A DNA stretch of 64,000 bases, from assembly GCF_001865575.2 (NCBI RefSeq), contig NZ_CP017561.2, positions 62,001 to 126,000 of the forward strand. Direction: 5' to 3'. The notes under the pieces are model-generated. The model saw only the letters and a list, made by a program, of their open reading frames with translations, made no database searches and was not told the origin of the DNA. The DNA is from Paraburkholderia sprentiae WSM5005. Its GTDB lineage: Bacteria > Pseudomonadota > Gammaproteobacteria > Burkholderiales > Burkholderiaceae. Positions 1 through 64,000 of the stretch are shown here, piece by piece. The translations under genes were made by a program, and so were the position numbers. How positions within the stretch are numbered: position 1 is the stretch's first letter; each line of letters begins with the position of its first letter.

Positions 1-379
<379 letters not shown>

Positions 380-753
380 TCAAAATCCTGTCTCGCTGGG
401 GGCCGGGCCTCGCACCGTATGCGTAGGGCGGCAGCGGAAAAATAACAGCTTCAACCGGGCGGTAGCGTCGCCACATGAACTTGAAGCTGCGGGGGAGTCT
501 ACCGGAGGCCGTTGCAAACCGAGGGCTGACAGCGCCGGACGTTGCTGAGCATTGTCCGTAAGGCCTTGGTAAGTCGGTCCGGGTTTGGGTCGAACGCGTA
601 ATGATACCTTATAATTTTGGATGTTTTGAAGGAAACCGAGCGCACATTTTGGCGTTGCCGCGCCTTTTTGTGGATTGTCCTATCTTGTCGTAACCCGCTG
701 TTGCAATGCGACTTTTTTGCGTGTTGTGACGTCCCACCCATTCCGGTGAATGC
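380..753. other. Intergenic region between divergent mreB and gatC
   Basis: This 374-base spacer must hold promoters for both mreB (leftward) and gatC (rightward). I see an AT-richer patch near 600-640 with a TATAAT-like hexamer around 610-616, but no convincing -35 element at standard spacing on either strand. No RNA gene or believable short ORF is visible. Confidence 0.5.
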
Positions 754-1053
754 ATGGCTCTGACCCTGACCGATGTAAAACGCATCGCGCATCTCGCGCG
801 GCTCGAACTGGCCGATGCCGACGCCGAGCACACGCGTGCCCAGCTGAATGATTTTTTCGGCCTGGTCGAGCAGATGCAGGCGGTCGATACCGCCGGCATC
901 GCGCCGCTTGCCCATCCGATCGAGCAGATCGAAGACGTCGCGCTGCGTCTGCGTGACGACGCCGTCACCGAGACGGTCGAGCGCGAGGCTTTCCAGCGCC
1001 CCGCGCCGGCCGTTCAGGACGGCCTGTACCTCGTGCCGAAGGTGATCGAATAA
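754..1053 (+). CDS. gatC: Asp-tRNA(Asn)/Glu-tRNA(Gln) amidotransferase subunit C
   Basis: GatC is the small (99-residue) stabilising subunit of the GatCAB amidotransferase. That complex converts misacylated Glu-tRNA(Gln) and Asp-tRNA(Asn) into the correct amidated forms. The protein has the family hallmark near its start, [17 protein letters not shown], followed by an amphipathic helix and the conserved C-terminal pattern [10 protein letters not shown]. It is first in gatC-gatA-gatB on the plus strand, about 160 bases before gatA. It is short and divergent as is normal for the family, and context with gatA and gatB makes the assignment firm. Confidence 0.95.
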
Positions 1054-1212
1054 GACCCGCCGGGCCGACCCCGGGGTCTGGCGTCGGCGCGAGCCTTCGT
1101 GATCCGGACGCGCGTCCTCGCCGCGAACCTTGCCGGGCCGGCCTGCCGACGGGCAACCGAACGCCTCTACGGCAGCGTGACCTTGCTGCCGCGCTTTCCA
1201 GGATAAAACGCA

Positions 1213-2700
1213 ATGCATGAAAAAAGTTTGACCGAACTGCGCGCCGCGCTAGCGGCCAAGGAATGTTCCGCAGTCGAATTGGCGCAGCTGTACCTGAAGC
1301 GGATCGACGCGGCCAATAGCCTGAATGCGTTCATCCAGGTCGATCCCGAACTGACGCTCGCGCAGGCGAAAGCCGCCGACGCGCTGTTGCACACCGGCCA
1401 CGCCGGCCCGCTCGTCGGCCTGCCGATCGCTCACAAGGACGTGTTCGTCACGAAGGGCTGGCGCTCCACGGCCGGCTCGAAGATGCTCGCGAACTACCAA
1501 AGTCCGTTCGACGCGACCGTGGTCGCGCGTCTGCAGAACGCAGGCATGGTGTGCGTGGGCAAGACCAACATGGACGAGTTCGCGATGGGCTCGTCCAACG
1601 AGAATTCCTACTTCGGCGCCGTGCAGAATCCATGGGACCGCAAGGCTGTGCCGGGCGGTTCGTCGGGCGGCTCGGCTGCGGCCGTGGCCGCGCGTCTCGC
1701 GCCCGCCGCGACCGGCACCGACACCGGCGGTTCGATCCGCCAGCCGGCGTCGTTCTCGGGCATCACCGGCATCAAGCCGACGTACGGCCGCGTGTCGCGC
1801 TACGGCATGATCGCGTTCGCGTCGTCGCTCGACCAGGGCGGCCCGATGGCGCAAAGCGCGGCGGACTGCGCGACGCTGCTCAACGCGATGGCCGGCTTCG
1901 ATGAGCGTGACTCGACGAGCCTCTCGCACGAGCATGAGGACTACACGCGCTACCTCGGCAAGTCATGGCGAGACGGCGGCGCGGACCAGCCGCTCGCCGG
2001 TCTGCGCATCGGCCTGCCGAAAGAGTATTTCGGCGCCGGTCTCGCCGACGACGTGCGCGCGTCGATCGATGCCGCATTGAAGCAATACGAAGCGCTCGGC
2101 GCGACGCTCGTCGACGTGACGCTGCCGAAAACCGAACTGTCGATCCCGGTCTACTACGTGATCGCGCCGGCGGAAGCGTCGTCGAACCTGTCGCGCTTCG
2201 ACGGCGTGCGCTTTGGCCATCGCGCGGCCGAGTACCGCGATCTGCTCGACATGTACAAAAAGTCGCGCGCCGAAGGCTTCGGTCCGGAAGTGAAGCGCCG
2301 CATTCTGGTCGGCACCTACGTGCTGTCGCACGGCTACTACGACGCGTACTACCTGCAGGCGCAGAAGATCCGCCGCATCATCGCGCAGGACTTCCAGGAA
2401 GCGTTCAAGCAGTGCGACGTGATCATGGGACCGGTCGCACCGTCGGTGGCGTGGGACATCGGCGCGAAGGGCGACGATCCGGTGCAGATGTACCTGGCCG
2501 ACATCTACACGCTGTCGGTGAGCCTCGCCGGCCTGCCGGGCATGAGCGTGCCGTGCGGCTTCGGCGCGGGTGCGAATGCGCAGCGTCCGGTCGGTCTGCA
2601 GATCATCGGCAACTATTTCAATGAAGCCCGCATGTTGCAGGTGGCCGACGCGTTCCAGCGCGCGACCGACTGGCACCGTCAGGCACCGGCAGGAGCGTGA
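1213..2700 (+). CDS. gatA: Asp-tRNA(Asn)/Glu-tRNA(Gln) amidotransferase subunit A
   Basis: GatA is the glutaminase subunit. It releases ammonia from glutamine and channels it to GatB for transamidation of misacylated tRNA. The 495-residue protein belongs to the amidase-signature family with a Ser-cisSer-Lys triad: Lys75 in LPIAHKD, cis-Ser150 in PGGSSGGS and nucleophile Ser174 in [12 protein letters not shown]. Length is typical (about 485-495). It sits between gatC and gatB, and its stop lies just before the gatB start, so the two are probably translationally coupled. A second amidase-signature gene at 59141-60697 is a separate, non-GatA enzyme. Confidence 0.98.
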
Positions 2701-2705
2701 GCACC

Positions 2706-4181
2706 ATGACCAAAGAATGGGAAGTCGTGATCGGTCTGGAGACCCACACGCAGTTGTCGACGCATTCGAAAATCTTCTCGGGCACCGCGACGCAATTCGG
2801 CGCCGCGCCGAACACGCAGGCCAGCCCCGTCGATCTGGCCTTGCCGGGCACGTTGCCGGTGATGAACCGCGGCGCGGTCGAGCGTGCCATTCAGTTCGGC
2901 CTCGCGATCGGCGCAACGGTCGCGCCGCGCAGCATCTTCGCGCGCAAGAATTATTTCTACCCCGATCTGCCGAAGGGCTACCAGATCAGCCAGTACGAAA
3001 TTCCCGTCGTGCAGGGCGGTCAGGTGACGATCCAGGTGCCGGCCAATGAAAAGGCGGGCAAAGAAGCGTACGAGAAAACCATCAACCTGACGCGCGCCCA
3101 CCTCGAGGAAGACGCGGGCAAGTCGCTGCACGAAGACTTCGCGGGCATGACCGGCATCGACCTGAATCGCGCCGGCACGCCGCTGCTCGAAATCGTCACC
3201 GAGCCGGAAATGCGCAGCGCGGCCGAGGCCGTTGCCTACGCGAAGTCGCTGCACACGCTCGTCGTGTGGCTCGGCATCTGCGACGGCAACATGCAGGAAG
3301 GCTCGTTTCGCTGCGACGCTAACGTGTCGGTTCGTCCGGTCGGCCAGAAGGAATTCGGCACGCGCACCGAGACCAAGAATCTGAACTCGTTCCGCTTCCT
3401 CGAAGAAGCGATCCAGTACGAAGTGCGTCGCCAGATCGAGCTGATCGAAGACGGCGGCACTGTGGTGCAGGAGACGCGTCTGTACGATCCGGACAAGCGC
3501 GAAACGCGTTCGATGCGCAGCAAGGAAGACGCGCACGACTACCGCTATTTCCCCGACCCCGACCTGATGCCGCTCGTGATCGACGCCGCGTGGGTCGAGC
3601 GCGTGAAGAGCGAGATGCCCGAGCTGCCGGAAGCGATCCAGCAGCGCTTCGTGTCCCAGTACGGCCTCACGCCGTACGACGCGAACGCGCTGACCTCGAG
3701 CAAGGCGACGGCCGCTTACTTCGAGGCGGTGGTCGCCAACGTCGGCCCAGCCAACGTGAAGGTCGCGGCGAACTGGGTGATGGGTGAAGTGTCGTCGCAG
3801 CTCAATCGCGAAGGCCTCGACATTGCCGCGTGCCCGGTCTCGGCCGCGCAGCTCGCGCTGCTGCTGCAACGCATTGCCGACGGCACGATTTCGAACAAGA
3901 TCGCGAAGGAAATTTTCCTCGCCATCTGGGAAGAGAAAGCCATCGACGAAGCCGCCGCCGATCGCATCATCGAGGCGAAGGGGTTGAAGCAGATTTCGGA
4001 CACCGGCGCGCTCGAAGCAATCATCGACGAAGTGCTCGCCGCGAACCAGAAGTCGGTCGACGAATATCGCGCCGGCAAGGAAAAGGCGTTCAACGCGCTG
4101 ATCGGCCAGGCGATGAAAGCGACCAAGGGCAAGGCCAACCCTGCTCAGGTCAACGAATTGCTCAAGAAGAAGTTGTCCTGA
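2706..4181 (+). CDS. gatB: Asp-tRNA(Asn)/Glu-tRNA(Gln) amidotransferase subunit B
   Basis: GatB binds the misacylated tRNA, phosphorylates the side-chain carboxylate with ATP and transfers ammonia delivered by GatA. The protein opens with [17 protein letters not shown] and has [10 protein letters not shown] further on, both typical of GatB. The YqeY-like tail domain ends in [10 protein letters not shown] chose the ATG at 2706 because AGGAG at 2691-2695 lies 10 bases upstream. An alternative GTG at 2697 overlaps the gatA stop but leaves no room for a ribosome-binding site. Length (491 residues) fits the family. Confidence 0.97.
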
Positions 4182-4222
4182 GTTGAAGTGCCGCGGGCGG
4201 GCGTGACCACGCCTGCGCCATC

Positions 4223-4268
4223 ACGGGCTGTTGCCGGATCGAAGCAGGGCAACGGCCCGTTTTATTTT
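4223..4268 (+). terminator. Rho-independent terminator after gatCAB
   Basis: A 13-base-pair stem with one G-U pair (ACGGGCUGUUGCC with GGCAACGGCCCGU) is followed by TTTTATTTT. It lies about 40 bases after the gatB stop and before the next gene, which fits an intrinsic terminator of the gatCAB operon. Confidence 0.85.
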
Positions 4269-4321
4269 GGGAACCGCTTCAACCGGCGGATCGTACGTAA
4301 GCGCAGACCACGGAGTGTGGC

Positions 4322-5161
4322 ATGGCAAAGCAACCCGACCTCGACGATTTCCTCGTGCCGTATTTCGAAGACGGCAAGAAAAAAGACCACTTCTCGCTCG
4401 ACGATTTCGATCCCAAGGCGAAGCCGTTTTCGAGCGGCGCGAAAGATGCGGACCGCGCGCGTCTGTCGGAGATCGGCCTGCTGCTGGACAATTTGCAGGA
4501 ACGGCTGCACGCGCAGCGCAAGCGCCGCATGCTGCTGGTGCTGCAAGGCATGGACACGAGCGGCAAGGACGGCACGATCCGCGCGGTGTTTCACGAAGTC
4601 GATCCGCTTGGCTTGCGCATCGTGCCGTTCAAGGCGCCGACGCCAGTCGAGCTCGCGCACGACTTCCTGTGGCGCGTGCATTCGCAGACACCCGCGGCCG
4701 GCGAGCTGACGATCTTCAACCGCAGTCACTACGAAGACCTGCTCGTGCCGACGGTGCAGGGCGAGCTCGACGCCGACGCGTTCCAGCAGCGTTGCCGCCA
4801 CATCCGCCAGTTCGAGGAGATGCTTGCGTGCAGCGGCACGACGATCCTCAAGTGCATGCTGCACATTTCGAAGGACGAGCAGCGCACGCGTTTGCAGGCG
4901 CGCATCGACGATCCGGTGAAGCACTGGAAGTTCGACGTGTCGGATCTCGACGCGCGCAAGCAGTGGAACGTGTATCAGTCCGCCTATCGCGACGCGCTGG
5001 CCGCGACGTCGACCGACTACGCGCCGTGGTACGTGATTCCGGCCGACTCGAAGACGCATCGCAACGTGATGGTCGGCGAACTCCTGCTGCGCACGCTCGA
5101 CGCGTTGAAGCTCGAATATCCGCCGGCCAAGGAATCGCTGAAGGGCGTCAAGGTCGAGTGA
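4322..5161 (+). CDS. ppk2: PPK2-family polyphosphate:nucleotide phosphotransferase
   Basis: PPK2 enzymes transfer phosphate between inorganic polyphosphate and nucleoside phosphates, usually making ATP or GTP from the diphosphate. The 279-residue protein has a single PPK2 domain. Its Walker A motif is GMDTSGKDG (76-84), followed by the diagnostic NRSHYEDLLVPTV around 133-145. The basic lid helices around residues 165-190 are also present. It starts about 140 bases after gatB beyond a strong terminator, so it is a separate unit. Single-domain length suggests a class I or III enzyme; whether it prefers ADP, GDP or AMP cannot be read from sequence alone. Confidence 0.9.
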   Translation: MAKQPDLDDFLVPYFEDGKKKDHFSLDDFDPKAKPFSSGAKDADRARLSEIGLLLDNLQERLHAQRKRRMLLVLQGMDTSGKDGTIRAVFHEVDPLGLRIVPFKAPTPVELAHDFLWRVHSQTPAAGELTIFNRSHYEDLLVPTVQGELDADAFQQRCRHIRQFEEMLACSGTTILKCMLHISKDEQRTRLQARIDDPVKHWKFDVSDLDARKQWNVYQSAYRDALAATSTDYAPWYVIPADSKTHRNVMVGELLLRTLDALKLEYPPAKESLKGVKVE

Positions 5162-5213
5162 ACGCGGCCTCGCCCCTTAGCTTCAGAAACGAATCGAACA
5201 AAAGAGGAACGAC

Positions 5214-5993
5214 ATGTTGCGTGTGATTACCGCCAACCTAAACGGCATCCGCTCGGCGGCGAAGAAAGGCTTTTTCGACTGGTTCGGCGAACAAGGCGCC
5301 GACGTGCTGTGCGTGCAGGAAATCAAATGCTCGCAGGACGACATGACACCGGAGTTCATGGCGCCGCACGATTTCACCGGCTATTTCCAGCATGCGGTGA
5401 AAAAGGGTTATAGCGGCGCGGGCGTCTATACGCGGCACGAGCCGGACCAGGTAGTGATCGGCTTCGGCAGCGAGGAGTTCGACCCGGAAGGGCGCTATGT
5501 CGAGCTGCGTTTCGGCAAGCTGTCGGTGATCTCGGTGTACGTGCCGTCGGGATCGAGCGGCGACGAGCGCCAGCAAGCCAAATTCCGTTTCATGGACGAG
5601 TTCATGCCACATCTCGCCGAGCTGGCGAAGGAGCGCGAGGTGATCGTGTGCGGCGACGTGAACATCGTGCACAAGGAAATCGACATCAAGAACTGGAAGA
5701 GCAACCAGAAGAATTCGGGTTGCCTGCCCGAAGAGCGCGCGTGGCTCGACAAACTGTTCGACGAAGTCGGTTACGTCGACGTGTTCCGCACGCTCGATCA
5801 GCGCCCCGAGCAGTACACGTGGTGGAGCAATCGCGGCCAGGCGTATGCGAAGAACGTCGGGTGGCGGATCGATTACCAGATCGCGACGCCAGGTATTGCG
5901 AGCAAAGCGAAGCGCACCGATGTGTTCCGCGACATCAAGTTCAGCGACCATGCGCCGCTGACCGTCGACTACGACCACAAGGTCGAAAAGTGA
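5214..5993 (+). CDS. xthA: Exodeoxyribonuclease III / AP endonuclease
   Basis: This Mg-dependent EEP-family nuclease cuts at abasic sites and removes 3'-blocking groups in base excision repair. The 259-residue protein has the family core: N8 in ITANLNGIRSA, Glu36 in CVQEIK, the YVPSG loop, the GDVNIVHKEIDIKN active-site segment and the terminal DH pair (D245-H246) in FSDHAPLTVDY. Length is standard. A likely ribosome-binding site (AGAGGA) lies just upstream of the ATG. It follows ppk2 by 52 bases on the same strand and could be cotranscribed. Confidence 0.95.
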   Translation: MLRVITANLNGIRSAAKKGFFDWFGEQGADVLCVQEIKCSQDDMTPEFMAPHDFTGYFQHAVKKGYSGAGVYTRHEPDQVVIGFGSEEFDPEGRYVELRFGKLSVISVYVPSGSSGDERQQAKFRFMDEFMPHLAELAKEREVIVCGDVNIVHKEIDIKNWKSNQKNSGCLPEERAWLDKLFDEVGYVDVFRTLDQRPEQYTWWSNRGQAYAKNVGWRIDYQIATPGIASKAKRTDVFRDIKFSDHAPLTVDYDHKVEK

Positions 5994-6064
5994 GCCTACC
6001 GACCGCGCCGGGTGGAGCGCCGCGGCCCGTTAGCAGTCGGTCGAAGCGGGTGTAGAAGCGGGTA

Positions 6065-7330
6065 TCAGTCTCGCGTCGGCTTGCGCGTCGGCCGGCCGAT
6101 GCCCGCGTAATCGGGCAACTCGTCGACGCTTTTGCCGATTGCCTTCGCGTAGAGCAGCAGCATGTCCGGTAGCCGCTTGATGATGTCTGCGCGGCGCTCC
6201 GGCGTGTACGGGTGCACGTAGATGAAGCCCTGCTCGCGATTGCCGCGCGTCGCCAGCGCGAGCTTGTCCCACAGCGTGACCGCCGCGCGCGGATCGAAGC
6301 CCGCGCGCGACGCGATATCGCTACCGATCACGTCGGCTTCGGTTTCGTCGGTGCTCTCGTACTTCATTTCCAGCAGACGCGAACCGATGCCGAGCGGCGC
6401 CATGCCGAGATCGGCGAGGCCGAACAGTTGCGGGATCGTTCCGGACGAATCGAGCTGGCTCGCCTGCAACTGGCCGAGCCGCATGCGCGCGTGCTCGCGC
6501 AACGCGTGCGCGATCTCGTGACCGATCAGCATGCCGACCTCGTGGTCGTTCAGGCGCAAGCGATCGAGTAGCCCGCTATAGACGACAATCTTGCCGCCCG
6601 GCAGGCAATACATGCGGATGTCGTTCGAGCGCACCACCGCGACTTCCCACTTCCAGCCCTTGGCTCGCTCGTTCCATTTCAGCGAGTACGGAATCATCCG
6701 GTCGATGATTGAGCGCACGCGCATCACGCGTGCGTCGGTGTCGCCGTACAGGCGTCTCGCGTGGCTGGCGCCGTAGACGATCTGGTTGAATTCCTCGGCA
6801 GCCTGCACCTCCAGCATCGACGACGGGATCAGGTTGCGGAAGACCATGTAGCCGCCGTAGCGCAGTTGCGGGCTTACGTAATACGGCGGCGGTACGGCCG
6901 CGGGGGCCGATGCCGCGGCGGGCGGCTTGGCGGTGACGGGCGGTTGCGTGGAAGTGGCGGCGGGCGGGGCGCTACCGCTAGTGCTGGGCGTGCTTGGGGC
7001 ACCGGCGTTAGCGTTGTTATTCGTGCCAGCATTGGCGCCGCCGGCGCCGCTGTTGCCAGGCGCAGCCGGCGTCGCGTTTTCGGCGCTGGCGCCGCTTGTC
7101 GCGGATTTGGCCGCAGGCGTCGGAGCGGGACTGGGGGTCGAACCGTTCGTGGTCGCGGCCGCAGCAGCCGGCGCAGGAGCTTGCGCGCCGCTCACCGGAC
7201 TGGCGCCAGTCGTCGCCGCGCCGGCCGCATGGGCGCTCGCTGGCATCGCCAGCGCGAGGCTCGCGCAGCCCAGCATGCAGACGGCGCTCATTGCGGCGCG
7301 GCGCGGGCCACTCGGAAACGGTACCTTCAC
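6065..7330 (-). CDS. Secreted M48-family metalloprotease with long Ala/Pro/Thr-rich linker
   Basis: The C-terminal half is an M48 peptidase domain with the zinc motif HEIAH (271-275) and a downstream EADVIG segment giving the third zinc ligand. That places it with BepA/LoiP-like periplasmic proteases, which act on outer-membrane protein quality control. Residues 1-36 look like a signal peptide ending in AHAAG. Residues about 37-148 are low-complexity Ala/Pro/Ser/Thr/Asn and probably disordered. I chose the GTG at 7328-7330 because it overlaps the upstream ampG-like stop by four bases (GTGA). The open frame continues upstream but only inside the other gene. Length is 421 residues. The specific substrate is unknown. 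Confidence 0.85.
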   Translation of the reverse strand: MKVPFPSGPRRAAMSAVCMLGCASLALAMPASAHAAGAATTGASPVSGAQAPAPAAAAATTNGSTPSPAPTPAAKSATSGASAENATPAAPGNSGAGGANAGTNNNANAGAPSTPSTSGSAPPAATSTQPPVTAKPPAAASAPAAVPPPYYVSPQLRYGGYMVFRNLIPSSMLEVQAAEEFNQIVYGASHARRLYGDTDARVMRVRSIIDRMIPYSLKWNERAKGWKWEVAVVRSNDIRMYCLPGGKIVVYSGLLDRLRLNDHEVGMLIGHEIAHALREHARMRLGQLQASQLDSSGTIPQLFGLADLGMAPLGIGSRLLEMKYESTDETEADVIGSDIASRAGFDPRAAVTLWDKLALATRGNREQGFIYVHPYTPERRADIIKRLPDMLLLYAKAIGKSVDELPDYAGIGRPTRKPTRD

Positions 7331-8721
7331 GACCGATCCCTCCACGGCGCGATACGCAACAGCAGCAGCATGCCGGGCACCGCGAGCGCGGTACAGAGGA
7401 CGAAGTAATCGAACCAGCCCATCCGCGCGACCACAAAGCCGCTCGCCGCCGACGCGAGCGTGCGCGGCACCGACGCGAGACTCGTGAACAGCGCAAACTG
7501 CGTCGCGGTGTAGCGCGGATCGGTGGTGCTCGCAATGTACGCGGTGAACGCGGCCATCGTCAGCCCGGTGGCGAAGGTCTCGAAGCCGTACACGAGCGCG
7601 AGCGCGACCGAGCGCGGATCGAGCTGTACGCTCCAGTCGATGCCGACGAACGACAGCAGCTTCGTCGTCCCCTGGCTGAGTGCGACCGCGATGTTGTAAA
7701 TCGCGGCAAGTCCGGGCGAATCCGGGCCCAGATGCGCGAGCCACGCGAAGCCGAGCGTTGACACCATCTGCAGCAAACCGAATATCCACAAGCCACGGCC
7801 GATGCCGATCTTCATCAGCCAGATGCCGCCGACGATGCCGCCCGCGAGACTCGCACCAAACGCCGTGGTCTTCGCGATCACGCCGATCTGCGTGCGCGAA
7901 AAGCCGATGTCGAGGAAGAACGACGTGGACAGCGTGGTCGCCATCGTATCGCCGAGCTTGTACAGGAAGATGAAGCCGAGCACGAAAAGGGCAGCGCGCC
8001 AGCCGTCGCGCTGAATGAATTCTCTGAACGGCTCGACGATCGCCTCGCGCAGATTCTTCGGCGGCTCGCCGTGCACCTCGGGCTCGCGCACGACCAGCGT
8101 CATCAGAACGCCCGGCAGCATGAACGCGGCCGTCACGATGAACACGGTGCTCCACGGCAGATGGTCGGACAAAATCAGCGCGAGCGAACCGGGCACGAGC
8201 GCCGCGATCTTGTACGCGTTCACGTGCACCGCGTTGCCGAGGCCTTGCTGGGTATCGCTGAGCAATTCACGCCGGTAAGCGTCGATCACGATGTCGGAAC
8301 TCGCGCCGAAAAACGCGACCAGAGCGGTCAGCGCGGCGACGGTCCAGATCGATTCGCGCGGCGACACGACCCCAAGTGTCGCCATCGCGCCGGCCACGAG
8401 CAATTGCGTGACGAGCATCCAGCCGCGCCGTCTGCCGGGCCGCCAGCCCGGCAGACGCGGCACGTAGCGGTCCATCAGCGGTGCCCAGACGAATTTCCAG
8501 GTGTACGGAAACTGGATCAGCGCGAACAGGCCGATTTCCTTCAGATTGACGCCTTCCGATCGCAGCCACGCCTGCACCAGGTAGACGAGCGTAAACAGCG
8601 GCAATCCCGACGTGAAGCCGAGAAAGACGCAAATCAGCATGCGCGTATTCAAAAACGCGCGCCAGCCAGGATGTTCTTCGTGAGCGGTAAGTGCGGGCGC
8701 CTCGTGCGGCGGGTTCGACAT
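7327..8721 (-). CDS. ampG: AmpG-family muropeptide MFS permease
   Basis: AmpG imports GlcNAc-anhydroMurNAc muropeptides from periplasm to cytoplasm for cell-wall recycling and beta-lactamase signalling. The 464-residue protein is strongly hydrophobic with about 12-14 membrane spans. It shows typical AmpG features: FLGFTSGLPLFTL in the first span, KFVWAPLMDRYVPR in the loop after the second, and SSDIVIDAYRRELL. It overlaps the M48 protease gene downstream by four bases, so the two are cotranslated. Whether it handles muropeptides or a related substrate needs testing; the subfamily match looks good. Confidence 0.85.
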   Translation of the reverse strand: MSNPPHEAPALTAHEEHPGWRAFLNTRMLICVFLGFTSGLPLFTLVYLVQAWLRSEGVNLKEIGLFALIQFPYTWKFVWAPLMDRYVPRLPGWRPGRRRGWMLVTQLLVAGAMATLGVVSPRESIWTVAALTALVAFFGASSDIVIDAYRRELLSDTQQGLGNAVHVNAYKIAALVPGSLALILSDHLPWSTVFIVTAAFMLPGVLMTLVVREPEVHGEPPKNLREAIVEPFREFIQRDGWRAALFVLGFIFLYKLGDTMATTLSTSFFLDIGFSRTQIGVIAKTTAFGASLAGGIVGGIWLMKIGIGRGLWIFGLLQMVSTLGFAWLAHLGPDSPGLAAIYNIAVALSQGTTKLLSFVGIDWSVQLDPRSVALALVYGFETFATGLTMAAFTAYIASTTDPRYTATQFALFTSLASVPRTLASAASGFVVARMGWFDYFVLCTALAVPGMLLLLRIAPWRDRS

Positions 8722-8735
8722 GTGGATAAGTGAGG

Positions 8736-9344
8736 TTAGCTTTTCTTGACGCGATAGACCGCAAGACTACCACGCCAGTTCACGCCCCAACGCACCACCT
8801 GTCCGTCGTGCAGCACGACGCGATCGACAATCTCGATGCCGACTTCGGGCGCGAGCGCTTCGAAGTCCTTGATCGTCAGCACACGCACGTTCGGCGTGTT
8901 GTGCCATTGATAAGGCAGCGACTTCGACACCGGCATGCGCCCCTGCAGCACCGACAGCCGATGCGCCCAGTAGCCGAAATTCGGAAACGACACGATGCAT
9001 TGCTTGCCGACGCGCACCGTCTCGCGCAGGATCGCCGCGGTCTGATGAATGGTCTGCAGCGTCTGCGACAGCACCGCGAAATCGAAGCTGCCGTCTTCGA
9101 ACAGGCGCAGCCCATCTTCGAGATTCTGCTGGATCACGTTGACGCCGTTCTGCGTCGCGGCGAGCACGCCCGCGTCGTTGATCTCGATGCCGTAGCCCTG
9201 CACGTCCAGTTCCTCGTTCAGCAGCGACAGCAGCGAGCCGTCGCCGCAGCCGAGATCGAGCACGGTCGCGCGCGGTTCCACCCAGCGGGCGATCGCGCGG
9301 AAGTCCGGGCGCAATGCGAGGTAATCAAGTGCTCGCTGGTTCAT
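8736..9344 (-). CDS. metW: Methionine biosynthesis protein MetW
   Basis: MetW is a small SAM-methyltransferase-fold protein that partners with MetX; some MetX enzymes need it for full homoserine acyltransferase activity. The 202-residue sequence has the class I methyltransferase motif [15 protein letters not shown] at residues 29-43 and the MetW-typical opening [18 protein letters not shown]. Its start overlaps the metX stop by four bases (ATGA), the conserved metXW arrangement. Confidence 0.95.
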
Positions 9345-10486
9345 GCGTTGACCTCGTTGGCAATGCGTTCGTAGTAGGCGCGCAGCAGGTTGTGATAGCG
9401 CGCGTCGTCGAGCAGGAAGGCGTCGTGGCCGTGCGGCGCGTCGATCTCCGCGTAGGTGACCGTGCGCTTGTGGTCGAGCAGCGCCTTCACCAGTTCGCGT
9501 GAGCGTGCCGGCGCGAAGCGCCAGTCGGTCGAGAAGCTCGCGATCAGATACTTCGCGGTGGTGTGCGCGAGCGCGGCGGTCAGATCGCCGTCAAAGGCCT
9601 TGGCGGGATCGAAGTAGTCGAGCGCGCGCGTGATCAGCAGGTAAGTGTTCGCGTCGAAGTAGTCGGCGAACTTGTCGCCCTGATAACGCAGATACGATTC
9701 CACTTCGAACTCGACGTCGAAGCTGAAGTTGTAGTCATCGAGCGCGCCTTCCGCGCGACGCAGCGAGCGGCCGAATTTCTCGGCCATGTCGTCGTCCGAC
9801 AGATAGGTGATATGGCCGATCATTCGCGCGACGCGCAGGCCGCGCTTCGGCTTCACGCCGTGCGCATAGTAGTTGCCGCCGTGGAAGTCAGGGTCCGACA
9901 GAATCGCCGAGCGTGCGACCTCGTTGAACGCGATGTTTTGAGCGGACAGTTTCGGCGTCGACGCGACGACGATGCAATGCGCGACCCGCTCCGGATACAT
10001 CATGCTCCACGCAAGCGCCTGCATGCCGCCGAGACTGCCGCCCATCACGGCAGCGAAGCGCGTGATGCCGAACGCGTCGGCGACGCGCGCCTGGGCGTTG
10101 ACCCAGTCTTCGACGGTGACGACCGGAAAGGTCGCGCCATACGGCTTACCGGTCGCGGGGTCGATGCTCATCGGCCCGGTCGAGCCGAAGCACGAGCCGA
10201 GGTTATTCACGCCGATCACGAAAAACTTGTCGGTATCGAGTGGCTTGCCCGGGCCGACCATGTTGTCCCACCAACCGATGTCCTTCGGATCGTCGGCGTA
10301 CACGCCCGCCACGTGATGCGATGCGTTCAGCGCATGGCAAACGAGCACCGCATTGCTGCGCGCGGCATTGAGCGTGCCGTAGGTCTCGACCATCAGGTCG
10401 TAGGCTGCCAGCGAGCTACCGTTGCGCAATGGCAGCGGCTCGGTGAAATGCATTTTCTGGGGAGCGACGATGCCGATGGATTCCAT
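9341..10486 (-). CDS. metX: Homoserine O-acyltransferase MetX (acetyl- or succinyl-)
   Basis: MetX acylates homoserine at the first committed step of methionine synthesis. The 381-residue protein is an alpha/beta hydrolase. Its nucleophile Ser151 lies in the elbow MGGSLGGMQ; the Asp is in FSTDWRFAP and the His in DAPHGHDAF near the C-terminus. Several proteobacterial MetX proteins paired with MetW use succinyl-CoA, so succinyltransferase activity is possible and I leave the acyl donor open. It is cotranslated with metW. Confidence 0.95.
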
Positions 10487-10805
10487 TCATTCCGCCATTG
10501 AGTCAACAGGGCGGCTAAACGGCGTCGGCGAAGCACGAAGAGAAGGACTGTGTGCGCAGCTGACGACCTCTTTAGCCGCATTTATAGTGAACCGCGGGCC
10601 TGGGGCCAAGGGTTCGCGCGCCCGCAATCGAGTCAGCAAATCGGCGCGTGAAAGGGTGTGAAACCGGGTGCAACGTGTTCGGGATGCCTCGGCGCGGTTC
10701 AGTGTGCATCGAAGACCGCGACGGCGTCAGGCGCAAAGTATAGCGGAAAACTCCGCGCGGCAGCGGTGCGGGCGGTGCAGCGCGAGGGGCTCGAGTCCTC
10801 GCGGA
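10487..10805. other. Intergenic region between slmA end and metX start
   Basis: This 319-base gap holds the upstream region of metXW (read leftward) and the 3' end region of slmA. A TATAAA-like hexamer lies near 10582-10588 on the minus strand, but I cannot pair it with a good -35 box. I found no riboswitch resembling known SAM classes and no stem plus T-run terminator. Confidence 0.4.
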
Positions 10806-11516
10806 CTACTGAAGAATCAGCAGCAGTTGCTCCTCTGCGTGTTCGGCGGGCGGCCGCGCGAAACCACTGCGCGCATAGCGATGCCAGCGGCCGATCACGT
10901 AGCTCACCAGCAGGCTCGCGCGAATCGCGGGATCGTAATCGGCGGGCGGCGCGGTGGCGTGCGGCGGGGTCTGCGGCGCGGCGTTGTCGGTGGTGTCGTT
11001 ATCCACATGTGTAAGCGCTTCGGTCTGCGCGAGCCGCAAGCACTGCCTGAGCGATGCCTCGACGCGCTCGAGCATCTGGTTCACGCGCTCGGTCAGCCGC
11101 TCGTGCTCGCCCACCAGCGCTTCGCAGGTCAGCACGCGGGTCATGCCGGGATTTTTCGCAGCGAAGTTGAGCAGCATCAGCGCGATCGCGCGCGCCTGCA
11201 GCACGCCGTTGCCTTGCTGACCGGTGATCTGGTTGATGAGCCCGAACAGCGTCTGCTCGATGAACTCGATCAGCCCTTCGAACATCTGCGCCTTGCTAGC
11301 GAAATGGCGATACAGCGCGGCTTCGGACACATCGAGCCGGGCGGCGAGTGCGGCCGTGGTGACCTTTTCGCTCTTCGGCGTCTCGAGCATGCTGGCGAGC
11401 GTTTGCAGGATGTGCACGCGACGCTCGCCCGGCTTCGGACGCGGTGGGCGCGTAGCGGCGGGCGCCGCGGGGGAGGCTGCGGCTAAGGCTTCGTCAGGCT
11501 TGTCGATCGGCTGCAT
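10806..11516 (-). CDS. slmA: Nucleoid occlusion factor SlmA (TetR family)
   Basis: SlmA binds DNA sites away from the terminus and blocks FtsZ ring formation over the nucleoid. The 236-residue protein has a TetR N-terminal domain (RRVHILQTLASML...ALAARLDVSEAALYRHF at about residues 32-71) and the SlmA-like KAQMFEGLIEFIEQTLFGLI segment. The start at 11516 has a GGGGGCG ribosome-binding site on the transcribed strand. An Asn/Pro/Ala/Thr-rich insert sits at about residues 170-195 (HVDNDTTDNAAPQTPPHA), which E. coli SlmA lacks. It follows argB and the HAD gene in one likely operon. Confidence 0.85.
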   Translation of the reverse strand: MQPIDKPDEALAAASPAAPAATRPPRPKPGERRVHILQTLASMLETPKSEKVTTAALAARLDVSEAALYRHFASKAQMFEGLIEFIEQTLFGLINQITGQQGNGVLQARAIALMLLNFAAKNPGMTRVLTCEALVGEHERLTERVNQMLERVEASLRQCLRLAQTEALTHVDNDTTDNAAPQTPPHATAPPADYDPAIRASLLVSYVIGRWHRYARSGFARPPAEHAEEQLLLILQ

Positions 11517-11557
11517 GGCTGTCGCCCCCCGGCTGATGTCGTTGGCGGTTTTCGTCC

Positions 11558-12325
11558 CTACTGTCCCGGCTTGCGTCCCTTCCATCGAACCGAGCGCGTG
11601 CCCAGTCGTAGCGATTTTAGCGAACGAATGCTCCGGTCGACATAATGCGGCCGGCCGGTGCCCGGCAGGCGTGTCGGTACGCCGTTCACATGGGGCTTGC
11701 GCGCGAGGTGCCCGGTAATCCATACGGTGCGGATGCCGAGCCGCCGATAGTTTTTCAGGTGCGAACGCGTGTCCTCGACGAGGATCGCTTCTTTGAGCGA
11801 CACGTGCGCGTCGCGCATCGCGCGGCGCAGCATCGCGTGATCGGGCTTCGCACGCCATTGCCGGCGATCGCGCATGTGCTCGATCGCGATCACTCGCTCG
11901 AACAGCCGCTCGATGCGCAGCTCGGCGAGCACCGCGCGCGCGTAGGTTTCGGGCGCGTTGGTGAGCACGATCTTGCGGCCTGGCAGCGCCGCGATCAGAC
12001 GCGCGATACCGCGCTCGTGACGGATCATCGAGCCGAGGTCGGGGAACGTGTGCACGACCTTCAGGAAGTCGTGCGGGTCGAGCGGATGGTGGCGCGTGAG
12101 GCCGAGCAGTGCTGCGCCGTACCGCAGCGTATAGCCGGTGCGCAGACGGTTGGCCTCGTCGATGTCGACGTGCAGCGCGTCGACGATGTACTGGGTCATC
12201 CCGCGATTGATCGCGGGGAAAATGGCATGCGACGCGCGGTGCAGCGTGTTGTCGAGATCGAACAGCCAGACTGGCTTGCCGCCTGCGATGTCAGGACGGC
12301 GGCGCCGCGAAGGAGGGGTGCGCAT
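11558..12325 (-). CDS. HAD-superfamily pyrimidine 5'-nucleotidase-like hydrolase
   Basis: The 255-residue protein is a haloacid dehalogenase-type phosphatase. Motif I is FDLDNTLH (residues 22-29), motif II the Ser/Thr in VLTNAP, and motif III/IV the VEDTRSHLKNYRRLG acidic cluster. The DxDNTLH variant and the helical cap resemble pyrimidine 5'-nucleotidases (SDT1/YjjG type), which dephosphorylate UMP or CMP. It lies between argB and slmA on the minus strand with short gaps. The substrate is inferred from subfamily likeness only. Confidence 0.8.
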   Translation of the reverse strand: MRTPPSRRRRPDIAGGKPVWLFDLDNTLHRASHAIFPAINRGMTQYIVDALHVDIDEANRLRTGYTLRYGAALLGLTRHHPLDPHDFLKVVHTFPDLGSMIRHERGIARLIAALPGRKIVLTNAPETYARAVLAELRIERLFERVIAIEHMRDRRQWRAKPDHAMLRRAMRDAHVSLKEAILVEDTRSHLKNYRRLGIRTVWITGHLARKPHVNGVPTRLPGTGRPHYVDRSIRSLKSLRLGTRSVRWKGRKPGQ

Positions 12326-12483
12326 GGTGGAGATCTTCAGCCGCTGACGGTCGCTTCAAGGTGCGGATGCGGAGAGTTTGCCGCATCAACGCTCGGGGCT
12401 GTGCACCGCCTGCCAGCCGCGAGGTGCGGCGCAGGCGTCGCGCCGCTGAGACGCGACGCCCGTGCCGGGGGATGCGGCAACGA

Positions 12484-13617
<1,134 letters not shown>

Positions 13618-13646
13618 CTATCGCCTGCCCTCTGCCGCCACTTGCG

Positions 13647-13871
13647 ATGAAATCGTCCTCCGTCCGCTCCGAACGCAGCGCGCGCTGTCCGCGTTGCGGC
13701 AATGCCTTCGACTGCGGCATGCAGACCGAGCCGTCCAGCTGCTGGTGCCGCGCGCTGCCGCCGCTACCGGCCGAGCGGTTGAAGCCGGCCGGCCGGTGTC
13801 TGTGCCCGGAGTGTCTGGCCGCGGAAATCGCACAGGCCACACGCGAGGCGAGTGGGGATGAGCGGGCGTGA
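13647..13871 (+). CDS. Small cysteine-rich CWC-family protein
   Basis: This 74-residue protein has eight cysteines arranged CPRC (14-17), FDC (23), SCWC (32-34) and CLCPEC (51-56). The CWC core matches a small family of proteobacterial cysteine-rich proteins of unknown function that probably bind zinc or another metal. It sits 74 bases before the regB-type kinase on the same strand and may be cotranscribed. No signal peptide is visible, so it is likely cytoplasmic. Confidence 0.7.
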   Translation: MKSSSVRSERSARCPRCGNAFDCGMQTEPSSCWCRALPPLPAERLKPAGRCLCPECLAAEIAQATREASGDERA

Positions 13872-13944
13872 TTTTCCTCCGCGCGGCGCTGCTGCGCGAC
13901 CAATGCGGCGATGAGCGACGTGTCCGAACCGGTAGACTAGGGTC

Positions 13945-15255
13945 ATGCACCGTATAACCAACACCGGCCGCGTCAATCTCGGTCATCTGTTCTGGCTGCG
14001 CAGCCTCGCGATCATCGGTCAGCTGCTGACGATCGCGTTCGTGCAGATCTTCCTCGGCGCGAATTTGCCGTTGCCCGCGATGCTGCTCGTGATCGGGCTC
14101 GAAGTGCTGTTCAACGCGCTCACGTGGTGGCGGGTGTCGCGGCAGCGTCCCGAGTCCAACGTCGAGCTGTTCGGGCAGATCTGGGTCGATCTCGGCGCGT
14201 TGTCGGCGCTGCTGTTCCTGTCTGGGGGCACCACCAATCCGTTCGTGTCGCTGTACCTGCCGTCGCTCGCGATCGCGGCGGCCGTGCTGCCGTGGTACCT
14301 GATGGCGTGGCTGGCGGCGTTCGCGGTCGCGTGCTATGCGATGCTCAGTTTCGATTCCGTCCCGCTCAATCTCGAGAATCCCGCGAACCTGTTCGACTAC
14401 TACCGCTCGGGCATGTGGGTCAACTTCATGGTCAGCGTGGGGCTGATCGCGTGGTTCGTCGCGCGCATGTCGCGGGCGCTGCGGCTACGTGACGCAGCGC
14501 TCGGAGAAGCGCAGCAGCGCTTGCTTCACGACGAACGGGCTGTCGCGCTCGGCGTGCAGGCGGCTACTGTGGCCCACGAAATCGGCACCCCTCTGTCTAC
14601 AATCGCAATGTTGTCCGAAGAATTGCGCGACGCGGCGCGCACCGACACGGGACTCGCGCCTTACCGCGCCGATCTCGAGTTGCTCGAGCAGCAGATGACG
14701 TTGTGCACGTCGGCGCTCGCGCGGTTGCGCAGCCGCGCAACCACCACGACGAACAGCCAGCCGGTCGACGAATGGCTCGAGTCGTTCGCCGAGCAATGGC
14801 GCCTGCGCCATCCGCACGTGACGTTCGAGCGAATCGGCACGCCGCCCGCCGATGTCAGTCTCAACGACACGGTGGCTGTCAGCCAGATACTCACGATTCT
14901 GCTCGACAACGCCGCGCGCGCGAGCCGCGATCACGTGACGCTGTCGTGCGCGCTCGCGCCTCGCGGTGGCCAGATCGTGTTCGAAGTGTGTGACCACGGT
15001 CCGGGCATACCGGCCGCGCTGCGCGGCTCGCTCGGCGCGATGCCGGTGGACAGCACGCAGGGCGGCCACGGCGTCGGTCTGTATCTGGCGTTTTCGGCGG
15101 CGGCGCGTCTGAAGGGATCCATCGAGCTGACCGACGCCAACGGCGGGAAGCCGCGCGGCACGCGTGCGGTGCTCCGACTGCCGCTCGCCGCGCGCAAGGT
15201 TTCCGGAGCGAGCCCGCGGGGCGCCGCGCCATCCAACACGGAGAAACAGGCATGA
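13945..15255 (+). CDS. regB: RegB/PrrB-type redox sensor histidine kinase
   Basis: The 436-residue membrane kinase has about six N-terminal spans (residues 15-180), then HisKA and HATPase domains. The loop GGTTNPF at 94-100 matches the GGxxNPF quinone-binding heptad of RegB. The H-box is VAHEIGTPLSTI with His211. Cys254 lies 43 residues later, close to where RegB has its redox-active cysteine. HATPase boxes include N-box DNAARAS and G-box CDHGPGIP. The stop overlaps the regA start (ATGA). In other proteobacteria this pair senses the quinone pool and controls respiration, carbon and nitrogen fixation. Confidence 0.88.
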   Translation: MHRITNTGRVNLGHLFWLRSLAIIGQLLTIAFVQIFLGANLPLPAMLLVIGLEVLFNALTWWRVSRQRPESNVELFGQIWVDLGALSALLFLSGGTTNPFVSLYLPSLAIAAAVLPWYLMAWLAAFAVACYAMLSFDSVPLNLENPANLFDYYRSGMWVNFMVSVGLIAWFVARMSRALRLRDAALGEAQQRLLHDERAVALGVQAATVAHEIGTPLSTIAMLSEELRDAARTDTGLAPYRADLELLEQQMTLCTSALARLRSRATTTTNSQPVDEWLESFAEQWRLRHPHVTFERIGTPPADVSLNDTVAVSQILTILLDNAARASRDHVTLSCALAPRGGQIVFEVCDHGPGIPAALRGSLGAMPVDSTQGGHGVGLYLAFSAAARLKGSIELTDANGGKPRGTRAVLRLPLAARKVSGASPRGAAPSNTEKQA

Positions 15256-15794
15256 GCGAAAAGAATTTCCTGGTGATCGACGATGACGAAGTGTTTTCCG
15301 GCATCCTCGCGCGCGGCTTGACGCGGCGCGGCTACACGGTGAGCGAAGCGCACACTGCAGACGAGGCGATCCGGCTCGCGAATCAGCACAAGTTCAGCGA
15401 GATCACGGTGGACCTGCATCTGGGGAATGACTCCGGTCTGACGCTCGTCGCGCCGTTGCGCGATTTGCAGCCCGACGCGCGCATGCTCGTGCTGACCGGC
15501 TACGCGAGCATCGCCACCGCGGTGCAGGCGGTGAAGGACGGCGCCGACAACTATCTCGCGAAGCCGGCCAACGTCGAGACGATCCTGTCGGCGCTGCAAA
15601 GCGAGGCGAGTGCGTTGCAGGCGGAGGAGGCGATCGAGCATCCGCAGCCGCTGTCGGTGGCGCGGCTCGAGTGGGAGCACATTCAGCGTGTGCTCGCCGA
15701 ACACGGCGGCAATATCTCGGCGACCGCGCGCGCATTGAACATGCATCGGCGCACGTTGCAGCGTAAGTTGGCGAAGCGGCCGGTGAAGCAGTAG
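15252..15794 (+). CDS. regA: RegA/PrrA-type response regulator
   Basis: RegA is the DNA-binding partner of RegB. The 180-residue protein has a receiver domain with acidic pocket D10-D12, phospho-acceptor Asp54 in ITVDLHLG and Lys in LAKPAN. A short Pro-containing linker leads to a Fis-like helix-turn-helix (GGNISATARALNMHRRTLQRKL), the nearly invariant RegA C-terminus. It starts inside the regB stop. No obvious RegA-box targets were scored in this window. Confidence 0.9.
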   Translation: MSEKNFLVIDDDEVFSGILARGLTRRGYTVSEAHTADEAIRLANQHKFSEITVDLHLGNDSGLTLVAPLRDLQPDARMLVLTGYASIATAVQAVKDGADNYLAKPANVETILSALQSEASALQAEEAIEHPQPLSVARLEWEHIQRVLAEHGGNISATARALNMHRRTLQRKLAKRPVKQ

Positions 15795-15859
15795 GCGGAT
15801 CGTCCAGCGCGGCGTGGGCTGTTCGAGGCACCGTCGCCGCGGTCTCAGTGGCACGAAAC

Positions 15860-15898
15860 AAAACGGGCTGCCTATGCATAGGCAGCCCGTTGTTTTTC
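15860..15898. terminator. Bidirectional terminator between regA and hslU
   Basis: A perfect inverted repeat, ACGGGCTGCCTA-TGCA-TAGGCAGCCCGT (15863-15890), is flanked by CAAAA on the left and TTGTTTTTC on the right. Both strands give a stem followed by T residues, so it can terminate regBA rightward and hslVU leftward. Confidence 0.9.
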
Positions 15899-15931
15899 AG
15901 GCATCAGTGCCTGGCGATGTCACCGCCGATA

Positions 15932-17278
15932 TCACAGCACGTAGCGCGACAGGTCTTCGTCTTGCGCGACTTCGTTCAACGCGCGATCGACATACGCCGC
16001 GTCGATTTGCACAGCACGGCCCGAATGATTGCCGGCCGAGAACGACACTTCCTCGAGCAGCTTTTCGATGACCGTATAAAGACGCCGCGCGCCGATGTTC
16101 TCGGTCTTCTCGTTGACCGAGTAGGCGATCTCGGCGAGACGGCGGATGCCATCGTCGGCGAATTCCAGGTGCACGTCTTCCGTCGCGAGCAGTGCCTGGT
16201 ATTGCTTGACGAGACTCGCATCCGTCGACACCAGGATCGATTCGAAGTCGTTGACCGACAGCGAATCGAGTTCGACGCGAATCGGGAATCGCCCCTGCAG
16301 TTCCGGAATCAGATCGCTCGGCTTCGCGAGATGGAACGCGCCGCTCGCGATGAACAGAATGTGATCGGTCTTCACCATGCCGTACTTGGTGTTGATCGTC
16401 GTGCCTTCGACGAGCGGCAGCAGGTCGCGCTGCACGCCCTGACGGGATACTTCGCCGCCGCCCGCTTCGTTGCGCGACGCGATCTTGTCGATCTCGTCGA
16501 GGAACACGATGCCGTTCTGCTCGACGTTCTGCACCGCCTTGGCCTTCACCTCCTCGTCGTTCAGCATCTTGCCGGCTTCTTCGTCGGTGAGCACCTTCAG
16601 TGCTTCCTTGACCTTCATCTTGCGACGTGTCTTCTTGCCGCCGCCGATGTTGGCGAACATCGAGCGGATCTGCTCGGTCATGTCTTCCATGCCCGGCGGC
16701 CCCATGATGTCCATGCCGACCTGCGGCTGCTCGACGTCGAGCTCGATTTCCTTGTCGTCGAGCTGCCCTTCGCGCAGGCGCTTGCGGAACGTCTGACGAG
16801 TCGTGCTGCCTTCATCGGCGGTGTCGATCGAGCTCGAGCTCGATCCGAAGCCGACCGGCCGTGCCGTGGGCAGCAGGATGTCCAGAATGCGGTCTTCGGC
16901 CAGATCGCCCGCCTTGGTCCGCACTTTGCGCATTTCGGTTTCACGGGTCTGCTTGACCGAAATCTCGATCAGGTCGCGCACGATGCTGTCGACGTCGCGG
17001 CCCACGTAGCCGACTTCGGTGAACTTGGTCGCTTCGATCTTGATGAACGGCGCGTCCGCGAGCTTCGCGAGACGCCGCGCGATTTCGGTCTTGCCGACGC
17101 CGGTCGGTCCGATCATCAGGATGTTCTTCGGCGTAATTTCCTGGCGCAGCGGGTCCTCGACCTGCTGACGGCGCCAGCGGTTGCGCAGCGCGACGGCCAC
17201 GGCTTTCTTCGCGCGGCCTTGGCCGATGATGTGTTTGTCGAGTTCGGAGACGATCTCGGCGGGGGTCATGGTGCTCAT
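15932..17278 (-). CDS. hslU: ATP-dependent protease ATPase subunit HslU (ClpY)
   Basis: HslU is the AAA+ unfoldase that feeds substrates to the HslV peptidase. The 448-residue protein has Walker [10 protein letters not shown] (57-65), the pore-loop region [13 protein letters not shown], Walker [13 protein letters not shown] and the C-terminal DLSRYVL that inserts into HslV. The start [20 protein letters not shown] lines up with E. coli HslU. It follows hslV by 10 bases on the minus strand. Confidence 0.97.
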
Positions 17279-17288
17279 CGAAGGGTCC

Positions 17289-17825
17289 TTACTCGATCGT
17301 CTCAATGACGCGGTTATGGTTCGTGTAGATGCACATGTCGCCGGCGATTTCCAGCGACTTCTCCACGATGTCGCGCGGGGACAGCTCGGTGTTGTCGGCG
17401 AGCGCCTTCGCGGCCGCCTGCGCGTACGCACCGCCCGAGCCGATCGCGCAGATTCCGCCTTCGGGATCGAGCACGTCGCCGTTGCCGGTAATGACGAGCG
17501 TGGTGCTCGCGTCCGCGGCGATCAGCATCGCTTCGAGACGGCGCAGCATGCGGTCGGTGCGCCAGTCTTTCGCGAGCTCCACGGCCGCGCGCGTCAGATT
17601 GCCTTGATGTTTCTCGAGCTTCGCCTCGAAGCGGTCGAGCAGCGAGAATGCATCGGCCGTGCCGCCTGCGAAGCCGACCAGCACCTTGCCGTTATAGATG
17701 CGCCGGACCTTCTTCGCGCCGCCTTTCATGACGATGTTGCCGAGCGTCACCTGGCCGTCGCCCCCGAGCGCCACCTTGTTGCCGCGGCGCACGGAAACGA
17801 TCGTCGTGCCGTGAAATTGCTCCAT
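17289..17825 (-). CDS. hslV: ATP-dependent protease peptidase subunit HslV (ClpQ)
   Basis: HslV is the threonine peptidase of the HslVU complex. The precursor is 178 residues; processing after Gly6 (MEQFHG) exposes the catalytic Thr7 of TTIVSVRRG. Other family features are [10 protein letters not shown], the [10 protein letters not shown] loop and [15 protein letters not shown] turn near the middle. I chose the ATG at 17825 because AAGGAA precedes it by seven bases and the propeptide length fits; an in-frame ATG at 17843 is less likely. The gene lies just before hslU. Confidence 0.95.
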
Positions 17826-17936
17826 ATGCGTTCCTTTTTGCAAAACGGGTAGGACGCGGCAGCGCTGGCGCTACCGCATGAATCCAGTCAGCGGACGGCG
17901 CGCACGCTGGCGCGCTCGTGAGCGCATGTCCGATCT

Positions 17937-17964
17937 ATTTTAGGGCGTGCGCGGTCATATCAAG
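17937..17964 (-). promoter_or_regulatory. Sigma32-like heat-shock promoter for hslVU
   Basis: Read leftward, CTTGATA (17964-17958) is followed by 12 bases and then CCCTAAAAT (17945-17937). This resembles the sigma32 consensus (CTTGAAA, about 11-16 bases, CCCCATnT). It lies about 110 bases before the hslV start, consistent with heat-shock control known for hslVU in E. coli. Confidence 0.55.
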
Positions 17965-18077
17965 ATCCGCCGCAAGGCATAGGACGAAAAACTGAAAATC
18001 CGCTCAGGGAGCCTGAGACAAGAGGCGAAAGGGAGGGCGGGACGGGAGGGATGGCAGAGCTTGCGCGGAGGTCGCGC

Positions 18078-18110
18078 AAAAAGAAAAGGCGCACGGTTCA
18101 CCGTGCGCCT
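18078..18110 (-). terminator. Rho-independent terminator after dksA
   Basis: On the minus strand, AGGCGCACGG-TGAA-CCGTGCGCC is followed by TTTTCTTTTT. The stem (18087-18110) is ten base pairs with a four-base loop and lies about 50 bases past the dksA stop. Confidence 0.9.
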
Positions 18111-18162
18111 CTCGACGAAGCAGCGTTTTCAGGGCGCCAAGCCGAAGCCGCGCCGCAGCTAA

Positions 18163-18582
18163 TCAGTCGCCGAACAGCTTCTGGCGCAGTTCGCGGCGCT
18201 CCTGGGCTTCGAGCGACAGCGTGGCCGTGGGCCGCGCGAGCAGACGCGGAATGCCGATCGGCTCGCCAGTTTCCTCGCACCAGCCGTAGTCGCCCGCCTC
18301 GATTCGCGCGATCGATTGCTGAACCTTCTTCAGCAGCTTGCGCTCGCGGTCGCGCGTGCGCAGCTCCAGCGCATGCTCTTCCTCGATCGTGGCGCGATCG
18401 GCCGGGTCCGGCACGATGACCGTTTCGCGCAAATTCTCGGTCGTTTGGCCGGCATTGCGGAGAATGTCCGCCTGCAACTGTTCAAGCCTGTTCTTGAAGA
18501 AGGCGAGCTGATCCTCATTCATGTAATCCTTGTCGCTCATCTTCAGGATTTCGGCTTCGGTCAAGAGTCGTTTCGTCGTCAT
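18163..18582 (-). CDS. dksA: RNA polymerase-binding transcription factor DksA (single-cysteine type)
   Basis: DksA enters the RNA polymerase secondary channel and works with ppGpp in the stringent response. The 139-residue protein has the coiled-coil tip DPADRA (59-64, matching the Asp-Asp-Ala tip) and the C-terminal RPTATLSLEAQERRE helix. The zinc finger is mostly lost: C102, T105, S123 and A126 replace the usual four cysteines. This resembles zinc-independent DksA2-like proteins. I chose the ATG at 18582 (MTTKRLLTEAEIL); an upstream ATG at 18609 would add nine non-conserved residues. Confidence 0.92.
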   Translation of the reverse strand: MTTKRLLTEAEILKMSDKDYMNEDQLAFFKNRLEQLQADILRNAGQTTENLRETVIVPDPADRATIEEEHALELRTRDRERKLLKKVQQSIARIEAGDYGWCEETGEPIGIPRLLARPTATLSLEAQERRELRQKLFGD

Positions 18583-19260
18583 CTGGCTTACTTCTTCAAT
18601 GTAAGGCAAAACTCATAGTGCCCGCACTTTCGTATTGCCCGCAAACGCGTCGCGCGGACGCGCAGCGCAGGGTGGCCACGAACGTTGGGCTGTCGTGACG
18701 CCGAAGCGCCTGGCGCCCACACGCCGGGCGTTGCTAGCTACGCCGCTGCGGGGCCGAACTCCTCTGGAAACCGATTCTCAAATGCTCCTGAGGCATGGCT
18801 CGCCAACGAGCGCGTGCCCTTTCAGGCCGTGCCCGCCGGCGTTGTCGGCGTGTCTCCGGACAAGATTTTCCGGCGCCGTTTCAGGCCCGTCGCGGGATAC
18901 GCGCGACCGGGCAATTCGTTGTCATTCTCCAGTGGGCACGTATTGTAACTGAATCACAATCGGGTACCGCAACTGCTGAAAGTCTACGTGCGGCGCTGCG
19001 ATATCCTGAAAATATAACGCGCACAAAGCCAAAAAGCGATGGTCGTGCACGCTTTAATACAGCAGGGTTTTCACGCGTTTTTCATATCGCCTGCTTTCGA
19101 ACGGTTTCTGCGCAGCAGCGGCGAGGTTTCAGCAGACGATTCACGTCCGCGCATTTGGCTGGGAGCGTCTCGGCGCAATAACAACGGCACAGCGCACGCC
19201 GCGATGCGCGCGGCCCGCGCTGTGCTTTCCGGCAGGCTTGCGTGGCAGCGCTGCACCCGC
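18583..19260. other. Long intergenic region between the COG0523 gene and dksA
   Basis: This 678-base gap holds the dksA promoter region and the 3' side of the GTPase gene. Read leftward, TACAAT near 18943-18948 could be a -10 element with a weak TTGCGG 19 bases upstream. A half-palindromic TATAAC near 19012-19018 falls short of a Zur box. Short open frames here have Arg/Ala-rich translations and no convincing start signals. Confidence 0.45.
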
Positions 19261-20361
19261 TCAGGCGAGGCAGGCGTCGAGACCGTCGGTGATTAGGTCG
19301 CGCGGCAGTTCGATGCCGATGAACACCATCTTGTTGGTCTTCTTCTCGGCCGGTTGCCACTTCGCGGCGAGGTCGCTGCCCATCATCTGATGCACGCCCT
19401 GAAACACGACTTTGCGATCGACGCCCTTCATGTACAGCACGCCCTTGTAGCGCAGCAGGTGTTCGCCGTAGATCTGCAGGATGCCGCCGAGGAAGTCTTC
19501 GAGCTTGTTCGGATCGAACGGACGGTCGCTGCGGTAGACGAACGACTTGATCTTGTCGTCGTGATGCGCATGGTGGCGATGCCCATGATCGTGGCCTTCG
19601 TGATCGCAATGGCCATGATCGTGATCGCAGTTGGCGTGGTCGTGGTCATGATCGCCGTGCGTGTGGCCGTGCTCGTCGTGCGCGTGCGCGTGGCTGTGCG
19701 CCTGTTCGTCTTCGGTGAGGAAGTCTGGATCGATTTCTAGCTTCGAGTTCAGATTGAAGCCGCGCAGATCGAAAATTTCCTTGATGTCCGCTTCGCCGAA
19801 ATTGACGACCTTGATCGCAGCCTTCGGATTCATGTGCAGCAGACGGTGGCGCAAATCGGCCACGTGCTGTTCGTCGACGAGATCGGCCTTCGTAATGAAC
19901 ATCCGGTCCGCGAAACCAACCTGGCGCTGCACCACTTCGTGCTCGTCCAGTTGATGGTTTGCGTGCTTGGCGTCGACCAGCGTGATGATCGCGTCGAGCA
20001 GGAATTCGCTTGCGATCTGGTCGTCCATGAAGAAGGTTTGCGCGACCGGGCCCGGATTCGCGAGGCCGGTGGTTTCGATCACGACGCGGTCGAAGTCCAC
20101 CTCGCCCGCCTGCTTCTTCGCGGCCAGATCGCCGAGCACCCGCGACAGGTCGCCGCGAATCGTGCAGCAGATGCAGCCGTTGCTCATCTGGATGATCTGC
20201 TCGGTCGTGTCCTGCACGAGGATCTCGTTGTCGATGTTCTCTTCGCCGAACTCGTTCTCGATGACGGCGATCTTCATGCCGTGCTTTTCGTTCAGGATGC
20301 GCTTGAGCAGGGTGGTTTTGCCGCTGCCGAGAAAGCCGGTCAGGATGGTGACTGGAATCAT
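19261..20361 (-). CDS. COG0523 / CobW-family GTPase with histidine-rich metal-binding loop
   Basis: These G3E GTPases are metallochaperones or metal-trafficking proteins, often for zinc. The 366-residue protein has Walker A GFLGSGKT (9-16), the family CxCC metal motif CICC (63-66), ETTGLANP (Walker B region) and TKADLV (base recognition). Residues 222-267 form a His/Asp loop with more than 20 histidines and two cysteines. A CobW C-terminal domain follows. I chose the ATG at 20361, which removes an upstream extension not seen in the family. Nearby dksA lacks most zinc ligands, which hints at a zinc-related theme, but I see no Zur box. Confidence 0.88.
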   Translation of the reverse strand: MIPVTILTGFLGSGKTTLLKRILNEKHGMKIAVIENEFGEENIDNEILVQDTTEQIIQMSNGCICCTIRGDLSRVLGDLAAKKQAGEVDFDRVVIETTGLANPGPVAQTFFMDDQIASEFLLDAIITLVDAKHANHQLDEHEVVQRQVGFADRMFITKADLVDEQHVADLRHRLLHMNPKAAIKVVNFGEADIKEIFDLRGFNLNSKLEIDPDFLTEDEQAHSHAHAHDEHGHTHGDHDHDHANCDHDHGHCDHEGHDHGHRHHAHHDDKIKSFVYRSDRPFDPNKLEDFLGGILQIYGEHLLRYKGVLYMKGVDRKVVFQGVHQMMGSDLAAKWQPAEKKTNKMVFIGIELPRDLITDGLDACLA

Positions 20362-20599
20362 GTGGGTCGCCTGTAAGTCGTGAAACGGTGCGTGATCGAA
20401 CGCTAGCGCAGGGCTAGCCAGATGATGCGTTAGGCGGGCCGCCGCAGCCGGATGGGCGCGGCCCTGTCTAGCCGGATATTGAAACATATTTGCCAGCCGG
20501 GCGCAGGCGCAGCCGGGTTGCGGCCGGCTTATCGCCGCCGGTGCCGAGGCTGACCGCTGCCGCCGCCAGCATGCGCAATCGCCCAGAAAATAAGGGCGC

Positions 20600-21802
20600 T
20601 CAGGCGATTTGCAACAGCAGCCCCTTCAGATACTCCCCTTCGGGGAACGCAGTGAGCAGCGGATGATCGACACCCGCGCCAAGCCGCTTCAGGATGCGGG
20701 CATCGACGCGCGCGTCGGCGGCAGCGCCGGACACGATCTTCTGGAACAGGTCGGGATCGATCGCGCCCGAGCACGAGTAGGTGAATAGCAAACCGCCCGG
20801 GCGCAACAGTTTCAGGCCCGTCAGATTGATGTCCTTGTACGCGCGCGAGGCGCGGTCCACGTGCTCGCGCGATGGTGCGAATTTCGGCGGATCGAGCACG
20901 ATCAGATCGAAGCGCTCGCCTTCGTCGTAAAGGCGCCGCAGTGTCTTGAATGCGTCGGCGTCGAGCCAGCTCGCGCGGTCGGCGTCGAAGCCGTTGGCCG
21001 CCACGTTCTGTTGCGCGAGTGCGAGCGCTTCACCCGACGAATCGACCGACACCACGCGCTTCGCACCACCCTTGAGCGCCGCGAGCGAAAAGCCGCCGGT
21101 GTAGCAGAAACAGTTCAGCGCATCGCGATCTTTCGCGAACTGCTGCACCAGCAAGCGGCTATCGCGCTGGTCGACATAGAAGCCGGTCTTGTGGCCGTTG
21201 CGCACGTCGACGTTATAGCGCACGCCGTTTTCGCTCGCGATCAGCTTCTCCGACGGTGGCTCGCCGGCAAGCACGCCAGTGATCTGTTCGAGCCCTTCCT
21301 TCTGGCGGATCGACACGTCCGAGCGCTCGTACACGTTCGGGCAACCGGTCGTGCCGACCAGCGCCGCGACGATCGCATCCTTCCACGCCTCGACACCGGC
21401 CGCCATGAACTGACAGACGATCTGGCTGCGCTGACCTGCGTCCTCGGCGACGTAGTGATCGACGATCAGGCCGGGCAGACCGTCCGCCTCGCCGAAGATC
21501 AGCCGCACGGCGCCGGTGTTGCGCACCATCGCCTGACGATGCGCGAATGCGCGCTGCACGCGGCGCTTGAAGAACGCGTGATCGATCGGCTCGGCTTCGT
21601 CGAAGCTCCATACCCGTGCGCGGATCTGCGAGTGCGGGCTGTAGGCGGCGCGCGCGAGAAAGCGGCCGTCGTGCGCGCGCACGAGCACGGTCGCGCCGGG
21701 CGCGGGGCGGCCGTCGACGTGCTCGATCGCATTGGCATAGACCCACGGATGGCGGCGCAGCAGCGATTTTTCCTTCGATGGTTTGAGCGTAACGGTATTC
21801 AT
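20600..21802 (-). CDS. rlmI: 23S rRNA (cytosine-C5)-methyltransferase RlmI-like
   Basis: RlmI methylates C1962 of 23S rRNA. The 400-residue protein has an N-terminal PUA domain (LKPSKEKSLLRRHPWVYANA onward), a central EEHEEH-like region and a SAM-binding domain (CFCYTGGFSLAALKGGA at about 232-248, then VVSVDSS). The motif LDPPKFAPS and the Cys in FTYSCSGAI support an m5C methyltransferase. It follows xerC by about 60 bases on the minus strand. Confidence 0.88.
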   Translation of the reverse strand: MNTVTLKPSKEKSLLRRHPWVYANAIEHVDGRPAPGATVLVRAHDGRFLARAAYSPHSQIRARVWSFDEAEPIDHAFFKRRVQRAFAHRQAMVRNTGAVRLIFGEADGLPGLIVDHYVAEDAGQRSQIVCQFMAAGVEAWKDAIVAALVGTTGCPNVYERSDVSIRQKEGLEQITGVLAGEPPSEKLIASENGVRYNVDVRNGHKTGFYVDQRDSRLLVQQFAKDRDALNCFCYTGGFSLAALKGGAKRVVSVDSSGEALALAQQNVAANGFDADRASWLDADAFKTLRRLYDEGERFDLIVLDPPKFAPSREHVDRASRAYKDINLTGLKLLRPGGLLFTYSCSGAIDPDLFQKIVSGAAADARVDARILKRLGAGVDHPLLTAFPEGEYLKGLLLQIA

Positions 21803-21863
21803 CAGGTGTCGGTAGGGTGCAAGCGAGCGCGGCGCGTCGTGGCGCGCGGCGCCAGTCGCGTGA

Positions 21864-22787
21864 TCAGTTGCGTTTCTTCGCGCGAGGATGCGCGCTGTCG
21901 TAGACGTGGGCGAGGTGCTGGAAATCGAGGCCCGTATAAACCTGCGTCGCGGTAATGCTCGCGTGGCCGAGCAGCTCCTGCACGGCGCGCAGATCGCCGC
22001 TCGATTGCAGCACGTGGGTCGCGAACGAATGGCGCAGCACGTGCGGGTGCACGTTGGCCGGAATGCCGGCCGCGAGCGCGGCGCGCTTCACGCGCTCGCG
22101 CACGACGTTTGGCGACAACCGGTTGCCGCGCGCCGACAGGAAGAGCGGGTGCGGATCGTGGCGGACCAGCCGTTCGCGCACCGCGAGCCATGCATTCAGC
22201 GCCTCGACCGCCTTACTGCCCACCGGCACGACGCGACGCCGTTTGCCTTTGCCGAGCACTTCGACTTCGCCGGAATCGAGCTTCAACCAGCCGGCCGAGC
22301 GATAGCCGTCGACGTCGGCGAACCGCACGTCGAGGCCGACCAGTTCGGCGAGGCGCAAGCCCGACGAGTAGAACAGTTCGAGGATCGCGTGATCGCGCAG
22401 GCCCTCGGGCGAGTCGGCGGGCGGGCTGTCCATCAGGCGCGCGGTGTCGTCGACAGAAAGCGCCTTCGGCAGCATTTTCGCCTGCTTCGGCGCGCGCACC
22501 GCGGCGACCGGATTGGCCGCCAACTCGACGTGGCCCGCGAGCCAACGATAAAACGCGCGCCATGCCGACAGGCGATGGCCGATCGAGCGCGCGGTGAGGC
22601 CGCCCGCATGGGCGCGCGCGACGGCGCCGCGAATGTCGACCGCGGTCAGACTTTCGAGCGCTCGGCCCTTGGCGAGCTGCTTCAGTTCCGCGAGCTCATG
22701 CGTGTAACCGCGCAGCGTGTGCGCCGACAGCCGCCGCTCATGTTCGAGATGCGACAGGTAGGCGGCGATCGGGTCGGCGGCGGTCAC
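21864..22787 (-). CDS. xerC: Tyrosine recombinase XerC
   Basis: XerC works with XerD at dif to resolve chromosome dimers. The 307-residue protein has the SAM-like N-terminal domain and a catalytic domain with R145 (SSGLRLAEL), K180, H249 and R252 (HPHVLRHSF), H275 (LGHASI) and nucleophile Y284 (TATQVYTG). Length and the C-terminal tail fit chromosomal XerC rather than a mobile integrase. It follows dapF and DUF484, the usual proteobacterial neighbourhood, so I see no sign of a mobile element. Confidence 0.95.
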   Translation of the reverse strand: MTAADPIAAYLSHLEHERRLSAHTLRGYTHELAELKQLAKGRALESLTAVDIRGAVARAHAGGLTARSIGHRLSAWRAFYRWLAGHVELAANPVAAVRAPKQAKMLPKALSVDDTARLMDSPPADSPEGLRDHAILELFYSSGLRLAELVGLDVRFADVDGYRSAGWLKLDSGEVEVLGKGKRRRVVPVGSKAVEALNAWLAVRERLVRHDPHPLFLSARGNRLSPNVVRERVKRAALAAGIPANVHPHVLRHSFATHVLQSSGDLRAVQELLGHASITATQVYTGLDFQHLAHVYDSAHPRAKKRN

Positions 22788-22816
22788 GGTGGGGCGGTGA
22801 GATTGCGTGGCGCTGC

Positions 22817-23575
22817 TTAACGCGGCAGCAGCCGGCTCAGCGCGGCGCTCGCGAGCGCGCCGATTTGCGTGAGGAAATCGGTGGCCATGCCTTCGTGGAA
22901 GCGTCGCGGGTCGGCTGAACCCATGACGAGCAGGCCGAACGTCGGCGCGTCTTCGGCACGTTCGGGGTCGCGCAGCGCGAGCAGCGCGATTGATTCGGTG
23001 GTGTGCACCGTGTCGCTCGGCGCTGCGCCGTGGTCGTCGGCCGTGCTGGTTGCCACGCTTGTCGCCGGGTTAGCCGCCCCGTTGGACGCGCCCGTCGCGG
23101 GCGCGAGCCACTGCGCGGCCTCGAAGCCGGTGTTCGCGCCGCAGTATGGGGTGCTCAGGCTGCCCGCGAAAATGCGCACTTCCTCGCTGACGTGGCGTGC
23201 GAAGTCGGCTTGCGCATACGGCTCGGCGACGTCCCACACGCGCAGCGCCGCTTGCGGCACATCGAAGATGTCGCGCAGACCGCCGGCGATCGTGCGTGGC
23301 AGCGCGTACGGATCGCGCTCGGCCATCACGCGGATGGTCCAGCGGTGGAATTTCGACGCGATGCTGTCGTTCTCGTGGCCGTAGCGCAGCAGCTCGGCTA
23401 GACGTCGTTCGAGATGCTTGTTCTTGTCGCGCAGCATCTCCATCTGCCGCTCCTGCAGCGACACCGCGGCTTTGCCGTGCGGATTCGCGAGCCGGATCGT
23501 CGCGAGCGTTTCGGCATGTTCGACGAAGAATTCGGGATTGGCGAGCAGGTATTCGGCGACTTCGCGATCGTTCAT
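22817..23575 (-). CDS. DUF484 family protein
   Basis: DUF484 proteins have a GAF-like fold and unknown function; they are typically encoded between dapF and xerC. The 252-residue sequence has the family opening VAEYLLANPEFFVEHAETLA, then SLQERQMEMLRDKNKHLERR (coiled coil) and the C-terminal GLLVMGSADPRRFHEGMATD. A Ser/Ala/Thr-rich loop around residues 160-190 is probably disordered. It lies 29 bases before xerC and 57 after dapF. Confidence 0.88.
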   Translation of the reverse strand: MNDREVAEYLLANPEFFVEHAETLATIRLANPHGKAAVSLQERQMEMLRDKNKHLERRLAELLRYGHENDSIASKFHRWTIRVMAERDPYALPRTIAGGLRDIFDVPQAALRVWDVAEPYAQADFARHVSEEVRIFAGSLSTPYCGANTGFEAAQWLAPATGASNGAANPATSVATSTADDHGAAPSDTVHTTESIALLALRDPERAEDAPTFGLLVMGSADPRRFHEGMATDFLTQIGALASAALSRLLPR

Positions 23576-23632
23576 GGTTTCGGCTAGAGGACTACGGGAC
23601 AGCCGCCTCGCGGCGGCGCGTCGGTCGATGAG

Positions 23633-24565
23633 TTAGACGGAGGGCGCCACGGCGGCCGGGTTGGACGGAGCGTGCCGCGACTGTGGGGCCGCGCTCGACG
23701 CCTCTTCGGCCAACTCGATCTCTCCTTCGAAGACGGTGGCCGCAGGGCCGGCCATCAGCAGCGGCGCGCCTGGCTGCGCGCTATCCCACGTGATGGTCAG
23801 ATCGCCGCCGTGGGTGTGTACGAGCACCGGCGAATCCAGCAGCCCGCGCCGGATACCGGCCGCGACCGCCGCGCATGCGCCGGTGCCGCATGCGAGCGTT
23901 TCGCCCGCGCCGCGTTCGTAGACGCGCAGCTTGATCTCGTTGCGGTTGACGATTTGCATGAAGCCCGCGTTGACCCGCTGCGGGAAGCGCGTGTGCCGCT
24001 CGATGGCCGGACCTTCGAGCAGCACCGGGAACGCCTCGGCGTCGTCGACGACCTGCACCGCGTGCGGATTGCCCATCGACACGACCGACATCCAGCGCGT
24101 CGTGCCGTTCACGTCGAGCGGCCAGAGCGTGTCCGCGCTTTCGCGGCGGCCTTGCAGGCCCTTGGTCGCGAAGGGGACGAGCTCGGGATCGAAAACGGGG
24201 GTGCCCATGTCGACGATGACTTCACCGTTGTCCTGCATGGTCAGCGTGATCGTGCCTTTCTGGACTTGCACGCGCACGCTGCGCCGGTCGGTGAGGCCGC
24301 GCTCGCGCACGAACTTGACGAAGCAGCGCGCGCCATTGCCGCAGTGCTCGACCTCGCCGCCGTCGCAATTGAAAATGCGATATCTGAAATCGACGCCCTC
24401 GACGGTCGGCTTTTCGACCAGCAGCAACTGGTCGGCGCCGACGCCGAAATGGCGGTTCGCGAGCGCGCGAACCTGGGCCGTGGTCAGGCTGACCGGTTCG
24501 GTATAGCCGTCGAGCACGACGAAGTCATTACCCGCGCCGTGCATTTTGGTGAATTTGAGCTTCAC
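23633..24565 (-). CDS. dapF: Diaminopimelate epimerase
   Basis: DapF interconverts LL- and meso-diaminopimelate for lysine and peptidoglycan. The 310-residue protein starts (GTG) with [20 protein letters not shown]. It has the catalytic Cys75 in EHCGNGARC and the second Cys in [10 protein letters not shown]. About 25 C-terminal residues rich in Ala/Pro/Ser extend past the usual end. The GTG at 24565 is chosen because the MHGAGND start is too short; the frame continues upstream without family likeness. Confidence 0.95.
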
Positions 24566-24737
24566 GTTTTCCGTGTATCCGTTGCTGCGTAGGGCTTCGC
24601 GCGTGCGTGCGGAGCCTGAAATTTCGGCCTCGCCGGCTCCCAGATGAGTCACTCGTTCGAGCCGTGCTGGACCAATAGCAGATGATACACGTTGGCACAT
24701 CGGAAACGGTACGGCGGGCGAGGGCCTAACGCCACCG

Positions 24738-25622
24738 TCAATACACCCCCGGCACCCCTGGCGGCCGCGTCTTGAAGCGCTTGTGCACCCAGTAATACTG
24801 CTCGGGCATCAGCGGAATCTGCTCTTCGAGAAACTCATTCATGCGTCGCGCATCTAGGTCATCGTCGCCGGTCGGATAGTCGTCCCAAGGTCTGAAGACC
24901 TTGAGCCGGTAGCCCTTGTAATTCGGCAGCACTTCGCCGATGAACGGCACGACCTGCGCGTGCCCGACCTTGGCGAGACGGCCGACCGCCGTCAGCGTGC
25001 AGGTCGGCACGCCGAAGAACGGCACGAACGTCGAATTGCGCGCGCCGTAGTCCATGTCCGCGCCGAGCATCACCGGTTTGCGTTCGCGCAGCCAGCGCAG
25101 CACGATGCGCGCACTGTCCGCGCGGCTCGCCATGTCGGCGCCGAAACGCGCGCGCGCCGCTTTCGCGACTTGCTCGAGCTGCTGGTTCGACATCGGCTGA
25201 TAGAGCGAGCCGCACTGGCGCTTGAGCGAGTAGTTCAGAAAGATCGAACCGGCCTCGATGCCGACAAAGTGAAAGCCGAGAAACAATGTGGGTGGCAGGT
25301 TCGGGTCCGTCAGGTCGATCGCGCTGTCGAGCTGGATCAGCTTCTCCAGCTTCTTCGCCGAGCCGAACCACTGCACGCTGCGCTCGACATAACTGCGGAT
25401 CGCGTGACGGAAGTGCTTCTGCGCGACGTCCTCGCGGCGCTCTTCGCTCCAGTCGGGGAAGCACAGCTTCAGATTCGTGTGAACGATGCGCTTGCGGCGG
25501 CTCGGGATCTGGTAGAGCAACCAACCGAAGCCGTCGCCGAGACGGGCGACGAATCCATACGGCAACAGCGCAAAGAGTTTAAGCAGCCCGATCGCGAGCT
25601 TCGCGCCGTAGCGGCTCAGCAT
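24738..25622 (-). CDS. lpxL: LpxL/HtrB-family lipid A acyltransferase
   Basis: This inner-membrane enzyme adds a secondary acyl chain (usually lauroyl) to Kdo2-lipid IVA. The 294-residue protein has an N-terminal membrane helix (about residues 8-25) and the catalytic HxxxxE motif, His118 to Glu123 in [10 protein letters not shown]. It also has the family [11 protein letters not shown] and [12 protein letters not shown] signatures. The ATG at 25622 fits family length. It is divergent from metK and is followed by dapF on the same strand. Confidence 0.9.
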
Positions 25623-25705
25623 GCAGCCTCCGCGCGGGCGGCGCTGCAGGGGGCGAAATGGTGGACAACGGACAAGATGACGTGAAGCCGCACGCGTTGG
25701 ACTCT

Positions 25706-25732
25706 GTGACATTCAAAGGAAGTCGCTATAAT
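25706..25732 (+). promoter_or_regulatory. Probable sigma70 promoter for metK
   Basis: TATAAT at 25727-25732 matches the -10 consensus exactly. GTGACA at 25706-25711 is a possible -35 box with a short 15-base spacer. Transcription would begin near 25738, giving a leader of about 170 bases. Confidence 0.6.
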
Positions 25733-25735
25733 AAA

Positions 25736-25906
25736 GGCTTCGCCGAGTTAATAGACAACTTGCGGGGCGAAGCCGGCGGGTGCGGTCCATGGTTTCCATG
25801 GGTCAAGCGTCCATCGGTAAGGTAATCCGCTAAAGCGTCGCCGCTTCAGACTCCCGAAGTCGGCTACGTGGAACGCAACCGTAACCACTAAACAGGAGTC
25901 TGCAAC
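25736..25906 (+). promoter_or_regulatory. Structured metK leader with predicted anti-Shine-Dalgarno (candidate riboswitch)
   Basis: The leader contains several perfect helices. GGCUUCGCC (25736-25744) pairs with GGCGAAGCC (25766-25774). GGUCCAUGG (25784-25792) pairs with CCAUGGGUC (25796-25804) across a UUU loop. AAGCG (25833-25837) pairs with CGCUU (25842-25846). CAGACUCC (25847-25854) is exactly complementary to GGAGUCUG (25895-25902), which contains the metK ribosome-binding site. The same element can instead pair locally, GACU (25849-25852) with AGUC (25858-25861). Two mutually exclusive states that hide or free the ribosome-binding site suggest translational control, perhaps by S-adenosylmethionine. 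I do not recognise it as a known SAM class. Confidence 0.6.
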
Positions 25907-27097
25907 GTGGCAAACGACTATCTCTTTACTTCCGAATCCGTTTCCGAAGGCCATCCCGACAAAGTCGCGGACCAGATCTCGGACGCGATCCTCGACGCCA
26001 TCCTCGCTCAAGACAAGTACTCGCGTGTCGCGGCGGAAACGCTGTGCAACACGGGTCTGGTCGTGCTGGCCGGTGAAATCACCACCACCGCGAACGTCGA
26101 CTACATCCAGATCGCGCGCAACACCATCAAGCGCATCGGCTACGACAACACCGACTACGGCATCGACTACCGCGGCTGCGCGGTGCTCGTCGCTTACGAC
26201 AAGCAGTCGCCGGACATCGCCCAGGGCGTGGACCGCGCGCACGACAACAACCTCGACCAAGGCGCGGGCGACCAGGGCCTCATGTTCGGTTACGCATGCG
26301 AGGAAACACCGGAACTGATGCCGCTGCCGATCCACTTGTCGCACCGTCTGGTCGAGCGGCAGGCGAATCTGCGCCGCGACGGCCGTCTGCCCTGGCTGCG
26401 TCCGGACGCGAAGTCGCAGGTCACCGTGCGCTATGTCGACGGCAAGCCGCACGCGATCGACACCGTCGTGCTGTCCACCCAGCATTCGCCGGACATCGAG
26501 CTCGACACGCTGCGCGAAGCGGTGATCGAGGAAGTGATCAAGCCCACGCTGCCGGCCGAGCTGATCAAGGGTGACATCAAGTTCCTCGTGAACCCGACCG
26601 GTCGCTTCGTGATCGGCGGTCCGCAGGGCGATTGCGGTCTGACGGGCCGCAAGATCATCGTCGACACGTATGGCGGCGCGGCGCCGCACGGCGGCGGCGC
26701 GTTTTCGGGGAAAGACCCGTCCAAGGTCGACCGCTCGGCAGCCTACGCCGGCCGCTACGTCGCGAAGAACATCGTGGCCGCGGGCCTCGCGTCGCGTTGC
26801 CTGATCCAGGTGTCGTATGCGATCGGCGTCGCCCAGCCGACCTCGGTGATGGTCAACACGTTCGGCACCGGCCGCGTGTCGGATGCGACGATCACGGAGC
26901 TCGTGCGTCAGCATTTCGACCTGCGTCCGAAGGGCATCATCCAGATGCTCGACCTGTTGCGCCCCGTCTATGAGAAGAGCGCGGCGTATGGTCACTTCGG
27001 CCGCGAAGAGCCGGAATTCACCTGGGAAGCCACCGACAAGGCGCTCGCGCTCGCCGAAGCGGCAGGCACCGAGCCGGTCGCGGCGCTCGCCGACTAA
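25907..27097 (+). CDS. metK: S-adenosylmethionine synthetase
   Basis: MetK makes S-adenosylmethionine from methionine and ATP. The 396-residue protein starts (GTG) with [18 protein letters not shown] and has the signature hexapeptide GAGDQG and the [10 protein letters not shown]-loop-like nonapeptide. The start is supported by GGAG eight bases upstream. It is monocistronic: a long structured leader precedes it and a strong terminator follows at 27123. It supplies the methyl donor for many enzymes, including the methyltransferases in this window. Confidence 0.98.
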
Positions 27098-27122
27098 GCG
27101 CGAGCCGATCGCTGCCTGATCG

Positions 27123-27160
27123 AAAAAAACCCCGCCGGCGTGAGCCGGGCGGGGTTTTTT
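27123..27160 (+). terminator. Rho-independent terminator after metK
   Basis: AAAAAACCCCGCC is followed by a short G-rich loop and GGGCGGGGTTTTTT, giving a GC stem with A- and T-runs on either side about 25 bases after the metK stop. It could also act leftward. Confidence 0.9.
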
Positions 27161-27217
27161 CTTTGTCTTCGCGGTGAATCGTCAAGCGGGCAGCAGTTCA
27201 GCGCCCGTTCAGCGACT

Positions 27218-27580
27218 TCACCGGCTCGCGAACGCAAACGCAAACCATCCGCTGCTGCTCGTCGACAGACGGCGCGGCCGACGGCTCGTGGGCGTAGTCA
27301 CCGCCGGCGCGCGTTTCGCGACCGCGAGGCGCAACGGCGTCGGTTTGCGCAGCAGCGTACGCAGCGACAAACGGCGCGTGCCGCTCTGCTGGCGCAGCGC
27401 CGAGAAGAACGTATTGAACCAGGTGCGGAAACCGTCGACGGCCTTCGCGTCGCGCCACTGCTCGCCGAGCGCGCGGGTGCGCGCGGCATGGTGGCGCAGC
27501 GCCCGCATCATATGACGGCGCGCGGGACGCGCCGCTTTCAGCGCGGCGCGGGTAAGACGGGTGCTCAAAAGAGTATGCAT
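27218..27580 (-). CDS. Possible small basic hypothetical protein (120 aa)
   Basis: An open frame on the minus strand gives a 120-residue, strongly basic protein beginning MHTLLSTRLTRAALKAARPA. A more ordinary stretch, EQWRDAKAVDGFRTWFNTFF, lies in the middle and an Arg/Ser-rich tail at the end. No membrane span, cysteine cluster or family motif is visible, and the ribosome-binding site is weak. It may be a real Burkholderia-type small protein or chance coding in GC-rich DNA. Confidence 0.35.
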   Translation of the reverse strand: MHTLLSTRLTRAALKAARPARRHMMRALRHHAARTRALGEQWRDAKAVDGFRTWFNTFFSALRQQSGTRRLSLRTLLRKPTPLRLAVAKRAPAVTTPTSRRPRRLSTSSSGWFAFAFASR

Positions 27581-28153
27581 GGCTTCACAGTTAGGCAAAG
27601 TACCGCACGTCGGCGCGTGCACCGGATGTGCACGGACAAACAGCACCATATGTGCCAATGACGGGGTTGCGATGAACGGCCTGAAAGCCGGAAATTCCGG
27701 TGCGGATCGCGGCGCGGCAGATCGCAACGCCAAACACGGCGCATGGCGCGACGAAGGTACAACGCGGAGAAAGCGGCGGGACGGGCCCTCGCGGCCCGGG
27801 CGACAAAGAGAAGTGCGTCAGCGACGATCAACATGCGAGAAGGCTACAGGGGAATCGTGACGTCAGAAAGTCCGTTTTTACCCTGCGAACCGCGGTTCTC
27901 CCTAGATCGCATCGTCGCGGACGTCGCCCCTGAGCTCACCTGGGCGGAGCGATTTCCGTGCGCGTTTGCGCAGTTAATGTGCGGTTGCCGCCTGCCGGTC
28001 GCCTTAGGTCGGTGCATCGCCATGCGTCGAACCTCGAGGCAGGCCCACGGAAAAACAGAAGCAGGACGCCGGAGCCGCCCTCGGCGAAACAACGCAGCCC
28101 GATCGCGCCCGTTTTACAATCGAACATCAGTTAGTCGACGGTAACGGAATACC
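27581..28153. other. Intergenic region before the PhyH gene
   Basis: About 570 bases without a supported gene. The overlapping open frames are Arg/Ala-rich and lack start signals. A TACAAT-like hexamer near 28115-28120 may be the -10 of the dioxygenase gene, with no clear -35. No repeats or RNA-gene hallmarks were seen. Confidence 0.4.
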
Positions 28154-28915
28154 ATGTCACTCCATTCGAAGAAAGAGCAGATTCACGCGTTGCGCGAGCA
28201 CGGTTTTGTCGTCGTGCCCGGACTCGTGTCACCCGAGCGTTGCGAGGAACTGAAGCGGATCGCGCAGCGGCAGCTACAGGAAGCCGCGGCGCCGATCGAA
28301 TTCGAAGCGGATCTGCAGTATCCTGGCGCGCCGTCGTCGAAGGATGCGCCGGGCGGACACACGGTGCGGCGTCTCCTCGACGCGTACGGTCGTCACCCGG
28401 CGTTTGCGCAATGGGCGACCGCCCCGGAAATCCGTGGCTGGATGGAGCTGTATTTTGGCGAGGAGCCGCGTCTGTCGCGCGCGCATCACAACTGCATGAT
28501 GACCAAGCACCCCGCGTACGGCAGCCTCACCGGCTGGCATCGCGACGTGCGCTACTGGTCGTTCGAGCGCGACGATCTTGTCTCGGTGTGGCTCGCGGTC
28601 GGCCCCGAAACCGTCGATAACGGCGCGCTGTGGTTCGTGCCGCAATCGCACGGCGCCGCCTTCACGTCCGACCGTTTCGACGAAGCGAAATTCTTCCGCG
28701 CGGATCTGGCGGAAAACGAGGCCGCCATCCGCACCGCGGTGTCCCCCGAGCTGAAAACCGGCGACGTGGTGTTCTTCCATTGCAACACGCTGCACTCAGC
28801 CGGCAAGAATCTCAGCGATCAGGTGAAGTTCTCGCTGGTGTTCACCTATCACGGGGTGAGCAACGTGCCGCTGCCCGGCACGCGCTCCGCCGCCAGGCCC
28901 GACATCGCGTTTTAG
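28154..28915 (+). CDS. Phytanoyl-CoA dioxygenase (PhyH) family 2OG-Fe(II) oxygenase
   Basis: The 253-residue protein is a 2-oxoglutarate/Fe(II) oxygenase of the PhyH family. The iron-binding facial triad is visible as H129-x-D131 in GWHRDVRYW and a distal His (H214) in FHCNTLHSAGKN. The core contains SVWLAVGPETVDNGAL, typical of the fold. Substrates vary widely (fatty acyl-CoA, ectoine, small metabolites). It stands alone between metK and small genes, so context does not name the substrate. Confidence 0.8.
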   Translation: MSLHSKKEQIHALREHGFVVVPGLVSPERCEELKRIAQRQLQEAAAPIEFEADLQYPGAPSSKDAPGGHTVRRLLDAYGRHPAFAQWATAPEIRGWMELYFGEEPRLSRAHHNCMMTKHPAYGSLTGWHRDVRYWSFERDDLVSVWLAVGPETVDNGALWFVPQSHGAAFTSDRFDEAKFFRADLAENEAAIRTAVSPELKTGDVVFFHCNTLHSAGKNLSDQVKFSLVFTYHGVSNVPLPGTRSAARPDIAF

Positions 28916-28946
28916 GATTTTTCGTCGCGGGCCTCGCGCGAAACGC

Positions 28947-29153
28947 TCAGCGCTTGCGCCCCGACAATGCGATTCCCGTCAGCCCGGCGAGCGTCGCCAC
29001 CACACCCGCGACGATCAGCATGATCGCCTTGTTGCTCGGCGAACCGGTGAAGAAGCGCGACACGTCGCTGCTCACCGAATTGAATGCCTGCCCGCCGAAA
29101 TACAGCAGCACGATACCGCCGACAATCAGCGCGATCGAAATCGCTTTCGTCAT
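28947..29153 (-). CDS. DUF3185-type small membrane protein
   Basis: A 68-residue protein with two predicted membrane helices (about residues 3-22 and 43-62) joined by a loop SSDVSRFFTGSPSNKA. The glycine-rich first helix (IALIVGGIVLLYFGGQ) and overall pattern match DUF3185, a family of unknown function. The ATG at 29153 has GGGAGG five bases upstream; a GTG two codons earlier is possible. It is convergent with the PhyH gene. Confidence 0.75.
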   Translation of the reverse strand: MTKAISIALIVGGIVLLYFGGQAFNSVSSDVSRFFTGSPSNKAIMLIVAGVVATLAGLTGIALSGRKR

Positions 29154-29316
29154 CTGCACCTCCCATCAACTTGAACCGGCCAGAGTGTAGGTGAGCCGTG
29201 CGCGCTCGTCCATCACGCATGCTGGGCTGCCTGCAAGCGTCGCGTCGATTGGCTAACATAGCGGTCCGGCTGCACCCCGCAATCGTCAGGCGATCTCATC
29301 GACAAGGACACTAGCA

Positions 29317-30360
29317 ATGGCTTACGAAGCAGCTTCAGAACGCTATTCGGACATGCAATACCGCGTCTGCGGCAAGTCGGGTCTCAAACTGCCGGCGCTG
29401 TCGCTCGGCTTGTGGCACAACTTCGGCGACACCACGCCGATCTCGACGCAGCGCGACATCCTGCGCACGGCCTTCGACCTGGGCATCACGCACTTCGATC
29501 TCGCCAACAACTACGGGCCGCCGTACGGCAGCGCGGAAACCAATTTCGGCCGTCTGTTCAAGGACGATTTCAAACCGTATCGCGACGAACTGCTGATTTC
29601 GTCGAAGGCGGGCTGGGATATGTGGCCGGGTCCGTATGGGCAAGGCGGCGGCTCGCGCAAGTACGTACTGGCGAGTCTCGATCAGAGCCTGAAGCGCATG
29701 GGCCTCGATTACGTCGACATCTTCTATTCGCATCGCTTCGACGCGCATACGCCGCTCGAGGAAACCGCGGGCGCGCTCGCGAGCGCGGTGCAGCAGGGCA
29801 AGGCGCTGTATATCGGCATCTCGTCGTACTCGTCGGCGAAGACGCGCGAAATGGCGAAGCTGCTCGCCGAATACAAGGTGCCGCTGCTGATCCATCAGCC
29901 GTCGTACAACATGCTCAACCGCTGGATCGAACACGACCTGCTCGATACGCTCGAGGAGCTCGGCGCGGGCACGATCGCGTTCACGCCGCTCGCGCAGGGG
30001 CTGCTGACCGGCAAGTACCTGAACGGCGTGCCGGCCGATGCGCGCGTCAACAAGCCGGGCGGCGGCTCGCTGAAAGACGAGCATCTGAGCCCGCAGAACA
30101 TCGAGCACGTGAGGAAGCTCAACGACATCGCGCAGCGGCGCGGCCAGAGCCTCGCGCAGATGGCGCTCGCGTGGGCGTTGCGCGATGCGCGCGTGAGCTC
30201 GGTGTTGATCGGCGCGAGCCGCGCGGAGCAGGTGCGCGAGAACGTCGGCGCGCTGAAGAACCTCGCGTTCTCGGCCGACGAACTGGCCGAGATCGATCGC
30301 TTTGCGACCGAAGGCGGGATCAACCTGTGGGAAAAGCCGTCGACGGATCAGGCGATCTGA
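29317..30360 (+). CDS. gpr: Aldo/keto reductase, L-glyceraldehyde 3-phosphate reductase-like (YghZ/Gpr)
   Basis: The 347-residue protein is an NADPH-dependent aldo/keto reductase. It opens MQYRVCGKSGLKLPALSLGL and has the catalytic Tyr in FDLANNYGPPYGSAE, Lys in LLISSKAGW and His in YVDIFYSHRFD. The GPYGQGGGSRKY loop is typical of the YghZ group, which detoxifies L-glyceraldehyde 3-phosphate and methylglyoxal. It stands alone with a terminator after it. Confidence 0.85.
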   Translation: MAYEAASERYSDMQYRVCGKSGLKLPALSLGLWHNFGDTTPISTQRDILRTAFDLGITHFDLANNYGPPYGSAETNFGRLFKDDFKPYRDELLISSKAGWDMWPGPYGQGGGSRKYVLASLDQSLKRMGLDYVDIFYSHRFDAHTPLEETAGALASAVQQGKALYIGISSYSSAKTREMAKLLAEYKVPLLIHQPSYNMLNRWIEHDLLDTLEELGAGTIAFTPLAQGLLTGKYLNGVPADARVNKPGGGSLKDEHLSPQNIEHVRKLNDIAQRRGQSLAQMALAWALRDARVSSVLIGASRAEQVRENVGALKNLAFSADELAEIDRFATEGGINLWEKPSTDQAI

Positions 30361-30411
30361 CCGCGTGAGCAGCCGTCCGCGCAACCGGCGGACGGACGCA
30401 AGGGCGAAACG

Positions 30412-30438
30412 AAGCCGCACGCTCGGCGTGCGGCTTTT
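30412..30438. terminator. Terminator after the aldo/keto reductase gene
   Basis: AAGCCGCACGC-TCG-GCGTGCGGCTT is followed by TTCT on the plus strand. The stem is eleven base pairs. It sits between convergent genes and may serve both. Confidence 0.85.
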
Positions 30439-30460
30439 CTGCAGGTATTTCGCCGCGCCG

Positions 30461-30643
30461 CTACACCAGCGCCGGCAGACCCTCGACCAGCGCCACCGCG
30501 CACATCACACCGATCATCGCGCCTAGCACACGCAGCGCGTTGTGTCGCGACTCGGTCTTGCAGGGCAGGGCGCCGACGAATAGCGCGCCCGCCAACGCCA
30601 TCGGAATGACCAGGATGAAATCGCCGATCGTAAAGTACGTCAT
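30461..30643 (-). CDS. Small two-helix membrane protein of unknown function
   Basis: A 60-residue protein beginning MTYFTIGDFILVIPMALAG, with helices at about 7-25 and 38-56 and a short basic loop (CKTESRHNALR). GGGAGGAG lies about six bases before the ATG, an excellent ribosome-binding site, which supports real translation. No family is recognised. It is convergent with the aldo/keto reductase gene. Confidence 0.6.
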   Translation of the reverse strand: MTYFTIGDFILVIPMALAGALFVGALPCKTESRHNALRVLGAMIGVMCAVALVEGLPALV

Positions 30644-30908
30644 CTTCGTCTCCTCCCATGCGGGATGGTTGCTGTGTCGTTGCAGCGGAGGCCGCGGCTG
30701 AAAAACCATGCAGCGTCCATGCACGAGTCGAGTATAGGAGACCGATGAAGCGGCGCGACGGCGCGAGCTTGCGCATCGGCGCTTATTCGCAAGCTGCTGA
30801 ACCCCGGCGCGGCGGGGCGCGCGGCGATTGGCGCGGCGCAGCAAAATGCAGCGAAAACATCAAACGTTCGCTTACGTGCCCCTTTCGTTTTGGTGCCGAT
30901 CCTCCGGG

Positions 30909-32186
30909 CTATTCCCGTCCGCGCAGGCGCGTCGCCGCGAACAGCCCGATCACGAGCAGCGCGGCGACCAGCCCGACCACCCCATTCCAGCCATGCGCGG
31001 CCCAGACACCGCCGCCATATGAGCCGACCAGGCTTGAGCCGATGTAGTACGCCAGCAGATACAGCGCCGCGGCCTGGCCTTTCGCGTCTTTCGCCAGACG
31101 CCCAACCCAGCCGCTCGCGACCGAGTGCCCGGCAAAGAACCCGAACGTCACGCATGCGATCCCGGTCGCGATCGCCGTGAGCGGATGCAGCATCGTCAAC
31201 GCAAGGCCGAACACCATCAGCAGCAGGCTCGCGATCAGCACGCGCGCGCGGCCGAAGGTATCGGCCATGCGCCCGGACCACGGCGATGCGACCACGCCGA
31301 CCAGATAAACGATGAAAATCGCGCCGATCTCAGTCTGATTCAGCCGATATGGCGGCGCGAGCAGCCGGTAGCCGAGGTAGTTGTACAGCGTGACAAAGCT
31401 GCCCATCAGCACGAAGCCGAGCAGGAACAGCAGCGGCAGGCCCGGTCGGCTGAACTGCCGCAGCAGCAAGGTGCGGTGATGCGCGAAGCCGAGCCCGCGG
31501 CGCGGCACGAAATGGCGCGACGGCGGCAACAGCGCGCGGAACGCGAGCATCGACAGCAGGCCGAGCACGCCGATCGTGCCGATCGCGACGCGCCACGAAA
31601 ACAGATCGGCGACCACGCCCGTGATCACGCGCCCTGCCATGCCGCCGATCGCCGTTCCGCCGACATACAAGCCCATCGCGAGGCCGAGGCCGTCGGGATG
31701 CACTTCTTCGGCGAGGTATGCCATCGCAACGGCCGGCACGCCGCCGAGCGCAAGCCCTTCGAGCGTGCGCAGCACGAGCAGCTGATGCCAATGCGGGGCG
31801 ACCGATACGCCGATCGTCAGCACCGCCGACACCGTCAGCGACAGCGTCATCAGCTTGTGCCGGCTCCAACCCTCGGAGACGAAACCGGCGACGAAGATCG
31901 CAACCGCGAGCGCCGCGGTCGACAGTGACAGCGCCAGACTGCTTTGCGCGGGCGTCACGTTGAACGCATCGGAGAACGACGGCAGCAGCGGCTGCACGCA
32001 GTAAAGCAGCGAGAACGTCGCGTAGCCGGCGAACAGCAGCGCGACGCTCGCACGCCAGTACGCGCGCGAGCCGCGTTCGAGATACGGGACGTCCGACACC
32101 TTGGTGGTGTGGGCGCAATCAACTGAGGCTGCGGCGGGAGAGGGAACGGCAGATGCAATCGGCTGGGATTGCGGCGGCAGGGTCAC
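30909..32186 (-). CDS. MFS transporter, YnfM-like
   Basis: The 425-residue protein has about 12 membrane spans and the MFS loop motif GRMADTFGRARV between spans 8 and 9. Other features are TLEGLALGGVPAVAMAYLAEEV and GLYVGGTAIGGMAGRVI, seen in the YnfM-type drug/metabolite exporters. I chose the GTG at 32186 because GGAG precedes it by seven bases; the resulting N-terminal 40 residues are a soluble tail. The substrate is not predictable. Confidence 0.8.
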   Translation of the reverse strand: MTLPPQSQPIASAVPSPAAASVDCAHTTKVSDVPYLERGSRAYWRASVALLFAGYATFSLLYCVQPLLPSFSDAFNVTPAQSSLALSLSTAALAVAIFVAGFVSEGWSRHKLMTLSLTVSAVLTIGVSVAPHWHQLLVLRTLEGLALGGVPAVAMAYLAEEVHPDGLGLAMGLYVGGTAIGGMAGRVITGVVADLFSWRVAIGTIGVLGLLSMLAFRALLPPSRHFVPRRGLGFAHHRTLLLRQFSRPGLPLLFLLGFVLMGSFVTLYNYLGYRLLAPPYRLNQTEIGAIFIVYLVGVVASPWSGRMADTFGRARVLIASLLLMVFGLALTMLHPLTAIATGIACVTFGFFAGHSVASGWVGRLAKDAKGQAAALYLLAYYIGSSLVGSYGGGVWAAHGWNGVVGLVAALLVIGLFAATRLRGRE

Positions 32187-32613
32187 AACAGAACTCCTTG
32201 GGTCACACGGGAACGCGCAAAATGTTAAGCATACGCTGAGAAGCCGATCTTCGCGGTGCCCAGGAGTTGCGTTTGCGATGGCGCAGTGACGCCCTATCTG
32301 CCAGACCGTTCCGGGCAATGCACGTTTTTGATGTCTCTCGCCGCAGGGTTTATGATGGGCTTCATTACGACGTCTGACGCCAGCTCATTGGCGGCGCACG
32401 GCGTAATGGGAGTAGCGTGAAGCGACCGGTGAAAGCCTGTCGTTCGCGCTTTCCAAAGGCCCCGCAACGCGGGAACAATGACTTTCACCTCTCACGCGCC
32501 ACGCGCGCAGCAGATCAGGTGCGCACGCAACGTCCAAATGCGAAGCGGCGTTTTTATCATCACCTCGACCGGCACGAAATCATAAAGCCGGCTAAGGGAA
32601 GCGGGGAATTATC
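32187..32613. other. Intergenic region between the MFS gene and a small gene
   Basis: About 430 bases that hold the upstream region of the leftward MFS gene and of the rightward small gene. GC content is lower than in genes. I see no clear promoter pair, terminator, RNA gene or convincing ORF. Confidence 0.4.
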
Positions 32614-32826
32614 ATGGAAGTCGGTTCCATTGTCCGATCGGTACATATCGCCGTGCCGCAAGGCGCGCGCGGAATCGTCATGCGCATTCTTGGCGACATG
32701 GCAATGGTGGCGTGGTACGCCGGCGAGCCCGGCGCCTCGCAGCAACTCAATACCGAACCCTTTTTCCTGGAAGATCTGATCGATACCGGTGACCTGATAC
32801 GTCCAGCCGGCGCGCAGACGCATTGA
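32614..32826 (+). CDS. Small conserved-looking hypothetical protein (70 aa)
   Basis: The 70-residue protein begins MEVGSIVRSVHIAVPQGARG and has a compact mixed sequence (MRILGDMAMVAWYAGEPGAS). It has no signal peptide or membrane helix. GGGG seven bases before the ATG is a good ribosome-binding site, and the amino-acid composition is balanced, unlike shadow ORFs. Its function is unknown. It lies 100 bases before srkA on the same strand. Confidence 0.55.
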   Translation: MEVGSIVRSVHIAVPQGARGIVMRILGDMAMVAWYAGEPGASQQLNTEPFFLEDLIDTGDLIRPAGAQTH

Positions 32827-32925
32827 ACGTCAGCCCACGTTTCTAGCGATGCGACGCACGCATCGCGAGTCGTCACGCCCGTCGTCGCCCTCGTCTTTAT
32901 CCGCAGCGCGGCGCACAATGCGGGC

Positions 32926-33963
32926 ATGAACGACACCACTCCCGACAGTTTTCATCCCGAGGCCGGCGCCGACGGCGCCGTGCCGTTCTCGCGGCTTACA
33001 CCCGAAACCGTGCTCGATGCACTCGACGGCGTACTCGCAACGACCGGCGTGCGTACCGACGGCCGTCTGTTGCCGCTCAACAGCTACGAAAACCGCGTGT
33101 ATCAGGTCGGCGTCGAAGACGGTCCGCCCGTGGTCGCGAAGTTCTATCGTCCCGAGCGCTGGAGCGACGCGGCGATTCTCGAAGAGCACGCGTTCGTCGC
33201 CGAACTCGTCGCGCGCGAGATTCCGGCCGTGCCCGCGCGCGTGCTCGAAGGCAGCACGCTGCATAGCTTCGACGGTTTTCGCTTCTCGGTCTTCGAGCGG
33301 CGCGGCGGTCGCGCGCCGGATCTCGACCGGCGCGACACGCTCGAATGGCTGGGGCGTTTCATCGGACGCATTCATGCGATCGGGCAGACCCAGGATTACG
33401 CGGAACGTCCGACGCTTGACATCGACACGTTCGGCTACGAGCCGCGCGACTTCCTGCTCGCGCACCGTTTCGTACCCGACGATGTGCGCACCGCGTGGGA
33501 AACGGTGATGAATCTCGCGCTCGATGGCGTCGCGCGCGCGTTCGAGCGAGCCGGCGAGATTCGCGCGCTGCGTGTGCACGGCGACTGCCATCCGAGCAAC
33601 GTGCTGTGGACCGACGCGGGCCCGCATTTCGTCGATTTCGACGACAGCCGCATGGGTCCCGCGATTCAGGATTTATGGCTGCTGCTGCCGGGCGATCGCG
33701 CGGAGGCATCGCGCGCGCTGGCCGATCTGCTCGCCGGGTACGAGGACTTCTGCGAATTCGAGCCGCGTGAGCTTTATCTGGTCGAAGCGCTGCGCACATT
33801 GCGGCTGATTCACTATCAGGCGTGGCTCGCGCGCCGCTGGAACGATCCGGCGTTTCCAGCCGCGTTTCCGTGGTTCAACACGCAGCGCTACTGGGAGGAG
33901 CGCATTCTCGAGATGCGCGAGCAGATCGGCGCGATGCAGGAAGGGCCGCTGTGGCCGGTCTGA
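32926..33963 (+). CDS. srkA: Stress response kinase A (SrkA/YihE/RdoA family)
   Basis: SrkA is a Ser/Thr kinase of the choline-kinase/APH fold that protects against envelope and oxidative stress in E. coli. The 345-residue protein has the catalytic loop HGDCHPSN (218-225, D220 and N225) and the metal-binding FVDFDDSRMGP (D237). The N-terminal ENRVYQVGVEDGPPVVAKFYRP holds the ATP-binding Lys. Length is slightly above E. coli SrkA (328). It is convergent with the XdhC-type gene, separated by only 21 bases. Confidence 0.9.
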   Translation: MNDTTPDSFHPEAGADGAVPFSRLTPETVLDALDGVLATTGVRTDGRLLPLNSYENRVYQVGVEDGPPVVAKFYRPERWSDAAILEEHAFVAELVAREIPAVPARVLEGSTLHSFDGFRFSVFERRGGRAPDLDRRDTLEWLGRFIGRIHAIGQTQDYAERPTLDIDTFGYEPRDFLLAHRFVPDDVRTAWETVMNLALDGVARAFERAGEIRALRVHGDCHPSNVLWTDAGPHFVDFDDSRMGPAIQDLWLLLPGDRAEASRALADLLAGYEDFCEFEPRELYLVEALRTLRLIHYQAWLARRWNDPAFPAAFPWFNTQRYWEERILEMREQIGAMQEGPLWPV

Positions 33964-33984
33964 ATTGAATAACGCCGCGTCACG

Positions 33985-35007
33985 CTACACGCTGCAAGCG
34001 GCGCCACCCGACGCGGCAATTTCCCGCGCGGCCTTCGCGCCTTCGACCTGCAATAGCGTCGGCAGCGATACGCCGTTTTTCGCCGCCGTCACCTCCGCCA
34101 GAATCGACACCGCGATCTCAGGCGGCGTCCTGCTGCCGATATAAATGCCCACGGGTCCATGCAAACGGGCCAGTTCCGCTTCGTTCAGATCGAACTCCTT
34201 CAAGCGCTCGCGTCGCGCGTGATTGTTCCGGCGCGAACCGAGCGCGCCGACATAAAACGCCGGCGTCTTCAACGCTTCCATCAGCGCAAGATCGTCGAGC
34301 TTCGGATCGTGCGTCAGCGCGATCACCGCGCAGCGCTCGTCGAGCTTCATGTCGATCACGGTGTCGTCAGGCATCGTGCGGACGATCTTCGTGCCGGGCA
34401 CGTCCCATTCCTCGGTGTATTCCTCGCGCGGATCGCAGACCGTCACCTGATAGTCGAGCCCCACCGCGATATGGCACAGGTAGTGCGACAACTGCCCGGC
34501 GCCGATCACGAGCATCCGGTAGCGCGGACCGTGGATCGTCAGCAGACGCTCACCGTCGAAATTCACGCCGTCGGTTGCCTGCGCGTTGTCGAGCCGTGCC
34601 TCGCCGGTCGTCATGTCGAGTTCGCGCGCGACGAGCCGGCCATTTTCGACCGCGTGGCACAGCTCGGCGATGCCGCTTTGCCGCGTCAACGGTTCGAGCA
34701 CAAGCTGGATCGTACCGCCGCACGGCAGCCCGAAGCGATGCGCTTCCTCTGCCGTGATGCCGTACTTCACGGCTTCCGGGCGGGTCTGCTCGATGCCCCG
34801 TTGCCGGACGCGATCGATCAGATCGTCTTCGATGCAACCGCCCGACACCGAGCCCACCACCAGGCCGTCATCGCGCACCGCGAGCATCGCGCCCTCGGGA
34901 CGAGGCGACGAGCCCCACGTCTTCACGACCGTCACGAGGAGCGCGCGATGTCCGTCCTCCAGCCAGCGGGCGCTGGTTTTCAAAACTTCGAGATCCACGC
35001 TGTCCAT
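33985..35007 (-). CDS. coxF: XdhC/CoxF-family molybdenum cofactor insertion protein
   Basis: XdhC-type proteins bind molybdopterin cytosine dinucleotide, help sulfurate it and insert it into xanthine-dehydrogenase-family enzymes. The 340-residue protein has the N-terminal SVSGGCIEDDL motif with conserved Cys and a C-terminal Rossmann domain (LVIGAGQLSHYLCHIA at about 169-184). It is last in the Cox-like operon, and its start overlaps the end of coxG by 28 bases. Its role is to mature the large subunit encoded upstream. Confidence 0.85.
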   Translation of the reverse strand: MDSVDLEVLKTSARWLEDGHRALLVTVVKTWGSSPRPEGAMLAVRDDGLVVGSVSGGCIEDDLIDRVRQRGIEQTRPEAVKYGITAEEAHRFGLPCGGTIQLVLEPLTRQSGIAELCHAVENGRLVARELDMTTGEARLDNAQATDGVNFDGERLLTIHGPRYRMLVIGAGQLSHYLCHIAVGLDYQVTVCDPREEYTEEWDVPGTKIVRTMPDDTVIDMKLDERCAVIALTHDPKLDDLALMEALKTPAFYVGALGSRRNNHARRERLKEFDLNEAELARLHGPVGIYIGSRTPPEIAVSILAEVTAAKNGVSLPTLLQVEGAKAAREIAASGGAACSV

Positions 35008-35594
35008 GATTTCTTCCCGTTCTTTGCTTCGCCGCCGGACTCTGCGTCCGTGGCCTCGTTAGCTTCCGTTTGCGCGGACGTGGACGCGGCTTCGGCATCA
35101 GTTTCAGTGTCCGCCGAGGCGTCGCCGTCCTGCGCTTGAGCGGCGCTCTGGTCGCCCGAGAGCTGGGCGACCAAGCGCTTGAAAAACTCCCCGGCAATCT
35201 TGCGCGCCGCACCGTCGACGAGCCGTGAGCCGATCTGCGCGAGCTTGCCGCCGACCTGCGCGTTCGCGGTATAGCAGAGCTTCGTCGCGGCATCGCCGTC
35301 GGCTTCGAGCGTGACATGCGTATTGCCCTTGGCAAAACCCGCGGCGCCGCCTTGGCCTTCGAACACGATCGTGTAGGTGTTCGGCGCGTCGATATCGGTC
35401 AGTTGCATACGCCCCTTGAAGCGTGCCTTGACCGGTCCGACCGCCGCGCTCAGCGTGACCAGGTACGCGTTTTCGCCCTCCGGATCGATGCTTTCGCAAC
35501 CGGGGATGCAGGCGCGCAGAACCTCTGTATCGTTCAACGCGTCCCACGCCTGCTGCTGCGCGACCGGCAGCGTATGCGTTTCGCTCAATTCCAT
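34980..35594 (-). CDS. coxG: CoxG-like SRPBCC protein with C-terminal tail
   Basis: CoxG proteins have a START/SRPBCC lipid-binding fold. They tether CO dehydrogenase to the membrane and, from recent work on mycobacteria, are thought to carry quinone. The 204-residue protein has the domain at about residues 1-145 (VAQQQAWDALNDTEVLRACIPGCE). A disordered Ala/Thr/Glu/Asp-rich linker (about 150-190) follows, then a short amphipathic KKSWTAWISKF tail that could touch the membrane. It overlaps coxE by ten bases and xdhC by 28. Confidence 0.82.
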   Translation of the reverse strand: MELSETHTLPVAQQQAWDALNDTEVLRACIPGCESIDPEGENAYLVTLSAAVGPVKARFKGRMQLTDIDAPNTYTIVFEGQGGAAGFAKGNTHVTLEADGDAATKLCYTANAQVGGKLAQIGSRLVDGAARKIAGEFFKRLVAQLSGDQSAAQAQDGDASADTETDAEAASTSAQTEANEATDAESGGEAKNGKKSWTAWISKF

Positions 35595-36850
35595 GTCGTT
35601 GCTCCTGCGAGTGTCGTCGCGGCGACGGTGTGGCGAGGCGCGCGCGTCAGTTGCGCGAGATCGCGGCCGAACGCGGCGAGACTGTCTAGATTATGAACCG
35701 GACGGTGCGCATCGACATGCGGCAGGATTGCCTGCACGCCACGCGCTTTCGGCGTGAAGCCGCTGAACCGCAGCAGCGGATTGAGCCACACGACGCGATG
35801 CGCGAAGCGTGCGAGCCGCGCCATTTCGGTATCGAGCACGTCGATCGCTTCGTGATCGAGACCGTCGGTGACGAGCAGCACCGTCGCCCGACCGGTGAGC
35901 ACGCGGCGCGCCCAACGTCGGTTGAACTCGGCGAGCGCCGCGCCGATGCGCGTGCCGCCCGACCAGTCGACCACCTGATCGCTGAGCGTCGCGATCGCGA
36001 CGTCCGGATCGCGTTCGCGCAATGCGCGCGTCGCGTTCGTGAGCCGCGTGCCGAACAGAAACACCTGCAGACGTTCGCGCGATTGCAGCAGCGCATGGCA
36101 GAAGTACAACACCGCGCGCGAGTAGTTGCTCATCGAGCCGGAAATGTCGAGCAGCAGCACGAGCGGCGGCTTGCGCTCGACCATCGCGCGATACTTCCAC
36201 ACGGTCCAGTCACCGCCGGCGCGAACCGCGTGCCGGGCGCTCGCGCGCAGATCCGCATGGGTGCCGTGCGACGCCGCCTTCAGGCGTCGGGTCGGCTCGG
36301 TTGCAAGCGGCAGCCGCTGGCCTCGAATCAGATGACGCAGCGTGCGCCATTCGTCGGCGCTCAGTGTGTCGAAATCGCGATGACGTAGCCGCTCTTCCGC
36401 GCTGAATGTCAGCTGCGCGTGCAACTCGTGCTGCTCGGTTTCTTGCGGGGTATTCAGATGCGGCGACGCTGGCAAGCGCGCCGCGAGCGCATCGGCCAGA
36501 CGGTTGTTGCGCTTCGGCGGTGGCAGCCCGTCGCGCACTTTCGGCAGCAGCAGCGCGCGCAGCTTGCCTTCCCAATCGGGGTCGCGCCAGAACAGATCGA
36601 ATGCGGCATTGAACAGCTCGCGCTCGTCGGGCGCGGTGACGAGCAGCGCGGCAAGCGCGGCGCGCACGTCGTCGCGGCGGCCGAGATCGATCCACTGCAA
36701 CGCGGCGAGCGCGTCGACTGCCTGCGCGGGCGACATCGGCAGGCCGGCGCCGCGCAGCACGCGCACGAAATGGACGACGTTGCGCGCGAGCATGGGCGCA
36801 GGCTGCTGGTCCGGGTGATCGTGCCGGGCTGAGCCTCTTTCGTTCCTCAT
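35585..36850 (-). CDS. coxE: CoxE-like VWA-domain protein
   Basis: CoxE works with the MoxR ATPase CoxD to assemble the bimetal active site in CO dehydrogenase. The 421-residue protein has a C-terminal von Willebrand A domain with the MIDAS motif DISGSMS (D235, S237, S239) and a conserved DWSGGTRIGAAL. The N-terminal half is helical. I chose the ATG at 36850 because GAGG lies about nine bases upstream; an internal ATG at 36793 lacks one. It starts 11 bases after coxD. Confidence 0.82.
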   Translation of the reverse strand: MRNERGSARHDHPDQQPAPMLARNVVHFVRVLRGAGLPMSPAQAVDALAALQWIDLGRRDDVRAALAALLVTAPDERELFNAAFDLFWRDPDWEGKLRALLLPKVRDGLPPPKRNNRLADALAARLPASPHLNTPQETEQHELHAQLTFSAEERLRHRDFDTLSADEWRTLRHLIRGQRLPLATEPTRRLKAASHGTHADLRASARHAVRAGGDWTVWKYRAMVERKPPLVLLLDISGSMSNYSRAVLYFCHALLQSRERLQVFLFGTRLTNATRALRERDPDVAIATLSDQVVDWSGGTRIGAALAEFNRRWARRVLTGRATVLLVTDGLDHEAIDVLDTEMARLARFAHRVVWLNPLLRFSGFTPKARGVQAILPHVDAHRPVHNLDSLAAFGRDLAQLTRAPRHTVAATTLAGATTWN

Positions 36851-36861
36851 GCCGACGATCC

Positions 36862-37785
36862 TCACTCGGACAGACACTGCGCGATCTGCGTGGCATCCAC
36901 GCGCGCGAGATCGTCCTGATACTTGAGCAGCACGCCGAGCGTGTTCTGCACCGATTGCGGATCGAGTTCCGTGACCGACAGCGCTTCGAGCGCGCGGCAC
37001 CAGTCGATCGTTTCGGCGATGCCGGGCGCCTTGAACAGATCCATGCCGCGCAGCCGATGCACGAAGTCGACCGCGCGCCGTTGCAATTGCGCGGACGTAT
37101 GCGGCGAGCGCGCGGCGACGATCTCGAGTTCGCGCTCGCGGTCCGGATAGCCGATCCATTGATACAGACAGCGGCGCTTCAACGCGTCATGTACTTCGCG
37201 CGTGCGGTTCGACGTCATGACGACGAGCGGCGGCTGCGTCGCACGTACGGTGCCGTATTCGGGAATCGATACCTGGAAGTCGGACAGGAGTTCGAGCAGG
37301 AATGCCTCGAACGGTTCGTCGGCGCGGTCGATTTCGTCGATCAGCAGCACGCGCCGCGCGCCGGGATGGTTTTCGTCCGGCATCAGCGCCTGCAGAAGCG
37401 GACGCTTCAGCAGGAATTCGCCACGATACAGCGTGTCGTTGTCGGGGCGCTCGCCGCTCGCTTCGGCAAGCCGAAGCGCCATGATCTGGCGCGGGTAGTC
37501 CCATTCGTAGAGCGCGCTCGCGGTATCGAGGCCTTCATAGCATTGCAAGCGCAGCAGCGTGGTGCCGAGCATGCCGGCCGCGGCTTTCGCGAGCTCCGTC
37601 TTGCCAACACCCGGCTCGCCTTCGACAAACAGCGGCCGCTCCATGCGCAGCGCGAGATACAGCGCGGTCGCCAGCTCGCGGCTCGCGAAATAGCGCTGAG
37701 CGGCGAGCTGGGCGAGGGTGTCGTCAATCGAAGCCGGTGGCGAAGGCGCGGCAAGCGGGGCGACTTGGCCAGGATCGCTAAGCAT
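36862..37785 (-). CDS. coxD: CoxD-like MoxR AAA+ ATPase
   Basis: A 307-residue MoxR-family ATPase with Walker A GEPGVGKTE (56-64), Walker B LLIDEIDRADEPFEAFLLELL and sensor 1 VMTSNRTREVHDAL. In the CO dehydrogenase system, CoxD partially unfolds the large subunit so copper can be added. Its presence with coxE supports an enzyme needing such assembly, although form II enzymes lack the Cys for copper. It overlaps coxM by eight bases. Confidence 0.88.
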   Translation of the reverse strand: MLSDPGQVAPLAAPSPPASIDDTLAQLAAQRYFASRELATALYLALRMERPLFVEGEPGVGKTELAKAAAGMLGTTLLRLQCYEGLDTASALYEWDYPRQIMALRLAEASGERPDNDTLYRGEFLLKRPLLQALMPDENHPGARRVLLIDEIDRADEPFEAFLLELLSDFQVSIPEYGTVRATQPPLVVMTSNRTREVHDALKRRCLYQWIGYPDRERELEIVAARSPHTSAQLQRRAVDFVHRLRGMDLFKAPGIAETIDWCRALEALSVTELDPQSVQNTLGVLLKYQDDLARVDATQIAQCLSE

Positions 37786-38575
37786 TTGCCTTCGCGACCG
37801 CGCGCGCGGCCAGCACCGGAATCAGATGCGCGCGATATGCGGCGCTCGCGTGCATGTCGTCGTTCAGCTCGTCGGGCGACACGCTGAGCGCGCGTGCCGC
37901 GTCGGGAGTGAAGTTCGCCGACAGCGCGCTTTCGAGCTCGGGAACGCGAAACACCGATGACGCCGCCCCCGTCACCGCGACGCGCACGCCGCTCGCGACC
38001 TTCGCGACGAACACGCCGACCAGCGCGAAGTGCGAGGCGGGATTGCGGAATTTCTCGTACGCGGCGCGCTCGGGCACCGGAAACTCGACGGCGACGATCA
38101 ACTCGTCGGGCGCGAGTGCGGTCTCGTACATGCCGACGAAGAAATCGCCCGACGAGATGCGCCGCCGGTCAGTGACGATCGTCGCATCGAGGCCCATCGC
38201 CGCGGCCGGGTAGCACGCGGCCGGGTCGTTGTTCGCGAGCGAGCCGCCGATCGTGCCGAGCGCGCGCACCTGGCGATCGCCGATATTCGCGGCCAGCTCC
38301 GCGAGCGCGGGCAACACGCGCCGCACGTCCGCGTGCTCAGCGACGTCCGCGTGACAGACGGCCGCGCCGATCGTCACCGTGTTGGCGTCGACGGTGATGG
38401 ACTTGAGCGCGGGAATGCGCGTCACGTCGATCAGCTGCGACGGCTGCGCAAGACGCAGGCGCATCGTCGGCAGCAGGCTCTGGCCGCCGGCGAGGAACTT
38501 GGCGTCGCTGTCGGCGGTGAGGGCTGCGGCGGCCGCTTGCGGATCCGTCGCGCGTTGATACTCGAATGAATACAT
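37778..38575 (-). CDS. coxM: Cox-like FAD-binding medium subunit
   Basis: This 265-residue subunit binds FAD and carries electrons from the iron-sulfur subunit to the acceptor. It has AKFLAGGQSLLPTMRLRL, the FAD pyrophosphate-binding loop (AGGQS, residues about 29-33), and TIGGSLANNDPAACYPAA, the second conserved loop. Length is at the short end of the family (about 285). It follows coxL by 28 bases. Confidence 0.88.
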   Translation of the reverse strand: MYSFEYQRATDPQAAAAALTADSDAKFLAGGQSLLPTMRLRLAQPSQLIDVTRIPALKSITVDANTVTIGAAVCHADVAEHADVRRVLPALAELAANIGDRQVRALGTIGGSLANNDPAACYPAAAMGLDATIVTDRRRISSGDFFVGMYETALAPDELIVAVEFPVPERAAYEKFRNPASHFALVGVFVAKVASGVRVAVTGAASSVFRVPELESALSANFTPDAARALSVSPDELNDDMHASAAYRAHLIPVLAARAVAKANA

Positions 38576-38603
38576 GTCGAATGCTCCGCTCAGGATCGTT
38601 GGG

Positions 38604-40985
38604 TCAGGCTTGCTGCGCGGCTTGAATCGCGGACCACACGCGATGCGGCGTGGCCGGCATCTGCAGGTTGGTCACGCCAAGCGGCGCGAGCGCATCGATG
38701 ATCGCGTTGATCACGGCCGGCGGCGAGCCGATCGCGCCCGCTTCGCCGCAGCCTTTGACGCCGAGCGGATTGTGCGTGCACGGCGTGCCCTTCGAGGTCT
38801 CGACCGTGAAGTCGGGCAGATCGGACGCATGCGGCATCGCGTAGTCCATGTACGAGCCGGACAGCAGTTGTCCGCTGTCGTTGTCGTACACGCAGCGCTC
38901 GAGCATCGCCTGGCCGATGCCTTGCCCGAGCCCGCCATGCACCTGGCCTTCGACGATCATCGGATTGATCACGTTGCCGAAATCGTCGACCGCGGTGAAC
39001 TGCTGGATGCGGGAGACGCCGGTGTCCGGATCGACTTCGATCTCGCAGATATACGCACCCGACGGATACGTGAAATTGGTCGGATCGTAAAAGGCGCTCT
39101 CTTCGAGCCCCGGTTCGAGCACGTCGAGCGGATAGTTGTGCGGCACGTACGCCGCGAGCGAGATTTCCGCGAACGCTTTCGTGCGGTCGGTGCCTGCGAC
39201 GCGGAACACGCCGTTCTTGAACTCGATGTCTTCAGCCGACGCTTCGAGCAGATGCGCGGCGATCTTCTTCGCCTTTGCTTCGATTTTGTCGAGCGCCTTC
39301 GAAATGGCCGAGCCGCCCACCGCGATCGAACGCGAGCCGTACGTGCCCATGCCGAACGCGATGCGGCCGGTGTCGCCATGCACGATCTCGACGCTGTCCA
39401 GCGGAATGCCGAGCCGGTCCGCGACCACCTGCGCGAAGGTCGTTTCATGCCCCTGGCCGTGACTGTGCGAGCCCGTGAACACGGTGACCGAACCGGTCGG
39501 ATGCACGCGAATCTGGCCGACTTCGAACAGGCCCGCGCGCGCGCCGAGCGCGCCCGCGATGTTCGACGGCGCGAGACCGCATGCCTCGATGTAGCACGAG
39601 TAGCCGAGGCCGCGCCGCTTGCCGTTCTTTTCGGATTCCTGCCGGCGTGCGGCGAAGCCCTCGACGTCCGCGAGCGTGAGCGCACGCGACAGGATCGCGT
39701 TGTAGTCGCCCGTATCGTAGGTGAGGCCGACCGGCGTCGCGTACGGGAACTGCGTGATGAAATTGCGGCGGCGGATTTCCGCGGGATCGAGTTTCATCTC
39801 GCGCGCCGCGGCTTCGACCAGACGCTCGACGACGAATGTCGCTTCCGGCCGGCCCGCGCCGCGATAGGCATCGACGGGAACGGTGTTGGTGAAGACCGCC
39901 TTCACTTCCGCGTAGATCGCGGGCGTGGCGTATTGCCCGGCGAGCAGCGTCGCGTACAGGATCGTCGGCACGCTCGACGCGAACGTCGACAGATACGCGC
40001 CCATGTTCGCGATCGTATGCACGCGCATGGCGAGGAATTTGCCGTCGGCGTCCAGCGCGAGTTCGGCTTGGGTCACGTGATCACGTCCGTGCGCGTCGGA
40101 AAGGAAGGCTTCGGAGCGCTCGGCGGTCCATTTGACCGGCCGGCCGATCCTCTTCGATGCCCACGTGAGCGCGACGTCTTCCGCGTATAGAAAGATCTTC
40201 GAGCCGAAGCCGCCACCGACGTCCGGCGCGATCACGCGCAGCTTCGATTCCGGCAGCGACAGCACGAACGCGGCCATCAGCAGCCGCTCGACGTGCGGAT
40301 TCTGATTGGCGACATACAGCGTGTAGCTGTCGTCCTGCGCCGAATAGTTCGCGTTGACCGCGCGCGGTTCGATCGCGTTCGGCACGAGGCGATTGTTGAC
40401 GATGTCGAGCGTGGTCACGTGCGCGGCTTTCGCGAACGCGGCATCGGTCGCGGCCTTGTCGCCGTGGCCCCAGTTGTAGCAGACGTTGTCGGGCACTTCG
40501 TCGTGCACCGCCGCCTGCCCCGGGTCGGCCGCATGCGCGGTATCGACGACGGCCGGCAGCACGTCGTAATCGACATCGATCAATTCGGCCGCATCTTTCG
40601 CGGCCTTGATCGAGTCGGCGATTACGAGCGCGACCTGATCGCCCACGTGCCGTGCTTTGGTATGCGCGATCACCGGATGCGGCGGCTCGTTCATCGGCTT
40701 GCCATCGGTGCTGTGGATCAGCCAGCCGCACGGCAGTCCGCCGACGTTGTCGGCGGCGAGATCCGCGCCGGTGAAGATCGCGACCACGCCCGGCGACTGT
40801 TTGGCCGCGCGCGTGTCGATGCTGCCGATCTTCGCGTGCGCGTGCGGTGAGCGCAGGAACACCGCATAGGTTTGCTGCGGCAGCACGATGTCGTCGGTGT
40901 ACTGGCCTTTGCCGGTCAGGAAGCGATAGTCTTCCTTGCGTTCGACGGCGGCGCCGATCAGGCTCGGGGTGTCGGGTGCGTTCAT
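38604..40985 (-). CDS. coxL: Form II CoxL-like molybdenum hydroxylase large subunit
   Basis: The 793-residue large subunit binds molybdopterin cytosine dinucleotide. Key features are the AYRGAGR signature (373-379), the Q-loop [13 protein letters not shown] and the catalytic Glu748 in GCGEAGAIG. True form I CO dehydrogenases have AYxCSFR with a copper-binding Cys; AYRGAGR marks the form II or related aldehyde/xanthine group. So CO oxidation is doubtful and the substrate is unknown. The ATG at 40985 has GAGGAG upstream. It follows coxS by 10 bases. Confidence 0.9.
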
Positions 40986-40995
40986 CGTCGGCTCC

Positions 40996-41517
40996 TCAGG
41001 CGGCGGCTGCGCCGGCGGCATTCGCGCCGGCAGATGCGCTCGATGCGGCGGACTTCATGCCCGCGGCGCCTTCGAGCACGGCCTTGACGATGTTGTGATA
41101 GCCCGTGCAACGGCACAGGTTGCCGTCGAGCTGTTCGCGCACTTCGTCGCCGGTCAGATCGGGTTGACGTTGCACCAGCGACACCGCGCTCATCACCATG
41201 CCCGGCGTGCAGAAACCGCATTGCAGACCGTGGCAGTGCTTGAACGCCGCCTGCATCGGATGCAGCGCGCCGTTGTGCGCGAGCCCTTCGATGGTCGTGA
41301 CGTCGGCGCCATCGGCTTGCGCGGCGAGGATGTTGCAGGACTTGATCGCGCGGCCGTTCAGATGCACGGTGCAGGCGCCGCATTGCGCCGTATCGCAGCC
41401 GACGTGGGTGCCGGTCAGACGGAGTTGATCGCGCAGGAACTGGACAAGCAAGGTGCCAGGGTCGACTGAGGCGCTCACGGGCGCGCCATTGACCGTCAGA
41501 CTGATGCTGATCGCCAT
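40996..41517 (-). CDS. coxS: Cox-like [2Fe-2S] small subunit
   Basis: The 173-residue subunit binds two [2Fe-2S] clusters and passes electrons from the Mo centre to FAD. The plant-ferredoxin-type cluster uses C41, C46, C49 and C61. The second cluster uses C100, C103 (CGFCTPGM), C135 and C137 (CRCTGY). An Ala/Ser-rich tail of about 20 residues follows. It is the first gene of the operon, so the promoter lies in 41518-41932. Confidence 0.92.
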
Positions 41518-41932
41518 GAAGCTGTCTCCTTAATCGATCGGAGCGAGCGCTTCGGCGTATCGATCCCCGCCTCGGCGCAGACCACGATCCCATGCAAGGT
41601 AGTTGCTGTGGGTGAGATCGGACCTGTGTTTGTTGTTGCCCCTGCTTTGCTTCGACTGCGTGCTGACTGCGATTCGCGAGGTCCGACGAGAGTGCTGCGG
41701 GTTTGATAGGTCTGCCGAAAAGTAAAGCACAAATCGCGCGACCGCGCTATGAGGGGAAGTGTGTTCGGCGGGTGCGAGCGCACGAAGAGAGACATCGCGG
41801 CCATGCAATGGCACGCCGCAAAGACATGCGCCCCGTCTGCGGAGCACGAGGGGGCGCATCGAAAGATCGGCGCAAACCCAGGCCGCGCTCGCGAGCCTTC
41901 AGCGCATTGGGTCGCCTCGCCGAAACCGCGCG
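41518..41932. other. Upstream region of the Cox-like operon
   Basis: A 415-base gap between coxS (leftward) and the end of the APC permease gene (also leftward). It must hold the operon promoter and probably the APC terminator. I see no convincing hexamer pair, terminator stem or regulator palindrome. The short open frames look like GC-rich noise. Confidence 0.4.
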
Positions 41933-43324
41933 TTACTTCGCCAGTTTCGAGTGACGGCGCGAGTAGCCGAAATAGATGACCATGCCGATCAGCAGCCAGA
42001 TCACGAACGCGCCCCACGTGATGCCTTGCAGGTTCAGCATCAGGAACAGGCACGATGCGACCGCGAGCACCGGCACGACCGGCACGCCCGGGCAACGGAA
42101 CGCGCGCGGCAGCTCGGGGTGCGTCTTGCGCAGCACCAGCACCGCGATCGACACCATCGAGAACGCCGCGAGCGTGCCGATGTTGATCAGTTCAGCCAAC
42201 ACATTGAGCGGCACCAGCGCGCCGATCAGGCCGAAGAAGAGACCGACGAGCCACGTCGTGAAGAACGGCGTCGCGAAACGCGGATGGACTTTCGACAGCT
42301 TCGCCGGCAGCAGGCCGTCGCGCGACATCGCGAAGATCACCCGAGTCTGACCGTAGGCCATCACGAGAATCACGGTCAGCATGCCGAGCACGGCGCCGAG
42401 ATCGATGAAGCCCGCGACCCAGTTCTGCCCCGCGAGCTGCAGCGCGTACGACACCGGGTGCGAAACGCCCATGAACTTCTCCGACGGCACGATGCCGGTG
42501 ACGACGGCGGCCACTGCCACGTACAGCACCGCGCAGACGCCGAGCGACGCGATGATGCCGATCGGCAGGTCGCGCTTCGGGTTTTTCACCTCTTCGGCCG
42601 CCGACGACACCGAGTCGAAACCGATGAACGCGAAGAACATCACCGCGGCCGCGCCGAATACGCCGCTCCAGCCGTGAGGCATGAACGGGTGCCAGTTGGC
42701 CGGCGTGACGTGAAACACGCCCACACCGATCACGAGCAGCACCACGACCACCTTGATCGCGACCATGATGTTGTTGATCCGCGCGGACTCGCGCACACCG
42801 AGCGACAGCAGCGTGGTGATCGCCATCATCACCAGGAAGGCGGGCAGGTTGAACAGCGTTTCGTGCCCGGGGACGGCGCCGGGGGCCGCGCTCAGCGCCA
42901 TCGGCAGCGACACGCCGAAGCCCGACAGCAGCGACTGCAGATAGCCGGACCAGCCGACCGACACCGCTGAGGTCGCGAGCCCGTACTCGAGCATCAGGTC
43001 CCAGCCGATGATCCACGCTGCCAGCTCGCCGAGCGTCGCGTACGAGTACGTGTAGATCGAGCCGGCGACTGGAATCGTCGACGCGAATTCCGCGTAGGCG
43101 AGCGCCGCGAAGCCGCAGGCGATCGCCGCGATCACGAACGAGATCATCAGCGCGGGGCCGGCCTGCAAGGCGCCCGTACCGGTCAGCACGAAAATGCCGG
43201 TGCCGATGATGGCGCCGACGCCGAGGAAAGTCAGATCGAGCGCGCCGAGCGCCTTTTTCAGGCCGGCGGTCTGAGCGCTCGCCGCGAGCATGTGCTCGAC
43301 GCTCTTCTTGCGAAACAGGGACAT
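41933..43324 (-). CDS. APC-superfamily amino acid permease (cationic amino acid transporter type)
   Basis: A 463-residue inner-membrane protein with about 12 spans. It has the APC consensus VGAIIGTGIFVLTG in span 1, FAFIGFDSVSSAAEEVKNPKRDLP in span 6 and FATPFFTTW later. The SxxAEEVKNPxRDLP pattern is seen in CAT/YhdG-type cationic amino acid transporters. The substrate is inferred, probably amino acids or polyamines. It is separated from the two-component genes by 128 bases. Confidence 0.85.
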   Translation of the reverse strand: MSLFRKKSVEHMLAASAQTAGLKKALGALDLTFLGVGAIIGTGIFVLTGTGALQAGPALMISFVIAAIACGFAALAYAEFASTIPVAGSIYTYSYATLGELAAWIIGWDLMLEYGLATSAVSVGWSGYLQSLLSGFGVSLPMALSAAPGAVPGHETLFNLPAFLVMMAITTLLSLGVRESARINNIMVAIKVVVVLLVIGVGVFHVTPANWHPFMPHGWSGVFGAAAVMFFAFIGFDSVSSAAEEVKNPKRDLPIGIIASLGVCAVLYVAVAAVVTGIVPSEKFMGVSHPVSYALQLAGQNWVAGFIDLGAVLGMLTVILVMAYGQTRVIFAMSRDGLLPAKLSKVHPRFATPFFTTWLVGLFFGLIGALVPLNVLAELINIGTLAAFSMVSIAVLVLRKTHPELPRAFRCPGVPVVPVLAVASCLFLMLNLQGITWGAFVIWLLIGMVIYFGYSRRHSKLAK

Positions 43325-43452
43325 TGGCGGGGGTCTCCAGTGGTGCACGCGCGCTGCGCGCCTAATGCCGGGAAAACCCGCGATTCTAGCGGATGCGCGC
43401 TGGCGGCCTGGTTTGCGGCGGCACTTTGGAGGACAAGGCGATCGGCGAAGGT

Positions 43453-44109
43453 TTAGCCCGCCATCGCGGGATTCAGGTCGACGAGGCGGTTGCTCATCAC
43501 ATAAAAGGTCAGCTCGGCGTTGTTGCGCAGCTTCATCTTGTCGAGCAGCCGCGTGCGGTACACGCTGACCGTCTTCACCGACAGCGACAGCGCGGCGGCG
43601 ATATCGGTGAGCCGTTTGCCCGACGCGAGCATGCACAGCGTCTGGTATTCGCGATCGGAGAGCTTTTCGTGCGGCAACTGCTCGCCGTCGAACGACACAT
43701 AGTCGGCGAGCGCCTCGGCCATCTCCGGGCTCACGTACTTGCGCCCGGCGGCGACCTGCTGGATCGCGCCGATCATCTGCGCGGCGTCGACCGTCTTCGA
43801 CAGATAGCCGGACGCGCCGGCTTTGAGCGCGCGCACCGCGTACTGATCCTCGCGGAACATCGAGAACATCAGCACCGCGACGCGCGGCGCCTTGCGCTTC
43901 AGGCGCTTGAGCACCTCCACGCCGTTCATGTCCGGCAGCGAGATGTCGAGCAGCACGACGTCGAAGTTCTGATGGACGACCGAATCGAGCGCTTCCGAGC
44001 CGTTTTGCGCCTCGGCGACCTCACGCGCGACGCCGCGATCGAGCAGCAGCTGGCGAACGCCTTGGCGGACCACCGCGTGATCTTCGACGATCAGGATGCG
44101 CAGGCTCAT
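43453..44109 (-). CDS. NarL/FixJ-family response regulator
   Basis: The 218-residue protein has a receiver domain with phospho-acceptor Asp55 (VVLLDISLPDMNG), Thr/Ser and Lys in GYLSKTVDA, and a LuxR-type helix-turn-helix (LTDIAAALSLSVKTVSVYRTRLLDKM). It follows the sensor kinase gene by ten bases, so they form a two-component pair. The targets are unknown. Confidence 0.88.
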   Translation of the reverse strand: MSLRILIVEDHAVVRQGVRQLLLDRGVAREVAEAQNGSEALDSVVHQNFDVVLLDISLPDMNGVEVLKRLKRKAPRVAVLMFSMFREDQYAVRALKAGASGYLSKTVDAAQMIGAIQQVAAGRKYVSPEMAEALADYVSFDGEQLPHEKLSDREYQTLCMLASGKRLTDIAAALSLSVKTVSVYRTRLLDKMKLRNNAELTFYVMSNRLVDLNPAMAG

Positions 44110-44119
44110 GGTCGCGCGC

Positions 44120-45007
44120 TCACGCTTGCAGCGCGCGTCGGGCGGCGCGCGGCGCGGGGGTGGCCGCGAGCAGCGCGGGCCACGCAAAACGGGCCTCGAT
44201 CAGCGTGCCGCGCGGGGCGATCGCGCCGTGGCTGCCATTGCCGCTGGCGCCGCCAGGACCGACGCTCGCGCGTCTCGCGCTGACTCGCAGTGTGCCGTCG
44301 AATGCGACGCAGCGCGCCTGCATGCCAGCGAGGCCGAAGTGGCCGTCTGATTTTTGCTGGCCACCGCGTTCGCGCGTGCCGCGCGGCGGGCCGATCCCAT
44401 CGTCGCTGACCAAGAGCGTGAGATGCCGCGCGCCTGTTTCGATGCGCACGTCGGCGCACGTCGCGTGGGCGTGCTTGGCGACGTTGTTCAGCGCCTCCTG
44501 CGCGACACGGAACACGGCGAGCGCCGCATCGGCGGGCAGGCGCGCGAGCCGCGTGTCGTCGCTGCAGGCGAAAGCGGTCCGCAAGCCGGTGCGCGTGGCG
44601 AAGTCGCGGATCCAGCACTTCAGCGTGCCGGCGATGCCCGACTCGAGCGTCGGCGCGTGGAGTTGCGCGACGGCCTCGCGGCTCGCGGCGCACACGGCGT
44701 CGAGCGAACGGTTCGCGACCGCGAGCGCAGCCGCGCATTGCGGCGGCGCGTCGGCGGGCAGCCAGGTTTCAATGCCGGCGAGCGCGAAGCGCGTCGCGGT
44801 CAGCTCGGCGCCGACGCCGTCGTGTAGCTCGCGCGCGATGTGACTGCGCACGCTTTCCTGCGCGCCGACCAGCTCGGCCGATAGCTCGCGCACCCGCGCG
44901 CGCAGCCGCTCGATCTCGCGTGCGGCGTGCGACGGCATGTCGAAGCCATCACGCTGCGCCGGTGAGGCCAGCGCAGCGTTGAACGGGACGGCAGTCGACG
45001 TATCCAT
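44120..45007 (-). CDS. Cytoplasmic HPK7-type sensor histidine kinase
   Basis: The 295-residue kinase has a short coiled coil (residues about 28-50), a HisKA_3 box RELHDGVGAELTAT with His62, and a HATPase domain with ALNNVAKHA and SDDGIGPP. It has no membrane helix and no sensor domain, so it senses either a cytoplasmic signal or a partner protein. The ATG at 45007 has a GAGGGGG ribosome-binding site six bases upstream. Its partner is the adjacent NarL-type regulator. Confidence 0.82.
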   Translation of the reverse strand: MDTSTAVPFNAALASPAQRDGFDMPSHAAREIERLRARVRELSAELVGAQESVRSHIARELHDGVGAELTATRFALAGIETWLPADAPPQCAAALAVANRSLDAVCAASREAVAQLHAPTLESGIAGTLKCWIRDFATRTGLRTAFACSDDTRLARLPADAALAVFRVAQEALNNVAKHAHATCADVRIETGARHLTLLVSDDGIGPPRGTRERGGQQKSDGHFGLAGMQARCVAFDGTLRVSARRASVGPGGASGNGSHGAIAPRGTLIEARFAWPALLAATPAPRAARRALQA

Positions 45008-45427
45008 GAATTTCCCCCTCAGGAAGCGGAGCGGACAGCGAAGCGGGCGCACACAGGCGGCGCGAAAACTACGAATCACGGGGTTTCGCACTGCACGATC
45101 GGCGACCGCAGCAACGCACGAAACGCAACGGCACAACGTAACGAAATTTACATTCAGTAACACGCCGGGTTGATGACAATTGCTGCGCGTATTCGTCTGT
45201 TCTCGCGGCGCGATGATATCTCAAAAAGCGTGAAAAAGCGGTCACACCAACGGTTAGCGCAGGGTCTTGAGAGATTACATGAGGTTACCGAGCGCCCGTC
45301 GTGTCGGAGGAATTCTGACAGCGAAAGTCATGTAACAGGCTCCGATTTGTAACGGAACAACAAAAAGGAGCCGGAGGCTCCTTTATTTGAAGTTCGCGGC
45401 GCGCGGGCCGCGAAGAGGGCATGCGGC
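45008..45427. other. Intergenic region between the kinase gene and fpr
   Basis: A 420-base, AT-richer gap that holds the promoter of the leftward kinase-regulator pair and the 3' end region of fpr. A terminator at 45362-45390 is listed separately. No other clear signal is visible. Confidence 0.4.
45362..45390. terminator. Terminator after fpr
   Basis: AAAGGAGCC-GGA-GGCTCCTTT (about 45364-45384) is a nine-base-pair stem with A- and T-runs on each side, 40 bases past the fpr stop. It can act leftward for fpr and, in principle, also rightward. Confidence 0.8.
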
Positions 45428-46198
45428 TTAGCCGACGAAGGCCTTTTCGACCACGTAATGACCTGGCTCGTTGTTGCTGCCTTCCTTAAAACCCCCGTCT
45501 TCGAGCAGCTTGCGCGTGTCGCGCAGCATGTGCGGGCTGCCGCACAGCATGACGCGGTCGTTCTCCAGCGAGAAACCCGGCACGCCGAGATCGGCAAACA
45601 GCTTTTCGGTTTCGATCAACTCGGTGATGCGGCCACGGTTCTGGAACGCTTCGCGCGTCACGGTCGGGTAGTACAGCAGCTTTTCCTGCACGAGCTCGCC
45701 GAGGTGTTCGTGCGCCGGCAGGTGATCGGTGATGTATTCCTTGTACGCGAGTTCGTCGACGAAACGGCAGGTGTGCGTGAGGACCACGCGCTCGTAGCGG
45801 TCGTAAATGTCCGGATCCTTGATGATCGACATGAACGGCGCGAGGCCCGTGCCGGTGGACAACAGCCACAGCGTCTTGCCCGGCAGCAGGTTATCGGCCA
45901 CCAGCGTGCCCACCGGCTTCTTGCCGATCAGCACTTCGTCGCCGACCTTCAGGTGCTGCAGACGCGAGGTGAGCGGGCCGTCCTGCACCTTGATGCTCAG
46001 GAATTCGAGATGTTCTTCGTAGTTCGCACTGGCGAGGCTGTATGCGCGCAGCAGCGGCTTACCCTCGACCTGCAGGCCCACCATCGTGAACTGGCCGTTT
46101 TCGAAGCGGAACGACGGATCGCGCGTGCAGGTGAAGCTGAAAAGCGTATCGGTCCAGTGATGGACGCTCAGGACGGTTTGTGAATTCAGGTTGCTCAT
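45428..46198 (-). CDS. fpr: Ferredoxin/flavodoxin-NADP reductase
   Basis: Fpr transfers electrons between NADPH and ferredoxin or flavodoxin and protects against oxidative stress. The 256-residue protein has the FAD motif RAYSLASANYEEHL, the NADP phosphate-binding LLSTGTGLAPFMS and the C-terminal HYVVEKAFVG. The start MSNLNSQTVLSVHHWTDT fits bacterial (subclass I/II) Fpr; the ATG at 46198 matches family length. It is monocistronic. Confidence 0.92.
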   Translation of the reverse strand: MSNLNSQTVLSVHHWTDTLFSFTCTRDPSFRFENGQFTMVGLQVEGKPLLRAYSLASANYEEHLEFLSIKVQDGPLTSRLQHLKVGDEVLIGKKPVGTLVADNLLPGKTLWLLSTGTGLAPFMSIIKDPDIYDRYERVVLTHTCRFVDELAYKEYITDHLPAHEHLGELVQEKLLYYPTVTREAFQNRGRITELIETEKLFADLGVPGFSLENDRVMLCGSPHMLRDTRKLLEDGGFKEGSNNEPGHYVVEKAFVG

Positions 46199-46848
46199 GG
46201 CTTCTTGGATAGTGCGAAAACAAAGGCGGCCAGTCGTCTGAGCCGGCCGGCACGGCAAGGGCGATGCTGCGCTGATCCGGGGTCGGGACTTTCGCGCAAC
46301 CCGCCATTTTACCGTGCCCGCCGGGGCGGGGCCGCGGCGCGGCGGTCGAGGCTGGTCAAGCGGGTTGCCGGACCGGAAAGCGGCAGCGCCGGCTTGCTGG
46401 CGCCGCCAGCAACGTTGGCGTGGGAGCGGCCGTGCTTCAGCGGTGTGCGGCGATTCGGCGAGCGCCGCGCAGGGCGGCTGTCATTGGCTGTCCGGCAGGC
46501 GCGCAAGCGGCGCGCCGCGCGGGCAACAATTTCAGGATGATACCCAAAGGCGGCGTGCGCTGCAGCATTGACCCTGCTGATAAAACTGGCAAATGGGGCG
46601 CAACCCGGCCGGCGCGATCGGGATCGCATCGCGTCGATATCGTTGGCGCGGCGCGAGTTTTCGGGGAATACGCCAGACGTTGCCTCGACGAAACGCCCAC
46701 TGCGGCGCGTCACGGTCACAGGTGCCGGCGTAAATGTATTGGTACACAGATACGGGCCTAGGACGGCAATGCTTGAACTAGACCTCGACCAGACAACGAA
46801 TTTCCATCCGATGCAATCGTTGACGCCCGACTCGCGGGCGCCGCGTGT
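46199..46848. other. Intergenic region between fpr and the sugar importer operon
   Basis: A 650-base gap with the fpr promoter region (read leftward) and the 3' end of the sugar importer operon. Open frames on both strands are Arg/Ala-rich and lack family motifs. No terminator, repeat or RNA gene was recognised. Confidence 0.4.
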
Positions 46849-47805
46849 TCACGCAACGGCCGCACGCTTTTTCCCGCGCTGTTTCAACACCCCTGCCTGC
46901 AGCACGATCACGAGTAGCAGGAACACGCCGCGAATCACCGACTGCCAGTACTCCGACAGACTGATGAACCCCAGCCCATTCTCGAAGTTAAGCAGATTGA
47001 ATACGAGCCCGAGCAGCAGCACACCGGCAATCGTCATCGCAACGGAACCCTCGCCGCCGGTCAGCAGCGTGCCGCCCAGCACGACCGCGGAAATCGCGAA
47101 CAGCTCCCAGCCGACGCCTTCGTTCGGCTGCCCCGCGCCGAACTGCGCGGCGAGGATCACGCCCGCCATGCCGGCGAGCAGCCCGCTCACCGCATAGGCC
47201 ATGACCAGCGTGCGGTCGACGTTCAGCCCCATCAGCCGCGCGGCCTCTTCGCTGCCGCCGATCGCGAGCGAGTGCCGCCCGAAGCGCGTGCCGCGCAGCG
47301 CGAGCCAGCCGGCCACCGCGGCAACGAGCGCGACGAGTCCCGGAATCGGCAGACCGAACAGGTCGCCCTGACCGAAGTTGCCGAAGTTCGAATCGGCCGC
47401 GATCGATACCGCGTCGTTCTTGCCCAGCAACAGCGCGACGCCGTGCGCGCCGAGGCTCGTCGCGAGCGTGACGATGAACGGCAGAATCTTGAGCCGCGTG
47501 ATGATGATGCCGTTCAGCACGCCCACCGCGAGTCCGGCCGCGCAGCCCGCCAGCACCGCGACCCAGCCGCCGTAGACGCTCGTCAGTGCGGCGACCACGC
47601 TCGCGAGCGCCGCGACCGTGCCGACCGACAGGTCGATGCCGCCCGTGATGATCACGAAGGCCATGCCGATCGAGATCAGCGCGAACATCGAGTTGTAGCG
47701 CCAGAACGAGGTGATGTTGTACGCCGAGCCGAAGTGGTCATAGCGCACGAGGCCGACGACGACCAGCGCCGCGAGCGCGAGCAGGATCGGAAGATTCTTT
47801 TTCAT
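46849..47805 (-). CDS. yjfF: Sugar ABC transporter permease, YjfF-like
   Basis: One of the two membrane subunits of a ribose/galactofuranose-type ABC importer. The 318-residue protein has about eight to ten spans and the family features FVIITGGIDLSVGTVAALAS and the EAA-like RLMGLNVDRT loop. It lies 63 bases after ytfT. In E. coli YtfQRT-YjfF takes up galactofuranose; the substrate here may differ. Confidence 0.85.
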   Translation of the reverse strand: MKKNLPILLALAALVVVGLVRYDHFGSAYNITSFWRYNSMFALISIGMAFVIITGGIDLSVGTVAALASVVAALTSVYGGWVAVLAGCAAGLAVGVLNGIIITRLKILPFIVTLATSLGAHGVALLLGKNDAVSIAADSNFGNFGQGDLFGLPIPGLVALVAAVAGWLALRGTRFGRHSLAIGGSEEAARLMGLNVDRTLVMAYAVSGLLAGMAGVILAAQFGAGQPNEGVGWELFAISAVVLGGTLLTGGEGSVAMTIAGVLLLGLVFNLLNFENGLGFISLSEYWQSVIRGVFLLLVIVLQAGVLKQRGKKRAAVA

Positions 47806-47868
47806 CGCATCGAGTCCGGAAAGGTGGCGCGCGGATCGTGAAAATGAGCGCGAAAAGCAGCGCCAGAA

Positions 47869-48924
47869 TCAGCGCGAGCGCCGCTGCACGTAAACCGCCG
47901 CGACGATGATGCCGGCCTTCACGACGAGCGCGGCCGCATCGGGAATGCCGTGCGCGAGCAGCGTATAGCGCAGCAGCTGGATGATCAGCGCGCCGATCAG
48001 CGTGCCGCCGATGTACGCCTTGCCGCCCGTCAGCGCGGTGCCGCCGACCGCAACGGCCGCGATCGCGTCGAGCTCGACGCCAAGCCCCACGACGTTGGCA
48101 TCCGACGACGAATTCACCGAGATCGAGATCAGCCCTGCCAGGCCCGCGAGCGCCGCGCACAACGTGTACGCGATCATCTTCACCGCGGCGGTCGGCACGC
48201 CGCACAGATACGCGGCTTTCTCGTTGCCGCCGGTGATCAGCAGATACTGGCCGAACAAAGTCTTGCGAACGACCCACACGAAAACGCCGACGAGCGCGAG
48301 CATCAGCAGCACCTGGAACGGCACGCCCGCGACCTTGCCGAGCGCGATCCACTGGAAGGCTGGGGTGTTGAACGCCTGCAGGCTGCCGTCGGTGACGACC
48401 TGCGCGATGCCGCGCCCGGCGATGAACAGCACCAGCGTCGCGACGATCGGCTGCACGGAAAGCCGCGTGACGAGCAGGCCGTTGAACACGCCGCATGCGG
48501 CCGCCGCGGCGACCGGTAGCACGAACGCTAGCGCGATGCCGAGCGGCCCCGCTATGTTGAGGAACAGCATCGGCGCGAGCGCACCCGAAATCGCCATCGA
48601 AGCGCCGACCGACAGATCGATGCCGCCCGTCGCCACGACCAGCGTCATGCCGATGCCGACGATCACGATCGTCACGACCTGAGTCATGTTCACGTTGAAG
48701 GTCTGCAACGACCAGAAGTGCGGCGTGAAGATCAGGTTGAACAGCACCATCGCGAGCAGCACGATCACTTCGCGCTGCATCGCGAGATGGCGCCACTTGT
48801 GCAGGCTGCTTGCGGAGCGCGCGCGCGGGGCATCGGCCGATTGCATCGCGGTGGCGTCGGCGCCCGGCGCAGCGGCGCCCCGCACATCGGTGTGCAGCGA
48901 ATTTGAAGGCAGCTTAAGCGCCAT
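47869..48924 (-). CDS. ytfT: Sugar ABC transporter permease, YtfT-like
   Basis: The second permease of the importer, 351 residues. An N-terminal soluble stretch of about 45 residues precedes the spans; VVATGGIDLSVGASMAISG and AVGGTALTGGKAYIGGTLIG are typical of the family. The ATG at 48924 overlaps the end of ytfR by 11 bases, so the two are translationally coupled. Confidence 0.85.
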   Translation of the reverse strand: MALKLPSNSLHTDVRGAAAPGADATAMQSADAPRARSASSLHKWRHLAMQREVIVLLAMVLFNLIFTPHFWSLQTFNVNMTQVVTIVIVGIGMTLVVATGGIDLSVGASMAISGALAPMLFLNIAGPLGIALAFVLPVAAAAACGVFNGLLVTRLSVQPIVATLVLFIAGRGIAQVVTDGSLQAFNTPAFQWIALGKVAGVPFQVLLMLALVGVFVWVVRKTLFGQYLLITGGNEKAAYLCGVPTAAVKMIAYTLCAALAGLAGLISISVNSSSDANVVGLGVELDAIAAVAVGGTALTGGKAYIGGTLIGALIIQLLRYTLLAHGIPDAAALVVKAGIIVAAVYVQRRSR

Positions 48925-50548
48925 GACGGTCGCCCTCCAGCGCGTCTTCGATGTGCGCCGCATTGGCCGATCGCGCGGCTTGCGCCAGCGCCGATTGACC
49001 CTCGCTGCCGTACGCGATCGCATCCATGATCGCGGTCTCGCTCATGTCGGCCCCGTTCAGCTCGGCGACCGTGCGGCCGTCGCGGATCACGACCGCGCGA
49101 TCGGCCACCGCGGTCAGCTCTTCGAGCTCGGACGCGGACAACAGTACCGCGAGCCCCGCATCGCGCAGTTCGCGCACGATCTTTGCCACATCGGCTTTCG
49201 CGCCGACGTCGATGCCGCGCGTCGGTTCGTCGAGCAGCAGCAGCGACGGCTCGGCCGCGAGCCAGCGCGCGAGCAGCACCTTCTGCTGGTTGCCGCCCGA
49301 CAGCTCGCGGATCGGCTGATCGGCGGAACGCAGCTTGATGCCGAGCGACGCGATGAAGCGATCGACGATCGCCTGCTGCTGCTTCGCGTCGACGATGCCG
49401 TGCTTCGCAAGCGTGCGCAGACAGACGAGCGTCAGGTTGTCGCGCACCGACAGTTCGGGGACGATCCCTTCGCCCTTGCGGTCTTCGGTCAGGTACGCGA
49501 GGCCGCGCGCGATCGCGTCCTGGGGCGACTTCAGTGCGACCGCCTCGCCGCCGATCGACAGCGCGCCCTGCGCGAGCGGATCGGCGCCGAACATCAGCCG
49601 CATGGTTTCGGTGCGGCCCGAGCCAAGCAGGCCGGCGAGACCGACCGCCTCGCCCGCATGCACGTCGAGCGACACGCCGTTGACCTTCGGCGGTGCGCCG
49701 AGCTGAGTCGCGCCGATCACCTGTTTGCCGCGCCTGGCGAGATTCGCTTCGCGCGCGGCCGTGTCGTCTTGCACGAGCGCGGCGAGCGAGCGGCCGAGCA
49801 TCGTCGTGACGAGCTGCAGCTTGTCCATCTCGGCCATCGTGCTTTGCGCGACCGTCTGGCCGTCGCGCATCACGGTCACCCGGTCGCATAGCGCGTACAG
49901 CTCGTCGAGCCGGTGCGAGACGAAAATCACCGCGCGGCCGTCGTCGCGCAGCTTGCGCACGACGGTGAACAGCAGTTCGACTTCGCGCTCGTCGAGCGAC
50001 GACGTCGACTCGTCCATGATCACCATCTTCGCGTCTGACGACACCGCGCGCGCAAGCGCCACCATCTGCTGGATCGCGGTCGAGTAACGGCCGACCGGCT
50101 TCTTCACGTCGATCTGCAGACCGAACGAATCGAGCAGCGCGGCCGCGCGCTGCTGCACCGTGCGCCAGTCGATCAGACCGAAGCGGCGCGGCTCGCGGCC
50201 CAAAAAGATGTTTTCCGCGACCGAGCGGAGCGGCACCAGGTTGATCTCCTGGTAGATCGTGCTGATGCCTGCTTCGCGCGCCTGCTTCGGCGTGCGGAAA
50301 TCGACTTCGCGGCCTTCGAAGCGCACGCTGCCCGAGCCGCGCCGATACGCGCCGGTCAGGATCTTGATCATCGTCGATTTGCCGGCGCCGTTCTGGCCGA
50401 TCAGCGCGTGCACTTCGCCCGCGGCGACGCTCAGATTCGCACCGCGCAACGCGGGCACGCCGCCGAAGCTGATGCCGATGTCCTGCATGTCGAGCAGCGG
50501 CGAACGGGGAAGGGGGGAGTGCGGCGTCTCTTTGCCGGATTCCGTCAC
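48914..50548 (-). CDS. ytfR: Sugar ABC transporter ATP-binding protein, YtfR-like
   Basis: The 544-residue ATPase has two ABC domains. The first has Walker A GQNGAGKST (51-59), Walker B-like KMVIMDEST and degenerate signature YSTAIQQ. The second has a degenerate P-loop GLLGSGRTE, a full signature LSGGNQQKVLLARWLA and Walker B LLLLDEPTRGID. This layout is standard for sugar importers of the RbsA/MglA/YtfR type. It lies 260 bases after ytfQ. Confidence 0.9.
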   Translation of the reverse strand: MTESGKETPHSPLPRSPLLDMQDIGISFGGVPALRGANLSVAAGEVHALIGQNGAGKSTMIKILTGAYRRGSGSVRFEGREVDFRTPKQAREAGISTIYQEINLVPLRSVAENIFLGREPRRFGLIDWRTVQQRAAALLDSFGLQIDVKKPVGRYSTAIQQMVALARAVSSDAKMVIMDESTSSLDEREVELLFTVVRKLRDDGRAVIFVSHRLDELYALCDRVTVMRDGQTVAQSTMAEMDKLQLVTTMLGRSLAALVQDDTAAREANLARRGKQVIGATQLGAPPKVNGVSLDVHAGEAVGLAGLLGSGRTETMRLMFGADPLAQGALSIGGEAVALKSPQDAIARGLAYLTEDRKGEGIVPELSVRDNLTLVCLRTLAKHGIVDAKQQQAIVDRFIASLGIKLRSADQPIRELSGGNQQKVLLARWLAAEPSLLLLDEPTRGIDVGAKADVAKIVRELRDAGLAVLLSASELEELTAVADRAVVIRDGRTVAELNGADMSETAIMDAIAYGSEGQSALAQAARSANAAHIEDALEGDRHGA

Positions 50549-50653
50549 GGAGTTCTCCTGATGCGGATGCTGCCGAGGTTGCCCACCGCGCTGTTGCCGG
50601 CGGCGCGGGTGGGCGGCGCCAGCGCGCCCGGACCATGTTACGCCGCATAAAAG

Positions 50654-50739
50654 CGAAGCGACGGTCCGTCAGTCACGGGCGCGTCGCTTCGAAGCCTTCA
50701 CCACCCGCCCGACGAGGAGACATTCATGAAAGGCGGGTG
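50654..50739 (-). repeat. Two stem-loops between ytfQ and ytfR
   Basis: The 260-base gap between ytfQ and ytfR has two perfect inverted repeats. CGAAGCGAC (50654-50662) pairs with GTCGCTTCG (50683-50691), and CACCCGCC (50702-50709) with GGCGGGTG (50732-50739). Such hairpins may protect the 3' end of the binding-protein message and lower downstream expression. Confidence 0.6.
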
Positions 50740-50808
50740 ACTTCCTGCTACAACGCCGAAGAGAGTCCCGAGCAAATGTTGCCGCGGGGAGCTTGCCGAT
50801 GCTTGCGG

Positions 50809-51828
50809 TCAATAGCCGTACTGCATGTTCTGCTGCACGTTTTCCTTGTCGTAGAAACGGTCGGACACCTTGACCCAGGTCGGGATCTTTTCACCCTTCG
50901 CATAGCGCTGCGCGACATCGCAGGCGAGCGGGCCGAAGAACGGGCTCGACTGCACGCTCGCGCCGAGCTCACCGGCCGCGATCGCGTCCATGCCGCCCTT
51001 GGTGCCGTCGATCGTGACGATCTGGATGTCCTTGCCCGGCTGCTTGCCGGCCGCCTTGATCGCGGCGATCGCGCCGAGCGCCATTTCGTCGTTATGCGCG
51101 TACACGGCGGTCACGTCCGGATGCGCCTGCAGCAGCGTTTCCATCACCTTGCGGCCGGTGTCGCGCGCGAAGTCGCCGCTTTGCGACGCGACGATCGTCA
51201 TGCCGGGGTTCTTGGCGATGACTTCGTCGAAACCCTTCTTGCGATCGTTCGCGGCGGACGCGCCCGTGGTGCCTTCGAGCTCGATGATCCTGGCCTTGCC
51301 GCCGGTCGCCTTGACGAGCCAGTCGGCGGCGCGGTGACCCTGATCGATGAAGTCCGAGCCGATGAACGTGATGTAGTCGCGGCCCGCCTTCGCCACCGAC
51401 TGGTCGACGTTGCGGTCGACGAGGATCACCGGAATGCCGGCCTTCTTCGCCTGCAGCACGACCGGCGCGAGCGGCTTCTCTTCACGCGGCGGGAATACCA
51501 GCAGATCGACATGCTGGGCGATCATGCTTTGAATGTCGGAGACCTGCTTGGAGTTGGAGCCGTTGGCGTCGGTCATGACGACCTGCCAGCCGCATTTCGC
51601 GGCAATGTCCTTGAAGCTCCTGGTTTCCGCGAGACGCCACGGATTGTTGCTTTCGGTCTGCGCGAAGCCGACCTTCAGCGGGGTCTTGGTCGGCAACTTC
51701 GGCAATGCGTCGTCTGCATGCGCGGCCGCCGCGCCGACACCGATTGCCAGAGCCAGCAACGAAGCTGCCAGCGGACGAATCTGCTGCTTGCGCGCGTGCA
51801 TGCGCGACTGCCTATTGAGCGACGCCAT
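50809..51828 (-). CDS. ytfQ: Periplasmic sugar-binding protein, YtfQ-like
   Basis: The 339-residue protein is a type 1 periplasmic binding protein. A long basic N-terminus leads into a signal peptide (ASLLALAIGVGAAAAHA, cleavage near residue 38). The mature part starts with KVGFAQTESNNPWRLAETRS and has ANGSNSKQVSDIQSMIAQ and VDRNVDQSV, matching the YtfQ family that binds galactofuranose. The ATG has GGAGGA just upstream. It is the first gene of the importer, behind the lacI gene. Confidence 0.88.
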   Translation of the reverse strand: MASLNRQSRMHARKQQIRPLAASLLALAIGVGAAAAHADDALPKLPTKTPLKVGFAQTESNNPWRLAETRSFKDIAAKCGWQVVMTDANGSNSKQVSDIQSMIAQHVDLLVFPPREEKPLAPVVLQAKKAGIPVILVDRNVDQSVAKAGRDYITFIGSDFIDQGHRAADWLVKATGGKARIIELEGTTGASAANDRKKGFDEVIAKNPGMTIVASQSGDFARDTGRKVMETLLQAHPDVTAVYAHNDEMALGAIAAIKAAGKQPGKDIQIVTIDGTKGGMDAIAAGELGASVQSSPFFGPLACDVAQRYAKGEKIPTWVKVSDRFYDKENVQQNMQYGY

Positions 51829-51842
51829 GTCTTCCTCCAGTA

Positions 51843-51855
51843 ACCGGTGACCGGT
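51843..51855 (-). promoter_or_regulatory. Palindrome upstream of ytfQ (ACCGGT repeat)
   Basis: ACCGGT-G-ACCGGT is a 13-base palindrome ending 15 bases before the ytfQ start, just upstream of the ribosome-binding site. It may be an operator or chance. It differs from the AT-rich palindromes linked to the lacI gene. Confidence 0.4.
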
Positions 51856-52003
51856 ATATCTACTTTTTGTGTTGCTCGCGATTGCCTCTGTTCAGCCGGG
51901 GCGCCGATGCTTTTTCGCCGCCGAGCGTGCGGTTGGCTATCAGCCACCGTGCGCTTGCTTCCCGACCCGACGTGCCGATTATTCCACCAGGAATTATTAT
52001 CGG

Positions 52004-53086
52004 TCAATCACTAATAATATTAGTTGCCGCCGGTTTTGCCTCGGTAATTACCCTGACCGACGTGCGTTCGACTAGCGGTCCATCGAGCTTGACCGTGCGA
52101 TGGCGCACCGGCGCGCCCGCCGCGCGGTTGTGCTCTTCCTGCAGCAGCGTCTCGACGGCCCAGCGGCCGAGTTCGTAGTTCGGCAGTACCACGGTCGACA
52201 GCGGCGGATGCGTGTGGCGCGCGATTTCCTGGTCGTCGTAACCCAGCACCGACACGTCCTCGGGCACACGCAGTCCGAGCTGCTTGAGCGCCTCGATCGC
52301 GCCGATCGCGGTCAGGTCGTTCGCGCAGAAGATCGCGGTGGGCGGATTGGCCTCTCGCATCAGCGACAGCGTCAGTTCGAAGCCGAGGCCCGAGCTCCAG
52401 TCGCCGTCGCGCACGAGCTCGGCCGCGAACGGCAGGTCGGCGGTCGCGAGCGCGGTGCGATAGCCCTTCAGACGGTCTTTCGCCGCGTCCTGCCACGGCT
52501 CGCCGTTGATGTAGCCGATGCGCCGGTGGCCCGCCTGCAACAGGTATTCGGTCGCCAGATGGCCGCCCGCGACCTCGGCCGGCACAACCGACGAAAACGA
52601 GCTGTCGCCGGTATAGCAGTTCAGCAGCACGGTCGGCACCTGGGTCAGCGCGGCCGGCGGCGCGACCTTGCGCGTATAGACGGTCGCGTAGATCACGCCG
52701 AACACGTGCGGATTGGCGAGGACCGTGTCGAGTACCTGTTTTTCGATGTCGGCGTTGCCGTGCGTCGAGTAGACCGCGAGCATCTTGCTGCTCGCGTAGG
52801 CTGCGTCGCGCGCGCCGTCGATGTTGACGACCGGGTGCGGGCTCGTCGAGATTTCATCGGCCAGATAGACGATCAGGTTGCGCTCGTCGCTCGATGCCGC
52901 GACCGGCTCGCGCAGCGACAGCCGGTAGCCGAGGTCGTGCGCGGCCTTTAGCACCTTGTTGCGGGTGGCCTCGGAGAATTTCGCACCGGCCGCGTTGTTG
53001 AGCACGAGCGAGACGGTGGATTGCGACACGCCGGTGAGCTTGGCGATGTCGGTCATGGTCGGACGGCGTTGAGTCGATTTTTTCAT
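52004..53086 (-). CDS. LacI-family transcriptional regulator
   Basis: The 360-residue repressor has a LacI helix-turn-helix (MTDIAKLTGVSQSTVSLVLN, residues 11-30), the hinge helix region KVLKAAHDLGYRL and a sugar-binding domain with VPEDVSVLGYDDQEIARHTHPPLST. It lies upstream of the sugar importer and divergent from the epimerase gene, so it probably controls both. Its last codons contain a perfect AT-rich palindrome that matches sites in front of lacI. Confidence 0.9.
   Translation of the reverse strand: MKKSTQRRPTMTDIAKLTGVSQSTVSLVLNNAAGAKFSEATRNKVLKAAHDLGYRLSLREPVAASSDERNLIVYLADEISTSPHPVVNIDGARDAAYASSKMLAVYSTHGNADIEKQVLDTVLANPHVFGVIYATVYTRKVAPPAALTQVPTVLLNCYTGDSSFSSVVPAEVAGGHLATEYLLQAGHRRIGYINGEPWQDAAKDRLKGYRTALATADLPFAAELVRDGDWSSGLGFELTLSLMREANPPTAIFCANDLTAIGAIEALKQLGLRVPEDVSVLGYDDQEIARHTHPPLSTVVLPNYELGRWAVETLLQEEHNRAAGAPVRHRTVKLDGPLVERTSVRVITEAKPAATNIISD
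52010..52024. promoter_or_regulatory. Predicted LacI operator 1 inside the lacI 3' end
   Basis: ACTAATAATATTAGT is a perfect 15-base palindrome with a central A. It lies in the last codons of lacI, about 185 bases upstream of ytfQ. Its first 11 bases recur exactly at 53154 and 53242. It is unlike the usual CG-centred LacI operators. Confidence 0.65.
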
Positions 53087-53153
53087 TGTGCGGGCCGCGC
53101 TGAAGCGGCGCTGAAGCAGGGGATGCCGGCAGCATCATGCTGCTGACGGTACC

Positions 53154-53168
53154 ACTAATAATATCTGC
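53154..53168. promoter_or_regulatory. Predicted LacI operator 2 upstream of lacI
   Basis: ACTAATAATATCTGC shares the first 11 bases with operator 1 and matches 12 of 15 positions overall. It lies 68 bases before the lacI start, so it could serve autoregulation. Confidence 0.6.
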
Positions 53169-53235
53169 GCGGCAACGCGCGCTAACCCGCCATTTGGGAG
53201 CAAGCCTCGCGTGCTGTTACCGGCTTGTAGGGCTG

Positions 53236-53256
53236 ATTATTACTAATAATATTGAC
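53236..53256. promoter_or_regulatory. Predicted LacI operator 3 between lacI and the epimerase gene
   Basis: ACTAATAATATTGAC (53242-53256) carries the shared 11-mer. It overlaps a perfect 15-base palindrome, ATTATTACTAATAAT (53236-53250). It lies about 90 bases upstream of the leader ORF and the epimerase start. Confidence 0.6.
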
Positions 53257-53343
53257 CTGCGATGCGGTGTCGTGCGATTCTCGCTCAGGGTGGACTGAGG
53301 TAGTCCGCAGGCCGCGTGGTGCGGCACGTTAAAGGAGATCTGA

Positions 53344-53388
53344 ATGCACGTTGATACCGCTTTGCGCTCGCGGTTGCGCCTCGTCTGA
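53344..53388 (+). CDS. Predicted 14-codon leader ORF before the epimerase gene
   Basis: AAAGGAG (53331-53337) precedes an ATG at 53344, and the frame MHVDTALRSRLRLV stops at 53388. The epimerase ATG follows two bases later and has no ribosome-binding site of its own. Translation of the leader would therefore deliver ribosomes to the epimerase start. Confidence 0.5.
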   Translation: MHVDTALRSRLRLV

Positions 53389-53390
53389 CC

Positions 53391-54395
53391 ATGCGCGACG
53401 TTTCCCGCAGTCCGGCTCGGCCGCCCGCGGCACAACCCGCGACTCGATCCGCGGCGCAACTCGCGTGGCTCGACGATCCCGAGATCGCCGCGCGGCTCGT
53501 CACGTTGTCGGCCGGCGCATTGCGCGCGGTGCTCGCGCCCGAGCTTGGCGGCGCGCTCGCGGCGTTCTACGAAGTCACGCCGGAAGGCCCGGTGCACTGG
53601 TTGCGGCCCGCGTTCAGGGAAGCATTCGAAGCGCGCGATCCGCTGCGCATGGCGAGCTTCCCGCTGTTGCCGTACTGCAACCGGATTCGCGATGCGCGCT
53701 TCGAGTTCGACGGCGCCACGATCGATCTCGCCGGCAACGACCCGCGTTTCGCCCACGCGCTGCACGGCAACGCGTGGCGGCATCCGTGGCGCGTCGGCGC
53801 GCGCAGCGGCAACGCGGTGGACTTGCACTTCGAGCACAACCCGGATGCAAGCGTGACCGGCGACTGGCCGTTTCGCTATCGCGCGCGGCAGCGTATCGAA
53901 TTGCGGGATCGCGCACTGCACATTACGTTGTCCGCGCAGAACCTCGCCGGCCGGCCGATGCCGTTCGGCATGGGCCATCACCCGTACTATCCGCGCACCG
54001 CGGCGACGCGCATCCATGCCGATGTGCAGGCGATGTGGCACGCCGACGCCGACGTGCTGCCCACGCATGTCGGCCCGCATCCGGCCGTCGACGCATTGCG
54101 CGCGGGCATGTCGCCCGATGCGTTCGATCTCGACAATAACTTCTCGAACTGGTCGCGCGTGGCGACGATCGCGTGGCCCGACGAGCACCGCAGCCTGACG
54201 ATGCGTGCGCAAGCGCCGTTCGATCACATGGTTGTGTTCGCGCCGGCCAACGATCCGCAGCTATGCGTGGAGCCGGTCACGAATACGACCGATTGCTTCA
54301 ATACGGTCGGTGTGCGCGATCAGGTCGGCGGCTGCGTGTTGGAGCCGGGCGAACAGATCGAAGCGGCATTGAGCTGGACGCCGCATCGCGAGTGA
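53391..54395 (+). CDS. galM: Aldose 1-epimerase (mutarotase) family protein
   Basis: GalM-type enzymes interconvert alpha and beta anomers of aldoses. The 334-residue protein has the catalytic His in ALHGNAWRHPW, GMGHHPYYPR (second His) and the catalytic Glu in CVEPVTNTTDCFN. Length fits the family. Its place beside the sugar importer and LacI gene suggests it handles the imported sugar. It may be translationally coupled to the short ORF just upstream. Confidence 0.85.
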   Translation: MRDVSRSPARPPAAQPATRSAAQLAWLDDPEIAARLVTLSAGALRAVLAPELGGALAAFYEVTPEGPVHWLRPAFREAFEARDPLRMASFPLLPYCNRIRDARFEFDGATIDLAGNDPRFAHALHGNAWRHPWRVGARSGNAVDLHFEHNPDASVTGDWPFRYRARQRIELRDRALHITLSAQNLAGRPMPFGMGHHPYYPRTAATRIHADVQAMWHADADVLPTHVGPHPAVDALRAGMSPDAFDLDNNFSNWSRVATIAWPDEHRSLTMRAQAPFDHMVVFAPANDPQLCVEPVTNTTDCFNTVGVRDQVGGCVLEPGEQIEAALSWTPHRE

Positions 54396-54459
54396 GGGCC
54401 TGCCAAGCGAGGGAGCGCGCACGCGCTTGCCGGTGGCGAAGCGCAACCAGCAGGAGCGC

Positions 54460-55257
54460 TTATTCCACCCGCAACTTCGCCATGTAGGGCAAATGATCCG
54501 ACAGCCACGCGGTCTCCTGCGTCGGCTGAATCCATTCGACCGGCTGCATGCCGCGCACGAACATCTTGTCGAGCGACAGCGCCGGCGAGAACGCCGGGAA
54601 GGTGCGGGCCGGTTCGCCGAGCAGCGTCGCGACTTCCTGCAAGCCGTGCTCGCGAAAGAGCGGCACCGAGTCGTTGCGCCAATCGTTGAAATCGCCGGCC
54701 AGCACGAGCGGGCCGTCGGGGGCTTCCTTCGCGATCCAGTGGGCGATCCAGTTCATCTGCCGCAACCGCGCCGGGCGCGTCAGCGCCAGATGCGCGCAGA
54801 GCAGCGTGACGAGCCGTCCGCCGAACGTCGCCCGCGCGACCAGCAGGCCGCGCTTTTCGAAGCGGTGCGCGGAGATGTCCCAACGGCCGCCGAGATCGAG
54901 CGGATGCGGCGATAGGATCGCGTTGCCGTGCCGCCACGACGGCTTGAACACGTTCGGGCCGAGCGCGACTTCGAGCTCGAGCGCACGCGCGATTTCGGTC
55001 GCCTGACAGTGCCATACGTCGGACAGCGGATCGCCGATTGGCGATCCGAAACTGCTCGCCAATACGGGCGACGGCATGCGCCGCGCCATCGCTTCCTGCA
55101 GAAAGTACGCGTCCGCGTGGGTCGACTGAACCCAGCGCTGCATCGCCTGCCAGGCCTGAAAACCGAGCGGCGTGCGGCCCTTGTGCAGGTTCCAGCTCAC
55201 TGCGACGAAATCGCTCGGCGCGAGGTTCTCGCGGATCAATTCTTCTGGGTTTCGCAT
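54460..55257 (-). CDS. Endonuclease/exonuclease/phosphatase (EEP) family protein
   Basis: The 265-residue protein has the EEP core: VSWNLHKGRTPLGF (Asn), FLQEAMARR (Glu), LAGDFNDWRND and the terminal LSDHLPYMAKLRVE (Asp-His). EEP proteins include nucleases, phosphodiesterases and phosphatases. No membrane span or signal peptide is seen. It is convergent with the epimerase gene. The substrate is unknown. Confidence 0.8.
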   Translation of the reverse strand: MRNPEELIRENLAPSDFVAVSWNLHKGRTPLGFQAWQAMQRWVQSTHADAYFLQEAMARRMPSPVLASSFGSPIGDPLSDVWHCQATEIARALELEVALGPNVFKPSWRHGNAILSPHPLDLGGRWDISAHRFEKRGLLVARATFGGRLVTLLCAHLALTRPARLRQMNWIAHWIAKEAPDGPLVLAGDFNDWRNDSVPLFREHGLQEVATLLGEPARTFPAFSPALSLDKMFVRGMQPVEWIQPTQETAWLSDHLPYMAKLRVE

Positions 55258-55311
55258 GCCGCGGTATCCACATGTTCTGTTCGAGCGCGCCGGTAAGGCG
55301 CGCTATTCCGG

Positions 55312-55872
55312 TTAGTTCGAGTTGCTGCTGCCGGTCGCGGTGTCATTGCCGCTGGTGCCGCCATTCGTGCCGTTGCCGTTCGCACCGTTGCTCACGACGT
55401 TCGCATGCACGCGGTACACGAGGCTCGGATCGTGATCGACGAGCGTCCAGCTCGCCCATTGGTCGGGCGGCACCACGAGGCCCGGATGGCTCGCGCTCAC
55501 CTGGCGAGGCTGCGGCGGCAGCTTGCAGCCGATGTCGGTGCGCCGCGCGTTGTCGTCTTCGAGCGTTTGCTGCGTGTCGATGGAAAACATCACGCCCTCG
55601 GGATCGACGCGCAGCGGCGACACCGTGATCGTGCGCGACAGATCGATGCTGCCGGCCGGCTGGTCCTTGCAGCCGACGTCGTGTTGCACGACCTGATGAT
55701 GGGTATCCGTGCGCGCCTGGCCGACGGTGGTGGTGCCGTCGAACGAATCGATCTGCTGACCATCTTTGACTACCTGCAACTGCCATTGCACGACCTGCTG
55801 CGCTGGCCGTTGTTGCGCGTGGGCGAGCAACGAAGCGCCGAGCAGCATGGCCACGATACTGGTTTTCCACAT
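55312..55872 (-). CDS. Secreted hypothetical protein with Asn/Gly/Thr-rich tail
   Basis: The 186-residue protein has a clear signal peptide (MWKTSIVAMLLGASLLAHAQ, cleavage after AHA). The mature domain has two cysteines (VGCKDQPAG and IGCKLPPQPR) that may form a disulphide. The last 30 residues are Asn/Gly/Ser/Thr-rich and probably disordered. No family is recognised. It lies 54 bases before the EEP gene on the same strand. Confidence 0.7.
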   Translation of the reverse strand: MWKTSIVAMLLGASLLAHAQQRPAQQVVQWQLQVVKDGQQIDSFDGTTTVGQARTDTHHQVVQHDVGCKDQPAGSIDLSRTITVSPLRVDPEGVMFSIDTQQTLEDDNARRTDIGCKLPPQPRQVSASHPGLVVPPDQWASWTLVDHDPSLVYRVHANVVSNGANGNGTNGGTSGNDTATGSSNSN

Positions 55873-56145
55873 AGAAGGGTCTCCGCTTACGCGTCGGTTG
55901 CGTGGTTGCCTCGTCGCCGCAATTAGAGAGCCATCTTACCCCCGATGGCCGCAACGACTTCTGACACGGCCAGCGAGGGCCGGTTCAGCAACAATGCATT
56001 CCGGAAAAGGACGGCAATGCCCGCCGTCGTTAGCAGCAGAGCCGCACGACTGCTGGCTTGCATGCGTCGATGTCCTCGCTACACTGGACTCGAAGCGGTG
56101 CCCACGAGGTGCCGCCGCTGCAGGATCAGCCAGACGGGGTGAGCA

Positions 56146-57123
56146 ATGACGACAGCAGTGGTCAAACAGGAAATCGCCGTAGCATCGTTCAGCCGGGTGT
56201 ATGACCTCGACGAAGTCGAAACCGCGCTGAACGGTCTCGGCGAGGGCGCGAACGACGCGCTGCGCGCGACCTACGAAAAGATGCTGAAAACCGGCAATCT
56301 GCGATTCTGCGTGAAGCCGAACCGGATGCCGTCGATCGACGATCTGATCGACGCGCTGCCTAATTTTTCAGCGCCGCTCGACGACATTCGCAAGCAGGTC
56401 GCACTGTGCCTCGAAACCGAGGACCGGCTCGAGTTGATGCCGATCCTGCTGCTCGGCGAGCCGGGAATCGGCAAGACGCATTTCGCGAAGCAGCTGGCCC
56501 GCCTGCTCGGCACTGCGTACCAATACGTCGCAATGAGTTCGCTGACGGCGGGATGGATTCTGTCGGGCGCGTCGTCGCAATGGAAGAACTCGAAGCCGGG
56601 CAAGGTGTTCGATGCGCTCGTCAACGGCAGCTATGCGAACCCGGTGATAGCCGTCGACGAAATCGACAAGGCGACCGGCGATTCGCAATACGATCCGCTC
56701 GGCGCGCTCTATGCGTTGCTCGAACACGACACCGCGCAGAGCTTCATCGACGAGTTCGCCGAGATTCCGATCAATGCGGGCAACGTGATCTGGATCGCCA
56801 CCGCCAACGACGAACGCGCGATCCCCGAGCCGATCCTCAACCGCATGAACGTCTATGAGGTCCCGCCGCCCGACCATGCAGGCGCGCGGCGCATCGCGCA
56901 GTCGATCTACGACGAGATTCGCGGCGCGCACAATTGGGGTCTGCGCTTTCCCGAGATGCTCGGCGATGCGACGCTCGATGCCCTCAAGCGTGCATCGCCG
57001 CGCGAGATGCGCCGCGCGATCCTGAACGGCTTCGGCGCGGCGCGCATCGCGGGACGTGATCGCATGGAACCGGCCGACATCCGCCTCGATTACGGAAACC
57101 GCCGGAAACCGATTGGTTTTTAA
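56146..57123 (+). CDS. Orphan Lon-like AAA+ ATPase
   Basis: The 325-residue protein has an AAA+ core with Walker A GEPGIGKTH (104-112), Walker B VIAVDEIDKA (D171-E172), sensor IWIATANDERAI and arginine finger region EPILNRMNVYEV. The core resembles Lon and MoxR ATPases, but no protease or VWA partner lies next to it. The N-terminal 95 residues are unlike typical family members. Its role is unknown; similar single-domain ATPases act as chaperones or in assembly. Confidence 0.7.
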   Translation: MTTAVVKQEIAVASFSRVYDLDEVETALNGLGEGANDALRATYEKMLKTGNLRFCVKPNRMPSIDDLIDALPNFSAPLDDIRKQVALCLETEDRLELMPILLLGEPGIGKTHFAKQLARLLGTAYQYVAMSSLTAGWILSGASSQWKNSKPGKVFDALVNGSYANPVIAVDEIDKATGDSQYDPLGALYALLEHDTAQSFIDEFAEIPINAGNVIWIATANDERAIPEPILNRMNVYEVPPPDHAGARRIAQSIYDEIRGAHNWGLRFPEMLGDATLDALKRASPREMRRAILNGFGAARIAGRDRMEPADIRLDYGNRRKPIGF

Positions 57124-57478
57124 GGTTTAGGGCCGGTTTTCTGCACAAAAACCCGCTTTCCCGCGATCGAGACGGTTACGATCGGCAATTCGCACCGCGC
57201 GTGCGGTGAATGCCGCGGCAATTATTGCTGTTTTTCGAGATGCCGCCCGGAATCGAGCTAGTTTGGGCTGCGGTCGCGCGGCCGGCGCACACGACACGTT
57301 GTCACTTCCGTCTGTACCGGGTCGTACGATTTCTCGTGACGGTGATAAAAAGACATAAGCAGACCAGCGGACAGATGCGTTCGACAACAAACAGAACGTG
57401 GCGGCGAGGTGCCGTTCCTGTCTTCCTTCCATCGGCTGAACGAGGCAGCGCGCGGCGCAATGGGCCGCGTCAAAGGAT
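57124..57478. other. Intergenic region between the AAA+ gene and the FAD oxidoreductase gene
   Basis: A 355-base gap, lower in GC at both ends. It probably holds the promoter of the oxidoreductase gene. No terminator, repeat or RNA gene was recognised. Open frames here lack support. Confidence 0.4.
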
Positions 57479-58585
57479 ATGGATCAGATCGAATGTGTAG
57501 TGATCGGCGCCGGCGTGATCGGCCTCGCGACGGCGCGCGCCCTGGCGGCGCGCGGGCGCGAGGTGATCGTGCTGGAGGCCGCCGACGCGATCGGCGTGGG
57601 CACGAGTTCACGCAACAGCGAAGTGATCCACGCGGGCATCTATTATCCGCGCGGATCGCTGAAGGCCACGCTGTGCGTGCGCGGTCGCGAAATGCTGTAC
57701 GACTATTGCGCCGAGCGCAGCGTGCCGCATTCGCGCTGCGGCAAGCTGCTCGTCGCGACGTCGCGCAACCAGATTTCGCAGCTCGAAAGCATCATGGCTA
57801 AAGGGCGCGACAACGGCGTGCTCGACCTGATGCGCATCACCGGCGATCAGGCGCAGGCGCTCGAGCCGGCGCTCGACTGCGTGGAGGCGGTGTTTTCGCC
57901 GCAGACCGGGATCGTCGATAGTCATCAGTACATGCTCGCGCTTCAAGGCGATGCCGAGCGCGACGGCGCCGTGTGCGCGTTCCATGCGCCGGTCGAAGCG
58001 ATCGAGGCGCACAACGGCCGCTTCACGATCACGGTCGGCGGCGCGGCACCGACCACGATCAGCGCCGCGTGCGTGATCAACAGCGCGGGTCTGCATGCGA
58101 ACGCGCTGGCGCGCAAGATTCGCGGACTCGACGCGCGCCACGTGCCGCCGCTTTACTTCGCGCGCGGCAATTACTTCAGCATGTCGGGACGCGCGCCGTT
58201 CAGCCGCCTGATCTATCCGATGCCGAACGAGGCGGGCCTCGGCGTGCATCTGACGATCGATCTGGGCGGCCAGGCGCGCTTCGGTCCCGACGTCGAATGG
58301 GTCGACGCGATCAATTACGACGTCGATCCGCGTCGCGCGGAGTCGTTTTACGCGGCGATTCGCGCGTACTGGCCGGCTTTGCCCGATGGCGCATTGCAGC
58401 CCGCGTATGCGGGCATTCGTCCGAAGCTGTCGGGTCCCGGCGAGCCCGCCGCGGACTTCGTGATCCAGGGGCCCGCCGCGCATGGCGTGCGCGGGCTCGT
58501 CAATCTGTTCGGCATCGAGTCGCCGGGATTGACGGCATCGCTTGCGATCGCGCAACGGGTCTGCGAGCTGGCCGGGCGCGCGTGA
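57479..58585 (+). CDS. FAD-dependent oxidoreductase, L-2-hydroxyglutarate oxidase-like
   Basis: The 368-residue protein has a Rossmann FAD site [13 protein letters not shown] (10-22), the DAO-family [13 protein letters not shown] loop, [11 protein letters not shown] and the C-terminal [14 protein letters not shown]. These features fit the LhgO/L2HGDH group, which oxidises L-2-hydroxyglutarate to 2-oxoglutarate. Other DAO-family substrates are possible. It is followed by the HiPIP gene, a possible electron carrier. Confidence 0.75.
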
Positions 58586-58716
58586 GTCGCGGTTGCATCG
58601 TACCGATGCGCTTATCTCCGCCATTCGGATGCTCACGGACGTCGGCTTCGTTGCTATGCTTGGCGAACGCTGTCGTCAGAACGGCGTTGATTCCAATATA
58701 AATGGAGTGAGTCCCC

Positions 58717-59028
58717 ATGAGATCGTCCCGTCGTACGTTTTTGATCACCAGCATCGGTGTGGCATCGACGCTCGCGCTGTCGCGCCAGGCGTTCGCCGAC
58801 GCACCGAAAGTTTCCGAAACCGATCCGACCGCGCAGGCGCTTGGCTACAAGTCGGACGCGAGCAAGGTCGACAAGGCGAAATTCGCCAAATACACGCCTG
58901 GCGAGCAATGCAACAACTGCAGCTTCTTTCAGGGCAAGGCAGGCGACGCCTACGGCCCCTGCCCGATGTTCGCGGGCAAGCAGGTCGCGGCCGCTGGGTG
59001 GTGCAGCGCCTATAACAAGAAGGCCTGA
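58717..59028 (+). CDS. hip: High-potential iron-sulfur protein (HiPIP) with Tat signal
   Basis: HiPIPs are periplasmic [4Fe-4S] electron carriers. The 103-residue precursor has a Tat signal with twin Arg (RR at 5-6, SSRRTFLITS) and a cut after AFA (about 27). The four ligands are C65, C68, C82 and C96 in CNNCSFF, PCPMF and GWCSAY. This matches the family. It lies 131 bases after the oxidoreductase gene. Together with the RegB/RegA pair it hints at flexible respiration. Confidence 0.92.
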   Translation: MRSSRRTFLITSIGVASTLALSRQAFADAPKVSETDPTAQALGYKSDASKVDKAKFAKYTPGEQCNNCSFFQGKAGDAYGPCPMFAGKQVAAAGWCSAYNKKA

Positions 59029-59140
59029 TCGAGCGCGCGATAGTCGTGCTAGCAGGCTATGCGCGGGATGCGCGGCGCACGCCGCGCATCCCAAGCCGGG
59101 CAGGATTTTCAAAGCTTCACTGCAGCGGGCCGGCGTATTT

Positions 59141-60697
59141 TTAGCGCCGCGCATTGATCAACGGCGGACGCCGGTCGAACCACGGCCGTGCCGCCTCGAG
59201 TTGCGCGGCGAGTCTGAACAGCGTCGCCTCGCCGCCGACGCGCGCCGCGAACTGAACCCCGATCGGCAGCCCGCGCGCGTTCCAGTACAAGGGCACCGAC
59301 ATCGCCGGCTGACCGCTCAGATTGAACAGCTCGGTGCAGCCGGCCCACGCGAACGCTTTGTTCGACGCTTCGAACAGCAGTTTCTTCATCAACCGTTCTA
59401 GCGGGATCGTGGTGACCGCGCGCATCTGCATGCGCTCGACGGAGCTCGGCCGCATCTCGCCGATCTTGATCGGCGCGGACGCGAGGGTCGCGCACAAGAG
59501 CACGTCGTAGCGGTTCAGCAGATCGGTCAGACGTTCGGTGATGCGGCGCTGTTCGTCGAGCGCGGCCGGCAAGCCCTGCTCGCCGATCTTGCGGCCGACA
59601 TGCGCCATCGCCCAGGTCGAAATCTCAAACTCGCTGCGGTTTGGCTTGTGGCCGGAGATGCGCTCCGCGTTCAGCACGAGGTCTTCGGCGGTGACCGACC
59701 ACAGCGTCAGAAACGCGTGACGAACCGCCGCGAAGTCGACGCCAAGCGACACCGGTTCCAGACGATGGCCGAGCGAGCTCGCGAGTTGCGCGGCGTCGTC
59801 GAGCGCGGCGCGTGCATCGGCCGACAACGACGGCGCGAGCATTGGCTCGGTCACGTACGCAATGTTCAGCGGCTTGCACGGCTCGCGCGTCGCGCCAAGA
59901 AAAGTGCCGGGTGCGCCGGCGGGCCGCTCGGCGTTGCCGGCCAGCAAATCGAGCAGCAACGCGCTGTCGCGCACGCTGCGCGATACGGCGTGATCGATGC
60001 CGAGCTCGCCGGCGCCGGGGGGCGCCGCGCGCGGCACCCGACCGCGCGAGGGTTTCAGGCCGAACAGTCCGCAGCACGATGCCGGAATGCGGATCGAGCC
60101 GCCGCCATCCGATGCATGCGCGAGCGGCACGATGCCCGCGGCGACTGCCGCCGCCGCGCCGCCGCTCGAGCCGCCCGGCGTGTGATCGAGGTTCCACGGA
60201 TTGCGGCACGCGCCGAATAGTTCGGGCTCCGTATAAGGCATCTGGCCGAGCTCGGACGTGCTGGTTTTCGCGAAGATGTTCAGACCTGCCGCTTTCGCGA
60301 GCGCGACGACCGGCGCGTCCTGGGTCGGAATGAAGTGGCGGTAGTGACGGCTGCCCATCGCCATGCGCAGTCCCGCAACAGGAGCGCCGAGATCCTTGAT
60401 CACGAACGGCACGCCGGCAAGCGCGGCATGGGCGGCGAGGTTGTCCGTTCCGCTCACGCCGTTGACGGTATTCGCGCGACTCGCGTCGTCGCGCGACGCA
60501 CGCTGGCGTGCCGCATCGTAGTCCTTCAGAACGACCGCGTTGATCGCGGGGTTGACGGCCTCGGTGCGCGAGATCGCGACGTCGATGAGTTCGCGCGCGG
60601 TGACCTGGCGCGTGCGCACCAGTTCGGCGAGGCCGATGGCGTCATGAGCGAGATAGTCTGATTGCACGTCGGTTGAGCCCTCGCGGTCGGTTGGCAT
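59141..60697 (-). CDS. Amidase-signature family amidase
   Basis: The 518-residue enzyme has the Ser-cisSer-Lys triad: Lys101 in [10 protein letters not shown], cis-Ser177 in PGGSSGG and nucleophile Ser201 in [12 protein letters not shown]. It has no GatA partner subunits, so it is a free amidase; the substrate (aliphatic, aryl or peptide amide) is unknown. The ATG at 60697 is used; a GTG at 60667 with GAGGG upstream is also possible. Confidence 0.82.
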
Positions 60698-60766
60698 GCT
60701 GCGTCGAACTCGTGGTGCGATCACATGGGCAACGCGGCGGGTCCGGCTCGGTGCCGGACCCGCGAA

Positions 60767-61465
60767 TTACATCCGCTCGCCGAGGAACGTCAGCGTACGG
60801 CCATGCGCCAACGCGGACGCGTGCTGGTTGTACGACGCGCGCTCCGAGCAGTTGAAGCCGTGTTCCGCGTTCGGGTAGATGTTGAACTGCACGTCGGCGC
60901 GACCCGCGAAGCGCTCCTGAATCTGGCCGATGGCAGAGGGTGGAATATGCGCGTCGAGCTCGCCATAGTGGAACTGCATCGGCACCTTGACGTTCGCGGC
61001 CTGGCCGAGATGGTTGTCGATGCCGCCGCCGTAGTAGGCGACAGCGGCGTCCACCGAACCGGCCGCCGCGGCCAGATAGGCGAGACGGCCGCCGAAGCAG
61101 TAGCCGATCGCCGCGACCTTGCCGGTCACTTCCGGCAGAGCGCGCAAGGCGGCGGCAGCGGCGCCGATGTCGGCGACCGCATCGTCGACCTTGGTCTTCT
61201 GCATCAGCTCGATGCCCTTTTCGCGATCCTTGCCCTCATACGTCAATTCGACGCGCGGCTGCACGCGCCAGAACACGTCCGGGGCGAGCGCGACATAGCC
61301 GTCCTGCGCGTACTGGTCCGCGACCGAGCGGATATGGCCGTTCACGCCGAAGATTTCCTGAATGATGATGACGGCCGGTCCCTTGCCGCCCTTCGGCAGC
61401 GCAAGGTAGCCGCCGAAACTGTCGTTGCCGGCGGGAATGTCGATCCAACGGGAAGTCGTGCTCAT
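60767..61465 (-). CDS. Dienelactone hydrolase family protein
   Basis: The 232-residue alpha/beta hydrolase has the dienelactone hydrolase triad: C123 in IGYCFGGR, D171 in GELDAHIP and H202 in NAEHGFNC. The EIFGVNGHIRSVAD segment is a family hallmark. Dienelactone hydrolases act in chlorocatechol breakdown, but many relatives have other jobs, and no ortho-cleavage genes are nearby. The ATG at 61465 has GGAGA five bases upstream. Confidence 0.88.
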   Translation of the reverse strand: MSTTSRWIDIPAGNDSFGGYLALPKGGKGPAVIIIQEIFGVNGHIRSVADQYAQDGYVALAPDVFWRVQPRVELTYEGKDREKGIELMQKTKVDDAVADIGAAAAALRALPEVTGKVAAIGYCFGGRLAYLAAAAGSVDAAVAYYGGGIDNHLGQAANVKVPMQFHYGELDAHIPPSAIGQIQERFAGRADVQFNIYPNAEHGFNCSERASYNQHASALAHGRTLTFLGERM

Positions 61466-61786
61466 GCTGTTCTCCATTGACTCGCGCGAATCCCGCGCGA
61501 GCTCGGTGTGTACGAAACGCTCAGGGCCGCCAGGCCCTGCAACGGGCGGTTAGTTTGCCATCAAAAGAAAGGTCTTGCAGCAAGGCGGGACGGGCCTCGC
61601 GGCCGATGCGGCGCGGTTCGATTCTCGTCACGCGATTGAAACGATCTCGATAATTCATTTCTCCATGATCGCGCATATGGGTACGCTCAACGCGTCATGG
61701 CTCGCGCGTGTCGGCGCATCTCGCGAACAGCTTGGCGAGCGCATGGATCAGCACATGGACGGCTTTGCGCCGGAAAGGAAACGATC

Positions 61787-62890
61787 GTGAATCAAGACAG
61801 TTTTGTGACCCAGTTTGCGGAGCGTTTTCGGTTGCGGGTGCCCGTCGTGCAGGCGCCGATGGCCGGCGGCGCGACGACGCCCGCGCTCGTCGCGGCGGTA
61901 TCGAATGCGGGCGGATTGGGTTTTCTCGCGGGAGCGGCGCTTTCACCGGAGAGGATCGCGAGCGAGGTCGCGGCGATTCGCGCGCTGACCGATCGCCCGT
62001 TCGGCGTGAATCTGTTCGTGCTCGATCCCGCCTCGCCCGATGAAGCGACCGTGCGCCGCGCGCTCGATGCAATCGATCCGCTGCGAGCCGATCTCGGTTT
62101 GCCCCCGGGCCAGCCGCTCGCACGCTATGCGCCGGACTTTCGCGCGCAACTGGAGACGCTGATCGAATTGCGCGTGCCGGTCGCGGGGTTCACGTTCGGA
62201 TTGCTATCGGCTGCCGACGTCGAGCGTTTGCACGCGAGCGGCAGCTACGTAGTTGGGACTGCGACGCATGTTGCCGAAGGCATCGCGTGGCGCGATGCGG
62301 GCGCCGATGCGCTCACCGCGCAGGGCGCGGAGGCGGGCGCGCATCGCGGCACTTTCATCGGCCCATTCGACGATGCGCTGGTCGGCACGATGGCGCTCGT
62401 GCCGCAACTGGTCGACGCGACCGGGCTGCCGGTGCTCGCGGCCGGCGGCATCATGGACGGCCGCGGCATCGTCGCGGCACTGGCGCTGGGCGCGCAAGCC
62501 GCAGTGATGGGCACCGCATTTCTGACCAGCCGCGAGAGCGCGATCCCCGAGGTATGGAAAATCCGCGTGCGCAATATGTCCGATACGTCCACCACGGTGA
62601 CGCGCGCGATCACGGGCCGTCACGCGCGCGGCATCCGCAATCCGTTGATGCAGCGTTTGGGCGAAACGGCAGGCAGCGTCGCGCCATATCCGGTGCAAAA
62701 CGCGTTGACGCAGGAATTAAGGCAACGCGCCGCGCTCGCGCAAAACGGCGATTATCTGTCGCTGTGGGCGGGGCAGGGCGCGCCGCTTGGCCGCGCGCGC
62801 GCCGAAGCGCTCGGCGCGGCCGAACTGGTCGCGCAGCTCGAACAGGAATGGCTGGCGGCCACCGTGCGGATCGCCGCGTTCAAGCGTTGA
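61787..62890 (+). CDS. Nitronate monooxygenase (2-nitropropane dioxygenase) family protein
   Basis: The 367-residue FMN enzyme oxidises nitronates such as propionate-3-nitronate. It starts (GTG) with NQDSFVTQFAERFRL and has VVQAPMAGG, AVSNAGGLGFLAG and the catalytic His186 in GAEAGAHRGTF. The C-terminal GIMDGRGIVAALALGAQAAVMG-like segment is the FMN phosphate site. The GTG at 61787 has AAAGGAA just upstream. Class I assignment is likely. Confidence 0.85.
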   Translation: MNQDSFVTQFAERFRLRVPVVQAPMAGGATTPALVAAVSNAGGLGFLAGAALSPERIASEVAAIRALTDRPFGVNLFVLDPASPDEATVRRALDAIDPLRADLGLPPGQPLARYAPDFRAQLETLIELRVPVAGFTFGLLSAADVERLHASGSYVVGTATHVAEGIAWRDAGADALTAQGAEAGAHRGTFIGPFDDALVGTMALVPQLVDATGLPVLAAGGIMDGRGIVAALALGAQAAVMGTAFLTSRESAIPEVWKIRVRNMSDTSTTVTRAITGRHARGIRNPLMQRLGETAGSVAPYPVQNALTQELRQRAALAQNGDYLSLWAGQGAPLGRARAEALGAAELVAQLEQEWLAATVRIAAFKR

Positions 62891-63343
62891 TTGAGCGGCC
62901 GATTTAAACTTGATTCAGACTTTTTTTGGCGTCTCCACAATCGCGTTCCGCACGCTACCTTTTCGAGTTGAAAAACCCTTCGAATCGCACGCGACAGAAG
63001 CGGGCAAAAGGCCAAATCCGTGTCTGCGGAGAAACCGCCTGATTAGCGGAAACCCGCATGGCGCGGGGCTCTCCGGCCCGATTGGCGAAGCCGGCAGTGG
63101 CTCGCGCGCAAACTGCGCTATTGGTGTTGTTCCCACTTTCTCAAAAAATTCCCGCAATTTAATTTGATGGCCTACACTTGCGCGCAAGTACGCTTTGCCA
63201 ACTGTCACAAACAGTCCGGTAAACGTGCTGGCCAAGTGCATGAACGATGCAACCGGCGTGGTCGTCCACGGGACTGAGCGACACGTGTAGGGGAAGCGGG
63301 GCACAGGGCGATTACGTTGTTTTGACCGAAACTGGAGACTCAC
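62891..63343. other. Intergenic region before the livJ-type gene
   Basis: A 453-base gap, AT-rich in its middle (about 63120-63210). It should hold the livJ promoter. No clear hexamer pair, terminator or RNA gene was recognised. Confidence 0.4.
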
Positions 63344-64000
63344 ATGAACATCAAAATTCAAAAGCTGTTGCCGATCAGCGCTGCGGCACTGCTGTTCGCG
63401 ACGTTGGCAACATCGGCCGCAGCCGACACGGTCGTCAAGATCGGTCACGTTGCGCCGTTGACTGGCGGTATCGCTCACCTGGGTAAGGACAACGAAAACG
63501 GCGCGCGCCTCGCCGTCGAGGAAATCAACGCGAAGGGTCTCACGATCGGCGGCCAGAAAGTCACGCTGCAACTCGACGCGCAGGACGACGCGGCCGACCC
63601 CCGCACGGCGACGCAGGTAGCGCAGAAGCTCGTCGACGACAAGGTCGTCGCCGTGGTCGGCCACCTGAACTCGGGCACCTCGATCCCGGCATCGAAGATC
63701 TATAGCGATGCGGGCATCGTGCAGATCTCGCCGTCGGCAACGAACCCGGCCTACACGCAGCAGGGCTTCAAGACGACCTATCGCGTCGTCGCGACCGACG
63801 CGCAGCAAGGCCCGGCACTCGCGAACTACGCGGCGAAGGGCATGAAGGTGAAGAGCGTCGCGATCGTCGACGACTCCACCGCTTACGGCCAAGGTCTCGC
63901 GAACGAGTTCGAGAAGACCGCGAAGTCGCTCGGTATGAAGGTCGTGTCGCACGACGCGACCAACGACAAGGCCGTCGACTTCCGCGCGATTCTGACGAAG
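63344..64000 (+). CDS. livJ: Branched-chain amino acid ABC transporter substrate-binding protein (partial)
   Basis: The protein runs off the right edge after about 219 residues. It has a signal peptide (MNIKIQKLLPISAAALLFAT, cleavage near ATSAAA) and a LivJ-type mature start, VVKIGHVAPLTGGIAHLGKD. Other features are VVGHLNSGTSIPAS and AIVDDSTAYGQG, typical of Leu/Ile/Val-binding proteins. GGAG seven bases upstream supports the ATG. Its transport partners lie outside the window. Confidence 0.9.
   Translation, partial: MNIKIQKLLPISAAALLFATLATSAAADTVVKIGHVAPLTGGIAHLGKDNENGARLAVEEINAKGLTIGGQKVTLQLDAQDDAADPRTATQVAQKLVDDKVVAVVGHLNSGTSIPASKIYSDAGIVQISPSATNPAYTQQGFKTTYRVVATDAQQGPALANYAAKGMKVKSVAIVDDSTAYGQGLANEFEKTAKSLGMKVVSHDATNDKAVDFRAILTK

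Follow-up and report, generated by a model that had tools for sequence, protein, structure and literature searches.

How the supply of S-adenosylmethionine (SAM) is regulated in Betaproteobacteria is a question raised anew by the leader of metK, the gene of SAM synthetase, in Paraburkholderia sprentiae WSM5005 (Burkholderiales). Leyn 2014 described metK in beta-proteobacteria as having no known regulator and reported that attempts to find one had failed (PMC4239095). No description of a metK riboswitch of Betaproteobacteria was recognised in the searches of open full texts, and the main texts of PMC8632094 and PMC11109978 make no mention of "metK". We analysed a stretch of 64,000 nucleotides (contig NZ_CP017561.2, positions 62,001 to 126,000, referred to here as the window), in which metK is preceded by a divergent lipid A acyltransferase gene. 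The initial annotation of this leader, made from its sequence, had proposed a riboswitch of a possibly new class in which mutually exclusive helices hide the ribosome-binding site. Its coordinates proved exact and the bases it named lie where it placed them; overall, what it observed is real, while its interpretation was half right.

We compiled 110 metK leaders, 80 from named genomes and 30 from further relatives, which represent 105 distinct 190-base ends. A fixed pattern is present in 109 of them, the exception being L088: GUUAA, a few bases, GACAACUUGC or a near form of it, the second strand of helix P1, a linker and GCUAAA(G/U)CGU. The pattern ranges over Paraburkholderia, Burkholderia, Caballeronia, Trinickia, Pandoraea, Cupriavidus, Polynucleobacter, Dechloromonas and several metagenome-assembled genomes. 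The conserved core, overlooked by the initial annotation, comprises P1 and an H-type pseudoknot, P2 (25754-25765 with 25827-25839); its parts are listed in Table 1.

Table 1. Positions, within the window, of metK, of the elements of its leader and of a second aptamer-like element (SD, Shine-Dalgarno sequence).
Feature	Position	Strand	Remarks
Probable -10 box TATAAT	25727..25732	+	By sequence
P1 5' strand GGCUUCGCC	25736..25744	+	Partner 25766-25774; covaries
Third strand GAGUUAA	25745..25751	+	G25747 at the place of SAM-II U10 / SAM-V U8
P2 outer 5' strand GAC	25754..25756	+	Partner GUC 25837-25839
P2 inner 5' strand UUGCGG	25760..25765	+	Partner CCGC(U)AA 25827-25833, U25831 left out
P1 3' strand GGCGAAGCC	25766..25774	+	Partner 25736-25744
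Linker with hairpin 25784-25804	25775..25826	+	Length and sequence variable, not conserved
P2 3' strand CCGCUAAAGCGUC	25827..25839	+	
Anti-SD arm GCCGCUUCAGACUCC	25840..25854	+	CAGACUCC within the arm pairs with the SD
AGUC, weak local anti-SD partner, candidate anti-anti-SD	25858..25861	+	-1.2 kcal/mol
SD AGGAG with GGAGUCUG	25894..25902	+	
metK, S-adenosylmethionine synthetase	25907..27097	+	GTG start; three domains above Pfam cut-offs
Second SAM-II-like aptamer, before metX	10558..10651	-	Rfam SAM_alpha 13.6 bits; R1 13.9 bits

We next consider whether the core helices are supported by comparison. Alignment A2 consists of 52 distinct short-linker cores; from 169 parsed relatives, 107 were left out because of their linker length, 6 because of inserts in the loop of the third strand and 2 as duplicates, and finally L069 and L199 as mis-parsed, while the rule that P1 be at least 5 cost no row as such. 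Standard pairs fill 97.3% of the P1 and P2 cells, compared with at most 51.9% when the partners are slid. Eight pairs carry double-sided changes versus 3.6 in shuffles, and 76 cells are double-changed versus 14.8 (s.d. 4.8), a value that none of 500 shuffles reached; the measure "further pair types" showed no excess over shuffles in A2 (158/500). Since the parser picked P1 on the basis of pairing and demanded the presence of UUGC and GCUAA, we recounted on five P2 pairs that it does not use. These are paired in 97.2% of cells (best slid value 71.3%) and contain 34 double-changed cells versus 3.0 (s.d. 3.5), again with no excess in "further pair types" (213/500). Two of these five pairs, beside UUGC, change jointly, appearing as GG/CC, AG/CU or GA/UC, and the outer end of P2 reads GAAC/GUUC in family f2 versus GAC/GUC. 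A covariation check on metK leaders had been proposed by the initial annotation; in the alignments used here both core helices, P1 and P2, covary. Folding of the single sequence is predicted to be better than that of shuffles for 25738-25915 (z=-2.19, 3/200 as good) and for 25738-25940 (z=-1.49, 15/200 as good), scores that favour a structured leader in a suggestive way only. The decisive evidence is comparative: by these alignments, the RNA of the metK leader is real and conserved, and it covaries.

The comparison also sorts the three local hairpins from which the initial annotation had started. The first, 25736-25774, is real; it is P1, formed by GGCUUCGCC with GGCGAAGCC, and covaries in relatives. 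The second, 25784-25804, exists (-8.2 kcal/mol alone) but sits in the linker, which measures about 15-20 bases in many relatives, and because this linker varies strongly in length the hairpin falls outside the conserved element. The third, 25833-25846 (AAGCG/CGCUU, -3.7 kcal/mol), likewise exists, overlapping the 3' strand of P2, but is not conserved: its CGCUU half occurs in 66 of the 68 leaders L001-L068 (Burkholderia relatives) and in only 8 of the 41 leaders L069-L110. As main structure, the latter two hairpins were rejected since they are unconserved in relatives.

Given a conserved core, we asked to which class of RNA it belongs. A search of the leader against Rfam, also proposed by the initial annotation, gave no match to a known class: Rfam 15 reported none at gathering scores over the whole window and none up to E=10 in 25400-26100. 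The initial annotation could not match the leader to known SAM classes either, but here our data disagree with it. The pseudoknot of SAM-II and SAM-V makes up its core, altered at a single position of the pocket, which makes the leader a variant rather than a new architecture, so that "may be undescribed" holds as far as Rfam 15 and the open papers go but not for the kind of RNA, which is that of SAM-II. SAM-II (RF00521, SAM_alpha) was defined as the metA motif by Corbino 2005, with Bordetella bronchiseptica among the organisms of a figure (PMC1273637), and Meyer 2009 described it as most common in Alpha-, Beta- and Gammaproteobacteria (PMC2704228). The metK leader shares with it P1 and pseudoknot P2, the left-out U, the third strand, the UUGC/GCUAAA pocket, an association with methionine/SAM genes, extra pairs beside UUGC (the P1a idea of PMC2258182) and a TATAAT-like box just 5' of P1, also seen for SAM-II (PMC1273637). 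SAM-II, SAM-V and the metK leader agree in how their parts follow one another, in the U left out, in three non-standard steps and in having a third strand, and SAM-V resembles the metK leader further in its pseudoknot core, ligand contacts and translational control (PMC6061858). Unlike SAM-II, the metK leader has G in place of U10, A instead of G after the two U of the third strand, a linker of up to about 70 nt from P1 to the 3' strand of P2, and an anti-SD platform rather than a terminator, and it goes unreported by Rfam's model. It differs from SAM-V by G in place of U8 and in layout, since the SD of SAM-V lies in or adjoins P2a whereas 51-81 nt separate core and start codon in 109 metK leaders.

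The kinship can be expressed in numbers. In a MAFFT alignment (A3) of 27 relatives with 14 RF00521 matches, hand-picked and 12 of them over the Rfam cut-off, one structure fits both groups: 96.2% of pair cells are formed, compared with at most 47.3% with partners slid, and 98 cells are double-changed versus 32.1 (s.d. 3.9) in shuffles, while for "pairs with a change on both sides" the excess over shuffles in A3 is not clear (59/500). R1, a covariance model from 35 metK cores with P1 alone paired, was run on 25 RF00521 loci and found 3 at E<0.01 and 10 at the right place at E<=1.1, missing 15; on 4 further RF00521 loci it found 2 at E<=1.3e-5. Because the metK leader stays below the SAM_alpha gathering score of 36 bits, we do not assign it to RF00521 in Rfam's sense of the family and class it instead as a variant of the SAM-II kind. 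That its fold and its kinship are those of SAM-II we regard as very probable. The SAM/SAH riboswitch (RF01727), which precedes metK in Rhodobacterales, and the SAH riboswitch (RF01057) serve the same pathway; neither matched in the window, nor in 25400-26100 up to E=10. Three relatives have an Rfam SAH riboswitch directly after metK (L082 2256-2333, L105 1976-2051, L097 2235-2347).

The ligand can be approached through the pocket residues. In the SAM-V crystal, U47 pairs with the SAM adenine and U8 touches U47 and not SAM; U20:A48.U9 faces the sulfonium, followed by U19:A49.U10, and A50 holds the aminoacyl end (PMC6061858). In the window, U25831 is the counterpart of the U that reads the adenine and A25834 that of the A that holds the aminoacyl end. 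Our count of the pocket left out L088, which has no core, and the mis-parsed L069, L181, L199, L130 and L132. Within it, U9, U10, U19, U20, U47, A48, A49 and A50 (SAM-V numbering) are kept in 57/57 distinct metK cores, although the invariance of UUGC/GCUAA is overstated because the parser partly required it. The U8 position is the exception, with G in 53/57 and U in 4/57 metK cores; the window has G25747. Among distinct other relatives the position is U in 15/21 and G in 6/21, and RF00521 cores have U in 19/19 and G in 0/19. We would expect G25747 to donate a hydrogen bond equivalent to that of U8. A different view is that on the same fold the change from U8 to G tunes or alters specificity, for example by tolerating SAH or another adenosine compound, and that metK answers not to SAM alone. 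The prevalence of G in metK cores (53/57 versus 0/19 in RF00521) and the precedent of SAM-aptamer variants with a new ligand, spermidine (PMC10853860), agree with this view; we nonetheless hold it to be quite unlikely, considering that no change is seen in the residues that face the sulfonium and the aminoacyl end, that U and G interchange within metK leaders as well as before other genes, and that U8 contacts U47 and not SAM in the account of the SAM-V structure (PMC6061858).

The RNA is widespread. At E<=0.1, R1 matched 229 of 349 genomes of the order, covering 113 of 147 genera, and gave no match in the other 120 genomes; across the phylum it matched 42 of 349 genomes at E<=0.1, with matches below 0.001 confined to the order and to one other family of the class (f8). 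The loci fetched from R1 matches, 30 best and 60 chosen to span families (6 shared), give 84 distinct places, and metK lies in the fetched stretch of 54 of these. A core could be parsed in all 60 chosen loci, with P1 doubtful in one (L181). A second R1 match in the genome of P. sprentiae itself (C3:144025-144071, E 0.078) was judged to be due to chance, as its pocket loop is missing and part of it falls within the end of a long open frame. In five loci (L100, L200, L081, L213, L214) a hairpin-like insertion separates the third strand from P2, and the fold evidently accommodates it. Pattern matching in L171 suggests two nearby RNAs in one locus, one of GATTTG type and one of GAGTTAA type.

Genes other than metK also carry the RNA, including metX of the window. 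The metX leader (minus strand, 10651-10558) scores 13.6 bits with Rfam's SAM_alpha model (E 1.1), below the cut-off of 36, and 13.9 bits with R1 (E 0.053 for the window); this R1 score ranks second in the window and is by itself not significant genome-wide because a chance place of the same genome scores 21.5 bits. Both metX and metW are above NCBIfam cut-offs. The metX leader looks like a bridge between the metK-type RNA and SAM-II, and it is plausible that it is an ordinary switch. Within 10651-10487 of the minus strand, GCGGCUAAA, in the 3' strand of P2 (10579-10571), is complementary over 9 bases to UUUAGCCGC (10519-10511); the latter in turn overlaps CCGCC (from 10514), able to pair with GGCGG (from 10496) close to the metX start. 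The RNA also precedes metZ in L193 and L215, the partial protein of the latter best matching O-succinylhomoserine sulfhydrylase. A pseudoknot RNA before metX or metZ recalls the metXZ element of Leyn 2014, described as six conserved regions with a pseudoknot of regions 1-4 and 2-6 and a terminator (PMC4239095). The window's metX leader and the two metZ leaders carry a SAM-II-like core; the authors of the metXZ element drew no link from it to SAM-II or metK (PMC4239095).

Further from methionine synthesis, the RNA stands before a MoxR-like AAA ATPase in L190 (Pfam AAA_5 over cut-off) and, by resemblance, in L191. At 15 of the 23 non-metK loci read, it stands before small proteins starting with MYDC or MFDC. 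These comprise about 85-115 residues (L180-L183, L202-L205, L207, L209, L219-L221, L234, L235), and those of L180 and L204 had no match in Pfam and NCBIfam. At class level, eight loci of family f8 (L248-L255) have a SAM-II-like RNA of GATTTA type before proteins of about 105 residues (RLAPIT..LLGG..HQP), and the protein of L248 had no match in Pfam and NCBIfam. One could imagine that RNAs with the G-for-U pocket are a separate class that shares the SAM-II fold and has specialised in feedback on SAM synthetase through another affinity or SAM/SAH balance, and that together with U-type sisters they form an unrecognised betaproteobacterial SAM regulon that extends to metZ, to MoxR-like ATPases and to small proteins without a known function; we consider this unlikely. 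The spread over unrelated genes bears as well on a feedback mediated by protein, in which MetK or another protein would bind the leader. Sinorhizobium MetK has been proposed to bind RNA, but the same account reports that no specific interaction of FLAG-MetK with SAM-II RNAs was detected (PMC9373788). With conserved residues that match a small-molecule pocket in addition, binding by a protein appears very improbable.

We then considered at which level a SAM-II-kind aptamer before metK would act. The metK transcript is expected to start at about 25738, the foot of P1. Among 120 distinct upstream stretches, 106 have a TATAAT-like hexamer (at least 5/6) no more than 24 nt before P1, with 20.3 expected from shuffles. 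A sigma-70 consensus scan of 25600-26000 returned no promoter; the best -35-like hexamer, GTGACA (25706-25711), is just 15 nt from TATAAT. No intrinsic terminator was found in the metK leader on the plus strand, and intrinsic termination is unlikely since runs of at least 5 T between core and start occur in 7 of 86 leaders.

The leader instead offers a means of masking the SD. As the initial annotation had stated, CAGACUCC (25847-25854) and GGAGUCUG (25895-25902) are perfectly complementary, with 8/8 pairs; when the upstream segment of the window leader was shuffled 200 times, an equally strong helix appeared once. GCCGC of the same arm is able to pair with GUGGC at the metK start codon, and 25839-25915 folds at -30.1 kcal/mol. 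We compared the 26 bases that follow the core with the SD region, using 200 mononucleotide shuffles per leader. Complementarity reached p<=0.05 in 67 of 142 distinct leaders (about 7 expected) and p<=0.01 in 39, counts that are not independent because the leaders are related; in 21 of the 142 the assigned start did not fall on a start codon, so that their SD windows carry less weight. Pairing was not significant in many of the 142 leaders, for example in most of Pandoraea and Cupriavidus. The complementary sequences differ between lineages, that is, they show compensatory change. Predicted SD accessibility was 0.199 versus 0.314 with the segment from core to SD shuffled (126 leaders), lower in 102 and at p<=0.1 in 54; the window's own leader (L001) alone was not significant in this test (p=0.2). 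With a helix able to mask the SD and compensatory changes across lineages, the proposal of a cis-regulatory RNA before metK, very probably a riboswitch, is supported.

How the aptamer would communicate with this helix is less directly visible. The local alternative GACU/AGUC named by the initial annotation exists but is weak; a larger local form, GCUUC/GAAGU, has -3.5 kcal/mol. Pairing of P1 3' strand GGCGA with a downstream UCGCC as an apo alternative was attractive in L105 (GGUGG/UCACC) and was dropped as unsupported because, by eye, it is not kept in L188. When P2 was treated as occupied (ViennaRNA, 148 leaders), predicted SD accessibility was unchanged, with a mean difference of -0.006 and shifts of more than 0.1 down in 6 leaders and up in 5. 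Mutually exclusive helices thus exist on paper as local alternatives, but two of the three hairpins are unconserved and occupation of the pseudoknot leaves modelled SD accessibility as it was. The same result would suit a leader that acts independently of any ligand, in which the SD hairpin fixes the level of translation and the upstream knot merely stabilises the mRNA, since folding predicts an SD that is largely closed in either state of P2, free or occupied (mean accessibility 0.21 each). Strong covariation and near-invariant pocket residues across many families of the order, which stability alone leaves unexplained, make such a leader a most unlikely one.

We therefore favor a translational riboswitch built on a SAM-II-kind aptamer whose ligand would be SAM; as P2 occupancy left predicted SD accessibility unmoved, the action of SAM on the anti-SD arm is one that we infer. 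SAM binding would close the P2 triplex, and the closed triplex would keep the 3' strand of P2 from other partners. The arm adjoining P2 would then be free to clamp both the SD and the start codon, and at high SAM this feedback OFF switch would lower MetK synthesis. On the sequence evidence presented here, we assign a probability of about 0.8 to SAM as the ligand and to repression of metK translation, that is, to a SAM-responsive OFF switch.

These findings bear on the regulation of SAM synthetase in Betaproteobacteria, a question left open by the 2014 survey (PMC4239095): these bacteria probably sense SAM directly and thereby control its synthesis. They suggest a wider distribution of the SAM-II fold than Rfam's model shows, and they present a pseudoknot aptamer joined to a translational platform tens of bases away. 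The tolerated change in the pocket may be used for studying ligand discrimination, and the RNAs at other loci would tie small proteins of unknown function to SAM.
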